Assembly: GCA_016870915.1 (NCBI GenBank)
Contig: VFZY01000022.1
Location: 1-46,057, forward strand
Direction of reading: 5' to 3'
Length of the DNA: 46,057 nt
Origin: Acidobacteriota bacterium
Lineage (GTDB): Bacteria; Acidobacteriota; Terriglobia; Bryobacterales; Bryobacteraceae
Shown here piece by piece: positions 1 to 46,057 of the stretch. The notes beneath the pieces are model-generated. The model saw nothing but the letters and a program-made list of their open reading frames with translations. It made no database searches and was not told where the DNA came from. Numbering within the stretch: position 1 is the first letter of the stretch; each line of letters starts with the position of its first letter. The position numbers and the translations under genes are program-made.

Positions 1-1
1 T

Positions 2-169
2 GAGCAGGTGTGGAACTACGTGAAGAACCACGGAATCGGGCGGATGTTGCTGCGCCAAGCGGACGACCTCAAGTGCGCCGTCCTGGCGCGCCTACGATCC
101 CTGCAACGCCTGCCCTGGACTATCAAAATGTTCTTCCTGACCAAGGACACCGTGTACGCCGCAGGTTGA
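2..169 (+). CDS. IS630-type transposase, C-terminal fragment (cut by window edge)
   Basis: An open frame enters from the left edge and stops at TGA 167-169, giving 56 residues. It begins EQVWNYVKNHGIGRMLLRQA, resembling the end of the DDE domain of IS630-family transposases, where the last catalytic Glu lies in a conserved N-P-V-E-Q-V-W context followed by a Lys/His-rich stretch. It continues DDLKCAVLARLRSLQRLP, as in that family. The catalytic Asp residues would lie outside the window, so activity cannot be judged. About 100 bp separate it from the next gene, and I could not identify a terminal inverted repeat there. The family call rests on recalled motif similarity only. Confidence 0.6.
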   Translation, partial: EQVWNYVKNHGIGRMLLRQADDLKCAVLARLRSLQRLPWTIKMFFLTKDTVYAAG

Positions 170-270
170 ACTCAATGTCTACTAACCAACGGTCTGATTA
201 AAACCCTGGAGCAGTTGGAGGCGGCGATCACCTTGGCGCTTCAACGGATTCATGCCCGGAAGACGACTCA

Positions 271-1779
271 ATGAAACTACGTTGCATGGTACTGGTGCTT
301 GGCGCCGCCGGGCTCTGCGAGGCGCAGACCGTCTCAAGGGGTCCGTATCTTCAGATTCTGACGGATCAGAGCGTCACGGTGCGCTGGCGGACCAGTGCGG
401 CCACCGACAGCGCGGTGCGGTTCGGAACAGCCCCCGGCGCGCTGACCGGGACGGCCACGGATCCGGTTTCGACGACTGAACACTTGGTGACGCTGGCCGG
501 TCTGGCGGCGAATACGACGTACTACTATTCCGTGGGCACCAGCGCAGGCCCGTTGGCCGGCGACGCCACGTACTTCTTCAAGACAGCGCCGGCACCGGGA
601 ACCATGCGCCCCACGCGGGTCTGGGTGTTGGGCGACTCCGGCTTCGCCGACGACAACCAGCGCGCGGTGCGCGACGCCTATGCGGCGTTCAACGGCAGCC
701 GCTATACCGACCTGATCATGATGTTGGGCGATAATGCCTACCCCAACGGCACGGATGCCAATTACCAGGCGTCCGTTTTCGACCGGTTTCCAACGTTTCT
801 CCGCCAGTCGGTTCTTTGGTCCACGCTTGGGAATCACGATGGTACGTCGGCCGATTCGGCCACCCAGACCGGGCCGTACTACGAGATCTTCACGCTGCCC
901 CGGCAGGGTGAGGCGGGCGGGTTGGCGTCCGGCACAGAGGCATACTATTCATTCGACTTTGGAGATATTCATTTCATCTGCCTGGAGTCCTTTGAGACGA
1001 GCCGGGCGGCGAATGGGGCGATGATGACGTGGCTGGCGAACGACATCGCGGCGACGGCGAAGAAGTGGGTGATCGCGTTCTGGCATCACCCGCCGTATTC
1101 GAAGGGTTCGCACAACTCCGATACCGAGACGCAACTCATTGAGATGCGCCAGAACGCGAACCCCATTCTGGAGGCGGCCGGCGTGGATCTGGTTCTCGCC
1201 GGGCACAGCCATTCCTATGAGCGCTCCTACCTGCTGGACGGCCACTACGGTCTTTCGACGACGCTGACGAATGCGATGAAGAAGGATGGCGGCAACGGAC
1301 GCCTGGACGGTACGGGCGCCTACAGCAAACCTACTTTCGGGAAGGCGCCACGCGAAGGCGCAGTTTACACGGTGGCGGGCAGTTCTTCACAGGCGAGCGG
1401 TGGTCCATTGAATCATCCGGCGATGGTGGTTTCGCTGAATCAACTGGGATCGGTGGTGCTGGATGTGGACGGCAACCGGCTGGATGCGAAGTTCATCAAC
1501 AGCACGGGCGGTGTGGCGGATTACTTTACGCTGATCAAGGGCACGGCTCCGGTGGCGCCCGGGAGTCTGAGCGCCACTCCGGCGTCTTCCACGCAGGTGA
1601 ATCTTACGTGGACCGATCTCTCGAACAACGAGGATGGGTTCCGCATTGAGCGGTCCACCGATGGGACCAGCTTCACCGAAATCATGACCGTGGGACCCGG
1701 GGTGGCCAGCTATGCCGACAACGGGCTCATCGCGGCCACGCAGTATTGGTACCGGGTGCGCGCTTACAACAGTGTGTGA
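271..1779 (+). CDS. Secreted purple-acid-phosphatase-like metallophosphoesterase (5' part of a gene cut by an in-frame TGA)
   Basis: The 502-residue frame starts at ATG 271, with GGAAG about 8 bases upstream. Residues 1-18 form a signal peptide. Residues ~22-105 are an Fn3-like domain of the purple acid phosphatase N-terminal type. Residues ~112-345 are a calcineurin-like phosphoesterase with metal-binding blocks in order: GDSG, GDNAYPNG, GNHDG, the His pair in FWHHPPYS and GHSHSYERS. It probably hydrolyses phosphoesters outside the cytoplasm; the substrate is unknown. An Fn3 domain starts at ~residue 429 but is cut before its last strand by TGA 1777-1779. The same frame stays open to 2646 and encodes three more Fn3 domains, so the ancestral protein was about 791 residues. 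The catalytic domain is complete, so the shortened product could still be active. Confidence 0.85.
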   Translation: MKLRCMVLVLGAAGLCEAQTVSRGPYLQILTDQSVTVRWRTSAATDSAVRFGTAPGALTGTATDPVSTTEHLVTLAGLAANTTYYYSVGTSAGPLAGDATYFFKTAPAPGTMRPTRVWVLGDSGFADDNQRAVRDAYAAFNGSRYTDLIMMLGDNAYPNGTDANYQASVFDRFPTFLRQSVLWSTLGNHDGTSADSATQTGPYYEIFTLPRQGEAGGLASGTEAYYSFDFGDIHFICLESFETSRAANGAMMTWLANDIAATAKKWVIAFWHHPPYSKGSHNSDTETQLIEMRQNANPILEAAGVDLVLAGHSHSYERSYLLDGHYGLSTTLTNAMKKDGGNGRLDGTGAYSKPTFGKAPREGAVYTVAGSSSQASGGPLNHPAMVVSLNQLGSVVLDVDGNRLDAKFINSTGGVADYFTLIKGTAPVAPGSLSATPASSTQVNLTWTDLSNNEDGFRIERSTDGTSFTEIMTVGPGVASYADNGLIAATQYWYRVRAYNSV

Positions 1780-2646
1780 CCGTCCGGGTACACATCGATT
1801 GTCAGCGCTACCACTGTCAGCGCACTACCGGCGCCGGCCGTGGGGCTTACGGCAGCGGCGCCCACGGCGTATCAGGTGAACCTTGCCTGGACGGACAACG
1901 CCACCAATGAAACGGGATTCCTGGTGGAACGGCTGAACGGCGCGGTTTATCAGACCGTGGCCACATTGGGCGCGGGAGTGAGCGTCTATAGCGACCCCAC
2001 GGTTCAGCCTGGCACGGCGTATAGTTACCGAGTGGTGGCGTTCAATGGGGCTGGTTCGGCGGCGCCCAGCAACACCGCCGTGGTCTCGACACCGCCGGGA
2101 ATTCCACGCCCTCCGTCGGGATTGACGGCGGCGGTGGTGGCGGCGGGCAGGATTCGAATCGATTGGCTGGACAATTCCTCGAATGAGACGTCCTTCCGGG
2201 TGGAGCGCAGCACGGCAGGCGGCCCGTTCGGGCTCATTCTGGTGACTGGCGCGAACACTGTGACGTACACGGAGGGTGGTTTGTCCGCCAACACAACCTA
2301 CGCCTACCGGGTGTCGGCGGCCAACAGCCTGGGAGTTTCGGCGCCGAGCGGCACGGCACAGGCGACGACACCCTACCTGCCGCCAGCGCCTTCCGGCCTG
2401 GTAAGCGCGACGGTGGGTTTGACCGTGCGGCTCAACTGGCAGGACAACTCGCCCAATGAGGATGTGTTTCTGGTGCGGCGGGCGGCGCCGGGCGGCGATT
2501 ATGTCACCATCGCCACCCTGCCGCCGAACACGGTGACGTTCACCGATCCGGCGCCCGTTCCAGAGATCAACTACTACTACTTCGTTCGGGCGTCGAATCT
2601 CGCCGGATTCACGAACTCCAACGTTGTGCGGGGCAAAGTACCATAG
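1780..2646 (+). pseudogene. Fn3-repeat tail of the metallophosphoesterase, separated by a premature TGA
   Basis: This is the continuation, in the same frame, of the gene starting at 271. Directly after the TGA the frame reads PSGYTSIVSATT, which is the missing last strand of the preceding Fn3 domain. Three further Fn3 domains follow (about 1835-2085, 2110-2370 and 2390-2640), each with the pattern V-N/R-L-x-W-x-D-N-x-x-N-E and a Y-x-Y-R/F-V-x-A-x-N end. The first in-frame ATG is at 1840 and has no clear ribosome binding site, so independent translation is doubtful. A single change of a glycine codon GGA to TGA would explain the break. Such tails usually serve in substrate or surface binding. 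Stop codon TAG 2644-2646. Confidence 0.75.
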
Positions 2647-2652
2647 TTGATC

Positions 2653-3795
2653 ATGCAACCGATTGAGGCGCCGGCGGCGCGGGAGCCGGGCAGCCTGCCC
2701 GGACTGGGCAGGCTGGTCTCGCTCGACGTGTTTCGCGGCGCGACGATCGCCGGGATGATTCTGGTGAACAATTCCGGCAACTTCAGCCAGACCTACGCTC
2801 CGCTGCTGCATGCGGACTGGCATGGGTGGACGCCCACGGACATGGTGTTTCCGTTTTTCCTGTGGATGGTGGGTGTGTCGATGACGTTTTCGATGGCGCG
2901 CCGTGTGGCCGAGGGCGCGGATCGGGGCAAGCTTCTGGCGCACGCCCTGCGGCGCGGCCTGATCATTGTGGGGCTGGGCCTGGCGTTGAACCTGCTGCCG
3001 CACTTCGATTTCGCGAACCTGCGGTTCCCCGGTGTCCTGCAGCGAATCGGTGTCTGCTACATGGCGGCGACCCTGATCTTTCTCTTCACGCGGTGGCGCG
3101 GCCAAGTCATCGCGTTGGGAGGGGTGCTGGCGTTGTACTGGGGCCTGATGACGCTGTATCCGGTGCCGGGCCATGGCGCTGGGGTGCTGAGCAAGGAAGG
3201 CAACTTCGCGCGGTACTTCGATGGCCTGCTGCTTGAGGGCCACATGTGGGCGTCCTCGAAGACCTGGGACCCGGAAGGCATTGTGTCGACGCTGCCGGCC
3301 ATCGGCACCACGCTCTTCGGCGTGCTGGCCGGGCACCTGCTGCGCACGGGGCTGACGCTGGCTGAGAAATGCGCGTGGCTGATGGCGGGTGGCAACGGAC
3401 TGCTGTTCGCGGGCCTGATGCTGAGCACCTGGATGCCGATCAACAAACCGCTCTGGACGGTGCCCTACGCGATCTTCATGGCGGGGCTTGCCTCGGCGAT
3501 GTTCGGACTCTGCTACTGGCTGATCGACGGCCAAGGCTGGCGGCGGGGCACCCGCTGGCTCGCCATCTACGGCATGAATGCGATTACGATCTATGTGCTT
3601 TCCGGTCTGATCGCCAAGACCATGGGGCTGATCCGGTTGGGCGAACTGACCGCCAAGGGCTGGGTGATGCAGAACATCTGCCTGGCTCTGGCTTCGGGGC
3701 CCAACGCGTCGCTGCTTTACGCGCTGGCGAACGTGGCGGTCTGCTATGCGGCGGCCTGGTGGATGTACAGCCGGGGCTGGTTCGTGCGCGTGTGA
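2653..3795 (+). CDS. DUF5009 / NagX-like multi-pass membrane acyltransferase
   Basis: A 380-residue polytopic membrane protein counted from ATG 2653; a TTG at 2647, directly after the previous stop, would add two residues. The N-terminal block LVSLDVFRGATIAGMILVNN, followed by DMVFPFFLWMVGVSM, is the signature of the DUF1624/DUF5009 family related to heparan-alpha-glucosaminide N-acetyltransferase and NagX. About ten hydrophobic segments follow. The Asp in SLDVFRG and the His in LLHADWHGWTP are conserved-looking polar residues. Relatives are thought to transfer acyl groups across the membrane to amino sugars; the substrate here is unknown. The preceding Fn3 frame ends at 2646, so the two genes may be co-transcribed. 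Confidence 0.85.
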   Translation: MQPIEAPAAREPGSLPGLGRLVSLDVFRGATIAGMILVNNSGNFSQTYAPLLHADWHGWTPTDMVFPFFLWMVGVSMTFSMARRVAEGADRGKLLAHALRRGLIIVGLGLALNLLPHFDFANLRFPGVLQRIGVCYMAATLIFLFTRWRGQVIALGGVLALYWGLMTLYPVPGHGAGVLSKEGNFARYFDGLLLEGHMWASSKTWDPEGIVSTLPAIGTTLFGVLAGHLLRTGLTLAEKCAWLMAGGNGLLFAGLMLSTWMPINKPLWTVPYAIFMAGLASAMFGLCYWLIDGQGWRRGTRWLAIYGMNAITIYVLSGLIAKTMGLIRLGELTAKGWVMQNICLALASGPNASLLYALANVAVCYAAAWWMYSRGWFVRV

Positions 3796-3803
3796 TCGCG
3801 GGG

Positions 3804-3854
3804 ACGGTTCGTCGGCTTCCCACGGCGGTTCGTCGGATTCCGGCGCCGGTTGGG
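3804..3854 (+). promoter_or_regulatory. Three direct repeats at exact 21-bp spacing, candidate LytTR-regulator binding array
   Basis: Nine-base units ACGGTTCGT (3804-3812), GCGGTTCGT (3825-3833) and CCGGTTGGG (3846-3854) share CGGTT at 3805, 3826 and 3847, exactly 21 bp apart. The first two agree over 15 of 16 bases when extended to 3820 and 3841. LytTR-domain regulators such as AgrA bind paired 9-bp direct repeats separated by about 12 bp, with consensus near [TA][AC][CA]GTTN[AG][TG]; units 1 and 2 match 8/9 and 7/9 positions. The array lies about 65-115 bp upstream of an operon whose third gene encodes a LytTR regulator. Autoregulation is an inference. Confidence 0.5.
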
Positions 3855-3919
3855 CGGTTTTCCGGTGCTTTCCCGGCTCTTGCGCCCCATACTCAGAATC
3901 GAAGGAGAATTCGATTCCA

Positions 3920-4612
3920 ATGATTTGCAAAAAACTGACGATCCTTACGGCTTCCGCCGCGCTGGGATTCACGCTGGGTGCGTTTTCGGCCCATGGCGCC
4001 GAACGCTATGACATGAAGGTGCGCAACGACTTTTTCGCCGGTTTCCTGGGGAACGCGGAAGCGCTGCAACGGGCCCTGGCCGGCGCCGAGGCTACGCTGA
4101 AGGAGGAGCCCAATCACGCCGAAGCGCTGGTGTGGCATGGCGGTGGACTTTACTTCCTGGCGGGTGAGGCATTTCGCAAAGGGGACGCCGCGAAGGGCAT
4201 GGAACTGGCGATGAAGGGCCTGGCCGAAATGCAGCGGGCGGTAGATCTGGCGCCGGAGAATCCCGGGGTACGCGTTCCGCGCGGCGCTGTGCTGCTGACC
4301 GCATCGAGGTTCCAGCCGCCAGCCCAGGCCAAGCCGCTGATTGAACTGGGAGTGGGCGATTTTGAGGCCACGCTGCGCGTGCAGGCGGCCCAGTTCCATA
4401 CGCTCGGTGAGCATCCGCGCGGCGAGCTTCTGTTGAACCTGGGCGACGGCTATTCGCGGCTGGGCCGCCAGGAAGAGGCGCAGGGGATCTTTGAGCGCAT
4501 TCTGAGGGAACTGCCGGCCACGGCGTATGCCAAGAGGGCTGAGACCTGGATGGAGAAGAAGTCGCTTACGGCCAGGGAGGCGCAGTGCATCGGATGCCAC
4601 GTCTCGAAGTGA
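3920..4612 (+). CDS. Exported TPR-like protein with C-terminal CXXCH motif
   Basis: 230 residues from ATG 3920, with AGGAGA about 11 bases upstream. Residues 1-29 are a signal peptide ending AHGAE. The middle is helical and TPR-like: NHAEALVWHGGGLYFLAGEA, a P-E-N-P segment and LLNLGDGYSRLGRQEEAQGI. The protein ends CIGCHVSK, so Cys223, Cys226 and His227 form one c-type heme consensus CXXCH four residues from the end. If heme is attached, the protein is a periplasmic monoheme protein with a TPR scaffold; the axial ligand and partner are unknown. It overlaps the downstream kinase gene by 4 bp (GTGA), which suggests translational coupling and a functional link with the LytS/LytTR pair. Confidence 0.8.
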   Translation: MICKKLTILTASAALGFTLGAFSAHGAERYDMKVRNDFFAGFLGNAEALQRALAGAEATLKEEPNHAEALVWHGGGLYFLAGEAFRKGDAAKGMELAMKGLAEMQRAVDLAPENPGVRVPRGAVLLTASRFQPPAQAKPLIELGVGDFEATLRVQAAQFHTLGEHPRGELLLNLGDGYSRLGRQEEAQGIFERILRELPATAYAKRAETWMEKKSLTAREAQCIGCHVSK

Positions 4613-5682
4613 AGAGGCAGGGTGGGACCGCCCGGGGCCTGGCGCGAATCGTTGGGCTGAACACGCTGGGCGCGATTGCTCCCACGCTGGTTTTCCTCTG
4701 GTTCGGGGATTCAGCGTCCCTGGCGGACGCCTGGCGGACCTTTGTGGTCTCCACGGCGTACGCGCAGAGTGTAGGGACGCTCGCCGGGCTGATTCTTCCC
4801 TGGGTGGGCCACAACATCCGGCCGAAGAGGCCGGTGCTGCGATGGGGCGTGTTCCTGGCGTTCCTGTTCGGCATCAGCGCCACGGGGAGTCTCTTGGGAT
4901 CACTGTTCGTGCACCGGTTTGTCTACAGCTTCGCGCCTTATTGGAAGGTGTATTGGATGGGATTCCGGGTCTCGACCGTGGTGATGCTGGTGTTTGGCGT
5001 GGGCGCCTTTGTGGTGGAAAGCCTGCGGGCTCAGTTGCAGGTGACGGAGCTCGAACTGCGTACGAAGGAACTGGAACGGGAGCGGGCGTTGAAGCTGGCG
5101 TCCGAGGCCCGGCTCAGTTCGCTGGAGTCGCGTGTGCAGCCGCACTTTCTGTTCAATGCGCTGAATTCGATTGCGTCGCTTCTCCGGGAGGATCCGCGGG
5201 CGGCGGAGCGCCTGATTGAGGGGATGGCGGCACTGATGCGCTATTCGCTGGATCACCAGCAGAGCGGGCTTACGGCTCTGGCGCGGGAGATGAAGATTGT
5301 GCGGGATTATCTGGCGATTGAGCAGGCGCGGTTCGGGGCCCGGCTGCGCTATGAGATTGATGTGCCGGATGACTTGATGGCCGAGGTGCCGCCGTTTGCG
5401 ATCCAGACTCTGGTTGAGAACTCGGTGAAGTACGCGGTGGCGCCGCGGATTGAAGGGGGCTCGATTCGTGTTTCGGCGCGTGCCGGTGGCCCCCAGGTGA
5501 TGATTACGGTGGCGGATGACGGGCCGGGGTTCGATGAAGAGAGTCTGATGCCGGGGCATGGCCTGGACAATCTGCGCAGCCGGCTGGCCGCTCTCTACGG
5601 CGGCGCTGGACATCTTCGCTTGCACCGCGATGAGGGAGCGATGCAGGTATCGCTCGCCGTGCGGGCGGAGGTGGCGGCTTGA
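4609..5682 (+). CDS. LytS/YehU-type sensor histidine kinase
   Basis: 357 residues if it starts at GTG 4609, which overlaps the upstream stop as GTGA; in-frame ATGs at 4585 and 4594 are alternatives. The N-terminal ~140 residues contain several hydrophobic membrane segments without a recognisable ligand-binding domain. A short coiled region (TELELRTKELERERALKLAS) leads into a HisKA_7TM/His_kinase block with the phospho-acceptor His179 in QPHFLFNALNSIASLL. The ATPase part has an N box (TLVENSVKYAV) and a G1 box (VADDGPGFDE), followed by GHGLDNLRSRL. It should phosphorylate the LytTR regulator encoded directly downstream, with which it overlaps by 3 bp. The signal sensed is unknown, but the co-encoded TPR-CXXCH protein is a candidate partner. 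Confidence 0.9.
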   Translation: MKRQGGTARGLARIVGLNTLGAIAPTLVFLWFGDSASLADAWRTFVVSTAYAQSVGTLAGLILPWVGHNIRPKRPVLRWGVFLAFLFGISATGSLLGSLFVHRFVYSFAPYWKVYWMGFRVSTVVMLVFGVGAFVVESLRAQLQVTELELRTKELERERALKLASEARLSSLESRVQPHFLFNALNSIASLLREDPRAAERLIEGMAALMRYSLDHQQSGLTALAREMKIVRDYLAIEQARFGARLRYEIDVPDDLMAEVPPFAIQTLVENSVKYAVAPRIEGGSIRVSARAGGPQVMITVADDGPGFDEESLMPGHGLDNLRSRLAALYGGAGHLRLHRDEGAMQVSLAVRAEVAA

Positions 5683-6446
5683 GAGCTTTCGTTGTCGACG
5701 ACGAACCGCTGGCGGTGCGTCGCATGGTGCGGATGCTGGAGGAAAGCGGCCGGGTGACGGTGGCCGGTTCGACATCGGACCCCGCGCAGGCGCTTACGCT
5801 GGCGCGTTCCGTCGCTTTCGACGTGCTGTTCCTTGATATCGAAATGCCGGGGATGACCGGCTTCGATCTGTTGGCGCGGCTGCCCGGTGACCCGCTGGTG
5901 GTGTTCACGACGGCGTACAACCAGTACGCGTTGAAGGCTTTCGAAGTGAACTCGGTGGATTACCTCTTGAAGCCGGTGGAGCCGGTGCAACTGGACCGGG
6001 CCCTGGGCAAGCTGGAGCGTATTCTGCAGGGCGCGGTGGCACGGCCGGGCTTGCGGCCTCTGCTCGATCAGCTTGCCGATGCCCTGGCGGCGCGGCGGCC
6101 GGCCTGGATTGAGCGCATTCCTTCCCGCGTGGGTGAGCGTGTGGAGTTTGTGGAGGTGTCGCGTGTGACGCACTTTTTCGCTCGCGACAAGCTGACATTC
6201 GCCGCCACAGCCACGCGCAGCCACGCGATTGACCTGACGATCACGGAGTTGGAGTCGCGGCTGGATCCGGCGAAGTTTGTCCGCATCCACCGGTCGACGA
6301 TTGTGAATCTGGATTTTGTCCTGGAGATGCACCTCTACTTCGCGGGCAAACTGCTTCTGCGCCTGCGCGACGAGAAGCGGACCGAGCTGACGGTGGCCCG
6401 GGACCGCGTGAAGGAGTTGAAGGAAAGGCTGGGGCTGACGGCGTAG
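5679..6446 (+). CDS. LytTR-family response regulator
   Basis: 255 residues from TTG 5679, overlapping the kinase stop as TTGA. Residues 1-120 are a receiver domain: acidic pair Asp7-Asp8, phospho-acceptor Asp53 in FLDIEMPG, the Thr in VFTTAYNQYALKAFE and the Lys in YLLKPVEP. Residues ~145-250 are a LytTR DNA-binding domain (FVEVSRVTHFFARDKLTF ... FVRIHRSTIVNLDFV). It is the output partner of the upstream LytS-type kinase. LytTR domains bind pairs of direct repeats about 21 bp apart, and such an array lies at 3804-3854 in front of this operon. The stop at 6446 is followed 24 bp later by the end of a convergent gene. Confidence 0.92.
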   Translation: MRAFVVDDEPLAVRRMVRMLEESGRVTVAGSTSDPAQALTLARSVAFDVLFLDIEMPGMTGFDLLARLPGDPLVVFTTAYNQYALKAFEVNSVDYLLKPVEPVQLDRALGKLERILQGAVARPGLRPLLDQLADALAARRPAWIERIPSRVGERVEFVEVSRVTHFFARDKLTFAATATRSHAIDLTITELESRLDPAKFVRIHRSTIVNLDFVLEMHLYFAGKLLLRLRDEKRTELTVARDRVKELKERLGLTA

Positions 6447-6470
6447 CGCCGTTCATCCCGGGAGGCGTTC

Positions 6471-6836
6471 CTAATGGTCGGCCACGGCTCCGTCGGTGAA
6501 AGTGTTCTGGGGGCGGGTGACGGGCTTGTAGGGATGGGCGGCGGCCACCTTCTCATTGAGGTCCACGCCCAGGCCGGGGCGGTCCGGCAGTTCCGCGAAG
6601 CCGTCTTTCACCCGGACCGCGCCGCCGTTGAACAGTTCGGCCACCCAGGGTTGGCGGTTGGGGTTGTATTCCTGGATGGTGGAAGCAGGTGTGGTGGCAT
6701 CCACGTGCAGCGAGGCCAGGGTGCTGACCTCCGACTGGGGGTTGTGCGGCGCCATCTCGATGCGGTAGGTTTCGGCCATGGAGCCGATCTTTTTCATCTC
6801 GAGGATTCCACCGGCGTGACACACGTCGGGTTGGAT
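6471..6836 (-). pseudogene. 3' part of an enolase-superfamily dehydratase, cut off by an in-frame TAA
   Basis: In the same frame as the gene starting at 7673, the sequence resumes after TAA (complement of 6837-6839) as IQPDVCHAGGILEMKKIGSM. This is the barrel strand carrying the conserved QPD of mandelate racemase/galactonate dehydratase-like enzymes, and it is followed by the catalytic-His segment MAPHNPQSEV. The frame then reaches the normal end of the family at 6471. The first in-frame ATG is at 6801 or, by family alignment, inside the barrel, so this part would not fold alone. The expected residue at the break is aromatic (VD-Tyr-IQPD in relatives as I recall), so a single TAT/TAC to TAA change explains it. 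Confidence 0.75.
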
Positions 6837-7673
6837 TTAGTCCACCAGGTGGCGTGAGCAGAAGGCGGCAAAGCCGTACTTGGTGAAGGAGCGCTCGCCG
6901 GTGGCGAGGGGGACTTTCGTTTTCCGGCGGAGCAGGTCCAGTTCGTCCACGTCTTCCAATTGCGTGGGCTCTTCGACAAAGAACGGGCGCAGTTCCTCGA
7001 TGCGGGTGCAGAAATCGACGGCCATGACGGTGGTCAACTGGCCGTGAGCGTCGATGCAGATGTCGAAATCGTCTCCCACGGCCTTGCGCACTTCGGCCAG
7101 GCGCCGGGCGGCCTCGCGAACGGCATAGGCGGGCCGGACCACTTCCTTCTCCACGGCGATGAAGCCGCTTTTAGCTGCGGTGTAGCCTTCGGCCTTGGCT
7201 TGCAGGAATGCGTCCACGGTGCTTCCGACGTCTTTATAGAGCCGGATGCGCCGGCGCGCCGCGCCGCCCAGCAGCTTGTAGATGGGCACGCCCAGGGCCT
7301 GGCCCAGGATGTCCCACAGGGCAATTTCGATGGCGCTGATGGCGCTGTTCAGAATGGGGCCGCCGCGCCAGCGCGGGTAGCGGAACATGGCCTGCCAGTG
7401 GAGTTCGATGTCCGTGGGGTCCTTGCCGAGAAGGTACCGCTCGTGTTCCAGGATGGCTTGGGAGAGGGTGGCTTCCTTGCTGGTGATGGAGCCTTCGCCC
7501 AGCCCGGTGAGGCCCTGATTGGTGAGAACCTTGCAGAAGACCCAGTTGACGCTGCCGACGTTCACGACGATGGTCTTGAGGCCGGTGATCTTCAGGTTCA
7601 GGCTCTTGGCAGATTGCGCGGCGACGGCCCAGGGAGTGGCGGCGCCGGCGAGGAACGTGCGCCGGGATAGCAT
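6837..7673 (-). CDS. Enolase-superfamily (mandelate racemase/galactonate dehydratase-like) protein, 5' part truncated by in-frame TAA
   Basis: 278 residues from ATG 7673. The N-terminus MLSRRTFLAGAATPWAVAAQ is a twin-arginine-like signal, so the enzyme was probably exported. The MR/MLE N-terminal capping domain is followed by the barrel with a Lys in YTAAKSGF and metal ligands Asp in CIDAHGQ, Glu in FVEEPTQ and Glu in ATGERSF. Translation ends at TAA (6839-6837) after HLVD, before the QPD strand and the catalytic His in MAPHNPQ. Without read-through the product lacks part of the active site, so the gene is probably inactive. The intact protein would be about 400 residues, the usual family length. 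The likely ancestral role is dehydration of a sugar acid. Confidence 0.8.
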   Translation of the reverse strand: MLSRRTFLAGAATPWAVAAQSAKSLNLKITGLKTIVVNVGSVNWVFCKVLTNQGLTGLGEGSITSKEATLSQAILEHERYLLGKDPTDIELHWQAMFRYPRWRGGPILNSAISAIEIALWDILGQALGVPIYKLLGGAARRRIRLYKDVGSTVDAFLQAKAEGYTAAKSGFIAVEKEVVRPAYAVREAARRLAEVRKAVGDDFDICIDAHGQLTTVMAVDFCTRIEELRPFFVEEPTQLEDVDELDLLRRKTKVPLATGERSFTKYGFAAFCSRHLVD

Positions 7674-7680
7674 GGCGATT

Positions 7681-7708
7681 ATTGTACATACCCGCCGCGC
7701 ACCGGCAA
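7681..7708 (-). promoter_or_regulatory. Sigma-70-like promoter for the dehydratase, probably leaderless
   Basis: On the minus strand, TTGCCG (7708-7703), a 16-base spacer and TACAAT (7686-7681) form a good -35/-10 pair. Transcription would begin about 7 bases downstream, at 7673-7675, which coincides with the ATG at 7673. No purine-rich ribosome binding site precedes that ATG, so the mRNA may be leaderless. Confidence 0.5.
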
Positions 7709-7814
7709 TCGCTACAATGGTCCTGGAACCGATGTAGAGCACACAGGCAGTTGGACGTGACTGGCTTCCCGCCGCCGTGTGCCGATTTGAACCGCATGAG
7801 CGCTGGAAGTAGTC

Positions 7815-9053
7815 ATGGCCGATGTTCTGTTCCTGACCGAACTGATCGGGCTGCGGGTCTACGGCCTGAAGGGCCGGGTGATCGGCCGCGTCCGCGACGC
7901 CGCGCTTGTACCGGTGGTTGACCCTTTCCGCGTTGACCGCTTCCTGATTGGAGGCGCGTTTACCTGGCTTTCGGTGCGCCACGATCAGGTGCGGTCCATT
8001 ACGCTGGATGGCATCCGGCTGGCCGACGAGCAGCTTACCCCGTATCACGACGACGAGTACATGTTCCGCCTGGAGCGTGACCTGCTGGACCAGCAGATCA
8101 TCGACGCACAAGGCCGCAAGGTTGTCCGGGTGACCGACGTGACGTTCGATGTGGCGCGCGGGGAGCCGCGGGACACGCTGCGCATTCTGGAAGTGGATGT
8201 CGGCATCCGCAGCATCTTCCGGCGGCTGGCGCAGGGTGTGCTGCCGCCGCGGTTTGTGCGCCGCCTGCAGGGACCCATTCCGCCCAGTTCGATTCGCTGG
8301 GAGTTCTGCAACATTCTTGAAGCGGACCCTCAGAGACGGCTGCGTCTGAACATCACCAATGAGCTGTTGGAAAAGATGCATCCGGCCGATCTGGCGGACA
8401 TCGTTGAGGAACTGGCTCCCGGGGACCGCGAGGCGATCTTCAAGACTATCGACAGCGAGGTGGCGGCTGACGCGCTTTCGGAGGTGGAGCCGGAGATCCA
8501 GGCGAGCATCCTCGAATCGCTGGAAGCCGAGAAGGCCGCCGACATCATTGAGGAGATGGCACCGGATGAGGCCGCCGACATCCTGGGCGAGCTGGAAGAG
8601 GAGCGCAGCGAGGAGATTCTGGAAGAGATGGAATCGGAGCCCAAGGCGGAGGTGGAGGAACTGCTGGAGTTCGGCGAGGACACCGCCGGCGGCCTGATGA
8701 ACACGGAGTTCGTTGCTCTGGATGAGGCGGCGACGGTGGCGGAAGCCATTGCGGCGTTCCGGGGAAACGAGGAGTTGCTGGAATCGTCGAGTGCGCTGTT
8801 TCTGGTGGATGGCGCCGGACGGTTGCGGGCTTCAGTGCCCCTGGCCCGGCTGTTCCTGGCGGCGGCCACGGCTCCGCTGGCGGATCTGGCGGCGGAAACG
8901 CCGATCTCCACCACGGTGAACGAGACACAGGAGCGGGTGACGGAGTTGTTCGACAAGTACAATCTGCTCTGCCTGCCGGTGGTGGACCATGCCGGACGGC
9001 TGGAGGGTGTGATCACCGTGGACGATATCGTTTCCCTGCTGAGGCAGTCCTGA
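7815..9053 (+). CDS. PRC-barrel / MgtE N-domain / CBS regulatory protein
   Basis: 412 residues, soluble, from ATG 7815. Residues ~1-165 hold two PRC-barrel-like segments (LIGLRVYGLKGRVIGRVRDA and LLDQQIIDAQGRKVVRVTDV). Residues ~185-290 are an MgtE intracellular N domain made of helical repeats: MHPADLADIVEELAPGDREA, then EKAADIIEEMAPDEAADILG, very rich in Glu/Asp. Residues ~295-410 are a CBS pair (EDTAGGLMNTEFVALDEAAT ... LCLPVVDHAGRLEGVITVDD). In MgtE channels the N and CBS domains bind Mg2+ and close the pore, but no membrane pore is present here. The transporter gene starts 4 bp after the stop, so this protein is probably its metal-sensing regulatory subunit. Confidence 0.85.
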   Translation: MADVLFLTELIGLRVYGLKGRVIGRVRDAALVPVVDPFRVDRFLIGGAFTWLSVRHDQVRSITLDGIRLADEQLTPYHDDEYMFRLERDLLDQQIIDAQGRKVVRVTDVTFDVARGEPRDTLRILEVDVGIRSIFRRLAQGVLPPRFVRRLQGPIPPSSIRWEFCNILEADPQRRLRLNITNELLEKMHPADLADIVEELAPGDREAIFKTIDSEVAADALSEVEPEIQASILESLEAEKAADIIEEMAPDEAADILGELEEERSEEILEEMESEPKAEVEELLEFGEDTAGGLMNTEFVALDEAATVAEAIAAFRGNEELLESSSALFLVDGAGRLRASVPLARLFLAAATAPLADLAAETPISTTVNETQERVTELFDKYNLLCLPVVDHAGRLEGVITVDDIVSLLRQS

Positions 9054-9057
9054 CGCG

Positions 9058-10299
9058 ATGATCCGCCGGTTTCGCCATCACATTGCCGTTTTCTTCTCCG
9101 TGATCGGCCCGGGGTTCATCACGGCGATGGTGGACAATGACGCCGGCGGCATCTACACCTATTCGCAGGCCGGGGCGCGGTACGGCTATCTGCCGTTGTG
9201 GACGCTGCTGCCGGTGATGGCGCTGCTGGTGGTGACCCAGGAGATGTGCGCGCGCATGGGCGCGGTGACCGGGAAAGGCCTCTCCGATCTGATTCGGGAA
9301 GAGTTCGGCCTGCGCACCACGTTCTTCATGATGGCGGCGCTGGTGGCGGCCAATCTCACCAACGTGATGGCGAACTTTGCCGGTATTGCGAGTTCACTGG
9401 AGTTGTTTGGCATTTCGCGCTACGTGAGCGTGCCGGCGGGGGCGGCTGTGGTGTGGCTGTTGATCGTCAAGGGAAGCTACGACCGCGTGGAGAAGGTGTT
9501 CCTGTTCGCCACGCTTCTCTACGTGGCGTACATCGCGGCCGGGTTCCTGGCCAAGCCCGATTGGAACGAGGCGCTGATCAATTCGGTGAAGCCGGTGGTG
9601 ATCTTCGACATCGGCTACCTGCAGATGATTATCGGCATGGTGGGGACTTCGGTGGCGCCCTGGATGCAGTTCTACCTGCAGGCGGCGATTGTCGAAAAAG
9701 GTGTGAGAGCACGTGAGTACGCCGAATCGCGCATTGAGGTGATTGTCGGCTGCATTGTGATGACCGTCATTGCGTTCTTTATCGTGGTGGCCTGCGCCGG
9801 GGCGTTCGCCGGTTCGCCGCGCGACATCAAGAACGCCGCCGACGCCGCGCTGGGTCTGCGGGCCCTGGGAGAGAACGCTTACCTGCTGTTTTGCGCGGGA
9901 CTGTTCAACGCGTCGTTGTTCGCGGCCTGCATCCTGCCGCTCTCCACCGCCTACACGGTGTGCGAGGGTCTGGGCTTTGAATCGGGTGTAAACTTCCGGT
10001 TCCGGGAGGCGCCGGTTTTCTATTGGTTGTTCACGCTGCTGATTGTGGTGGGCGCGGGGGTGATTCTGGTGCCGGGGTTCCCGCTGGTGCGGATGATTCT
10101 TCTGTCGCAGGTGATCAATGGGGTACTGCTGCCCATCGTATTGATTTTCATGGTGTTGCTGGTGAACCGGCGCCGGCTGATGAAGGAATGGACCAATAGC
10201 GTGATCTACAACGGCGTGGCGTGGGGCGCGGTGATTGTGATGATTGGACTTACGACGGCACTGGCCGCGATCAGCCTGAAGGATCTGGTGGTTCCCTAG
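9058..10299 (+). CDS. Divergent NRAMP-family divalent metal transporter, possibly Mg2+-type
   Basis: 413 residues with about eleven hydrophobic segments, from ATG 9058, 4 bp after the MgtE_N/CBS gene. The start VIGPGFITAMVDNDAGGIYT fits NRAMP TM1, but the canonical DPGN is replaced by DNDAGG (residues 26-31). In the TM6 region the usual M-P-H reads A-P-W (residues 200-202, in GMVGTSVAPWMQF), so the metal-selecting methionine is absent. Loss of this methionine is a feature of NRAMP-related Mg2+ transporters, and pairing with an MgtE-type sensor supports Mg2+ or another hard metal as substrate. Mn2+/Fe2+ transport cannot be excluded. The next gene begins 33 bp downstream. Confidence 0.85.
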   Translation: MIRRFRHHIAVFFSVIGPGFITAMVDNDAGGIYTYSQAGARYGYLPLWTLLPVMALLVVTQEMCARMGAVTGKGLSDLIREEFGLRTTFFMMAALVAANLTNVMANFAGIASSLELFGISRYVSVPAGAAVVWLLIVKGSYDRVEKVFLFATLLYVAYIAAGFLAKPDWNEALINSVKPVVIFDIGYLQMIIGMVGTSVAPWMQFYLQAAIVEKGVRAREYAESRIEVIVGCIVMTVIAFFIVVACAGAFAGSPRDIKNAADAALGLRALGENAYLLFCAGLFNASLFAACILPLSTAYTVCEGLGFESGVNFRFREAPVFYWLFTLLIVVGAGVILVPGFPLVRMILLSQVINGVLLPIVLIFMVLLVNRRRLMKEWTNSVIYNGVAWGAVIVMIGLTTALAAISLKDLVVP

Positions 10300-10300
10300 C

Positions 10301-10335
10301 ATGTGCTCCGGCGTCGTATCCTGGGAGTGCACATG
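10301..10335 (+). promoter_or_regulatory. Hairpin that could mask the phosphatase ribosome binding site
   Basis: ATGTG-CTCC (10301-10309) can pair with GGAG (10324-10327) and CACAT (10330-10334), leaving a two-base bulge. The 3' arm contains the GGGAG ribosome binding site and the first bases of the ATG at 10333. The 5' arm lies just after the transporter stop codon, so ribosomes finishing that gene could open it. Translational coupling is an inference. Confidence 0.3.
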
Positions 10336-11046
10336 ATGGAGTGCTATGGCCTTACTGACTCAGGATGTGTCAGGGCTAACAACGAAGACTACTACCTTGC
10401 CGCGCCGAACTTGGGGCTGTGCGTCGTGGCCGATGGGATGGGCGGCGCGCAGGCGGGTGAGCATGCCAGCCGGCTGGCTGTGGAGACGCTGGAGGCCTAC
10501 ATCCGTTCGCTTCCGTTCGTGACTCCGCAATCCCTGGAAGAAGCCTTTCGAGAAGCCAATCGGCGTGTGATGAACGCGGCGGCGCGCGATGCACGGTTGG
10601 AGGGCATGGGTACGACGCTGGTGGCGGCGCTGAGGGTGGGGCAGCGCATCGTCATTGCCAGCGTGGGCGATAGCCGGGCGTATGCCACGCACGGGCAGGA
10701 GGTGGTGGCCATCACCGAGGATCAGACCTGGGTGAATGAGGTGGGGCGGCGGCTCGGGATCGACGAGGCGAGCCTGCGCGTGCACCCCATGCGGCATGTT
10801 CTCACGATGGCGGTAGGCGTAAGCCATGATCTGCGCGTGAACGTGTACTATGTCGATCCGGTTCCGGGAACGCTGATTTTGCTTTGCACCGATGGCCTGC
10901 ACGGGGTGGTGGAGCGCGGAGTGATCGAGGAGGCGCTTCTCGATGGCGAACGGTCGCTGGAGGATCGATGCCGCGATCTGGTGGCCGAAGCTCGCCGGGC
11001 GGGTGGTCCCGACAATATCACCGCCCTGCTGGTGCGCGCAGCCTGA
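10333..11046 (+). CDS. PP2C-family Ser/Thr protein phosphatase
   Basis: 237 residues from ATG 10333, with GGGAG 5 bases upstream; a GTG at 10303 would extend it by ten residues. It has the full bacterial PP2C motif series: R-A-N-N-E-D near the start, VVADGMGG (metal-binding Asp and Gly), GTTLVAAL, ASVGDSRAY, CTDGLHGVV and GGPDNITALLV. The enzyme should be a cytoplasmic Mn2+/Mg2+-dependent phosphatase that reverses Hanks-type kinase phosphorylation. No Ser/Thr kinase gene lies in the window. The next gene begins 4 bp after the stop, so the two are probably co-transcribed with the transporter pair upstream. Confidence 0.92.
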   Translation: MMECYGLTDSGCVRANNEDYYLAAPNLGLCVVADGMGGAQAGEHASRLAVETLEAYIRSLPFVTPQSLEEAFREANRRVMNAAARDARLEGMGTTLVAALRVGQRIVIASVGDSRAYATHGQEVVAITEDQTWVNEVGRRLGIDEASLRVHPMRHVLTMAVGVSHDLRVNVYYVDPVPGTLILLCTDGLHGVVERGVIEEALLDGERSLEDRCRDLVAEARRAGGPDNITALLVRAA

Positions 11047-11050
11047 ACTT

Positions 11051-12022
11051 GTGACGCCCGCCGGTGCACTGCTGCGCGATGAGATCCGCCGCGCGGGCCC
11101 GGTTCCGTTCAGCCGGTTCATGAGCGTGGCGCTCTACCATCCGGAGACCGGCTACTACCGGCGCCAGCGTGACCCCTTTGGCCGGCATGGCGACTTCTAT
11201 ACAGCGGCGCAACTGCAACCCGCATTCGGGCGATTGATGGGCGCCGCGGTGCGCGGGTTCATGAAGTCTTCCGGTATCGAGCCTCCCTTCACGATGGTGG
11301 ATCTGGGCGCCGGCCGCGCGGAGATGAGGGAAACGCTGGCGGAGTTCCGCTACGTTCCAGTCGACTTCGGGAAAGAGGAGATGCCCGCGCGCTTTGAGGG
11401 GTGTCTGCTGGCCAATGAGTTTTTCGACGCATTGCCCGTGGATGTGGTGGTGTTCGACAAGGGCGTGTTGAGGGATCGGCTTGTGGGTTGCGAGGAGGAC
11501 CGGTTCGTATGGGCGCCGGGCGGCGAGGCTGCGGCTGAGACGCTGGGCTACTGCGATCGATTTCTTGGGCCGATGAACGAAGGTGACGTGGTGGAGACGC
11601 AATTTGAAGCACTGCGCTGGATGGGGCGCGTGCGTGCTTCGCTTGCCTGCGGCATCGCGGTGATTGCCGACTACGGCTACACGGCTCGCGAGTGGGATTT
11701 GCGGCATCGCCATGGAACGCTCATGTCGTACCGCGGCCACCGCGCATCCGGCGATGTGCTGGAGGAACCCGGCGGGCGGGATATCACGGCGCATGTGAAC
11801 TTCACCGCGCTTGAGCATGCGGCGCGTGCGCAAGGGTTCCGTGTGCTATGGGCCGGGCTTCTTGAATCGTTCATTGTTGCGCACGGCATGGAAACGATGA
11901 TGACCGCGGCCGGTGCGCGGGAACGATTGCAGTGGAAGACGCTGTTGGGGAGCCTGGGCGGCGCCTTCCGCGTGCTTGTGCTGGACGCGGGGCGTGCCCG
12001 GACGGGCGAAAAGCCGGCCTAA
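11051..12022 (+). CDS. MidA/NDUFAF7-type SAM-dependent methyltransferase (DUF185)
   Basis: 323 residues from GTG 11051, 4 bp after the phosphatase stop. The N-terminal block (I-R-R-A-G-P-V-P-F-S-R-F-M) followed by LYHPETGYY and GRHGDFYTA is the signature of the MidA/NDUFAF7 family. The SAM-binding loop is VDLGAGRAEM, a variant of the usual LGPGxG. The C-terminal family block has GTLMSYRGH, then DVLEEPGGRDITAHVNFTAL. In mitochondria the family dimethylates an arginine of complex I subunit NDUFS2; the bacterial substrate is not established. It is somewhat shorter than the ~350-380 residues common in bacteria because the region after the SAM loop is compact. Confidence 0.88.
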   Translation: MTPAGALLRDEIRRAGPVPFSRFMSVALYHPETGYYRRQRDPFGRHGDFYTAAQLQPAFGRLMGAAVRGFMKSSGIEPPFTMVDLGAGRAEMRETLAEFRYVPVDFGKEEMPARFEGCLLANEFFDALPVDVVVFDKGVLRDRLVGCEEDRFVWAPGGEAAAETLGYCDRFLGPMNEGDVVETQFEALRWMGRVRASLACGIAVIADYGYTAREWDLRHRHGTLMSYRGHRASGDVLEEPGGRDITAHVNFTALEHAARAQGFRVLWAGLLESFIVAHGMETMMTAAGARERLQWKTLLGSLGGAFRVLVLDAGRARTGEKPA

Positions 12023-12052
12023 AAAGCAAAAGGCCCCGCTTTCGCGGAGCCC
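12021..12052 (-). terminator. Intrinsic terminator of the Lys/Ala peptide unit
   Basis: Read on the minus strand, an 8-bp stem with one mismatch (GGCTCCGC over GCGGGGCC, 12051-12032) and a four-base loop is followed by TTTTGCTTTTT. The T tract exists only in the minus direction, so the terminator serves the peptide gene and not the methyltransferase whose end it overlaps. Confidence 0.65.
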
Positions 12053-12089
12053 TCTGCGCTTGGACATCGCCCGTAAAGGACGAGCTGCC

Positions 12090-12158
12090 TTACTTCTTCT
12101 TCTTGGCAGCAGCCTTCTTAGCGGCCTTCTTCGCTGCCTTCTTCGCTGCATTCTTCAT
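12090..12158 (-). CDS. 22-residue Lys/Ala micro-protein, histone-H1-tail-like
   Basis: ATG 12158 to TAA 12092-12090 encodes 22 residues: Met and Asn once each, 11 Lys and 9 Ala, arranged as repeating AAKK units with a KKKK end. All lysines use AAG. AGGGAG lies about 10 bases before the ATG. A near-consensus promoter (12248-12220) and an intrinsic terminator (12052-12021) flank it, making a monocistronic unit of roughly 190 nt. The composition resembles the Lys/Ala-rich tails of histone H1, HupB and bacterial Hc1-like proteins, so binding to DNA, RNA or another polyanion is the likeliest activity. This is inferred from charge alone. A regulatory RNA that also carries the reading frame is an alternative. 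Confidence 0.65.
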   Translation of the reverse strand: MKNAAKKAAKKAAKKAAAKKKK

Positions 12159-12187
12159 GGATTGATTCTCCCTAACGTTCAAATTCA

Positions 12188-12205
12188 CGTTCTCATGCGA
12201 GAACG
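12188..12205 (-). repeat. Perfect inverted repeat in the leader of the Lys/Ala peptide gene
   Basis: CGTTCTC and GAGAACG flank a four-base loop (12188-12205). A second perfect palindrome, GAACGCGTTC (12201-12210), overlaps its end. Both lie between the predicted transcription start (~12213) and the ATG at 12158, so they could act as a leader hairpin or an operator. Confidence 0.5.
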
Positions 12206-12219
12206 CGTTCGTGATCCCA

Positions 12220-12248
12220 GATATAAGGTCTTTTGCGATGAATGTCAA
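12220..12248 (-). promoter_or_regulatory. Near-consensus sigma-70 promoter of the Lys/Ala peptide gene
   Basis: On the minus strand, TTGACA (12248-12243), a 17-base spacer and TATATC (12225-12220) give a perfect -35 and a 4-5/6 -10. It is the best promoter I found in the window. Transcription would start near 12213, leaving a leader of about 55 nt. Confidence 0.7.
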
Positions 12249-12313
12249 GAGAAAAATGCATATTGCGCCCTCACTGGTCGAAAAAAACATTTCCAGGTAG
12301 AATTGTTCTATCG

Positions 12314-13180
12314 ATGGAACGCCCGTTTCATGCGGTATCCGGCGCATCCCGAGTGCTTTGGCCGCTCATCGCGGTTCTGTTGATCACGATCTGCGCATCG
12401 GCGTGCTCAAAGCGCAAGCGCGTGGTTGCGCCCGCGCGGACGAAGCCTCCGGCATCCACGAATTCACGCCCGGGCGAAGCGAAAAAGCCGGACGAGGCGC
12501 GAAGAGACGCCAATGTGGAGAAGACTGTGGAGGCGCCCGTGCCGGCCGCGCGCCGTTCTGCTTCGAAGCCCGCGCAGGTTGAAACCCCGAGCCCAGGCGT
12601 GGCGGAGGAAGGCATTGCGAGCTGGTACGGCGAACCCTATCACGGGCGCCGCGCCGCCAACGGCGAAATCTACGACATGGAAAAGCTGACGGCCGCGCAT
12701 CGCACTTTTCCGTTCGGGCTCTGGGTTCAGGTGGAGAACCTTTTGAACAACAAGACGGTGGATGTGCGCATCACGGATCGCGGTCCGTTCATCGACGGAC
12801 GCATCATCGATCTTTCGCGCGCGGCAGCGCGTGCCATCGAACTGATCGGACCCGGCATCGCCCGCGTGCGTCTCACCGTCATCGATCCACCGGAAGCGCC
12901 GCCGTCACCGCCGTCGCCTCCTACCCAACCCCTGCCCAGCATGACCTTCGCGGTACAGGTTGGCGCCTTCGCGTCGCGTATCAATGCAGAGAAGGTGGCG
13001 GACTCGCTCCGCGCAGAGCTTGGCCATGCCGTCATTCGGACGCGCGAGGGCAGCCGGCCGCTCCATCTTGTGCTTGCCGGAAAACTCGCGAACGAAGAGC
13101 AGGCCCGGGAATTGGCCGCCCGGCTCGCCTCCCGGTTCCGTCAGGCATTTGTTGTCTCCCTGGATCACGCCGCGGAGTGA
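12314..13180 (+). CDS. rlpA: RlpA-like lipoprotein with SPOR domain
   Basis: 288 residues from ATG 12314. A lipoprotein signal ends in C-A-S-A with lipidated Cys31. A Pro/Lys/Ala-rich linker of about 65 residues follows. Residues ~98-195 are a double-psi beta-barrel RlpA domain: GIASWYGEPYHGRRAANGE, then LTAAHRTFPFG and VRITDRGPFIDGRIIDLS, which contains the catalytic Asp region (ITDRGP). After a Pro-rich stretch, residues ~210-285 form a SPOR domain (FAVQVGAFASRINAEKVADS) that binds denuded septal peptidoglycan. RlpA proteins are lytic transglycosylases or septal-ring proteins in the outer membrane. The sequence GGTAGAAT, 11 bases before the start, is a possible -10 element, so the leader may be very short. 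Confidence 0.88.
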   Translation: MERPFHAVSGASRVLWPLIAVLLITICASACSKRKRVVAPARTKPPASTNSRPGEAKKPDEARRDANVEKTVEAPVPAARRSASKPAQVETPSPGVAEEGIASWYGEPYHGRRAANGEIYDMEKLTAAHRTFPFGLWVQVENLLNNKTVDVRITDRGPFIDGRIIDLSRAAARAIELIGPGIARVRLTVIDPPEAPPSPPSPPTQPLPSMTFAVQVGAFASRINAEKVADSLRAELGHAVIRTREGSRPLHLVLAGKLANEEQARELAARLASRFRQAFVVSLDHAAE

Positions 13181-13277
13181 TTTCTTGGAGAGAAATGGAA
13201 CGCCGAACGCACTCTCTAATTGATAGCCTCGGCGGGAACCTGACGATTCTTGTCAAACGGGGCCTGTGGAATCAGAG

Positions 13278-14399
13278 ATGTCAAAAAACGAACACCCTTC
13301 GGCGACCTTGGGACGCGCGATGCGGGACTCCCTCTCCGAGGATGTCATCACGCATGCCGGCCTTGTGGGCCGATCACCCCGCCTGCGCGAGATCGCGAGG
13401 CTGATCAACAAGCTTGGCAACTGCCGCTGGCCCGTACTGCTTCTTGGGGAGACTGGAACAGGGAAAGAAGTGGTGGCCCGTGCCATCCACGATGTTCGGA
13501 AGGAAGGGCCGTTTGTTACCGTGGACTGTTCGGCGATGGTGGCGCCGCTTATGGAGAGTGAGCTTTTCGGTTATGCCAAGGGGGCATTCACCGGAGCGCA
13601 CCAGACCAAGGCCGGGCTGCTGGAACTGGCTCACGGCGGGACGGCATTTTTCGACGAAATCGGCGAACTGCCGCTGGATCTTCAGGCTAAGCTGCTTCGG
13701 GTGCTCCAGGAGAAGCAGTTCCGGCCCGTGGGGTCCCTGGCGCAGAAGCGTATCGACTTCCGTGTGATCGCCGCAACGAATCGTGACCTTCGAGGGGAAG
13801 TGGAGCGCGGCGCGTTCCGGCGCGACCTTTATTACCGGCTCAACGTGGTGACGGTGCGCATGGATCCCCTGCGTGAGCGCCGGGAAGACATTCCACTGCT
13901 CGCCAATCACTTCGCGGGCAAGCATGCTCAGGGCATACGCTTCACCGATGATTTGATGGAAGTTCTGCTTGAATACGATTGGCCGGGCAACGTCCGGGAA
14001 GTGGAGCACACGGTGCAGTCGATGGCAGCGCGAAGCTCCGGTCCGTATCTTCATACGGGCGATCTGCCCTCGGCCATCCAGAACTTTCTCGATGCCAAGC
14101 GGCTCTACCGTCTGAGCGATGCGGCGCGGGGCGAGCCGGTGCCCGAACCGCGCACTCTTTCATCGGTACCGATGGAGTCTGGCCCCGAGGTGATTCTTCC
14201 CTTGGCGGAAGTGGAGCGCCGTCATATCCTTCGGGCTCTTGAATTCACGCGGGGCGACCGGCGCGCCGCCGCCAACCTGCTGGGCATTGGCCGCGCGACG
14301 CTTTACCGCCGGCTGGCCGAATACGGAATCACGCCCAATCGCAAGCCCGTGGCCAGTCAGCCGGTGGGGCAGGGGATGGCTCGCGCGCAAGGGGCATAG
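13278..14399 (+). CDS. Sigma-54-dependent activator without receiver domain
   Basis: 373 residues from ATG 13278; a GTG at 13266 would add four. Only ~28 residues precede the AAA+ domain, so there is no receiver, GAF or PAS input domain. The AAA+ core has Walker A GETGTGKE (57-64), an intact GAFTGA sigma-54 contact loop (102-107), Walker B with Asp126-Glu127 in FFDEIGELP and an arginine-finger region (GAFRRDLYYRLNVV). Residues ~310-350 are a Fis-type helix-turn-helix (LEFTRGDRRAAANLLGIGRA). The protein should remodel RNA polymerase-sigma-54 at enhancer-bound promoters. With no input domain, control must come from its level or from a partner protein. I saw no clear -24/-12 promoter nearby. Confidence 0.92.
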   Translation: MSKNEHPSATLGRAMRDSLSEDVITHAGLVGRSPRLREIARLINKLGNCRWPVLLLGETGTGKEVVARAIHDVRKEGPFVTVDCSAMVAPLMESELFGYAKGAFTGAHQTKAGLLELAHGGTAFFDEIGELPLDLQAKLLRVLQEKQFRPVGSLAQKRIDFRVIAATNRDLRGEVERGAFRRDLYYRLNVVTVRMDPLRERREDIPLLANHFAGKHAQGIRFTDDLMEVLLEYDWPGNVREVEHTVQSMAARSSGPYLHTGDLPSAIQNFLDAKRLYRLSDAARGEPVPEPRTLSSVPMESGPEVILPLAEVERRHILRALEFTRGDRRAAANLLGIGRATLYRRLAEYGITPNRKPVASQPVGQGMARAQGA

Positions 14400-14428
14400 C
14401 GGCCGGTCCCGTGCGACAATAGGGCCTG

Positions 14429-15481
14429 TTGCGCCTCGGTCTAGACGCCACCTACGCGATCGGCGATCACCTGTCGGGCGTTGGTGTGTATTCCCGCCGC
14501 ATCCTCTGGGGGCTGGCCCAACGCCACTCGGAGCATCGCTTCCACTTCTTCCTTCGGCCGCACCGGTTTCTTAAGTCATGGACGGAACGGCTTCCCGCGA
14601 ATTCAAGCCGGCGCCTGCTGGGTGAGCGGCTGGGGCAGGGGCCGGTGCTGTTCCATGGGCTGAACCAGCGCCTGCCGGCCCGGTGTGAGGTGCCGGCGGT
14701 GACCACGTTCCACGACCTGTTTGTGATGACCGCCCAGTACTCGACGCCCGAGTTCCGGGAGAGGTTCACCCGGCAGGCACGGGAGGCAGCCCGCCAATCC
14801 CAGCGCATCATCGCCGTCTCGCAATTCACGGCGGATCAGGTGGCCGGTCTGCTGGATTACCCGCGAGACCGGATTGACGTGGTGGGGCATGGAACCGAGC
14901 CTCCGCCGCCCGCGAAAACCGGACATCCGCGGGAACAAATGGTGCTGAGTGTGGGCGCTCTGCAGAAACGAAAGAACACACAGCGCCTCATTCGCGCGTT
15001 TGCCGCGATGCCGCCCGGCTGGCGTCTGGTGCTGGCCGGCTCATCCGGTTACGGCAGTGCGGAGATTCTGGCGGAACTCGAATCCAGCCCCCGCCGCGCC
15101 GATATCGAATTGCCGGGCTACGTCACCGCGGAGCAGCTTGAGGCCCTCTACGCCCGGGCGGCCATCTTCGCGTTTCCGTCGCTGGATGAGGGGTTCGGCA
15201 TTCCCGTGCTGGAAGCGATGGCATGGGGTGTTCCGGTGCTCACCTCAAACCGGTCGTCATTGCCGGAGGTAGCCGGTGAGGCGGCCCTGCTGGTGGACCC
15301 GGAGCGGGAAGAGGAGATCGCGGGTGGACTTTGCTCCATGGCCGCGGATGAGGATCTGCGCGCGTCTTTGGTGGTGCGAGGGCGCCAACGCGCGGCGGAT
15401 TTTACCTGGGAACGTTCCGTGCGCGAGACGTGGGGAGTTTACCGGAAGCTGGACGGCCGCCTGGGGCAGGACCCCGCTTGA
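14429..15481 (+). CDS. GT4-family glycosyltransferase
   Basis: 350 residues from TTG 14429, with AGGG a few bases upstream. The N-terminal Rossmann half starts RLGLDATYAI with a GVGVYSRRIL glycine loop. It contains FHDLFV and IIAVSQFTADQV, typical of GT-B, family 4 enzymes. The C-terminal half has VLSVGALQKRKNT, then the E-x7-E motif in SLDEGFGIPVLEAMAWG that binds the nucleotide-sugar, and ends with FTWERSVRETWGVY. It transfers a sugar from a nucleotide donor to a glycan or lipid in the cytoplasm; donor and acceptor cannot be told from sequence. It follows the sigma-54 activator by 29 bp, with GACAAT as a possible -10 element in between. Confidence 0.88.
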   Translation: MRLGLDATYAIGDHLSGVGVYSRRILWGLAQRHSEHRFHFFLRPHRFLKSWTERLPANSSRRLLGERLGQGPVLFHGLNQRLPARCEVPAVTTFHDLFVMTAQYSTPEFRERFTRQAREAARQSQRIIAVSQFTADQVAGLLDYPRDRIDVVGHGTEPPPPAKTGHPREQMVLSVGALQKRKNTQRLIRAFAAMPPGWRLVLAGSSGYGSAEILAELESSPRRADIELPGYVTAEQLEALYARAAIFAFPSLDEGFGIPVLEAMAWGVPVLTSNRSSLPEVAGEAALLVDPEREEEIAGGLCSMAADEDLRASLVVRGRQRAADFTWERSVRETWGVYRKLDGRLGQDPA

Positions 15482-15503
15482 TTAGGTCTGCTTCAGGACT
15501 GGC

Positions 15504-15809
15504 TCAGGACTCTTCGTCGGGGGCGATCTTCAAAGCCTTGAGGAACTTGTGGTCCTGCGCGGTCCACTTCACCTTGCTCACGGGGCCATCGAACGATGCC
15601 GGAGCTTCCCCTTGCAGGGTGATCTCTTCGTCGTCGCCGTCTTCACCACTCCGCTTGTTGAATCCGATGGTTGCTTCCAGTACCAGGAACACATCGTAGC
15701 CGGCGCGTTTGATCTCTCCGATCGCGGCGGCGATTCGCTCCGACTCGGACAGCGATTCGTTGATCGCCCCTCCAAGCTCCTGCATCAACTCTCTAAGACG
15801 TTCGTCCAA
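15504..15809 (-). CDS. Conserved-looking small protein of unknown function
   Basis: 101 residues if read from TTG 15809; ATG 15785 is an alternative start. The N-terminal half is helical and amphipathic (LRELMQELGGAINESLSESE), then beta-like (AGYDVFLVLEATIGF). An acidic stretch follows (SGEDGDDEE), and the end is WTAQDHKFLKALKIAPDEES. There is no signal peptide or membrane segment, so it should be cytoplasmic. I do not recognise a family. It faces the glycosyltransferase gene tail to tail with a 22-bp gap. Codon use looks like that of its neighbours, which supports a real gene. Confidence 0.6.
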   Translation of the reverse strand: MDERLRELMQELGGAINESLSESERIAAAIGEIKRAGYDVFLVLEATIGFNKRSGEDGDDEEITLQGEAPASFDGPVSKVKWTAQDHKFLKALKIAPDEES

Positions 15810-15982
15810 TGCTGGCTCTTTCTGATTCCGGGACCGTCCGGCCTGCGCCTGGGCGTCTACCCAAAGAATACCACCTATCTGGATGCTACTCGCCCCGGAT
15901 TGGTTTCTCCAAACCCGTCCCGAAGCCCCACACGATTCCCTTATCGGCGCGCGCCAGCATCCGCAAGAAGGTACATTAGGAA

Positions 15983-16243
15983 ATGCGGATGTTCAAGAGA
16001 TTTGCCACGCACGTCCTGCCCGCGGTGATCAAGCCGCTGCGCGTTCTTTGGAACGAGATCATCGGCTTTGTCTTCATCGTGTTCGCCATCTGGAGCCTGC
16101 CGTCGGTTTACCGCGGCCTTCGCGATTTCAATGGCAATGCCGAGAGCTTTTTCAAGATCATCCTCGCGGGAATCTTTGCCCTGATGATGGGTGGCTTTGG
16201 CGTATTTTCGTTCATCCGGGCCCGCCGCATCTCCCGCTCTTGA
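15983..16243 (+). CDS. Small two-helix membrane protein, unknown function
   Basis: 86 residues from ATG 15983; ATG 15989 fits the AGGA ribosome binding site better. Two hydrophobic segments, near residues 26-42 (IIGFVFIVFAIWSLPSV) and 59-76 (IILAGIFALMMGGFGVFSFI), flank a short polar loop, with basic ends (MFKRF and RARRISRS). The positive termini suggest that both ends face the cytoplasm. I do not recognise a family. It ends 3 bp before the stop of the convergent HyuA gene. The approximately 170 bp upstream contain no further gene that I can support. Confidence 0.6.
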   Translation: MRMFKRFATHVLPAVIKPLRVLWNEIIGFVFIVFAIWSLPSVYRGLRDFNGNAESFFKIILAGIFALMMGGFGVFSFIRARRISRS

Positions 16244-16246
16244 AGG

Positions 16247-18175
16247 CTACGCTCTCAGGGTGATCACCAGCGTTCCGAACCGGTCCTCGGCACAGTGCCA
16301 GCCTCGCGGCACCAGCACCGTGGCGCCGTAATCGGCAATCAGCGCCGGGCCTGGCCGCCGTCCTTTCCAGGCGCCCCTGACCAGGAGGTCCACTTTTCGC
16401 CAGGCGCCGTTGACCATCACGCGGCGGGTTGCCGCGGCGTACCCCGCCACCGCCCCGCCGGCTTCAGCGGCTGCGCCGCGGGCTGCCGCCAGGCGCGCCC
16501 GGACGCGGGCCGTGACCAGTTCCACGGGCCGATGCTCGCTTGCGTACCCGTAAGTCTTCAGGTGCGCGGCGTGGAACGCGGCGGACGCTCCGCTCTTCGC
16601 GCTCCAGGGGACCGTCAACTCATAGCTCTGGCCTACATACCGCGCGTCCGCCGTTCTGGTGATGCGGCCACGGGGCAGATCGCGCCGCGCCTCCGCTTCC
16701 AGCCGCGCAAACGCGCCGGCGGCGTCATCGGACCCCAATACGCCGGCCGCGTAATCCCGCACCGTATCCCCCAGCAGCATCCCCAGCGCCGAAAGCACGC
16801 CCGCCTCGCGCGGCACCAGCACCGTGCGCATCCCCAAGGCCTCGGCCAGTTCGCATGCGTGCAAAGCCCCACAACCGCCAAAGGCCAGCAGCGCAAAGCT
16901 GCGCGGATCGTGGCCCCGTTCCACGGACACGGCCCGGATGGCGCGTTCCATGTTCGCGTTCGCCACACGCACAATGCCCAGCGCGGCGGCTTCCCGCGAC
17001 AACCCCAGGCGCGAAGCGACGCCGTCCACGGCAGCCGCCGCCCTTGCGGCATCCAGCCGCATGGCGCCGCCCAGAAACTGATTCGCGGCGATCCGTCCCA
17101 GCACCACGTGGGCGTCCGTCACCGTGGCGTCGTCCCCTCTTCCGTAGCACGCCGGACCGGGATCGGCGCCGGCGCTTTCGGGCCCAACCTTCAGAAGGCC
17201 CCCCGCGTCGACACGTGCAATTGAGCCGCCGCCCGCCCCTACCGTGTGAATGTCCAGCATCGGAATACGGATGGGAAGTCCGTCGATGGCGGACTCCACG
17301 GTCTCGCGCGGCTCCCCGTCGATCAGGCAGACGTCGGTGGAGGTGCCACCCATATCAAACCCCAGCACCTGGCGGAACCCCGAGCGGGACGCCACGCGGT
17401 GGGCCCCCACGGCGCCGCCCGCGGGTCCGGATAAGACTGTTCGCACTGCATGCCGCCGCGCATGGCCCGCGCTCATCACCCCTCCGTTCGATTGAAGAAT
17501 CGATACGGGGTACGGACACGCCTGTTCCAGTTCGCACAGGTATCGATCCATCAACGGAGCCACGTACGCGTTGACAGCCGTGGTGGCCCCGCGCTCATAC
17601 TCGCGAAACTCCGGGCTGACCTCATGCGACGCGCTGACGTGAAACGTGCCCGCCAGCGCTTCCGCCACCGCTTTCTCATTCGCGCTCACGCGGTAGGCGT
17701 GCAGGAAACACACGGCCACGCTCTCCACGCCCGCCTCGAGCAGCCGCCGCGCCAGCGCCGTCAATTCCCGCGCCGATGGCGTTCGCGCGACCGTGCCGTC
17801 GTGATGGGCCCGCTCCCGAACTCCCAGACATAGCTCCGGCGGCACCAGAGGTGCGCGGGGAACGGGTGTCAGGTTGTACAGCTCGCGCCGGTTCTGGCGC
17901 CCGATGAGCAGCAGGTCCTCAAAACCCGCCGTGGTCACGAACGCCGTGCGCGCGCCCTTGCGCTCCAGCACCGCGTTGGTGGCCACAGTGGACCCGTGCA
18001 CCACCTCCACCCGCGTTTCACCCGGGTGTTCCCGCACCGCGCGTTCGATGCCTTGCAGGATCACCTGCGCCGGCGCCGCCGGGTTGGACCGCAGTTTGAA
18101 CACGCTCAGACGCCCGCGGCGGTCCATCACCACGAAGTCGGTGAACGTACCTCCCGCGTCGATCCCGATCCGCAT
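16247..18175 (-). CDS. Hydantoinase/oxoprolinase A-type ATPase (HyuA)
   Basis: 642 residues from ATG 18175, 3 bp after the MscS gene. The N-terminus MRIGIDAGGTFTDFVVMD is the actin-like ATP-binding start of the hydantoinase A/5-oxoprolinase family. Further family blocks are HGSTVATNAVLERKGARTA, VLSGPAGGAVGAHRVA, FDMGGTSTDVCLIDGEP, AGGGSIARVDAGG and ALLAFGGCGALHACELAEAL. The length fits HyuA subunits, which hydrolyse cyclic amides at the cost of ATP together with a separate HyuB subunit. No HyuB gene lies on either side, so the partner must be encoded elsewhere or the activity differs, for example acetone carboxylase-type chemistry. The substrate is unknown. Confidence 0.9.
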   Translation of the reverse strand: MRIGIDAGGTFTDFVVMDRRGRLSVFKLRSNPAAPAQVILQGIERAVREHPGETRVEVVHGSTVATNAVLERKGARTAFVTTAGFEDLLLIGRQNRRELYNLTPVPRAPLVPPELCLGVRERAHHDGTVARTPSARELTALARRLLEAGVESVAVCFLHAYRVSANEKAVAEALAGTFHVSASHEVSPEFREYERGATTAVNAYVAPLMDRYLCELEQACPYPVSILQSNGGVMSAGHARRHAVRTVLSGPAGGAVGAHRVASRSGFRQVLGFDMGGTSTDVCLIDGEPRETVESAIDGLPIRIPMLDIHTVGAGGGSIARVDAGGLLKVGPESAGADPGPACYGRGDDATVTDAHVVLGRIAANQFLGGAMRLDAARAAAAVDGVASRLGLSREAAALGIVRVANANMERAIRAVSVERGHDPRSFALLAFGGCGALHACELAEALGMRTVLVPREAGVLSALGMLLGDTVRDYAAGVLGSDDAAGAFARLEAEARRDLPRGRITRTADARYVGQSYELTVPWSAKSGASAAFHAAHLKTYGYASEHRPVELVTARVRARLAAARGAAAEAGGAVAGYAAATRRVMVNGAWRKVDLLVRGAWKGRRPGPALIADYGATVLVPRGWHCAEDRFGTLVITLRA

Positions 18176-18178
18176 CGG

Positions 18179-19207
18179 CTACTGCTGCACTCCCATCTCC
18201 ACTTTGGGGAATGGCACGCCTTCGGCGCGGAACCGCTTCAGTACGCGCATCCGCAACGCCGATTGAATCAACCCCAACTGGATGCGTTCCGGAATCGCCA
18301 CCAGCACCTTGAACTGCAGATGGGTTGGCGTGATCCCAGGGTCCAGCAGCACGACGGGTCCCTCGCCAGGCAGAACTCCCGGGGTGAGCCGCGCTTCTTC
18401 GGCGATCAGGCGTTCCACCAGATCCGGGTCCGCGTCGTGGCCGGCCACAATCGCCACTTCCGCCATCATGCGCTTTTCAGGCAAGTTGAAGTTGGTGAGC
18501 GTTGAGGTGGTGATGCGCGTGTTGGGGATCACAATCATGTTGTTGACGCCCATCAGCACGCGGGTGGTGCGCCAGCCGATATCGGTGACGATGCCTTCCT
18601 CGCCGGTGGAAAGCCGGATGAAGTCACCCACACGGATGGGATTTTCGATCAAGAGATGCACGCCGGCGAAGAAGTTCGCCAGCGTGTCCTGAAGCGCCAG
18701 CGCCACGGCCAAGCCGCCCACGCCCAGGGCGGTTAGAGCCGGCGTGATCGAGATGCCAAGGAATCGCAGCAGCGTCAGCGTGCCGATCCCCACCACGGTG
18801 CCGTAGGTGATGGTACGCGCCAGGCCCGATGCCGCCAACGGCACCGACCGGGCCTCGCCATACAGCCTCAACATCCGCACCGCGAAGGCTGCCGCCACCA
18901 GCGTGAAACTGGCGATGACGAAGATCGCGATCCATTGCAGCGCAAGCCGTTCCTGGCGTTCGGTGAAGTTCGCCACATCGATCGAAATGGCGAGCCCCGC
19001 CGCCAGGCACCACAGCAGGGAGGGGGCTCGCAGGGAGTCCCGCACAACCTCCACGGCGTTGTTCGTCCGGCCCTTCCGGCGAAAGGCGACCATCGCCGCG
19101 TAGCGAATCGCGAGCAACACGGCGAGCGACGCCAACATCCAAACGCCAGGCCAAAACCACTGGCTCACGCGTTGATCGAAATCGGGACCGGGAAACGCGG
19201 CAGACAC
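18179..19207 (-). CDS. MscS-family mechanosensitive channel
   Basis: 342 residues from GTG 19207. Four N-terminal hydrophobic segments are followed by the pore-lining helix with Gly/Ala spacing: TALGVGGLAVALALQDTLAN, then FFAGVHLLIENPIRVGDFI. The beta domain follows (GEEGIVTDIGWRTTRVL, IVIPNTRITTSTLTNF). The C-terminal alpha/beta domain ends with VPFPKVEMGVQQ. This is the MscS core with one additional N-terminal helix. The channel should release solutes on hypo-osmotic shock from the inner membrane. It is followed after 3 bp by the HyuA gene and probably shares its transcript. The start is divergent from the ADOP permease, with about 155 bp between them. Confidence 0.92.
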   Translation of the reverse strand: MSAAFPGPDFDQRVSQWFWPGVWMLASLAVLLAIRYAAMVAFRRKGRTNNAVEVVRDSLRAPSLLWCLAAGLAISIDVANFTERQERLALQWIAIFVIASFTLVAAAFAVRMLRLYGEARSVPLAASGLARTITYGTVVGIGTLTLLRFLGISITPALTALGVGGLAVALALQDTLANFFAGVHLLIENPIRVGDFIRLSTGEEGIVTDIGWRTTRVLMGVNNMIVIPNTRITTSTLTNFNLPEKRMMAEVAIVAGHDADPDLVERLIAEEARLTPGVLPGEGPVVLLDPGITPTHLQFKVLVAIPERIQLGLIQSALRMRVLKRFRAEGVPFPKVEMGVQQ

Positions 19208-19361
19208 TATCGCGATTTTCTCAGATCTTCCCTATCCCCTTCCGGTGTCCGAATCTGAACACCTTGTCCCACAGCCGGACCGCGGCCGGTGTTCACCTCC
19301 CGCTATCCCGCTGTCCGCAAAGGAGCGTGACCGCGGCAAGCGGCTTGCACCATGGTTCCCC

Positions 19362-21863
19362 ATGCCGACCCTCTCTGACCTCCGCTATGCCGCGCGCGCC
19401 CTTCGCCGGACCCCGGTCTTCACGACGATCGCCATAGCATCGCTCGCCCTCGGCATCGGGGCCAATACGGCCATCTTCAGTATTGTCGACCGGCTGCTTC
19501 TTCGAGCCATGCCGGTGGAAGCGCCGGAGCAGTTGATGCAACTCACTCTGCCCGGCACGAACATGGGCAATTTCCGCCGCAGGGACCCGTTTTCGTATCC
19601 CATGTATCGCGCGCTTGCCGCCAAAGCCACCACGGTGAGCGGCATTCTGGGGCGCTATCCCGTGGATGTGACGGTTTCCCGGGACAACTCCCCGGAACGG
19701 CTGCGCGGCGAACTGGTTACAGGCAACTACTTTCAGCTTCTCGGCCTGAAGCCGGCCGCTGGCCGCCTGTTGACGCCGGCTGACGATGTGGAGCGCGACG
19801 GCCATCCGGTGGCCGTGCTCGGCTACCGCTACTGGATGGACCGTTTTCACGGCAACCCCGATATCGTCAACCGCATCATCAAGCTCAACGGTTTCGATTT
19901 CACGGTCACCGGCGTGGCCCCGCCGGGCTTTGCCGGCCTTGAGTTGGGCCGGCATGCGCACGTTTACATGCCGGCGGCCATGAAGGCCGTCATTACGCCC
20001 ACATGGGATGATCGCGACGACCGCCGCAGCCACTGGCTACACTTAATTGCCCGACTGCCGCGTGGAACCAGCGCCAGCCAGGCCGCCGCCGAACTCAACA
20101 CACTGGTTGCGCCGCAGCTTCAGGAAGAACTGGCCGCGATGACCGGCGTCTCCGAACGATTCCGGAACGGCTTTCTGGCCCGGCGTTTCGTCCTTCATCC
20201 GGCCCATCGCGGCGTGCGCAGCCCGCTCACGCGGGAAACCGTGCTGGCTCCGATTCTGGCGCTGATGGCGATGGTGGCGCTGGTGCTGCTCATCGCGTGC
20301 ACGAATCTTGCCGGGCTCCTGCTGGCCCGTTCGGCGGCGCGCCGCAAGGAAATCGCTATCCGGTTGTCACTCGGCGCCGGCCGTGCCCGCCTGATCACGC
20401 AACTTCTCATCGAATCATCGCTCACCGGGCTGGCCGGCGGTTGCCTGGGCATCCTGGTGGCGTTGTGGCTGCGCGATGTTCTGGTCTCCTTCGTGCCGAC
20501 CCAGGTGGATCCGGCATTGATCATCGGCACGCCCCTGGATACGAACGTTCTTCTTTTCACCGCGGCGCTTTCTCTTCTTACGGGCCTGCTTTTCGGCCTG
20601 GTGCCCGCCATCCAGGCGACGCGGCCCGATGTTGCGCCCGAACTGAAGGAGTCCGGCGCATCGCTGCTGGGAAACCGGAGCCAGACGTTTCTACGGCGTG
20701 GACTGGTGTCGGGCCAGGTGGCTCTCTCCCTGGTGCTGCTGATCGCGGCCGGGCTCTTCACCGCGACGCTGTTCAATCTGCGCAACACGCCACTCGGCGT
20801 CAGCACCAGCCAAGTCCTATCCTTCTCCGTGGACCCGCGCCTGAACGGCTACGACACGCCGCGCACCCTGGCCTTCTACCGTCAGCTGCAGGATTCGCTC
20901 GAATCCACGCAGGGGATCACGGGCGCCACGCTCACCTCGTCGCCACTTTTTGCCGGCGACTCTTCCACGTCCACCATGAGCGTCGAAGGTTACCAGGCCA
21001 AGGAAGGCGAGAATCTGAATCTGGCGGTCCACTGGGTTGCGCCACGATACTTTTCCACGCTGGGCATCGGCCTGCTGCGGGGCCGCGACATCGCGCCACG
21101 CGATACCGCCAATTCGCCGCGTGTGGCCGTGATCAACGAAAGCACCGCGCGCTACTTCTTTGGCGGCTCGAACCCGTTGGGCCGGCGCATGGCCTTCGGC
21201 CATGGACTGGGCACCCGGCACGACATTGAGATTGTCGGCGTCGTCGCCGACAGCCGTCTGGAATCAGCCAAGGATACGCCAAAGCGCATGGCCTACTTTC
21301 CTTACACGCAGGACCCGGGAATCGACGAAGTAACTTTCTATGTTCGCGCCAGCGAAGATCCGGTGGTGCTCGCTCAAACCGCCCGTGCCACGGTGCGCAG
21401 GCTGGATCCGAGTCTCCCCATCTACGCGCTCCGCACGCTCGAAGCGCAACTCACCGAGTCCATGACGCTCGAACGGATGGTATCCACGTTTTCCGCCGGA
21501 TTTGGCGCGCTGGCCACTTTGCTTGCCGGCATCGGGCTCTACGGACTGGTGGCGTTTTCGGTGGCCCGGCGCACTCGTGAGATTGGGATTCGCGTCACGC
21601 TGGGCGCGCGCCGGAACAACGTGCTCTGGCTGGTGCTGCGGGAAGTGCTGCTGCTTGCCGGGGCCGGCATTGTGGTGGGCCTGCCGCTGGCGCTTTATCT
21701 TACGCGATTCCTCAAATCGCAACTCTACGGCCTCTCGCCCGCTGATCCGGCCGTGGCGGCTGCCGCCACGATCGGTGTACTTGTGGTGACGCTCGCCGCG
21801 GGCTATCTGCCCGCCCGCCGAGCCACGGGCATTGACCCGCTCACCGCGTTGCGCCACGAATAG
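19362..21863 (+). CDS. ADOP/MacB-type ABC permease (no ATPase domain)
   Basis: 833 residues from ATG 19362. The N-terminus LSDLRYAARALRRTPVFTTI, followed by ALGIGANTAIFSIVDRLLLR, is the signature of the acidobacterial duplicated-permease (ADOP) group. A MacB-like periplasmic domain (residues ~45-270) is followed by an FtsX core with three membrane helices (~300-430, including ARSAARRKEIAIRLSLGAGR). A second periplasmic domain and a second FtsX core (~720-830, ARRTREIGIRVTLGARRNNV) follow. One chain therefore contains both permease halves. No ATP-binding gene is adjacent, as is common for this group, so a distant ATPase would be needed. Export of peptides or lipids is the family role; the cargo is unknown. 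Confidence 0.92.
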   Translation: MPTLSDLRYAARALRRTPVFTTIAIASLALGIGANTAIFSIVDRLLLRAMPVEAPEQLMQLTLPGTNMGNFRRRDPFSYPMYRALAAKATTVSGILGRYPVDVTVSRDNSPERLRGELVTGNYFQLLGLKPAAGRLLTPADDVERDGHPVAVLGYRYWMDRFHGNPDIVNRIIKLNGFDFTVTGVAPPGFAGLELGRHAHVYMPAAMKAVITPTWDDRDDRRSHWLHLIARLPRGTSASQAAAELNTLVAPQLQEELAAMTGVSERFRNGFLARRFVLHPAHRGVRSPLTRETVLAPILALMAMVALVLLIACTNLAGLLLARSAARRKEIAIRLSLGAGRARLITQLLIESSLTGLAGGCLGILVALWLRDVLVSFVPTQVDPALIIGTPLDTNVLLFTAALSLLTGLLFGLVPAIQATRPDVAPELKESGASLLGNRSQTFLRRGLVSGQVALSLVLLIAAGLFTATLFNLRNTPLGVSTSQVLSFSVDPRLNGYDTPRTLAFYRQLQDSLESTQGITGATLTSSPLFAGDSSTSTMSVEGYQAKEGENLNLAVHWVAPRYFSTLGIGLLRGRDIAPRDTANSPRVAVINESTARYFFGGSNPLGRRMAFGHGLGTRHDIEIVGVVADSRLESAKDTPKRMAYFPYTQDPGIDEVTFYVRASEDPVVLAQTARATVRRLDPSLPIYALRTLEAQLTESMTLERMVSTFSAGFGALATLLAGIGLYGLVAFSVARRTREIGIRVTLGARRNNVLWLVLREVLLLAGAGIVVGLPLALYLTRFLKSQLYGLSPADPAVAAAATIGVLVVTLAAGYLPARRATGIDPLTALRHE

Positions 21864-21910
21864 CACCCCCCGCTGGTTTACGCGGCGTCAAGGCGATAAA
21901 ATCGGTGGAC

Positions 21911-22336
21911 ATGAAAACTGAAAAGCGCGGACGCCGCGATCTTCTGTTTGCCGCGGCTCTCGGAGTTGCCCCTGCTGCCGCCGCCGCCCCTGCCGCCGCA
22001 ACCACGGGCGCCGGGAAAGTGAAGTCTCCCGGCGGTTACCGCCTTGGCAACATCTACTTCTCGAGCGGCCTAACCGGAGCGGGCGCCGACATCGACGCCC
22101 AGACCCACGACATCATGAATAAGCACAAAGCGAACCTTGAATCCATGGGTTCCTCGCTGGACAACGTGCTGAAGGTCACCGCATTCCTGGCGGACGTAGC
22201 CAAGGAAAAGCCGGCTTTCAACAAGGCCTACGCCACCTATTTCACCAAGGATGCCCCGGCCCGCACCGCGCTTGGCGGCATCTTCCCGGACGACAAGACG
22301 CGCGTGGAGATTGAGGTGGTCGCCTATGTTCCGTAG
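21911..22336 (+). CDS. Exported RidA/YjgF-family protein
   Basis: 141 residues from ATG 21911. Residues 1-~35 carry a twin-arginine-like start (KRGRRDLLFAAALG) and a long Ala/Pro run, unlike cytoplasmic RidA. The RidA core follows: IYFSSGLTGAGADIDAQTHD, then NLESMGSSLDNVLKVTAFLA, ending with the family signature PARTALGGIF and VEIEVVAYVP. The Arg of PARTA corresponds to the carboxylate-binding Arg of imine deaminases. RidA hydrolyses reactive 2-aminoacrylate-type imines; why it would be exported is unclear. The next gene starts 6 bp downstream. A TAAAAT element ends 9 bases before the ATG, so the leader may be almost absent. Confidence 0.88.
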   Translation: MKTEKRGRRDLLFAAALGVAPAAAAAPAAATTGAGKVKSPGGYRLGNIYFSSGLTGAGADIDAQTHDIMNKHKANLESMGSSLDNVLKVTAFLADVAKEKPAFNKAYATYFTKDAPARTALGGIFPDDKTRVEIEVVAYVP

Positions 22337-22342
22337 ACTGCC

Positions 22343-24766
22343 ATGCGCCTGACAACGCTGCTGCTGCTGGCCATCTGTTCCTGGTCTCAAACGCGATTTG
22401 AATCGCTGCGCATCGAACCCGGTGAGATTGTGTTCGCCGGTCCAGGCGCCTCGCAGCGGTTCATTGTCACCGGTACCACGCCCGGGGGTTCCGACGAGCA
22501 ACTCGACCTGGCTCCCACCCCCGTGGATCCGTCGGTGGTTGCCGTTTCGGGCCAAGATGTGAAGGCGTTGAGGCCGGGCAGCACACTCCTCAGGGCGCGA
22601 GCCGGTGGCGCCAGCGCGTCCATCCGTGTGGAGGTGCGCAACGCCCCATCCGCGGTCGCCATCAACTTCGATCCCGACATCATTTCCATCCTTACCACCA
22701 AGGGTTGCAACAGCTCCAACTGCCATGGAGCCATTGCCGGCAAGAACGGCTTCAAGCTGTCGCTGTTCGGCTATGATCCCCAGGCGGATCATGAGATGAT
22801 CGTCCGCCAGCACGGGGGCCGCCGTATCTCGCCCGATCAGCCCGAGCAGAGCCTTCTGCTGCGGAAGCCGTCGTTTGCCGTGCCGCACGGCGGGGGCAAG
22901 GTGCTGCCGCCGGACACGCACGATTACGAGACACTTCTCGCCTGGCTGCGGCAGGGAGCACCGGCTGCCTCCACCGGACCACGCGTTGCGCGCATTGAGC
23001 TTCACCCGGCTGAACTGACGCTCACCGCATCGCCCGCGCCGCGCCGCATCGCGGTGATCGCGCGCCTGACAGATGGTTCGACGCGGGACATGACCAGCCG
23101 GGTCCGCTACGAATCCCCCGTCGAATCGATTGCGAGTGTCGATGGGTCAGGCTTGCTGACGGCGGCCAAGCCGGGCTTGACCACCATCCTCGCGCGAGCC
23201 ATGGGCAAAGCCGCCACGGCCCAGGTGGCAGTGCTGGCCGCGCCGGCCGCCGCGGGCTACACGCAGCCTCCGTCCGCGAACTTCATCGACGATTTCGTCT
23301 TTGCCAAGCTTCGCCGCATGAACCTGCAGCCGGCCGCGCTGTCCACCGATGAGCAGTTCCTGCGCCGCGCCGCCGTCGACATTGTGGGCCGCATTCCCAC
23401 GCCGGAGGAGCGCCGGGCATTCCTGGCCCATCGGGATCGTGCCCGCCTCATCGATGAGTACCTCGGCCACCCGGATCACATCGCCTATCGCACATTGCGC
23501 CTGGAAGAGTGGTTCCGCAATACGCAACTGTTCAGCCAGGGACGCCCCATGGGCACCTTCAAGTACTGGCTGCGGGATCAGGTGGAGACGCGCCGCCCCT
23601 ACGATGAAACGGTGCGCGATCTCATCACCGCGCTGGGCGACACGGCTCGCAATCCGCCCGCGAACTTCTGGTTCCCCGCCACGGACTTCATGCTGAACAA
23701 GTTCGATGTCCGGCAGATGACCCCGTCGATCACGCGCCTCTTCCTGGGCATCCGCATGGAGTGCGCCGAATGCCACAACCACCCGCTTGAGAATTTCACG
23801 CAGGACGATTTCTACGGCCTGGCCGCTTTCCTGGGTAAGATGCGGGTCAAGATCGGCCACGGCGTTTATCGCCGCACCTGGTACATCGATGAGAAGGCTG
23901 AACTGGAGCATCCGGCCACCCACAAACCCGTTGCTCCGCGGTTCCCCGGTGGTGAGCAGCCTGCCATCGCACGCCCCGCCGAGCGCCAGAATGTGCTGGC
24001 CCGCTGGATCACGGAACCTGGGAACCCCTACTTCGCGCGCCACACGGTGAACCGGATCTGGCGTACATACTTTGGCACGGGCATCGTGGAGCCGTTCGAC
24101 GATATGCGCTCCACCAACCGGCCCACCAATCCGGCTTTGCTCGACCGTCTGGCGGCATTTCTCGTCGAGAATCGCTTCGACCTTCGAGCGCTTGACCGCC
24201 TGATCCTGAACTCGCGCACCTATCAGTTGGCGGCCACCCCAATGGCGGCGCAACCGGAAGATCTGGAACGCCTGCTGTTCGCCCGCTGGTTCCCCCGGCG
24301 TCTTCCGGCCGAGGTGCTGCTCGATTCCATCGCGCAACTCACCGGTGTCCCTACGCCGTTCCCCGACCATGCCCCGGGCACAACCGCTAAGGAGTTCGAA
24401 ATCGGCGACCAGCCATCGTACTTCCTGGCCACCTTCGGCTTTCCGCGCCGGACGACGCTTGGCGAGCGGGATGAGTCCGCTACGCTCGCCCAGTCCCTGC
24501 ATCTGATGAACCGGGCGACGCTCCGCGACAAGCTTGAGAATACTGCGGGTGTGCTGAGCCGGCGCCTGGATGCCGGGGAACCGGACGAAGCGATCATCGC
24601 GAGCCTCTATGAGCATGCCTACTCGCGGATGCCCACGGCGGAGGAGACGCGACTTGTCACGGCGCATCTTGCCGACGAGAAAACGGCCGGACGGACGCGA
24701 CGGCGGGCGCTTGAGAATCTGCTTCTGGTCATGATCAACTCAAAGGAGTTTCAACTGAACCATTAA
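22343..24766 (+). CDS. DUF1549/DUF1553 (PSCyt-type) secreted protein with Ig-like domains
   Basis: 807 residues from ATG 22343 with a signal peptide (MRLTTLLLLAICSWSQ). The N-terminus has a bacterial Ig-like domain (~20-100). A cytochrome-like block follows with Cys122, Cys127 and His128 in GCNSSNCHGAIAGKNGFKLS; the Cys spacing is CX4C, not CXXC. A second Ig-like domain (~210-300) leads into DUF1549 (~315-520), which carries a true CXXCH in MECAECHNHPLENF. DUF1553 (~560-800) ends with TLAQSLHLMNRATLRDKLEN and LLLVMINSKEFQ. This family is abundant in Planctomycetes and Acidobacteria, usually paired with DUF1501, and its function is not established. The stop overlaps the next start by 1 bp (TAATG). 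Confidence 0.9.
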   Translation: MRLTTLLLLAICSWSQTRFESLRIEPGEIVFAGPGASQRFIVTGTTPGGSDEQLDLAPTPVDPSVVAVSGQDVKALRPGSTLLRARAGGASASIRVEVRNAPSAVAINFDPDIISILTTKGCNSSNCHGAIAGKNGFKLSLFGYDPQADHEMIVRQHGGRRISPDQPEQSLLLRKPSFAVPHGGGKVLPPDTHDYETLLAWLRQGAPAASTGPRVARIELHPAELTLTASPAPRRIAVIARLTDGSTRDMTSRVRYESPVESIASVDGSGLLTAAKPGLTTILARAMGKAATAQVAVLAAPAAAGYTQPPSANFIDDFVFAKLRRMNLQPAALSTDEQFLRRAAVDIVGRIPTPEERRAFLAHRDRARLIDEYLGHPDHIAYRTLRLEEWFRNTQLFSQGRPMGTFKYWLRDQVETRRPYDETVRDLITALGDTARNPPANFWFPATDFMLNKFDVRQMTPSITRLFLGIRMECAECHNHPLENFTQDDFYGLAAFLGKMRVKIGHGVYRRTWYIDEKAELEHPATHKPVAPRFPGGEQPAIARPAERQNVLARWITEPGNPYFARHTVNRIWRTYFGTGIVEPFDDMRSTNRPTNPALLDRLAAFLVENRFDLRALDRLILNSRTYQLAATPMAAQPEDLERLLFARWFPRRLPAEVLLDSIAQLTGVPTPFPDHAPGTTAKEFEIGDQPSYFLATFGFPRRTTLGERDESATLAQSLHLMNRATLRDKLENTAGVLSRRLDAGEPDEAIIASLYEHAYSRMPTAEETRLVTAHLADEKTAGRTRRRALENLLLVMINSKEFQLNH

Positions 24767-26025
24767 TGAGACTCCTTGCCCCCATCTCACGCCGCGCGTT
24801 GCTGCGCGTTGGATCTCTGGCCGCCGGCGGCCTTCGCTTGCCGCAACTGCTCTCCGCGGCGCCGGGGCGTGGCCTCGCCTGTATCGTCATTTTCCAAAGC
24901 GGTGGGAACTGCCAGCTCTCCACCTGGGATCCCAAGCCGGGCGCCCCGCCTGAGATTCGCGGGTCCTTTCAGCCTCTGCCCACCTCCGTTCCCGGCCTTC
25001 ACTTCACCGACCTTGTTCCGCGTACCGCCGCCATTGCCCACAAGCTCACGGTGATCCGCTCCATGACCAGCGACATCGCCATTCACGATGTCGCTCGGCG
25101 CTACGTGATGAGCGGAACACGTCCTCGCACCGAACTCAATCATCCGAGCTTCGGCGCGGTCCTCAGCAAGGAGTTCGGTTCCCGCAACGGGCTGCCGCCG
25201 TTTGTCTCCATCCCCGGCCGCGAGGATTCGGCGGAAGCCGGCTTCCTCGGCTCCCAATACGATCAGTTCGTCGCCGGCGACCCGCGTGAGAAAGACTTCC
25301 GCGTCAAGGACGTTGCCTTGCCGGAGGGCATGCCGTTCGAGGAAGCGGTGGCCAACCGCCGTCTGCTAGAAGCACTCGACCGGAGGTTTGAAGCCGCCGC
25401 GCGCTCGCCGCTGATGCCCGCCATGGACAGCTTTTCGAAGAAAGCGTTCGAGCTTGTCTCCTCCACCGCCACGCGCGAAGCGTTCAATATTCACGCCGAA
25501 CCGGACGCTCTGCGCGACCGCTATGGGCGAACCACCGTGGGCCAGGGGGCGCTGCTAGCCCGCCGCCTGGTGGAATCCGGCGTCCGGCTGGTGAGTGTGT
25601 ACCACGGCGGGTACGATACCCACACCGGCCACGAACCGCAGTTCCGCAAGATCATTCCCGATTTCGATCTGGCATTCAGCGGTCTGGTGGACGACCTGGA
25701 ACAGCGCGGCCTGCTTCACACCACCCTCGTCATCGCGATGGGCGAGTTCGGCCGTACGCCCAAAGTGAACCCCGCGGGCGGCCGTGACCATTGGCCCGGC
25801 GTTTTCTCCGTGGTGATGGCGGGCGCCGGTCTTCCGCGTGGAGCTGTGCTGGGACGGTCCGACGCCACCGCTTCACTCCCCGCCGAACGTCCGGTGAAGG
25901 TGGAAGATCTGGCGGCCACCATCTACGCCATTCTCGGCGTCGACTACCACAAGCAGTATCCGGGGCCAGGCCGTCCGGTGGCTATCGTCAAGGATGGCGA
26001 ACCGGTGAAGGAACTTGTGGGGTAG
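24766..26025 (+). CDS. DUF1501 exported sulfatase-like protein
   Basis: 419 residues from ATG 24766, overlapping the previous stop by 1 bp. The N-terminus ISRRALLRVGSLAAGGLRLP is a twin-arginine signal. The alkaline-phosphatase-fold family blocks are FQSGGNCQLSTWDPKPGAP, LTVIRSMTSDIAIHDVARRY, VYHGGYDTHTGHE, VIAMGEFGRTP and GRDHWPGVFSVVMAGAG. The conserved His and Asp residues in DTHTGHE and GRDHWP fit metal ligands. DUF1501 proteins are nearly always encoded beside DUF1549/1553 proteins, as here, and the pair is thought to form an extracytoplasmic complex of unknown substrate. The third gene of the operon starts 5 bp downstream. Confidence 0.92.
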   Translation: MRLLAPISRRALLRVGSLAAGGLRLPQLLSAAPGRGLACIVIFQSGGNCQLSTWDPKPGAPPEIRGSFQPLPTSVPGLHFTDLVPRTAAIAHKLTVIRSMTSDIAIHDVARRYVMSGTRPRTELNHPSFGAVLSKEFGSRNGLPPFVSIPGREDSAEAGFLGSQYDQFVAGDPREKDFRVKDVALPEGMPFEEAVANRRLLEALDRRFEAAARSPLMPAMDSFSKKAFELVSSTATREAFNIHAEPDALRDRYGRTTVGQGALLARRLVESGVRLVSVYHGGYDTHTGHEPQFRKIIPDFDLAFSGLVDDLEQRGLLHTTLVIAMGEFGRTPKVNPAGGRDHWPGVFSVVMAGAGLPRGAVLGRSDATASLPAERPVKVEDLAATIYAILGVDYHKQYPGPGRPVAIVKDGEPVKELVG

Positions 26026-26030
26026 CCGGG

Positions 26031-27809
26031 ATGCGCCTGCCGGTCCTGTTGATTGCCGCCGTCGCGTCCGGGGCGGAGCCCCCGGTTCTTACCCGCATCC
26101 TGCCGCTGGGCGGCCAGCGCGGCACCGAGATCCAGGTGGAGGTCACCGGTGACCGTCTCGACAAGGCCACGGGGCTCGTGTTCGATAGCCCGCACATTCG
26201 CTGGCTTGAAACCACGGCACGCACCGCCAAGCAACTCAAGGGGCGCCTCGCCATCGCCGCGGAAGCCGAACCCGGTCCGCACATCGTCCGGGTGACGTCG
26301 TCCGACGGGCCTTCCACGGCTTCTCTCATGCAGGTGGGCACTCTTCCGGCGCTTGTTGAGAACGAACCCAATGATCGCGCCACGCAGGCACAACCCATTC
26401 CCGCAACGCCCGTCGAAATTTACGGTGAACTGGCCAACCGTGCGGAAACCGATCTCTTCTCATTCGACGTGCGTGCCGGCAGCCGGCTCACGTTCGATCT
26501 TCGGGCCATCGAACACGGCAGCAGCCTGGAAGCGAAGATGTACCTTCTGGACCAGACCGGCCGCCGCATCGCCGTGAGCGACGACCGATCCGATTTCGAC
26601 GACGCCCCCTACATTGAGCATCACTTCACCCAGCCCGGCCGCTATCTGGTGCAGGTGGATCAGTTCCACGGCATTCGCGCCGCCGACGCCTACAACAATA
26701 CGTACGTGCTTCGCATTGGCGATTTTCCCGCGGTCACGCACCTGTCAAGACTGGGCGGAAGGGCCGGGGAGACGGTCCGCGTCGAGATCGGCGGCACCGG
26801 GCTCGATACCATCACCCGCGCTGAACTCGCGCTGGTGCGCCCCGCCGAGTATTACCGGTTCACCTTCCCTAACGTGTTGCCCCTCCGCCACAACCTGACG
26901 GCCCCGCGGCTTGCCGCCACGGTGCGCAATCACCGGTTCGATCTTCCAATCCCCGCCACGGCGCCCGCCGGCCTCTACCGCCTCTGGCTGCACACGTCCC
27001 AGGGCATGCTGGATACGTTTAGTTTTGAAGTGGCCACGCTTCCGGAATCCTTCGAAAACAAGCCCGTCCGGGCGCCGGCCGTGGTCAACGGAGTGCTCGC
27101 GCGCCCCGGCGAGCACGACAGCTTTACTCTGCACGCGGAAGGCGGACGCACCCTGCGATTGGCCACGCTTTCGGCGCAATTGGGCCTGCCATCGCTTGAT
27201 ACCGTGGTGGAGGTGCGAGATGCAGCGGGCAAACTGCTGGCTGAAGGGGATGATATGGCCAGCGGCGCGGCTTCCTTGGGCAACCCCGATAGCATGCTCT
27301 TCGTGACGCCCGCGGCCAGTGGGCCGCTCACCGTCACCGTGCGCGACCGGCTGGACCGGGGAGGCGCCGCCTACGTCTACCGTCTTCGCGCCGAAGAGGC
27401 TATCCCGTCGTTCCACCTTTGGACCCTGCCGGGAAACGTTGTGATCCGCCGTGGCGCCCAAGCTGAACTGCGTGTTCAAATGGCCCGCGAGCCCGGCTTC
27501 GAGAATCAGCCCGTCACGCTCGAGGTGGCCGGATTGCCGCCAGGCGTGCGCGCTGAACATCAGCACATCCGCGCCGATCAGGCATGGGAACTCGGCGCCG
27601 ACGGTCTTCAAATGATCACGCCGGAACAGGTTGTGCGTTTCCACGCGGCGCCCGATGCCGCGCCGGGCGTTTATTCGCTGGTCATCATCGGACGCTCGGG
27701 CGGTCAGACACGACACGCCCATGCCGTGCTCAACCGGGGGCCGCTCACCAACCTCTTCAACTTCGTGCGCCGGCCCCTGCCCGCACTTGAAATCACGGTT
27801 CTCGAGTAG
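26031..27809 (+). CDS. Secreted protein with pre-peptidase C-terminal (PPC) domains
   Basis: 592 residues from ATG 26031 with a short signal peptide (MRLPVLLIAAVASGAE). The order of domains is an IPT/Ig-like domain (~18-105), a PPC domain (~115-215, starting with the characteristic VENEPNDRATQAQPI and containing DLFSFDVRAGSRLTF), a second Ig-like domain (~225-320), a second PPC-like domain (~340-445) and a C-terminal beta domain. There is no catalytic domain. It follows DUF1501 by 5 bp, so it probably belongs to the same exported complex, perhaps binding substrate. Its last 17 bp overlap the end of the convergent phosphatidyltransferase gene. Confidence 0.82.
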   Translation: MRLPVLLIAAVASGAEPPVLTRILPLGGQRGTEIQVEVTGDRLDKATGLVFDSPHIRWLETTARTAKQLKGRLAIAAEAEPGPHIVRVTSSDGPSTASLMQVGTLPALVENEPNDRATQAQPIPATPVEIYGELANRAETDLFSFDVRAGSRLTFDLRAIEHGSSLEAKMYLLDQTGRRIAVSDDRSDFDDAPYIEHHFTQPGRYLVQVDQFHGIRAADAYNNTYVLRIGDFPAVTHLSRLGGRAGETVRVEIGGTGLDTITRAELALVRPAEYYRFTFPNVLPLRHNLTAPRLAATVRNHRFDLPIPATAPAGLYRLWLHTSQGMLDTFSFEVATLPESFENKPVRAPAVVNGVLARPGEHDSFTLHAEGGRTLRLATLSAQLGLPSLDTVVEVRDAAGKLLAEGDDMASGAASLGNPDSMLFVTPAASGPLTVTVRDRLDRGGAAYVYRLRAEEAIPSFHLWTLPGNVVIRRGAQAELRVQMAREPGFENQPVTLEVAGLPPGVRAEHQHIRADQAWELGADGLQMITPEQVVRFHAAPDAAPGVYSLVIIGRSGGQTRHAHAVLNRGPLTNLFNFVRRPLPALEITVLE

Positions 27810-28320
27810 CGCGCAGCGTGCTGAGCGTACGCAGCAGGTAGTGCGCCGCGCTGGTCACCGTGAGCAGTGCCACCGCCCAGGTCATCGGCGCCACCAGCGG
27901 CTGCCACCGCAGCAGCACCACCAGCACGCACAGAATCTGAAGCACGGTGCTGATCTTCCCCAGAATCGACGGTGGGAACTGGCGCACGCCCAGAAAGAAG
28001 TAACCCACGCCCGCCAGAAACAGAATGCCAATATCCCGCCCGAACACCAGCCCGATCAGCCAGGCAGGCAGAGCTCCGGTGAGCCCCAGGCAGACATAGG
28101 CGATCGCCATCAGCAGCTTGTCCGCTACCGGGTCCAGATACGCCCCCACGCGCGATTCCCAGTGATAGCGCCGCGCGAGATAGCCATCCAGCCCGTCCAG
28201 CGAGCCAGCGAGCCCGAAAATCAGCAGCGCGCGCGTAAAGTCGCCGTTCAGGATAGCCGCTCCGGCCTGCGGCGCAAGCAGCAGGCGCAACGCGGAAAGG
28301 ATGTTTGGTATATGCCGCAA
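27793..28320 (-). CDS. CDP-alcohol phosphatidyltransferase (PgsA/cardiolipin-synthase-like)
   Basis: 175 residues from ATG 28320 with about five to six membrane segments. The active-site signature D-G-x2-A-R-x8-G-x3-D-x3-D is complete: Asp45, Gly46, Ala49, Arg50, Gly59, Asp63 and Asp67, in LDGYLARRYHWESRVGAYLD and PVADK. The start IPNILSALRLLLAP is typical of phosphatidylglycerophosphate synthases and related cardiolipin synthases. It would transfer a phosphatidyl group from CDP-diacylglycerol to an alcohol in the inner membrane; glycerol-3-phosphate is the likeliest acceptor but cannot be proven. It starts 8 bp after the stop of lpxC, so both envelope-lipid genes are probably in one transcript. 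Confidence 0.88.
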   Translation of the reverse strand: MRHIPNILSALRLLLAPQAGAAILNGDFTRALLIFGLAGSLDGLDGYLARRYHWESRVGAYLDPVADKLLMAIAYVCLGLTGALPAWLIGLVFGRDIGILFLAGVGYFFLGVRQFPPSILGKISTVLQILCVLVVLLRWQPLVAPMTWAVALLTVTSAAHYLLRTLSTLRATREP

Positions 28321-28328
28321 GGCCGCGA

Positions 28329-29276
28329 CTAGGGAACCAGCGCCGTGGCGGCCCGCGAGAAGTCCACGCGAGAGACGGGCTCAGGCCGGGCGGCTAACTG
28401 GTCGTAGGTTAGAATCTCGTACAGCGACGGGTCCGACATGATCTTCGAGACCAGCGCCACATGCATCGCGTGACCGGCGCGTTCCGCAATCACGTGACCC
28501 AGCAGGGGCCGTCCCAGCAGCGCCAGATCGCCAATCAGGTCCAGCGCCTTGTGACGGCAGCATTCATCCGTGAATCGCAGCCCGCCAGGATTCAACACGT
28601 TGTCTTTCGTAAAACACACCGCGCTGTCCAGGCTGGCGCCGCGAATCAGTCCCATGTTCCGCATCTGATCGAGCTCATGCTCAAAACCGAACGTCCGCGC
28701 CGGGGCGATCTCCCGCGCGTAGTTTTCCGGCGTCACTTCCAGGTCTAGCCGCTGCCAGCCCACCATCGGATGGTCGAAGAAGACATCGCAGGTCAGTGTG
28801 AACGTATCCGCGGGAAGTATCCGGATTCGCTTGCCTCCGCCTTCCACTTCAACCTCGCGGCGGATCCGCAGGTACCGGCGCCGTTTCCGGTACGTTTGAA
28901 TGCCCGCCTGCCGGATCAGGTCGACAAACGGCTGCCCGCTCCCATCGAGGATGGGGACCTCGAGGTTGTCGATCTCGACGTAGGCATTGTCGATCCCCAT
29001 GCTGTAGAACACACTCAGCAGGTGTTCCGTGGTGGAGATCAAAACGCCCTGCCGCATCAGGCTGGTGGCGTAACTGACACGCGCCACCTGATGCCAGGTG
29101 GCTGGAATGGGAAACCGGTCCAGGTCCGTGCGCAGGAACTGAATGCCTGTTGAGGCCGGCGCGGGCAAAATGCGTATCCGCACGGGTACGCCACTGTGAA
29201 GCCCAACACCGGCTGCTTCCACCGGCCGCTGTACCGAGGTCTCGAATCGGAGGGATGTCTCGAACCGCAAGTCCAA
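28329..29276 (-). CDS. lpxC: UDP-3-O-acyl-N-acetylglucosamine deacetylase
   Basis: Up to 315 residues. LpxC catalyses the committed deacetylation step of lipid A synthesis. It has GVGLHSG near the N-terminus, zinc ligand His85 in STTEHLLS, the pair in RHKALDLIGDLALLGRPLLG (His and Asp ligands) and the catalytic His in AERAGHAMH. The start is unsettled: TTG 29276 overlaps a good -10 element (TATGCT), so the second TTG at 29270 is more plausible if that promoter is used. Between these and the conserved start, the hexapeptide LRFETS is present twice in tandem, an odd duplication. No strong ribosome binding site is visible. It precedes the phosphatidyltransferase gene. Confidence 0.93.
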   Translation of the reverse strand: MDLRFETSLRFETSVQRPVEAAGVGLHSGVPVRIRILPAPASTGIQFLRTDLDRFPIPATWHQVARVSYATSLMRQGVLISTTEHLLSVFYSMGIDNAYVEIDNLEVPILDGSGQPFVDLIRQAGIQTYRKRRRYLRIRREVEVEGGGKRIRILPADTFTLTCDVFFDHPMVGWQRLDLEVTPENYAREIAPARTFGFEHELDQMRNMGLIRGASLDSAVCFTKDNVLNPGGLRFTDECCRHKALDLIGDLALLGRPLLGHVIAERAGHAMHVALVSKIMSDPSLYEILTYDQLAARPEPVSRVDFSRAATALVP

Positions 29277-29304
29277 GCATAACAGCCTCTGATGGATTTT
29301 CCAA
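29276..29304 (-). promoter_or_regulatory. Sigma-70-like promoter for lpxC
   Basis: On the minus strand, TTGGAA (29304-29299), a 17-base spacer and TATGCT (29281-29276) form a good promoter. The predicted start of transcription (~29269) falls inside the first annotated codons of lpxC, implying a leaderless message or a start codon downstream of TTG 29276. Confidence 0.55.
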
Positions 29305-29339
29305 GTGATTGAAAATCAAACAGTTCGAAGTTTTTCGAG

Positions 29340-29357
29340 TGTGGCTTTAAGGCCACA
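29340..29357. repeat. Palindrome between the divergent lpxC and polA genes
   Basis: TGTGGC and GCCACA flank TTTAAG, giving perfect 6-bp arms at 29340-29357. It lies about 36 bp upstream of the lpxC -35 element and 78 bp before polA. It has no T tract, so an operator is more likely than a terminator. Confidence 0.4.
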
Positions 29358-29434
29358 GTGGGACGCCTTCCGGCAGCCCCGATGCGGTTATTTCGACACA
29401 GTGCGGCGGACTCGCTACCGGGTTAAGATGAACC

Positions 29435-32011
29435 ATGGCTGCCGCATCCGCCGCCCCACCCCGCCTGTTCCTAATCGATTCGTTCGGTTTTATCTTCCGT
29501 GCGTACCACGCGCGGGCGCGCAGCGGCGCCCCGCCCATGCGCACCGCTGCCGGCATTCCCACCGAGGCGGTCTACATCTTCCACAACATGGTAAAGAAGC
29601 TCGTTGCCAGCCACCGTCCCGAGTACATTGCGGCGGTGTTTGAGAGCTTCGGCCCCACCTTCCGGGATCAGGAGTTTCCCGGGTACAAAGCCAATCGGGC
29701 CGAACCCCCGCCCGACCTCTTGGAGCAGATCCCCTGGGTGCGCCGGCTTCTCGAAGCGATGCGTATCGCGGTGGTGGAGTTCGATGGCTATGAAGCCGAC
29801 GACGTGATTGGAACCCTGGCCGGGCGGGCCGCCGCGGCCGGTTTCGACGTTACCATCGTGTCCAGTGACAAGGACATGCTCCAACTGGTGACGGACCGCG
29901 TCCGAATGCTCAACCCGATGAAGGACGACGCGCTCTATGGTCCCGCCGAAGTCAATGAGTTCATGGGTGTTCCCCCGCAACTGGTGCGCGATCTGTTGGC
30001 CCTGAAGGGCGATGCCGTGGACAACATCCCGGGTGCTCCCGGCATCGGCGACAAGGGAGCGCGTGACCTTCTGCTGCGCTTCGGGGGGCTGGATAGCCTG
30101 CTTGAGCGCGCCGCTGAGGTGGAGCGCAAGATGTACCGCGAGAGCCTGCAAAACCACCGGGATCAGATTCTGCTCAGCCGGCGGCTGGCCACCATCGAAA
30201 CCTCGGTCCCGGTGCCGCTTGAACTGGAAGCGCTGGCGGCGGCTCCATCGGGGGACGCTGAAGCTCTGCGCGAGATTTATACCACGTTGGAATTTTCCAC
30301 GGCGTTGCGTGAGATCGGGTCCGCGGCGGCATCCGGTGAACCGGCCTCGGCGCCACCCCGCGATTTCGAAACGCTGCCCGATGCCGCCGCCTTGAACGCT
30401 TATCTGGACTCGCCGGAACCGGTGGCGCTTGCGCTGGTGGGCGGCGTGGCCGGGCTTTCGCGCCAGCCTGGAGAAGGCCGTACACTGCCGGAAAACCGCC
30501 TGGGGGAATTGGCTTCCTGGCTTGCCGGCCCGGCGCCGAAGCTGGCCCACGACGCCAAGGCGCTTGGCGCCGCACTCCGAGCACGGGGCTTGGAGGCCGA
30601 GGGCTTTGCTGGCGACACCCTGCTGCTCGGTTTTCTTCTTACGGCGGACCCGGGTGGCTGCGCGATTGAGGAACTGGCCAGCCGCTATCTGGGGCGCTCG
30701 CTCGGCGCCAATGCCGCCGAACGTGCCGAGGCCACACGAGCCTTGGCCGCAAGCCTTGAAGCCGAGGTGGATCGGCGAAAGCTCGATTCGGTCTATCGGG
30801 AAATCGACCTGCCGCTGATCCCGGTGCTCGACCGCATGGAGCGCACCGGCATTCGTGTCGACCCGGTTCAACTCGCCACGCTGTCCCGCCGCATGGACGA
30901 GGAGATCGACCGGCTGGCCCGCCAGATTCACGCTCTGGCCGGCCGCGAATTCAATATCAATTCACCCCAGCAACTGGGCCGTGTGCTGTTTGAGGAGATG
31001 GGCATCACGCCGCCCTACCGTCCGGGCAAGGGCCGGGCGCCCTCCACCGCCGCCGATGTCCTGGAAGCATTGGTTGAGGAGCACCCCATCGCCGCACAGG
31101 TGCTGGAATACCGGCAACTGGCGAAGCTCAAAGGGACTTATGCCGACACGCTACCGGCGCTGATCCACCCCGAAACCGGGCGGGTCCACACCACCTTCAA
31201 TCCCGCCGGGGCGGCCACCGGGCGCCTGTCCTCGAACAATCCCAACCTCCAGAACATTCCGGTTCGCACCGCCCTGGGCCGCGAAATCCGAGCGGCGTTC
31301 GTTCCCGAGCCTGGCTGGACCCTGGTTGTGGCCGACTACTCGCAGATCGAACTCCGCCTTCTGGCCCACATGTCGCGCGACCCGGTGCTCACTGACGCTT
31401 TCCAGCGCAACGAGGATATCCACACCCGAACGGCCGCCGAAGTGATGGGCGTGCCGCCGCTCATGGTGACGCCAGAGATGCGCCGCAGCGCCAAGGCCGT
31501 CAATTTCGGCATTATCTATGGCCAGACCGCCTTTGGGCTGGCCCAGCAGACCGGCGTCACCCGGAAGGAGGCCGAGGCGTACATCCGGCTTTATTTTGAA
31601 CGATATGCCGGTGTCCGCCGTTTTATTGACCGTACCGTGGCGGAGGTTCGGAAGACGGGAATCGCCCGCACCCTGCACGGACGCGAACGCCCCATTCCGG
31701 GGATCGATAGCCGGAATCCCAATGAGCGCGGCTTTGCCGAGCGAACCGCGGTCAATACACCGCTGCAGGGCACCGCTGCGGATCTGATCAAGATCGCCAT
31801 GATCCGCCTTCAGAGGCGGCTCACTGAAGAGGGCTGGCGTAGCCGTATGTTGTTGCAAGTGCACGACGAACTGGTTTTTGAGGCGCCCCCCGAGGAGACT
31901 GTGAATCTGGCCCGGATGGCCAAGCAGGAGATGGAACGGGTTTACACCCTGACGGTTCCCCTCCTGGCCGATGTGGGGCGCGGTCCAAACTGGCGGGACG
32001 CCAAGTCGTAA
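29435..32011 (+). CDS. polA: DNA polymerase I
   Basis: 858 residues from ATG 29435. Residues ~8-290 are the 5'-3' exonuclease (FLIDSFGFIFRAYHA, EADDVIGTLA, VSSDKDMLQLV, LKGDAVDNIPGAPGIGDKGA). Residues ~310-470 are the 3'-5' exonuclease fold but lack the Exo I D-x-E motif and the Exo III Y-x3-D motif; only a GDTLLLGFLL remnant of Exo II is present, so proofreading is probably lost. Residues ~475-858 are the polymerase: TTFNPAGAATGRLSSNNPN, the catalytic VVADYSQIELRLLAHMS, the O helix (RRSAKAVNFGIIYGQ) and LLQVHDELVFEAP. Roles are Okazaki fragment maturation and repair. It is transcribed divergently from lpxC. Confidence 0.96.
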   Translation: MAAASAAPPRLFLIDSFGFIFRAYHARARSGAPPMRTAAGIPTEAVYIFHNMVKKLVASHRPEYIAAVFESFGPTFRDQEFPGYKANRAEPPPDLLEQIPWVRRLLEAMRIAVVEFDGYEADDVIGTLAGRAAAAGFDVTIVSSDKDMLQLVTDRVRMLNPMKDDALYGPAEVNEFMGVPPQLVRDLLALKGDAVDNIPGAPGIGDKGARDLLLRFGGLDSLLERAAEVERKMYRESLQNHRDQILLSRRLATIETSVPVPLELEALAAAPSGDAEALREIYTTLEFSTALREIGSAAASGEPASAPPRDFETLPDAAALNAYLDSPEPVALALVGGVAGLSRQPGEGRTLPENRLGELASWLAGPAPKLAHDAKALGAALRARGLEAEGFAGDTLLLGFLLTADPGGCAIEELASRYLGRSLGANAAERAEATRALAASLEAEVDRRKLDSVYREIDLPLIPVLDRMERTGIRVDPVQLATLSRRMDEEIDRLARQIHALAGREFNINSPQQLGRVLFEEMGITPPYRPGKGRAPSTAADVLEALVEEHPIAAQVLEYRQLAKLKGTYADTLPALIHPETGRVHTTFNPAGAATGRLSSNNPNLQNIPVRTALGREIRAAFVPEPGWTLVVADYSQIELRLLAHMSRDPVLTDAFQRNEDIHTRTAAEVMGVPPLMVTPEMRRSAKAVNFGIIYGQTAFGLAQQTGVTRKEAEAYIRLYFERYAGVRRFIDRTVAEVRKTGIARTLHGRERPIPGIDSRNPNERGFAERTAVNTPLQGTAADLIKIAMIRLQRRLTEEGWRSRMLLQVHDELVFEAPPEETVNLARMAKQEMERVYTLTVPLLADVGRGPNWRDAKS

Positions 32012-32072
32012 CGGGCCGGCCCGGCGAATCATGATACAGTAACTTACTTCCCCCAGGGCACGGAGATCTGTG

Positions 32073-32657
32073 ATGATCGACACAAGGAAGATACGGAAGA
32101 TGACAACCCCCGTAGCCGAGCCCGTGAATGGCGACATGACGGTGATCCTGCGCCAGATGGCGGGCGGTGACCGCGCCGCCCAGGAGCGCCTTTTCGAAAT
32201 GGCTTACCTGGACCTCCGCCGCATGGCCCGCGCCATCGCATCTCGGGAGCGCGGCGGGGTCCATCAGCCCACTGAAGTTCTGAACGAAGCCATCAGCCGG
32301 CTGTGGGGCGCCCGCAACCCCGTGCACTACGAGGACCGGAAGCACTTCTTCCGCACCGTCGCCCGCACCATGCGGCGGGTGCTCATTGACCTGCACAAGG
32401 GCGCCAACCGCCACGCCCTGGACCCCATCACCAGCACCCTGCCGGGCAACGCCCCGAACCGGCGCGCCCAGGAGATGAGTGAGGCGTTGGACGAACTTGC
32501 CGCCATCGACCCCCGTTCCGCCGAAGTGATTGAATACCGCTACTACATCGGTCTGGAACGGCTGGAAATCGCCGAGATTCTTGGACTCTCCGAGCGCACT
32601 GTGACCAGGGATCTCCAGTTCGCCAAGCTCTGGCTGGCTGCCCGGCTCAAGCAGTAG
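32073..32657 (+). CDS. ECF sigma factor, TIGR02999-like
   Basis: 194 residues from ATG 32073, with GGAG 7 bases upstream; an overlapping GTG at 32070 and an ATG at 32100 with GGAAG upstream are alternatives. Region 2 reads MAGGDRAAQERLFEMAYLDL, then PTEVLNEAISRLWG and DRKHFFRTVARTMRRVLIDL. The last block (FF-R-T-VA-x-x-MR-R-V/I-L-I-D) is characteristic of the acidobacterial/planctomycete TIGR02999 group. Region 4 is EYRYYIGLERLEIAEILGLS with RTVTRDLQFAKLWLAARL. No anti-sigma factor or Ser/Thr kinase gene is adjacent, so its control is not visible. Its stop directly abuts the convergent guaA stop without any gap. Confidence 0.9.
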   Translation: MIDTRKIRKMTTPVAEPVNGDMTVILRQMAGGDRAAQERLFEMAYLDLRRMARAIASRERGGVHQPTEVLNEAISRLWGARNPVHYEDRKHFFRTVARTMRRVLIDLHKGANRHALDPITSTLPGNAPNRRAQEMSEALDELAAIDPRSAEVIEYRYYIGLERLEIAEILGLSERTVTRDLQFAKLWLAARLKQ

Positions 32658-34418
32658 CTACTCCCACTCGATCGTTGCCGGTGGCTTGTGGCTCAAGTCC
32701 AGGAATACGGCCGCGATCCCCTGCACAGCCAGGATGCGCAGCACCATCTCATCCAGCAGCGCGGGCGGAATCAGCATCGCCTGAGCGGTCATCCCGTCCA
32801 CCGAATGGATGGGGCGCAGGACGATGCTGTCCGGATGGGCCTCGGTTCCGAATGGGATGAGCACCACGGGAAACTGCCAGGTCTGATCCTCGAATCCGCT
32901 CTCGGCGGACATCTCGCGCACAATGCCATCGGCTGCTCGCAGCCTGTCCAGGCGCTGGCCGGTGAGCGCGGCCGCCCGCACCGACATCTCATTGAGCGGC
33001 GTCCCGGCCACCCGGGCCACCACGCGATTGACAGTGCGCAAGCGGTTTGTCAGTTCCGTCGCCCGGTCATGCAGGCCGGCTTCGGCGGCCGGATATTCGT
33101 CCACGGCCAGAACCGGTTTGTAGCTGCGGCTATCCCCCTGGACTCCCACGGACCGTACCGGGACCAACCAACCGTCCGGGGTCCTTTCGGCTGGCGCCGC
33201 TTCATCGGCGCACAGGCACCGGATGGCCAGCCCGGGTCCCGGAAACGGGTGCCGGTCCAACAGCGCCGCCGGCAGCCCCAGCGTCCGTCCGATGCGCCGC
33301 ACCTCGTCTTTGTACAAAGACCGGATCGGCTCCACCACCCGCCCGGCATCGATCAGCTTCTGGATTCCCGCCACCCGGTTGTGATGCGTCTTGATCAGAT
33401 CGGCCTGCTTGGTTCCGCCGGATTCGATGGTGTCGGGGTAGATCGTCCCTTGGCCCAGCACCCAGCCGCCATCGGCAAAGTGGCCGGAGTCCAGCACCTG
33501 CTCCTGCACCGTGACGAACATCTCGCCGATGATGTGCCGCTTGCGCTCCGGCTCAACGGCCCCGGCCAGCGCACCCAGGAAACGCTCCCGGGCATCCTCC
33601 ACGTGAAACGACGAAGCAGCCATGTTTTCGAACACGCCGCGCACGAACCCGGTCTCGCCCTGCCGCATCAGGCCCGTGTCGACGTAGGCGGCATGCACCC
33701 GGCTGGGGCCCAGCGCCCGCAGGCACAGAGTGTACGCCACGGTTGAATCCACGCCTCCTGAGGCGAAAAAGAAGACCTTGCGGTCCCCCGCCGCTTCACG
33801 AACCTGCCGCTCAATCTCTCGAAGTTGCGTCGACTGATCCCAATCTTCCACGCAGCCGGCCACCCCGAACACGAAGTTCCGCATCACCTCGGTGCCGTGA
33901 TCGGTGTGGACCACCTCGGGGTGAAACTGAATCCCGATCAGCCGGCCGCCGCCGCCCGTCATGAACCCCACCGGGCACGTATCCGTGCGGCCTCCCACCG
34001 TGAACCCAGGCGGCGCTGACTCCACTTTGTCGCGATGGCTCATCCAGATCCGCTGCCGCGCGGGCAATCCGTGCAACAGCGTGCCGGGCTCCGTCACGTC
34101 CAGCCAGGCCATGCCGTATTCGCCCTTTTCGCCGCGATGCACCTGGCCGCCCAGATGCTGAGCCATCAATTGCAGCCCATAGCAGATGCCAAGCACCGCG
34201 GAACCCAGGTTGTAGATGCCCTGATCCACCGTGGGGCTGCCGGGCTCGTAGACGCTGGCCGGCCCACCCGAAATGATCAGACCGCGGCGGCCTTCCAGTT
34301 CGTGGGCGGGCGTGTCGCTGGGCGCCACGTCGGCGTACACTCCCAGATCGCGGACACGGCGCGCGATGAGGTGGCAGTATTGGCCACCCGTATCAAGGAC
34401 GGTGATTTGAGGCTTCAA
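32658..34418 (-). CDS. guaA: GMP synthase (glutamine-hydrolysing), long eukaryote-like form
   Basis: 586 residues from ATG 34418. The class I glutamine amidotransferase half has the catalytic Cys79 in LGICYGLQLMA and the His in GIQFHPEVVH. The ATP-pyrophosphatase half has the P-loop FFASGGVDSTVAYTL. It ends SHKPPATIEWE as in all GuaA, and converts XMP to GMP with glutamine and ATP. Standard bacterial enzymes have ~510-525 residues. Here FPGPGLAIR is followed by LVPVRSVGVQGDSRSY and LRTVNRVVARVAG before the LRAADGIVRE and FPVVLIPFG segments, which is the order in human GMPS with its additional C-terminal subdomain. It probably follows the S41 protease gene (12-bp gap). Confidence 0.95.
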   Translation of the reverse strand: MKPQITVLDTGGQYCHLIARRVRDLGVYADVAPSDTPAHELEGRRGLIISGGPASVYEPGSPTVDQGIYNLGSAVLGICYGLQLMAQHLGGQVHRGEKGEYGMAWLDVTEPGTLLHGLPARQRIWMSHRDKVESAPPGFTVGGRTDTCPVGFMTGGGGRLIGIQFHPEVVHTDHGTEVMRNFVFGVAGCVEDWDQSTQLREIERQVREAAGDRKVFFFASGGVDSTVAYTLCLRALGPSRVHAAYVDTGLMRQGETGFVRGVFENMAASSFHVEDARERFLGALAGAVEPERKRHIIGEMFVTVQEQVLDSGHFADGGWVLGQGTIYPDTIESGGTKQADLIKTHHNRVAGIQKLIDAGRVVEPIRSLYKDEVRRIGRTLGLPAALLDRHPFPGPGLAIRCLCADEAAPAERTPDGWLVPVRSVGVQGDSRSYKPVLAVDEYPAAEAGLHDRATELTNRLRTVNRVVARVAGTPLNEMSVRAAALTGQRLDRLRAADGIVREMSAESGFEDQTWQFPVVLIPFGTEAHPDSIVLRPIHSVDGMTAQAMLIPPALLDEMVLRILAVQGIAAVFLDLSHKPPATIEWE

Positions 34419-34430
34419 GATTCCGGCGTG

Positions 34431-36050
34431 TCAGCGGTTCCGGGCCAGGCGTTCGGTTTCGCGGCCCCCCATGCGCTCCACAATCTGCTTCTTTGCGTTG
34501 GCCAGCAGTTCCTTCGCCTTCGGCAGAGCATCCACGGCTTTGGAAACCGCCGGATCGTTTTCCACCGCCAGCTTCCGTGCATCTTCCAGGCTGAAGGCCG
34601 TGATGTAGACCTCATGCCGCAGAGTCTGCTTCACCCAGTCGTTGTTCTCGGCGAATTCGGCTTCGGTGAACGGAACCTTTTCTTTCAAGAGGTAGGCATG
34701 GAACTCGTTCAAGATGCTCTGGTCGGGCGCCCAGCCCTTTGGCAGCTTCGCATCCTTGTCGCCAAAGTACCGCGCCACGAAGTTGAAGAAGGCGAAGCGG
34801 CGCAGCAACTCGCTCTGGAACTTGTTGATGGTCTGGCCCTGATACTTCTCATCCGGTGAGATGCCGCCGCCGCCATACACGATACGTCCGCTGTCGGTCA
34901 TCTTGACGTCGTTCGTGTTCTGGGTGTTGGTGTCTTTGCGATAGTAGTAATCGAAGAACGACGTGTGGGAGTAGTCGCGTTGAATCAGCCGGCCGCTGGG
35001 CGTGTAATACTTTGCCGTGGTGAGCGCCAGGCCGGTGTTTTCCGACATTTGCATCACTGTCTGCACCAGGCCCTTGCCGAACGTGTTGTCGCCCAGAATC
35101 CAGCCGCGGTCATGATCCTGCAGCGCGCCGGATACAATCTCAGCCGCCGAGGCGGAATAGCGGTTCACCAGCACCACAACCGGATAGTCGAAACCCTGAT
35201 TTCCATTGCGGGCATGATAGGGCTTCTCCGCCGAGGACCGGCCACGGTGCGAAACCACAAGCTGGCCGCGCTGCAGGAAACGGTCCGCCACGGCCACGCC
35301 TTCGTTGAGCAGTCCGCCCGGGTTATCCCGCAGATCCAGGACCAGGCCCTTCACGTTCTTCTCGCCCAGCCGCTTCATGTTCTCTTCCACTTCCTTCGAA
35401 GTGTTCTCATTGAAGGACTCGATGTCGAGATAGGCGATACCCGGCTTGAGCCAGAAAGCGTCCTGCACGCTCTTCCGCGGAATCTCGTCGCGGATGATGT
35501 TGAAGGTGATGGGGTTTGAAACCCCCTCACGCGACACCACCACTTGAACCTGCGTGCCTCTGGGGCCCTTCAACAGGTCTGCCACTTCGGTGGTGGTGAG
35601 ACCGTCGGTGCGCTTGTCGTTCACGGTCAAAATCGTATCGCCCGGCCGGATCCCCGCCCGGTAGGCGGGCGAGCCAGGGAACGGCGCAATGACGATGGTT
35701 TTGTTGTTGCGCGGTGAAACCGTCATGCCGACACCGTAATAGTGGCCCCGCTGATCCTCGCGCAGAACCTGGAAATCGCGGGGGTCGAAAAAGCTGGAGT
35801 GCGGGTCGAGCGTCCGCAGCATGCCGGGTATGGCGCCCTTGAAGACGGCCTTGTCCGCCGTCACACGATCGGCGAAGTTCTGCTCCACCAGATCGTAGAC
35901 CTTGGTGAAAGTCTTGATCGCGGCGTTGACATCGTCCTGGCCGCTGGCGGCGCTGACGCGCTCCACATCCGGGCCCAGGACCCCACCCATGAACGCGCAC
36001 AAGGCGACGGTCAACGGGATAAACAACATAGATCGGCGGCGGCTAGCCAT
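34431..36050 (-). CDS. S41-family C-terminal processing protease (CtpA-like)
   Basis: 539 residues from ATG 36050, with AGGGAGG 13 bases upstream; a TTG at 36062 overlaps that site and is less likely. A basic N-terminus and hydrophobic stretch (residues 8-26) form a signal or membrane anchor. The PDZ domain spans about 100-185 (GVGMTVSPRNNKTIVIAPFP). The protease domain has LDLRDNPGGLLNEGV, the nucleophile Ser301 in NRYSASAAEI and the general base Lys326 in TFGKGLVQ, spaced by 25 residues as in Prc/CtpA. A long C-terminal helical part (~390-539) ends with a Lys/Arg-rich tail. It should cleave periplasmic protein C-termini. guaA follows after 12 bp. Confidence 0.93.
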   Translation of the reverse strand: MASRRRSMLFIPLTVALCAFMGGVLGPDVERVSAASGQDDVNAAIKTFTKVYDLVEQNFADRVTADKAVFKGAIPGMLRTLDPHSSFFDPRDFQVLREDQRGHYYGVGMTVSPRNNKTIVIAPFPGSPAYRAGIRPGDTILTVNDKRTDGLTTTEVADLLKGPRGTQVQVVVSREGVSNPITFNIIRDEIPRKSVQDAFWLKPGIAYLDIESFNENTSKEVEENMKRLGEKNVKGLVLDLRDNPGGLLNEGVAVADRFLQRGQLVVSHRGRSSAEKPYHARNGNQGFDYPVVVLVNRYSASAAEIVSGALQDHDRGWILGDNTFGKGLVQTVMQMSENTGLALTTAKYYTPSGRLIQRDYSHTSFFDYYYRKDTNTQNTNDVKMTDSGRIVYGGGGISPDEKYQGQTINKFQSELLRRFAFFNFVARYFGDKDAKLPKGWAPDQSILNEFHAYLLKEKVPFTEAEFAENNDWVKQTLRHEVYITAFSLEDARKLAVENDPAVSKAVDALPKAKELLANAKKQIVERMGGRETERLARNR

Positions 36051-36108
36051 GGTGATCGGCAATCCTCCCTGTCCTATCCAAAGTATATCGCGCCTTTCGG
36101 GGTCCGCC

Positions 36109-37203
36109 TTACGGCTTCAGGTGGATGGTCCGGCCAACCCGCGCTGACTCCCGCGCCGCCGCCAGAATTTCCGTCACAATCAGGTTGTTCTCCAGGCCTG
36201 ACAATCCGGCCGGCTTCAGCTTGGCCCGCACCACCGCCGCCAGGTACCGGATCACGTCGTCTTCGGGGGCGGCCAGCGGCGGCGCCGTGGCCTGGGTCTC
36301 CTGCCTCGCCCCGGCGGCACGCACCCGGTAATCGGCGCGATTGGCGGTGATCAGGTACCCTGATTCGCCGTACACTTCCATGTCCTTCCGGCTCACCGGC
36401 CAGTTCCACGACGGCTGAATGACAAGCTGAGCTTTGGGATACTGCACAATCACGGTCGCCTCGTCGTCCACGCGCCCGTAGATCTGAGGTTTGTTCGAAT
36501 GGGTCTGGGCCGTCACCGACAGCGGCCGTTGGTTGTCGAACAGCCATGTGGCAAAGTTCGCCCCGTAGCACCCGAAGTCAAACAGCGCGCCGGCGCCGTT
36601 CTTGACCGGGTCCGTCAGCCAGGCGAGGAACTCCGGCCCAACGCCGATCTCTTTCGGACCCTGGTGCCCGTAGTGCGTCACGATTCGCCGGATGGCACCC
36701 AGCTTCTTCTCGTCATGCGCCAGCCGCCAGATGGGCTCATTCACCGGATACCAGGTGGTCTCATAGTTCACCATCACGTGGATGCCGCCGCGCCGTGAGG
36801 CCTCGGCCATGGCCCGGGCATGCTCCACGGAGACCGCCAGTGGCTTCTCCATCATGGCGTGGATGCGCCGCGCGGCCGCCAGTTCCACAATTTCCCTGTG
36901 GTCGAAGGTGTTGCTGAAGATCATCACCACCTCGGGCTTCGCTTTGTCCAGCATGGCGGCGTGCGATGGGTGGATCCGCGCCCTGTCCAGAGCGGGGAAG
37001 CGCTTCAGATAGGTCTCGACAACCGTGGAATCCGCCTCCGAGATGCCGACAATCTCGACGTCCGGGCGCGTCAGCGCCGTACGGAAGAAGCCGGTGGCGT
37101 GCCCGTGCGCGAGACCTGCGATGCCGACGCGGAGTTTGTCCTGCGCCTCAAGCGGGGCTGCGAGGATGGCCAGCAGCGGGAGTGCCTGGCGGAAACGAAT
37201 CAT
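36109..37203 (-). CDS. Exported Gfo/Idh/MocA-family oxidoreductase
   Basis: 364 residues from ATG 37203; another in-frame ATG at 37212 adds three. A Sec-type signal peptide (MIRFRQALPLLAILAAPLEA) precedes the NAD(P)-binding Rossmann domain: LRVGIAGLAHGHATGFFRTA, then the EKPLAVSVEHARAM block with the conserved Glu-Lys-Pro. The C-terminal domain carries NGAGALFDFGCYGANFATWL, where the family usually has a GGGxLxDxGxH motif; the His is replaced by Tyr. Members oxidise or rearrange sugars with a tightly bound cofactor. Secreted members are known, but a Sec signal with an NAD-binding fold would need cofactor loading outside the cell. The substrate is unknown. Confidence 0.85.
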   Translation of the reverse strand: MIRFRQALPLLAILAAPLEAQDKLRVGIAGLAHGHATGFFRTALTRPDVEIVGISEADSTVVETYLKRFPALDRARIHPSHAAMLDKAKPEVVMIFSNTFDHREIVELAAARRIHAMMEKPLAVSVEHARAMAEASRRGGIHVMVNYETTWYPVNEPIWRLAHDEKKLGAIRRIVTHYGHQGPKEIGVGPEFLAWLTDPVKNGAGALFDFGCYGANFATWLFDNQRPLSVTAQTHSNKPQIYGRVDDEATVIVQYPKAQLVIQPSWNWPVSRKDMEVYGESGYLITANRADYRVRAAGARQETQATAPPLAAPEDDVIRYLAAVVRAKLKPAGLSGLENNLIVTEILAAARESARVGRTIHLKP

Positions 37204-37227
37204 GGCGGCCATTATGGCACGCCGCAG

Positions 37228-38784
37228 TCATCGCGGCGAGACGTAATGGCCTGATTCGACGCCGGCCAGGTTCTGGCGCCGCCCGTCCGGCCACTCCACT
37301 TCCACCCAATCGATCGCGGAGTTCCCACCCAGCCCGAAATGGGCCGCCGGCTCACTGGATGAGAGATATCCCGCCGCCGGGCTCACCAGGGACTCCTGCG
37401 TGCGGCCCCCGGCCCGCACCCGCACCCGCGCGCCCACCGGCAGCCGGAACCCCACCCACGCACGTTCCGCCCCCAGGGTGTTGCGCAACAACAACGGCAT
37501 CTCATTCAGCCGCGTCACCACCAGATCCAGCGCGCCGTCCTGGTCGAAATCGCCCCACGCGGCGCCGCGGTGCATCGCCGGCCCGCCCACCGCAGCCGCC
37601 TCAAAGCGGCCATCGCCCAGGTTGCGGAACCACTGATTCCGCTGCCGCGACGCCCGGCTGGAGAACAGTTCCGTGTTGTCATTTACATCGCCGTTCGCGG
37701 AAAACAGATCGCGATGTCCGTCGTTGTCGAAATCGGCGATCAGGTTGCTCCAGCCGCTCGATCCCAGAGTTGCCGCGGCCATTCGCGCCCGGTTTGTGAT
37801 CTCTTCAAACAGCCCGCGGCCCAGGTTCCTGAAGACGGGGAACGTCTCATGGGCGAGCGCCGTGATGAACAGATCGGGCCGCCGGTCGCCGTCGATGTCG
37901 CGGAAGTCGACGCCCATTGAGGAAAGCGTCTTTCCTTCATCCGTCATCGCGATGCCCGCCTCGGCTCCCATCTCGGCGAAGCGCATGCCACCCAGATTCC
38001 GGAAGAGGAAATTCGGTGTGGTGTCATTGGTGACGGCTACGTCGACGCGGCCGTCGCCGTCGTAGTCCTCGAACGCAACGCCCATTCCCTTGCCGATGTG
38101 CCGTTCGACGCCGGCTTCCCTGGAGACGTTGGTGAAAGTGCCATCGCCGTTGTTGCGATAGAGCGTATTGGGCAGCCCGGTGTAGTACTTCGGGTGGCAG
38201 TAGGTTCGAAACCCGGCTTGGGTATCGCCGCAAAAGGGCTCGGTTTTCGGATCCCACTGGCAGTAGTTCACAATCCATAGATCCAGGTCGCCGTCGGCGT
38301 CTAGATCAAACCAACCCGCTGACACGGACCATCCCGTGGACCCGATTCCCGCCCTTGCGGTGACATCCTCAAACCCGCGCGTGCCGCGGTTCCGGTACAG
38401 CTTGTTCAGGCCCACTCCGGTGACCAGCAGATCCGTGTAACCGTCGCCGTCGTAATCACCCGCCGCGGCGCCCATCGAGTAGCCCTCACCCGCCAAGCCG
38501 GTTCGGCCGGTCACGTCCTCAAAACGCCAACGGCCCAGGTTGCGGTACAGCCGGTTCCACCAGGGCGGTCCGGACTTGGTGAGGGAGGGCTGCGGCGCTC
38601 CGTTTGTGAAAAAGAGGTCGGGGCGGCCGTCGTTGTCGTAGTCGAACACAGCCACGCCGCCGGGCATTGTTTCGATCTGGTGCTTTTCGGGTGTCGCCGC
38701 GTTGCGCAGGATGAAGGGCGGCGCGGGTTTGCTTTCAAACTGCGCCGCGCAAACCGCCGGAATCAACCACAGCAGTCCGCTCAC
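37228..38784 (-). CDS. CRTAC1-like FG-GAP beta-propeller with ASPIC/UnbV domain
   Basis: 518 residues from GTG 38784, which overlaps the preceding gene's stop as GTGA; the signal peptide MSGLLWLIPAVCAAQ supports this start. Seven calcium-binding FG-GAP/VCBS loops of the D-x-D-x-D-G type occur (DYDNDGRPD, DYDGDGYTD, DLDADGDLD, DYDGDGRVD, DIDGDRRPD, DFDNDGHRD, DFDQDGALD), which fits a seven-bladed propeller. A Cys-containing insert (NYCQWDPKTEPFCGD and FRTYCHPKYYTGLPN) is typical of CRTAC1 proteins. The C-terminus (~445-518) is an ASPIC/UnbV domain (AHFGLGGNSAIDWVEVEWPD). It is probably an extracellular adhesion or binding protein; its function is unproven. Confidence 0.88.
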   Translation of the reverse strand: MSGLLWLIPAVCAAQFESKPAPPFILRNAATPEKHQIETMPGGVAVFDYDNDGRPDLFFTNGAPQPSLTKSGPPWWNRLYRNLGRWRFEDVTGRTGLAGEGYSMGAAAGDYDGDGYTDLLVTGVGLNKLYRNRGTRGFEDVTARAGIGSTGWSVSAGWFDLDADGDLDLWIVNYCQWDPKTEPFCGDTQAGFRTYCHPKYYTGLPNTLYRNNGDGTFTNVSREAGVERHIGKGMGVAFEDYDGDGRVDVAVTNDTTPNFLFRNLGGMRFAEMGAEAGIAMTDEGKTLSSMGVDFRDIDGDRRPDLFITALAHETFPVFRNLGRGLFEEITNRARMAAATLGSSGWSNLIADFDNDGHRDLFSANGDVNDNTELFSSRASRQRNQWFRNLGDGRFEAAAVGGPAMHRGAAWGDFDQDGALDLVVTRLNEMPLLLRNTLGAERAWVGFRLPVGARVRVRAGGRTQESLVSPAAGYLSSSEPAAHFGLGGNSAIDWVEVEWPDGRRQNLAGVESGHYVSPR

Positions 38785-41168
38785 CGCGGCGGCTCCTTTT
38801 CGGTGATCGAAAGCACCTTCCCCGCCGCGACATTGGTGAGGGTCTCCGTTGCGCCGGACGGCCAACGCACCGTCACCCGGTCCACCTGGGCCGCCTGGCC
38901 CAGACCGAAGTGCTGGCGGTACGGGTTCGTTGCGCCGAATCCCTCGCTGCCCTTGATTTCGCGCGTCTGCTTGCGGCCGCCGGTTTCGATGTCGATCACG
39001 GCGCCCACCGCGAACCGGTTACTCACCCGCCCGGTGAGGTCCACCGCCAGCCACTGGTTGCGGTTCCCCCGGAGGTTCCGGTAAAAGGCATTGCGAGCGT
39101 GATCCCCGGGGTAGTGACCTCCGAGCTGGGCATAGAGATCCAGGTCACCGTCGTTGTCGATGTCCACAAACGACACGCCGTGCCCCTTGCGCCCGGGCCG
39201 CGAGAAGGGTGTCAGCGACGTAGCGTCCACAAAGGTGCCGCCGCCTTGGTTGCGGAAGAAGCGGTTCGGTTCCAGGCGGCTCAATTGCGGGTCGCCGGTG
39301 CCGAAGTAAAGGTCGAGATAACCATCGTTGTCCAGGTCCGCCACGCCCGCGCCCATCACACCCATCGGATGATAAAGCCGGGCTTCGAAGGTGACATCGC
39401 TGAAGGCGCCATTGCCGTTGTTGCGGAACAGGCGCGTGGCATCGGGGTGGACGGCGCGAACCGAGGGCACCGCGAAATTCCGGGCCAACCCTTCCACCGT
39501 GGCCTCCCACGGGGCCAAAGACGTGGTGAGGACATCCGGCCACCCGTCGTTGTTGTAGTCGAAGAAGAAGCAGACAAAGCCGTTGTGCGGCGGTTGTGTC
39601 AAACCGGCGGCGCGGGTCACCTCCGTGAACCGCCAGCGTCCTTCGTTCCGGTAGAGCCGGTTGGGCGCCTCGTTCAGACCATTGATCAGGATGTCGAGAT
39701 CGCCGTCGCGGTCGTAGTCTCCCAGGGCCACGCCGATGGCTCCCCAGGTGGGCGGCTCATCGATTCCGGCCGGCCGCGTCATGTTGACGAACCGGCGGCC
39801 ACCGTCATTCCGGTACACCTGCGGGGTTGAGCCGTCTTTCAGAACTCCGTTGGCTACCACCAGGTCCAGAAAGCCGTCGTTGTCCAGGTCGCCCCAGATC
39901 GAAACGAACCCAGACCCCTCATCACCCGCCCCGGTCGCCTGCGTTACATCCTCGAACCGTCCCCCCGTGTTGCGGAACAGCCGGTTTCTCATCGGCCCTG
40001 ACCAGCCATTGAGAGAAAGGTACAGATCGAGCCATCCATCGTTGTTAAAGTCAATTAAATTAATACTATAGCCAGAAGGAACATGGTGGAGACCGGCCGA
40101 TTGGGTTCGTTCCGTAAAGCCCCCGCGCTCGTTCTGGTAGACCGCCAGGAAGGTGCCGCTGCCGGCGAGAATCAGGTCCTGGTCGCCGTCATTGTCGATG
40201 TCGCCCCAGGCGCAGGTGCCGTTGCCATCCAACCGGTCGAGCCCCAGCGCCGGCGCCATATCCTCAAAGGCCACCAGGGGCGCGGTTTCGGGGCTGGCGG
40301 TGAGGCGCTCGAAGCGGAACCGTTCCGGGATCTCGGGCCGTTTGGCCAGTGGCTCCATGGCCGCCTCCAAGAGCCACCGCGCCGAGGTGGAGGGACGCAA
40401 CTGGAGCATTTCGTAGAACTGGCTGGCGGCATCTTCGAACCGTCCGGAGCGGTACAGGCTGGCTCCCAGTTCCCGCCGGATCTCGACGCGCTGATCGAGC
40501 GTCGTCGAGCGCTTGAGCGACTGCTGATAGTAGTTCAGCGACCGGGTGAAATCGCCTCGCCGCGAGAGCGTCTTGGCCATCTGGAAATAGGCCGCGGACT
40601 CCTCATTGCTGTAAGGCATGGCGCCGTCGATCACCCGGTCCAGCAGGGATATCGCCCGGTCCAGCCCCAGGAGCGGATCATGCGGCACACGGTGGCCGGA
40701 TTCCTGCGTGAACCGGACCTCGCCCGACATCCACTCCGAAACGTTGACCAGAAACTCATTCGCATAGGGCTGCAAGCGGGCCACACGCGCTGCCAAGTCA
40801 TAGGCCTGATCCGGGTCATAGTGCAGTAGCTCAGCCCGGGCGTGAATGACGCTCTTCGACTTGAGGGCGTTGATGTGATTGGGGTTGAGGCGGAGGGTCT
40901 GGGCCAATGCCTCCATGGCCAAGCCCAGTGAGACACGGGCCCGCGCCGGGTCCGCTGTCTGCTCATAGAACTCCATCAGATGCGATCGCGCGATCTGGTA
41001 CGGCACTTCCGCATCCTGGGGCGCCGCGCGGGCCAGCCCCGCGAGAATGCCTCGTGCTTCCCCGGCGCGCCCCTGGCGCAGCAAAGTCAATGCCTCCTCG
41101 AAGGGCCCGGCAAGCAGAGCCAGGGAGGCAGGAAGAGCAAGAATGGCGAGCCTCAACGTCACAGGCAC
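38781..41168 (-). CDS. TPR protein fused to FG-GAP propeller and ASPIC/UnbV domain
   Basis: 795 residues from GTG 41168; another GTG follows at 41162. A signal peptide (VTLRLAILALPASLALLAG) leads into a TPR region of ~240 residues (FEEALTLLRQGRAGEARGIL, RRGDFTRSLNYYQQSLKRST). Seven D-x-D/N-x-D-G loops follow (DIDNDGDQD, DFNNDGWLD, DLDNDGFLD, DYDRDGDLD, DYNNDGWPD, DLDNDGYLD, DIDNDGDLD), then an ASPIC/UnbV domain ending the protein (HFGLGQAAQVDRVTVRWPSG). Its stop overlaps the start of the second ASPIC/UnbV gene by 4 bp, so both are translated together and may form a surface complex. An unusually AT-rich patch lies inside the propeller part at 40041-40070. Confidence 0.88.
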   Translation of the reverse strand: MPVTLRLAILALPASLALLAGPFEEALTLLRQGRAGEARGILAGLARAAPQDAEVPYQIARSHLMEFYEQTADPARARVSLGLAMEALAQTLRLNPNHINALKSKSVIHARAELLHYDPDQAYDLAARVARLQPYANEFLVNVSEWMSGEVRFTQESGHRVPHDPLLGLDRAISLLDRVIDGAMPYSNEESAAYFQMAKTLSRRGDFTRSLNYYQQSLKRSTTLDQRVEIRRELGASLYRSGRFEDAASQFYEMLQLRPSTSARWLLEAAMEPLAKRPEIPERFRFERLTASPETAPLVAFEDMAPALGLDRLDGNGTCAWGDIDNDGDQDLILAGSGTFLAVYQNERGGFTERTQSAGLHHVPSGYSINLIDFNNDGWLDLYLSLNGWSGPMRNRLFRNTGGRFEDVTQATGAGDEGSGFVSIWGDLDNDGFLDLVVANGVLKDGSTPQVYRNDGGRRFVNMTRPAGIDEPPTWGAIGVALGDYDRDGDLDILINGLNEAPNRLYRNEGRWRFTEVTRAAGLTQPPHNGFVCFFFDYNNDGWPDVLTTSLAPWEATVEGLARNFAVPSVRAVHPDATRLFRNNGNGAFSDVTFEARLYHPMGVMGAGVADLDNDGYLDLYFGTGDPQLSRLEPNRFFRNQGGGTFVDATSLTPFSRPGRKGHGVSFVDIDNDGDLDLYAQLGGHYPGDHARNAFYRNLRGNRNQWLAVDLTGRVSNRFAVGAVIDIETGGRKQTREIKGSEGFGATNPYRQHFGLGQAAQVDRVTVRWPSGATETLTNVAAGKVLSITEKEPPR
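40042..40069 (+). promoter_or_regulatory. Possible antisense promoter in an AT-rich patch inside the TPR/propeller gene
   Basis: Within a GC-rich gene, 24 of the 30 bases at 40041-40070 are A or T. On the plus strand, TTGTTA (40042-40047), a 16-base spacer and TACTAT (40064-40069) resemble a sigma-70 promoter directed against the host gene. The host codons there (AGT ATT AAT TTA ATT) are rare for this genome. Confidence 0.3.
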
Positions 41169-41366
41169 TTCGAGGATAGCAACCCTCCGAACGCGCCGGT
41201 TTCGAATTCTACGAAGTCTTGGGGCGCAGCGGGTGCCTTGGAGAGATCGGCGGAAATCGCAGCCGGGTCTGCGGTAGAATGCCGCATCATGGTCAGAGCT
41301 ACAGGCGCGTCACTGCTTCCGGGGAATGCGTGCAAAACGGACCCGCGCCAGCCTTCCGGGAGCAGT

Positions 41367-44300
41367 ATGTTCCCGGGTGTTTGGAGCCGCGCCGGAGCGG
41401 CCCTCGCGCTTTTGGCGCTTTCCGTTGCGGCGCAGGACCCCCGAGGCTTTCTCAGTGGCGCGGTCACCGATAGTTCCGGGGCGGTGATCCCCAACGCCGC
41501 CGTTGCGCTTAAGCACGGCCGGACGGGAATCAGCACACGGTTGACCACGAACCCGGAGGGCATCTACGAAGCCAACTACCTGCCCACGGGTGAGTACGCG
41601 ATCACGGTTGAGTTCACCGGCTTTAAGACCTTTGCCCGTACCGTTGACCTGCGCATCGGCGACCGGCTGCGCGTTGACGTCACGCTTGAGCCCGGCGCTG
41701 CCAGCGAGCGGGTGCAGGTCACCGCCGAGACGCCCGTGCTGGAGACCTCCAACGCCACTGTTGGCCAGGTCATCGATCAGAAGGTGCTGGCTAATATGCC
41801 CATCCGGTCCGGCTCCATCTCATGGTTGTACTCGCTGGCTCCGGGTACCTCGCTTGCTTCGCTTCCCTACGATGGACCCTGGAACATCGACCAGTCGAGT
41901 TCCGTTCGCGTCGGCGGCTCCGGCCTGGGCGGGGTTGACTACAACGTGGACGGAGTTTCCAACAATGCCTATGGCGGCCGCACGGCCTTTGTTCCGCCGC
42001 CCGACATGGTGGAAGAGGTCCGCGTGGATACCTCCAGTTACGACGCCGCGGTTGGCCACACTTCCGGTGGCCAGATCAATGTTTCTCTCAAGTCAGGCGG
42101 GAACGGCCTTCACGGCACGCTCGGATTCTCGGCAGCCAGCGGCCCCATGATGACGCGCAACTTCTTCACCAACGGATTCATCTTTGACCCCACCACCGGA
42201 CCCATCACCGCGAAGAAGATCAAAGACAATACACCCTTCACGCGCTGGCAGCGGCAGTCCGCCGCCGTCGGTGGACCCGTTTACCTCCCCAGACTCTACA
42301 ACGGGCGCAACCGGACCTTTTGGATGTTCGGCTATCAGGCCCACAACCGCCTGCGTACCGTTGCCGGACCCGTCACCGTTCCCACTGAAGCCATGCGCCG
42401 CGGCGACTTCTCGGCGCTGCTGGGCCTGGGCAACACCTATCAAATCTACGATCCCTATTCCACCACGGCTGAAGGAGTGCGCTTCCGACGGCAGCCTGTG
42501 CCGGGCAACATCCTGCCTGCCAGCCGCATCTCTTCGGACGCCCAACGCTACATCAAGTACTTCCCGCTCCCTAACGCGGCTGGCACCGCCGACTCGACCA
42601 ACAACTACGTCGCCACCCGGCCGGATAAGCAGGATCTTTACCAGCCCATCATCCGGATCGACCACAACTGGAGCGAGCGCTGGCGCACCTTCGGCCGCTA
42701 CTCCCAATCCACGTTCAACGGTAGTTTTGATCGATTCGTTGCCGGCAGCCCCGTCCGTGGCCGCCTGCGCCAGCGGCCCTACAAGGGCGTCGCCCTCGAC
42801 ACCGTCGGCATGCTGAGTTCCACACTCACGCTGGACGTGCGCTATGGCTACACGTGGTTCAGCGAGAAACAGGCCTTCGTCAATCAAGGTTACGACCTCA
42901 GCGAATTCGGGTTCCCCGGCAGCCTGACTGCTCCGCTCGATCCGCGCGGCCGCACCTTCCCTGCCATCACGGTTGCCGGCATGCTGCCCCTGGGCAACGA
43001 TGGCGGTTTCGATCAGCGTTACTACACTCATTCATTGCTCACCGTGCTCAACTGGACTCGCGGCAAACACAGTCTCCGTTTCGGTTTCGACGGACGCCTC
43101 ACCTACGACAACTCGGCCACGTTCGGCAACGTCAGCCCCGCGCTCGCCTTCGGTGACCTGTACACACGCGGGCCTCTCGACAACTCCCCTGGCTCACCCG
43201 GCGCCGGACAGAATTTCGCCAGCCTTCTGTTCGGCATTCCCACCGCCGGCGGTATCGATATCAATGATTCGCGGGCGGAGTCCAGCCCATTCCATTCGCT
43301 GTTCGTGCAGGACGACTGGCGCATTGCCCGGAACTTCACCATCAACGCCGGGCTCCGTTGGGAGTATGAGGGCCAGATTCAGGAGCGCTACAACCGCAAC
43401 TCCGCCGATTTCGATTTTTCCACGCCCAACCCGATTCAAGCCCAGGCTCGCGCCAACTACGCCGCCGCGCCAATGCCCGAGCTGGCGCCCGCCAACTTCC
43501 AAACGCTGGGCGGGCTGATGTTCGTGGGCCGGAATGGCGTTGCCCGCCAGTTGCGCCCGGCCACCTACAACACCTTCATGCCGCGCCTCGGCTTCGCCTG
43601 GAGCCTTACTCCGCGCATCGTGGTTCGCGCCGGCTACGGCATCTTCTATGGGCTGATCGGCGCTGATTTCACCGATGTTTCGCAGCCGGGTTTCAACCGC
43701 CGCACCAATCTGGTGGCCTCGAACGACAACGGCCGTACCTATGCGGCCACGCTGGTCAATCCCTTTCCCGCCGGTGTGGATCAGCCTGAAGGCGCATCCC
43801 AAGGTCTAACCACGTTTCTTGGCCGGTCCCCAGGCTTTTTCGCCGCCGACGGGCGCCGTCCCTACACGCAGCGCTGGAGTTATAACATCCAGTTCGAGCC
43901 CTTCTCCCGTAGCGTCGTCGAAATCGGTTATCAGGGCAATCGCGCCACCCGTCTGCGCGTGAATACGGATCTCAATCCGGTCCCGCTCGAGCATCTCAGC
44001 ACTTCGCCGGTGCGCGACAACACGCGCATCAACTTTCTGACCGCCGCCGTGCCCAATCCCTTCCGCGGCATAGAGGCGTTCCGGGGCACTGCGTTCCTTG
44101 CCAACGCCAACACCACGCGCAGCCAGTTGCTGCGCCCGTTCCCGCACTTCGGTTCGCTGGTCACCGCGCTTCCCGCCGGTTCATCCTGGTATCACGCTCT
44201 CACGGCCCGCTTTGAGCGGCGGTTCGCGCAAGGCTTCATGGTGCAGGCCAACTACACGTGGTCGAAGGCGATGGAAGCGGTGGAGTACCGGAGCCCCAAT

Positions 44301-44834
44301 GATCCTGCTCCGGCCCACATCATCTCCGACCTGGATCGCACCCACCGCTTTACGTTTGCTGGAATGTACGAGTTGCCTTTCTTCCGGAACAGCCGGTTTC
44401 TCGGCGGCTGGCAGCTTCAGGCGATCTATCAGGGACAAACCGGCCCGCCCATCAGCTTCGGCAACGTGATCTATTCGGGCTCCTACAGCCAGTTGAAGGT
44501 CTCCCAACCGCCGGTGCAGCAGTGGTTCAACACCGCCGGCTTTGAGCGCCGCGCGGCATTTCAGCTCGATCAGAACGTCCGGTACTTCCCGCAGCGCCTG
44601 GCGAGCATTCGCGGCGACGGCATTAATGTCTGGGACATGTCCGTCCAGAAGAACTTCAGGATCTGGGAGAAGGTTACGGTGCAATTGCGCGGGGAAGCCG
44701 AAGGCGCGACGAACACGCCCAATTTCAGTCCGCCGAACACCGCTCCGCCCAACACCCTTTTCGGCCGGGTCACCAGCACTCAGACCGGCCAGGAGGAGCG
44801 CCGAATCTTCGCCGGTCTTAAACTGATTTTTTGA
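41367..44834 (+). CDS. Oar-like TonB-dependent receptor with carboxypeptidase-regulatory-like domain
   Basis: 1155 residues from ATG 41367, with GGGAG 4 bases upstream and a signal peptide (WSRAGAALALLALSVAAQDP); an ATG at 41289 is an upstream alternative. Residues ~28-115 are a CarboxypepD_reg-like domain (LSGAVTDSSGAVIPNAAVAL). A plug follows (VLANMPIRSG, VRVGGSGLGGVDYNVDGVSN), then a ~900-residue outer-membrane barrel with many aromatic beta strands (FVQDDWRIARNFTINAGLRW, RAGYGIFYGLIGADF). It ends GLKLIF, with the terminal Phe expected for BamA recognition. These receptors import large ligands, often plant or peptide polymers; the ligand is unknown. TAGAAT at 41275 is a possible -10 element. 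It is divergent from the ASPIC/UnbV genes. Confidence 0.93.
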   Translation: MFPGVWSRAGAALALLALSVAAQDPRGFLSGAVTDSSGAVIPNAAVALKHGRTGISTRLTTNPEGIYEANYLPTGEYAITVEFTGFKTFARTVDLRIGDRLRVDVTLEPGAASERVQVTAETPVLETSNATVGQVIDQKVLANMPIRSGSISWLYSLAPGTSLASLPYDGPWNIDQSSSVRVGGSGLGGVDYNVDGVSNNAYGGRTAFVPPPDMVEEVRVDTSSYDAAVGHTSGGQINVSLKSGGNGLHGTLGFSAASGPMMTRNFFTNGFIFDPTTGPITAKKIKDNTPFTRWQRQSAAVGGPVYLPRLYNGRNRTFWMFGYQAHNRLRTVAGPVTVPTEAMRRGDFSALLGLGNTYQIYDPYSTTAEGVRFRRQPVPGNILPASRISSDAQRYIKYFPLPNAAGTADSTNNYVATRPDKQDLYQPIIRIDHNWSERWRTFGRYSQSTFNGSFDRFVAGSPVRGRLRQRPYKGVALDTVGMLSSTLTLDVRYGYTWFSEKQAFVNQGYDLSEFGFPGSLTAPLDPRGRTFPAITVAGMLPLGNDGGFDQRYYTHSLLTVLNWTRGKHSLRFGFDGRLTYDNSATFGNVSPALAFGDLYTRGPLDNSPGSPGAGQNFASLLFGIPTAGGIDINDSRAESSPFHSLFVQDDWRIARNFTINAGLRWEYEGQIQERYNRNSADFDFSTPNPIQAQARANYAAAPMPELAPANFQTLGGLMFVGRNGVARQLRPATYNTFMPRLGFAWSLTPRIVVRAGYGIFYGLIGADFTDVSQPGFNRRTNLVASNDNGRTYAATLVNPFPAGVDQPEGASQGLTTFLGRSPGFFAADGRRPYTQRWSYNIQFEPFSRSVVEIGYQGNRATRLRVNTDLNPVPLEHLSTSPVRDNTRINFLTAAVPNPFRGIEAFRGTAFLANANTTRSQLLRPFPHFGSLVTALPAGSSWYHALTARFERRFAQGFMVQANYTWSKAMEAVEYRSPNDPAPAHIISDLDRTHRFTFAGMYELPFFRNSRFLGGWQLQAIYQGQTGPPISFGNVIYSGSYSQLKVSQPPVQQWFNTAGFERRAAFQLDQNVRYFPQRLASIRGDGINVWDMSVQKNFRIWEKVTVQLRGEAEGATNTPNFSPPNTAPPNTLFGRVTSTQTGQEERRIFAGLKLIF

Positions 44835-44902
44835 AGGGCACGCGCACGACGGACTCGATCCGGCGCACCTTGAGTCGCGTGTTTCCCGATGTCCGGAGAC
44901 GC

Positions 44903-44920
44903 GCCGGAGCGGCCTTTTTT
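44903..44920 (+). terminator. Weak intrinsic terminator after the TonB-dependent receptor
   Basis: GCCG-GAG-CGGC (44903-44913) is a short GC stem with a triloop, followed by C and six T (44914-44920). It lies about 70 bp after the receptor stop. The stem is only 4 bp, so the call is tentative. Confidence 0.35.
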
Positions 44921-44954
44921 CGGCTTTAGCCACCCGCCCGAGCGGTCAGACCGG

Positions 44955-45668
44955 TCAGAACAGCACCTTCATGCCGAACTGAATCACTCGGGGCCAGGCG
45001 AACTCGCCGGTGACGACACCGAAGGCCGTGTTAGCTGGTGCGGTATTGGGAGCGGTGAACTGCGGGTGGTTCATCGCGTTGATGGCCTCGGCCCGGAACT
45101 GGATGTTGATCCGTTCGGTGACGGACGAGTTCTTGATGAGGGAGAGGTCCCAGTTGTCGGGACCGTCGGCGCGAATGCCCGCGAACCTCGTGGACAGGCG
45201 CCGGACGTTTGAGGCAAGCTGCCGCGTGTTGTCGCGTTCAAAGCCGGCGTTCACGTTAAACCAGCGGTTGACGTCCTTGGAGCCGGTGGGGACGTCCTTG
45301 AGATTTCCGCTGAAGATGGCATTGCCGAAGCCGAGAGGCGCGCCGCTCTGTTTGGTGAGGATGCCCTGGAACTGCCATCCACTCACCAGGAACGACGCTA
45401 CTTTGTTCGGCGGCGCTCCGAAGTGCCTGCCCTTGCCGAACGGCAGCTCATAGAGCCAGTTGAGCGTGGTGCGATGCGGCCGGTCCTGGCTTGAAATCAC
45501 TTCTTCGGGGCGCAGGTCGAAGCCGTTGAGGTACGACACGGCCTCCATCAGTTTGGAGAACGTGTACGAAAGGGAGGCGCTCAGGCCGCCGCCAAAGCGC
45601 TTCTCGAAACGCATCTGTGCCGAGTGGTACCACGAGTAGCCGTTGTTCTGATATGAACCCACATTTCC
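44955..45668 (-). pseudogene. C-terminal fragment of a second TonB-dependent receptor, cut by an insertion sequence
   Basis: From GNV (45668-45660) the frame encodes about 237 residues of the end of an Oar-like barrel: SYQNNGYSWYHSAQMRFEKR, RPHRTTLNWLYELPFGKG, FLVSGWQFQGILTKQSGAPL, FRAEAINAMNHPQFTAPNTA, ending GMKVLF. Upstream of about 45669 the receptor similarity ends abruptly; the frame continues with Arg/Ala-rich sequence to a stop near 45712. There the IS1380-type element begins, so the N-terminal ~900 residues are missing from this side. GTG 45662 is the first possible start, but the fragment has no signal peptide or plug and cannot make a receptor. It faces the intact paralogue tail to tail across 120 bp. 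Confidence 0.8.
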
Positions 45669-46057
45669 GTTTTGAGCCGCGCGTGCGAATCTCCTGGATG
45701 CTCGTCCGCATCAATATCGATAGGGGTTTGAAGGCAGCGAAGACCCCTGCGGAGGACAGCACCCAATGGGTGACAAACAAAACCAGCCCTTTCAGCTCTC
45801 GTTCAACGGCCTTCTCAAGATCGACTTCCAGGGATCGCGCGTTACTTCCGATGGTGGTCTGATCCTGGTGCGTGAGTTGGATGAACGGCTGGGCTTCGGT
45901 GCTCTCATTGCCCAACACCTGACTGACTCACGGCGCGGCAAGAATACCCAGCTTCCGCTGGCGGACCTACTGCGCCAGTCCGTCTACAGCCGGATTGCCG
46001 GCTACGAGGATGTCAACGATGCCGAGCGGCTCTCGCAGGATCCAACCTTCCGGCTGA
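45669..46057 (+). mobile_element. IS1380-family insertion sequence, left part
   Basis: The element's left boundary is placed near 45669 because similarity to the TonB receptor stops there, and the transposase begins about 100 bp later. The terminal inverted repeat cannot be defined because the right end lies beyond the window. The boundary is uncertain by about 10 bp. Confidence 0.5.
45766..46057 (+). CDS. IS1380-family transposase, N-terminal part (cut by window edge)
   Basis: The frame starts at ATG 45766, with GGAGG about 10 bases upstream, and is open to the right edge (97 codons). It contains NGLLKIDFQGSRVTSDGGLI, then LVRELDERLGF, the block TQLPLADLLRQSVYSRIAGY and EDVNDAERLSQDPTFR. 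These are the conserved N-terminal segments of IS1380 DDE transposases: the SDGG loop carries the first region near the catalytic Asp, and the R-I-A-GYEDxNDAxRLxxDP motif is diagnostic. The rest of the catalytic domain is outside the window. The insertion probably inactivated the minus-strand TonB receptor to its left. Confidence 0.9.
   Translation, partial: MGDKQNQPFQLSFNGLLKIDFQGSRVTSDGGLILVRELDERLGFGALIAQHLTDSRRGKNTQLPLADLLRQSVYSRIAGYEDVNDAERLSQDPTFRL

Follow-up and report, generated by a model that had tools for sequence, protein, structure and literature searches.

A Lys/Ala micropeptide unit found across the class Terriglobia belongs to a family of small transcripts and may encode a dual-function RNA

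In enterobacteria, the SgrS/SgrT system places a small ORF, then a conserved region and then a terminator on one short transcript, and relatives of SgrS are described that keep the RNA and lose the ORF, as in Yersinia and, through a mutated start codon, in E. coli O157:H7 (PMC4021124, available part of the article). VcdRP of Vibrio cholerae is likewise a dual-function RNA, encoding a 29-residue small protein and acting in carbon uptake and central metabolism (PMC8672173, available part). The sX6 transcript of Xanthomonas (RF02225) was first taken for an sRNA and later assigned to a small protein by mass spectrometry (PMC5559785, available part).

The locus described here resembles SgrS/SgrT, as far as the available part of that article goes, in its predicted transcript layout and in an RNA retained without the ORF in some relatives, but it would encode a low-complexity polycation of 11–120 residues, and the likeness is one of logic, with no sequence relation expected. 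With VcdRP it would share the pairing of a dual-function RNA with a small protein, although the metabolic setting given in the available part of that report has no known link to the Terriglobia unit. By our own reading, the Rfam consensus of sX6 is similar in its AUG, its purine-rich Lys/Arg-like codons near the end and its G+C-rich terminator, but the alignment to the window skips most of the 342-position model and its 28.7 bits fall below the cut-off of 40; we judged it to be a match of composition. Histone H1-like tails and HupB-type AAKK tails consist of Lys/Ala/Pro repeats that are disordered and likely bind nucleic acids. The repeats are alike here, but the tail would be the entire protein, and the 22-residue peptide matched no family in Pfam or NCBIfam at E ≤ 1, searches in which such a short query gives the models low power.

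Searches with Rfam 15 gave no match at the gathering threshold in 10 loci of the family or in 18 loci from several families, ORF-less ones included; BjrC68, RsmY and other Rfam families scored weaker still than sX6. The RF02225 model was silent throughout the unit's own genome and 14 control genomes, so this comparison is uninformative. Judged by titles and the beginnings of abstracts, the open-licence literature on Lys-rich or histone H1-like small proteins of Acidobacteria, on AAKKAAKK, and on dual-function RNAs or sRNAs of Acidobacteriaceae, Granulicella or Terriglobus held nothing that describes this gene.

In the window, the whole 46,057-nucleotide stretch of Bryobacteraceae DNA that was analysed, the entire unit lies on the minus strand, which the initial annotation had left unstated. 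Its parts follow one another from 5′ to 3′ in this order:

12248..12256, minus strand: T-rich tract immediately 5′ of the −35 box, read from the sequence and kept in the family and class alignments
12243..12248, minus strand: −35 box TTGACA; TTGAC is unvaried in 30 family and 51 class sequences
12220..12225, minus strand: −10 box TATATC, 17 bp from the −35 box, matching the consensus TATAAT at four of six positions; seen in family and class alignments
12186..12207, minus strand: leader hairpin of nine pairs near the inferred 5′ end of the RNA, from folding and covariation of seven pairs in 30 family sequences
12166..12173, minus strand: Shine-Dalgarno (SD)-like motif AGGGAGAA, almost unvaried in family and class alignments
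12090..12158, minus strand: ORF MKNAAKKAAKKAAKKAAAKKKK with its stop codon, from translation and coding-type variation among relatives
12063..12089, minus strand: small hairpin in the 3′ untranslated region, from folding, with similar ones in relatives by eye
12026..12057, minus strand: stem-loop of an intrinsic terminator, 14 pairs followed by TTTTT; the stem is present in 30 of 30 family loci

The ORF begins with ATG at 12158 and has 22 codons, 11 for Lys and 9 for Ala. The promoter, SD motif, Lys/Ala frame and terminator that the initial annotation had put together were all located, and its coordinates fit. Its description of the promoter as near-perfect proved overstated: TTGACA and the 17-bp spacer stand, but with four of six consensus positions in the −10 box and no site listed by a consensus promoter scan in the region of the unit, the promoter is better called good. 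Many relatives carry TATATA or TATACA as their −10 box in the family and class alignments. Terminator-like sites in the terminator scan occurred at chance level (2 found, 2.2 expected), and by folding alone the leader hairpin is ordinary (z −1.33; 15 of 200 shuffles fold equally well), so that its support comes from covariation. A single genome is thus little proof of such a unit, and it is conservation in relatives that lifts it far above chance.

Comparison with relatives shows the same layout across the window's family, placed in or near Bryobacteraceae. A DNA search with the 241-bp unit matched 43 of 61 genomes, its own included, at E ≤ 0.001, some of them through the Lys-rich stretch alone. 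In all 30 loci that were fetched, the window's among them, promoter, leader, SD motif, Lys-rich ORF and terminator stem were present, and the ORF had 18–25 residues in 29 loci and 87 in one. The proposal of a dedicated Lys/Ala micropeptide unit is thereby borne out, and the AAKK pattern, whose absence from relatives the initial annotation had said would count against it, is present there with the same promoter/terminator layout. A covariance model reaching from the T-rich tract to codon 8, and so including the first eight codons (R1), matched 183 of 200 genomes of the family, 134 of its 140 good-quality genomes and 73 of its 76 genera, nearly always with one copy per genome; G638 and G693 have two matches each, which may reflect duplication or a mixed assembly. 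A pattern scan of named genomes returned at least 118 stretches, and among the 118 listed, 62 carry a Lys-rich ORF by our filter (three at a DNA end) and 3 a Lys/Ala/Pro-rich one, while the remaining 53, with unrelated ORFs, look like chance. In the 80 of the 118 that were titled, the Lys-rich ones belong to Acidobacteriota, mostly Bryobacterales, Bryobacteraceae, Solibacteraceae and Terriglobia.

The leader hairpin covaries within the family, which points to selection on the RNA as well. Across the 30 sequences, 96.1% of cells are paired and two-sided changes occur at five of the seven pairs, a covariation score that none of 500 shuffles reached; pairing falls to 28–44% when one strand is slid. 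By eye, other families have hairpins at the same place made of other letters. By eye, many ORF-bearing loci in part of family f11 have AAGGCAA right before the terminator, and this is the motif retained in the ORF-less genera described below.

Outside the family, R1 matched, at E ≤ 0.01, 37 genomes from eight further families in the class, and in every one of these matches the SD motif is followed by a Lys-rich ORF of 11–26 residues, such as MATKKKAKKKKKH and MKKKAAKKKKK; a strict script found a terminator in 32 of the 37 loci. Because R1 holds the first codons, we built a second model, R2, on 51 sequences that stop short of the start codon and contain no coding base (3 of 54 leader sequences, in which an inner TTGAC had been picked, were left out). 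R2 matches 249 of 399 class genomes. We read 56 class matches that had not been used in building R2, drawn from the matches with a stated position or locus: 48 run directly into a Lys-rich ORF, and the 8 ORF-less ones fall in genera g105 (6), g97 (1) and g78 (1). The g78 case (L257, in G188) is a lone ORF-less copy, the other g78 copies that were read carrying the ORF. As judged by these comparisons, the unit belongs to a family of small transcripts found across the class Terriglobia of the Acidobacteriota, a breadth that the initial annotation had missed, as it had the covarying leader hairpin, the ORF range of 11–120 residues and the ORF-less genera.

Among the genomes sampled from the phylum outside the class, 30 gave weak matches (E 1.3e-5 to 0.009); most cover the promoter half of the model and about five cover most of it, and none of the best five of the 30 is followed by a Lys-rich ORF. 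Within the same order, family f3 gave no R1 or R2 match among the genomes listed (G038, G040–G052), which may reflect loss or a diverged form, though more distant families of the class carry the unit.

The ORF varies in the manner of a coding sequence. Across the 30 loci of the family, diversity is high at the third positions of Ala4, Thr5, Lys7 and Ala8 (0.40–0.72), whereas first and second positions of codons 2–8 stay at 0.31 or below. Among the distinct ORFs compared, 91 of MKxA type and 64 of MA type, length varies by the number of AAKK or APAKK repeats, from 11 residues in the shortest intact frame (L180) to 120 in the longest (L040). Growth by these repeats to 52–120 residues is seen in L036, L040, L049, L056, L063, L078, L080, L085, L121 and L027. 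The kept start, the variation at third positions and the change of length by repeats together make a translated disordered polycation likely, and a conserved -A-T-K-K- start with free length fits such a polycation, with no fixed fold. We regard translation of the ORF as very likely. That the peptide binds nucleic acid or the ribosome appears reasonably probable from its composition, a histone-like role is possible, and compaction of the chromosome by it seems improbable.

The first Ala codon is GCA in all 64 MA-type ORFs, against 174 of the 329 Ala codons elsewhere in them; for the MKxA type the counts are 79 of 91 ORFs at the first Ala codon and 86 of 780 at the remaining ones. The bias is also what a general preference for weakly structured start regions would give, and because the genomes are related, its P values overstate it.

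In two genera, g97 and g105, which we take to be Granulicella and Terriglobus, respectively, the RNA is kept and the ORF is not. The unit was found in 19 of 19 genomes of g105 and a Lys-rich ORF in none of the 19 copies (one, L309, is cut at a contig end); by eye, three copies have ACG at the expected place of the start codon. Of the 28 g97 genomes, 25 gave a match. One match (L356) is counted as a promoter occurring by chance; the other 24 copies are real, and all of them lack the ORF. The weak additional matches L360 and L361 are outside this count. In both genera the ORF-less copies still have their promoter, SD-like motif and terminator.

Between pairs of g97 loci, the stretch from SD motif to terminator is 0.86 identical, compared with 0.20 in the 200 bases upstream and 0.30 in the 100 bases downstream. 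Its core, aligned with 2 of the 24 loci left out as near-duplicates, reads GGGAGCGCAGGCAAACGCAACC(A)AGGCAAAGCA, and the one-base indel is incompatible with any reading frame. A five-pair hairpin is predicted in this core, with GGCAA in its loop and further GGCAA copies elsewhere; it never varies and so has no covariation support, and the g97 terminator does show compensatory changes. Many g105 copies have, by eye, a GCGG..CCGC stem around GGCAAAG.

Conservation of the body is weaker in g105: across 17 copies (2 of the 19 loci were left out, one for a contig end and one for an N) it is 0.44 identical, against 0.33 upstream and 0.10 downstream. L275, L276 and L277, which are closely related, show 0 differences in the 82 bases of promoter and leader and 1–3 in the 88 of the body, compared with 8–36% upstream, 6–11% downstream and 6–23% in the terminator. 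The pair L270 and L271 has 6 differences in the 32 bases of the leader, and its body differs as much as the downstream flank (both 0.04). Retention of the RNA without the ORF in two genera indicates that it probably has a function of its own, and a functional RNA in these genera is, on the sequence comparison, a likely conclusion. For the window's organism, the case for a functional RNA is evenly balanced. Among the window's genus-level kin the ORF-less state is rare: g53, a genus of its family, has 10 loci with the ORF and 3 without, out of 13; leader scores are 41.2–47.5 bits with the ORF and 36.8–43.1 without, and six more genomes gave no match. The three ORF-less loci may hold an RNA that is retained or one that is decaying.

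Outside the family, the unit does not travel with its neighbours. Within the family, RlpA adjoins 22 of 30 loci and a methyltransferase 23 of 30 (own locus counted), and neither these two nor five other proteins of the window matched any of the 37 other-family loci, each covering 2–3 kb; with no neighbours shared across families, the unit stands alone. Neighbours as a clue to function were dropped on the same 0 of 37, and a role as leader peptide for the downstream gene was rejected, the next gene being convergent.

The reading that we favour, and hold to be rather more probable than its competitors taken together, is that the unit makes a dual-function RNA of SgrS/SgrT-like logic whose peptide binds polyanions; that the unit is transcribed and translated we infer, as we do the binding of polyanions and any target of the RNA. 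A housekeeping-type promoter would give an RNA of about 190 nt that has a hairpin near its 5′ end and closes with an intrinsic terminator, and the promoter type and the hairpin should make this RNA abundant and stable. In most lineages, the window's included, translation would yield a very short disordered Lys/Ala polycation, and a cationic micropeptide with 11 Lys in 22 residues should bind a polyanion, whether DNA, RNA, the ribosome or polyphosphate. The rest of the RNA is probably a small regulatory or protein-binding RNA, and in the two genera the ORF would have gone while the RNA stayed. A more specific version, which we offer tentatively and think rather unlikely as a whole, holds that an ancestral dual-function RNA of the Terriglobia encodes a micropeptide of about 11–27 residues in most species and of up to 120 through repeats in some, and that in Granulicella and Terriglobus it has become a purely regulatory RNA, with GGCAA repeats in loop and single strand possibly titrating an RNA-binding protein as CsrB/RsmY do with CsrA.

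A simpler account has the unit as a plain mRNA for a polycationic micropeptide, its leader and 3′ features serving only strong expression and mRNA stability and its ORF-less copies being re-used or decaying. The coding-type variation and the ORF in 37 of 37 other-family R1 matches and 48 of 56 held-out R2 matches agree with this, as do the weakly conserved g105 body and the slightly lower scores of the three ORF-less g53 leaders; it sits badly, however, with a g97 core that is the best conserved part of its locus despite an indel that breaks any frame, and with AAGGCAA before the terminator in ORF-bearing loci of part of f11 (by eye), and we consider it a possible but clearly less probable explanation than the dual-function RNA. 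If the product were instead a non-coding small RNA in every lineage and the Lys-rich frame a by-product of a purine-rich (AAG AAG GCN) RNA, the RNA without ORF in g97 and g105 and the strong GCA bias at the ORF start would follow naturally, but the ORF keeps its start codon, SD spacing, stop and Lys/Ala composition despite third-position variation, and frames of 11–120 residues stay open while repeat number changes freely, making this account very improbable. That the frame arose by chance, or is the end of a longer protein starting upstream, is hardly credible at all. A mechanical 85-residue ORF (12347-12090) does end in the peptide, but it would cross the promoter and hairpin, and since the length of this region varies by amounts not divisible by three (83–93 bases from CTTGAC to ATG in relatives), we rejected it; as to chance, only 1 of the 146 sites in the window that combine an SD-like motif with ATG leads into a short frame in which Lys exceeds 30%, and that site is the MKNAAKKAAKKAAKKAAAKKKK ORF.

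If the dual-function reading is true, the Acidobacteriota, abundant and poorly understood soil bacteria, would gain a gene that is present across a class and has products as short as 11 residues, too small for ordinary gene finders to pick up. Related genera with and without the ORF would be a natural experiment on the separation of coding and regulatory roles, and strains of both kinds presumably are in culture, so that the two roles could be tested apart. The unit also raises the question of how a Lys/Ala tail acts when no folded domain is attached to it.

The window's own genome contains three HU-like frames (G000:C11, C143 and C15; L205–L207), and the two of them that were translated have no long AAKK tail; it might be, as speculation, that the micropeptide stands in for such a tail of HU. 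The same genome also holds two adjacent Lys/Ala/Pro-rich ORFs of 109 and 132 residues with histone H1-like composition, on the minus strand at 1248-1577 and 1669-2067 of L002 (G000:C97:1899-4953).
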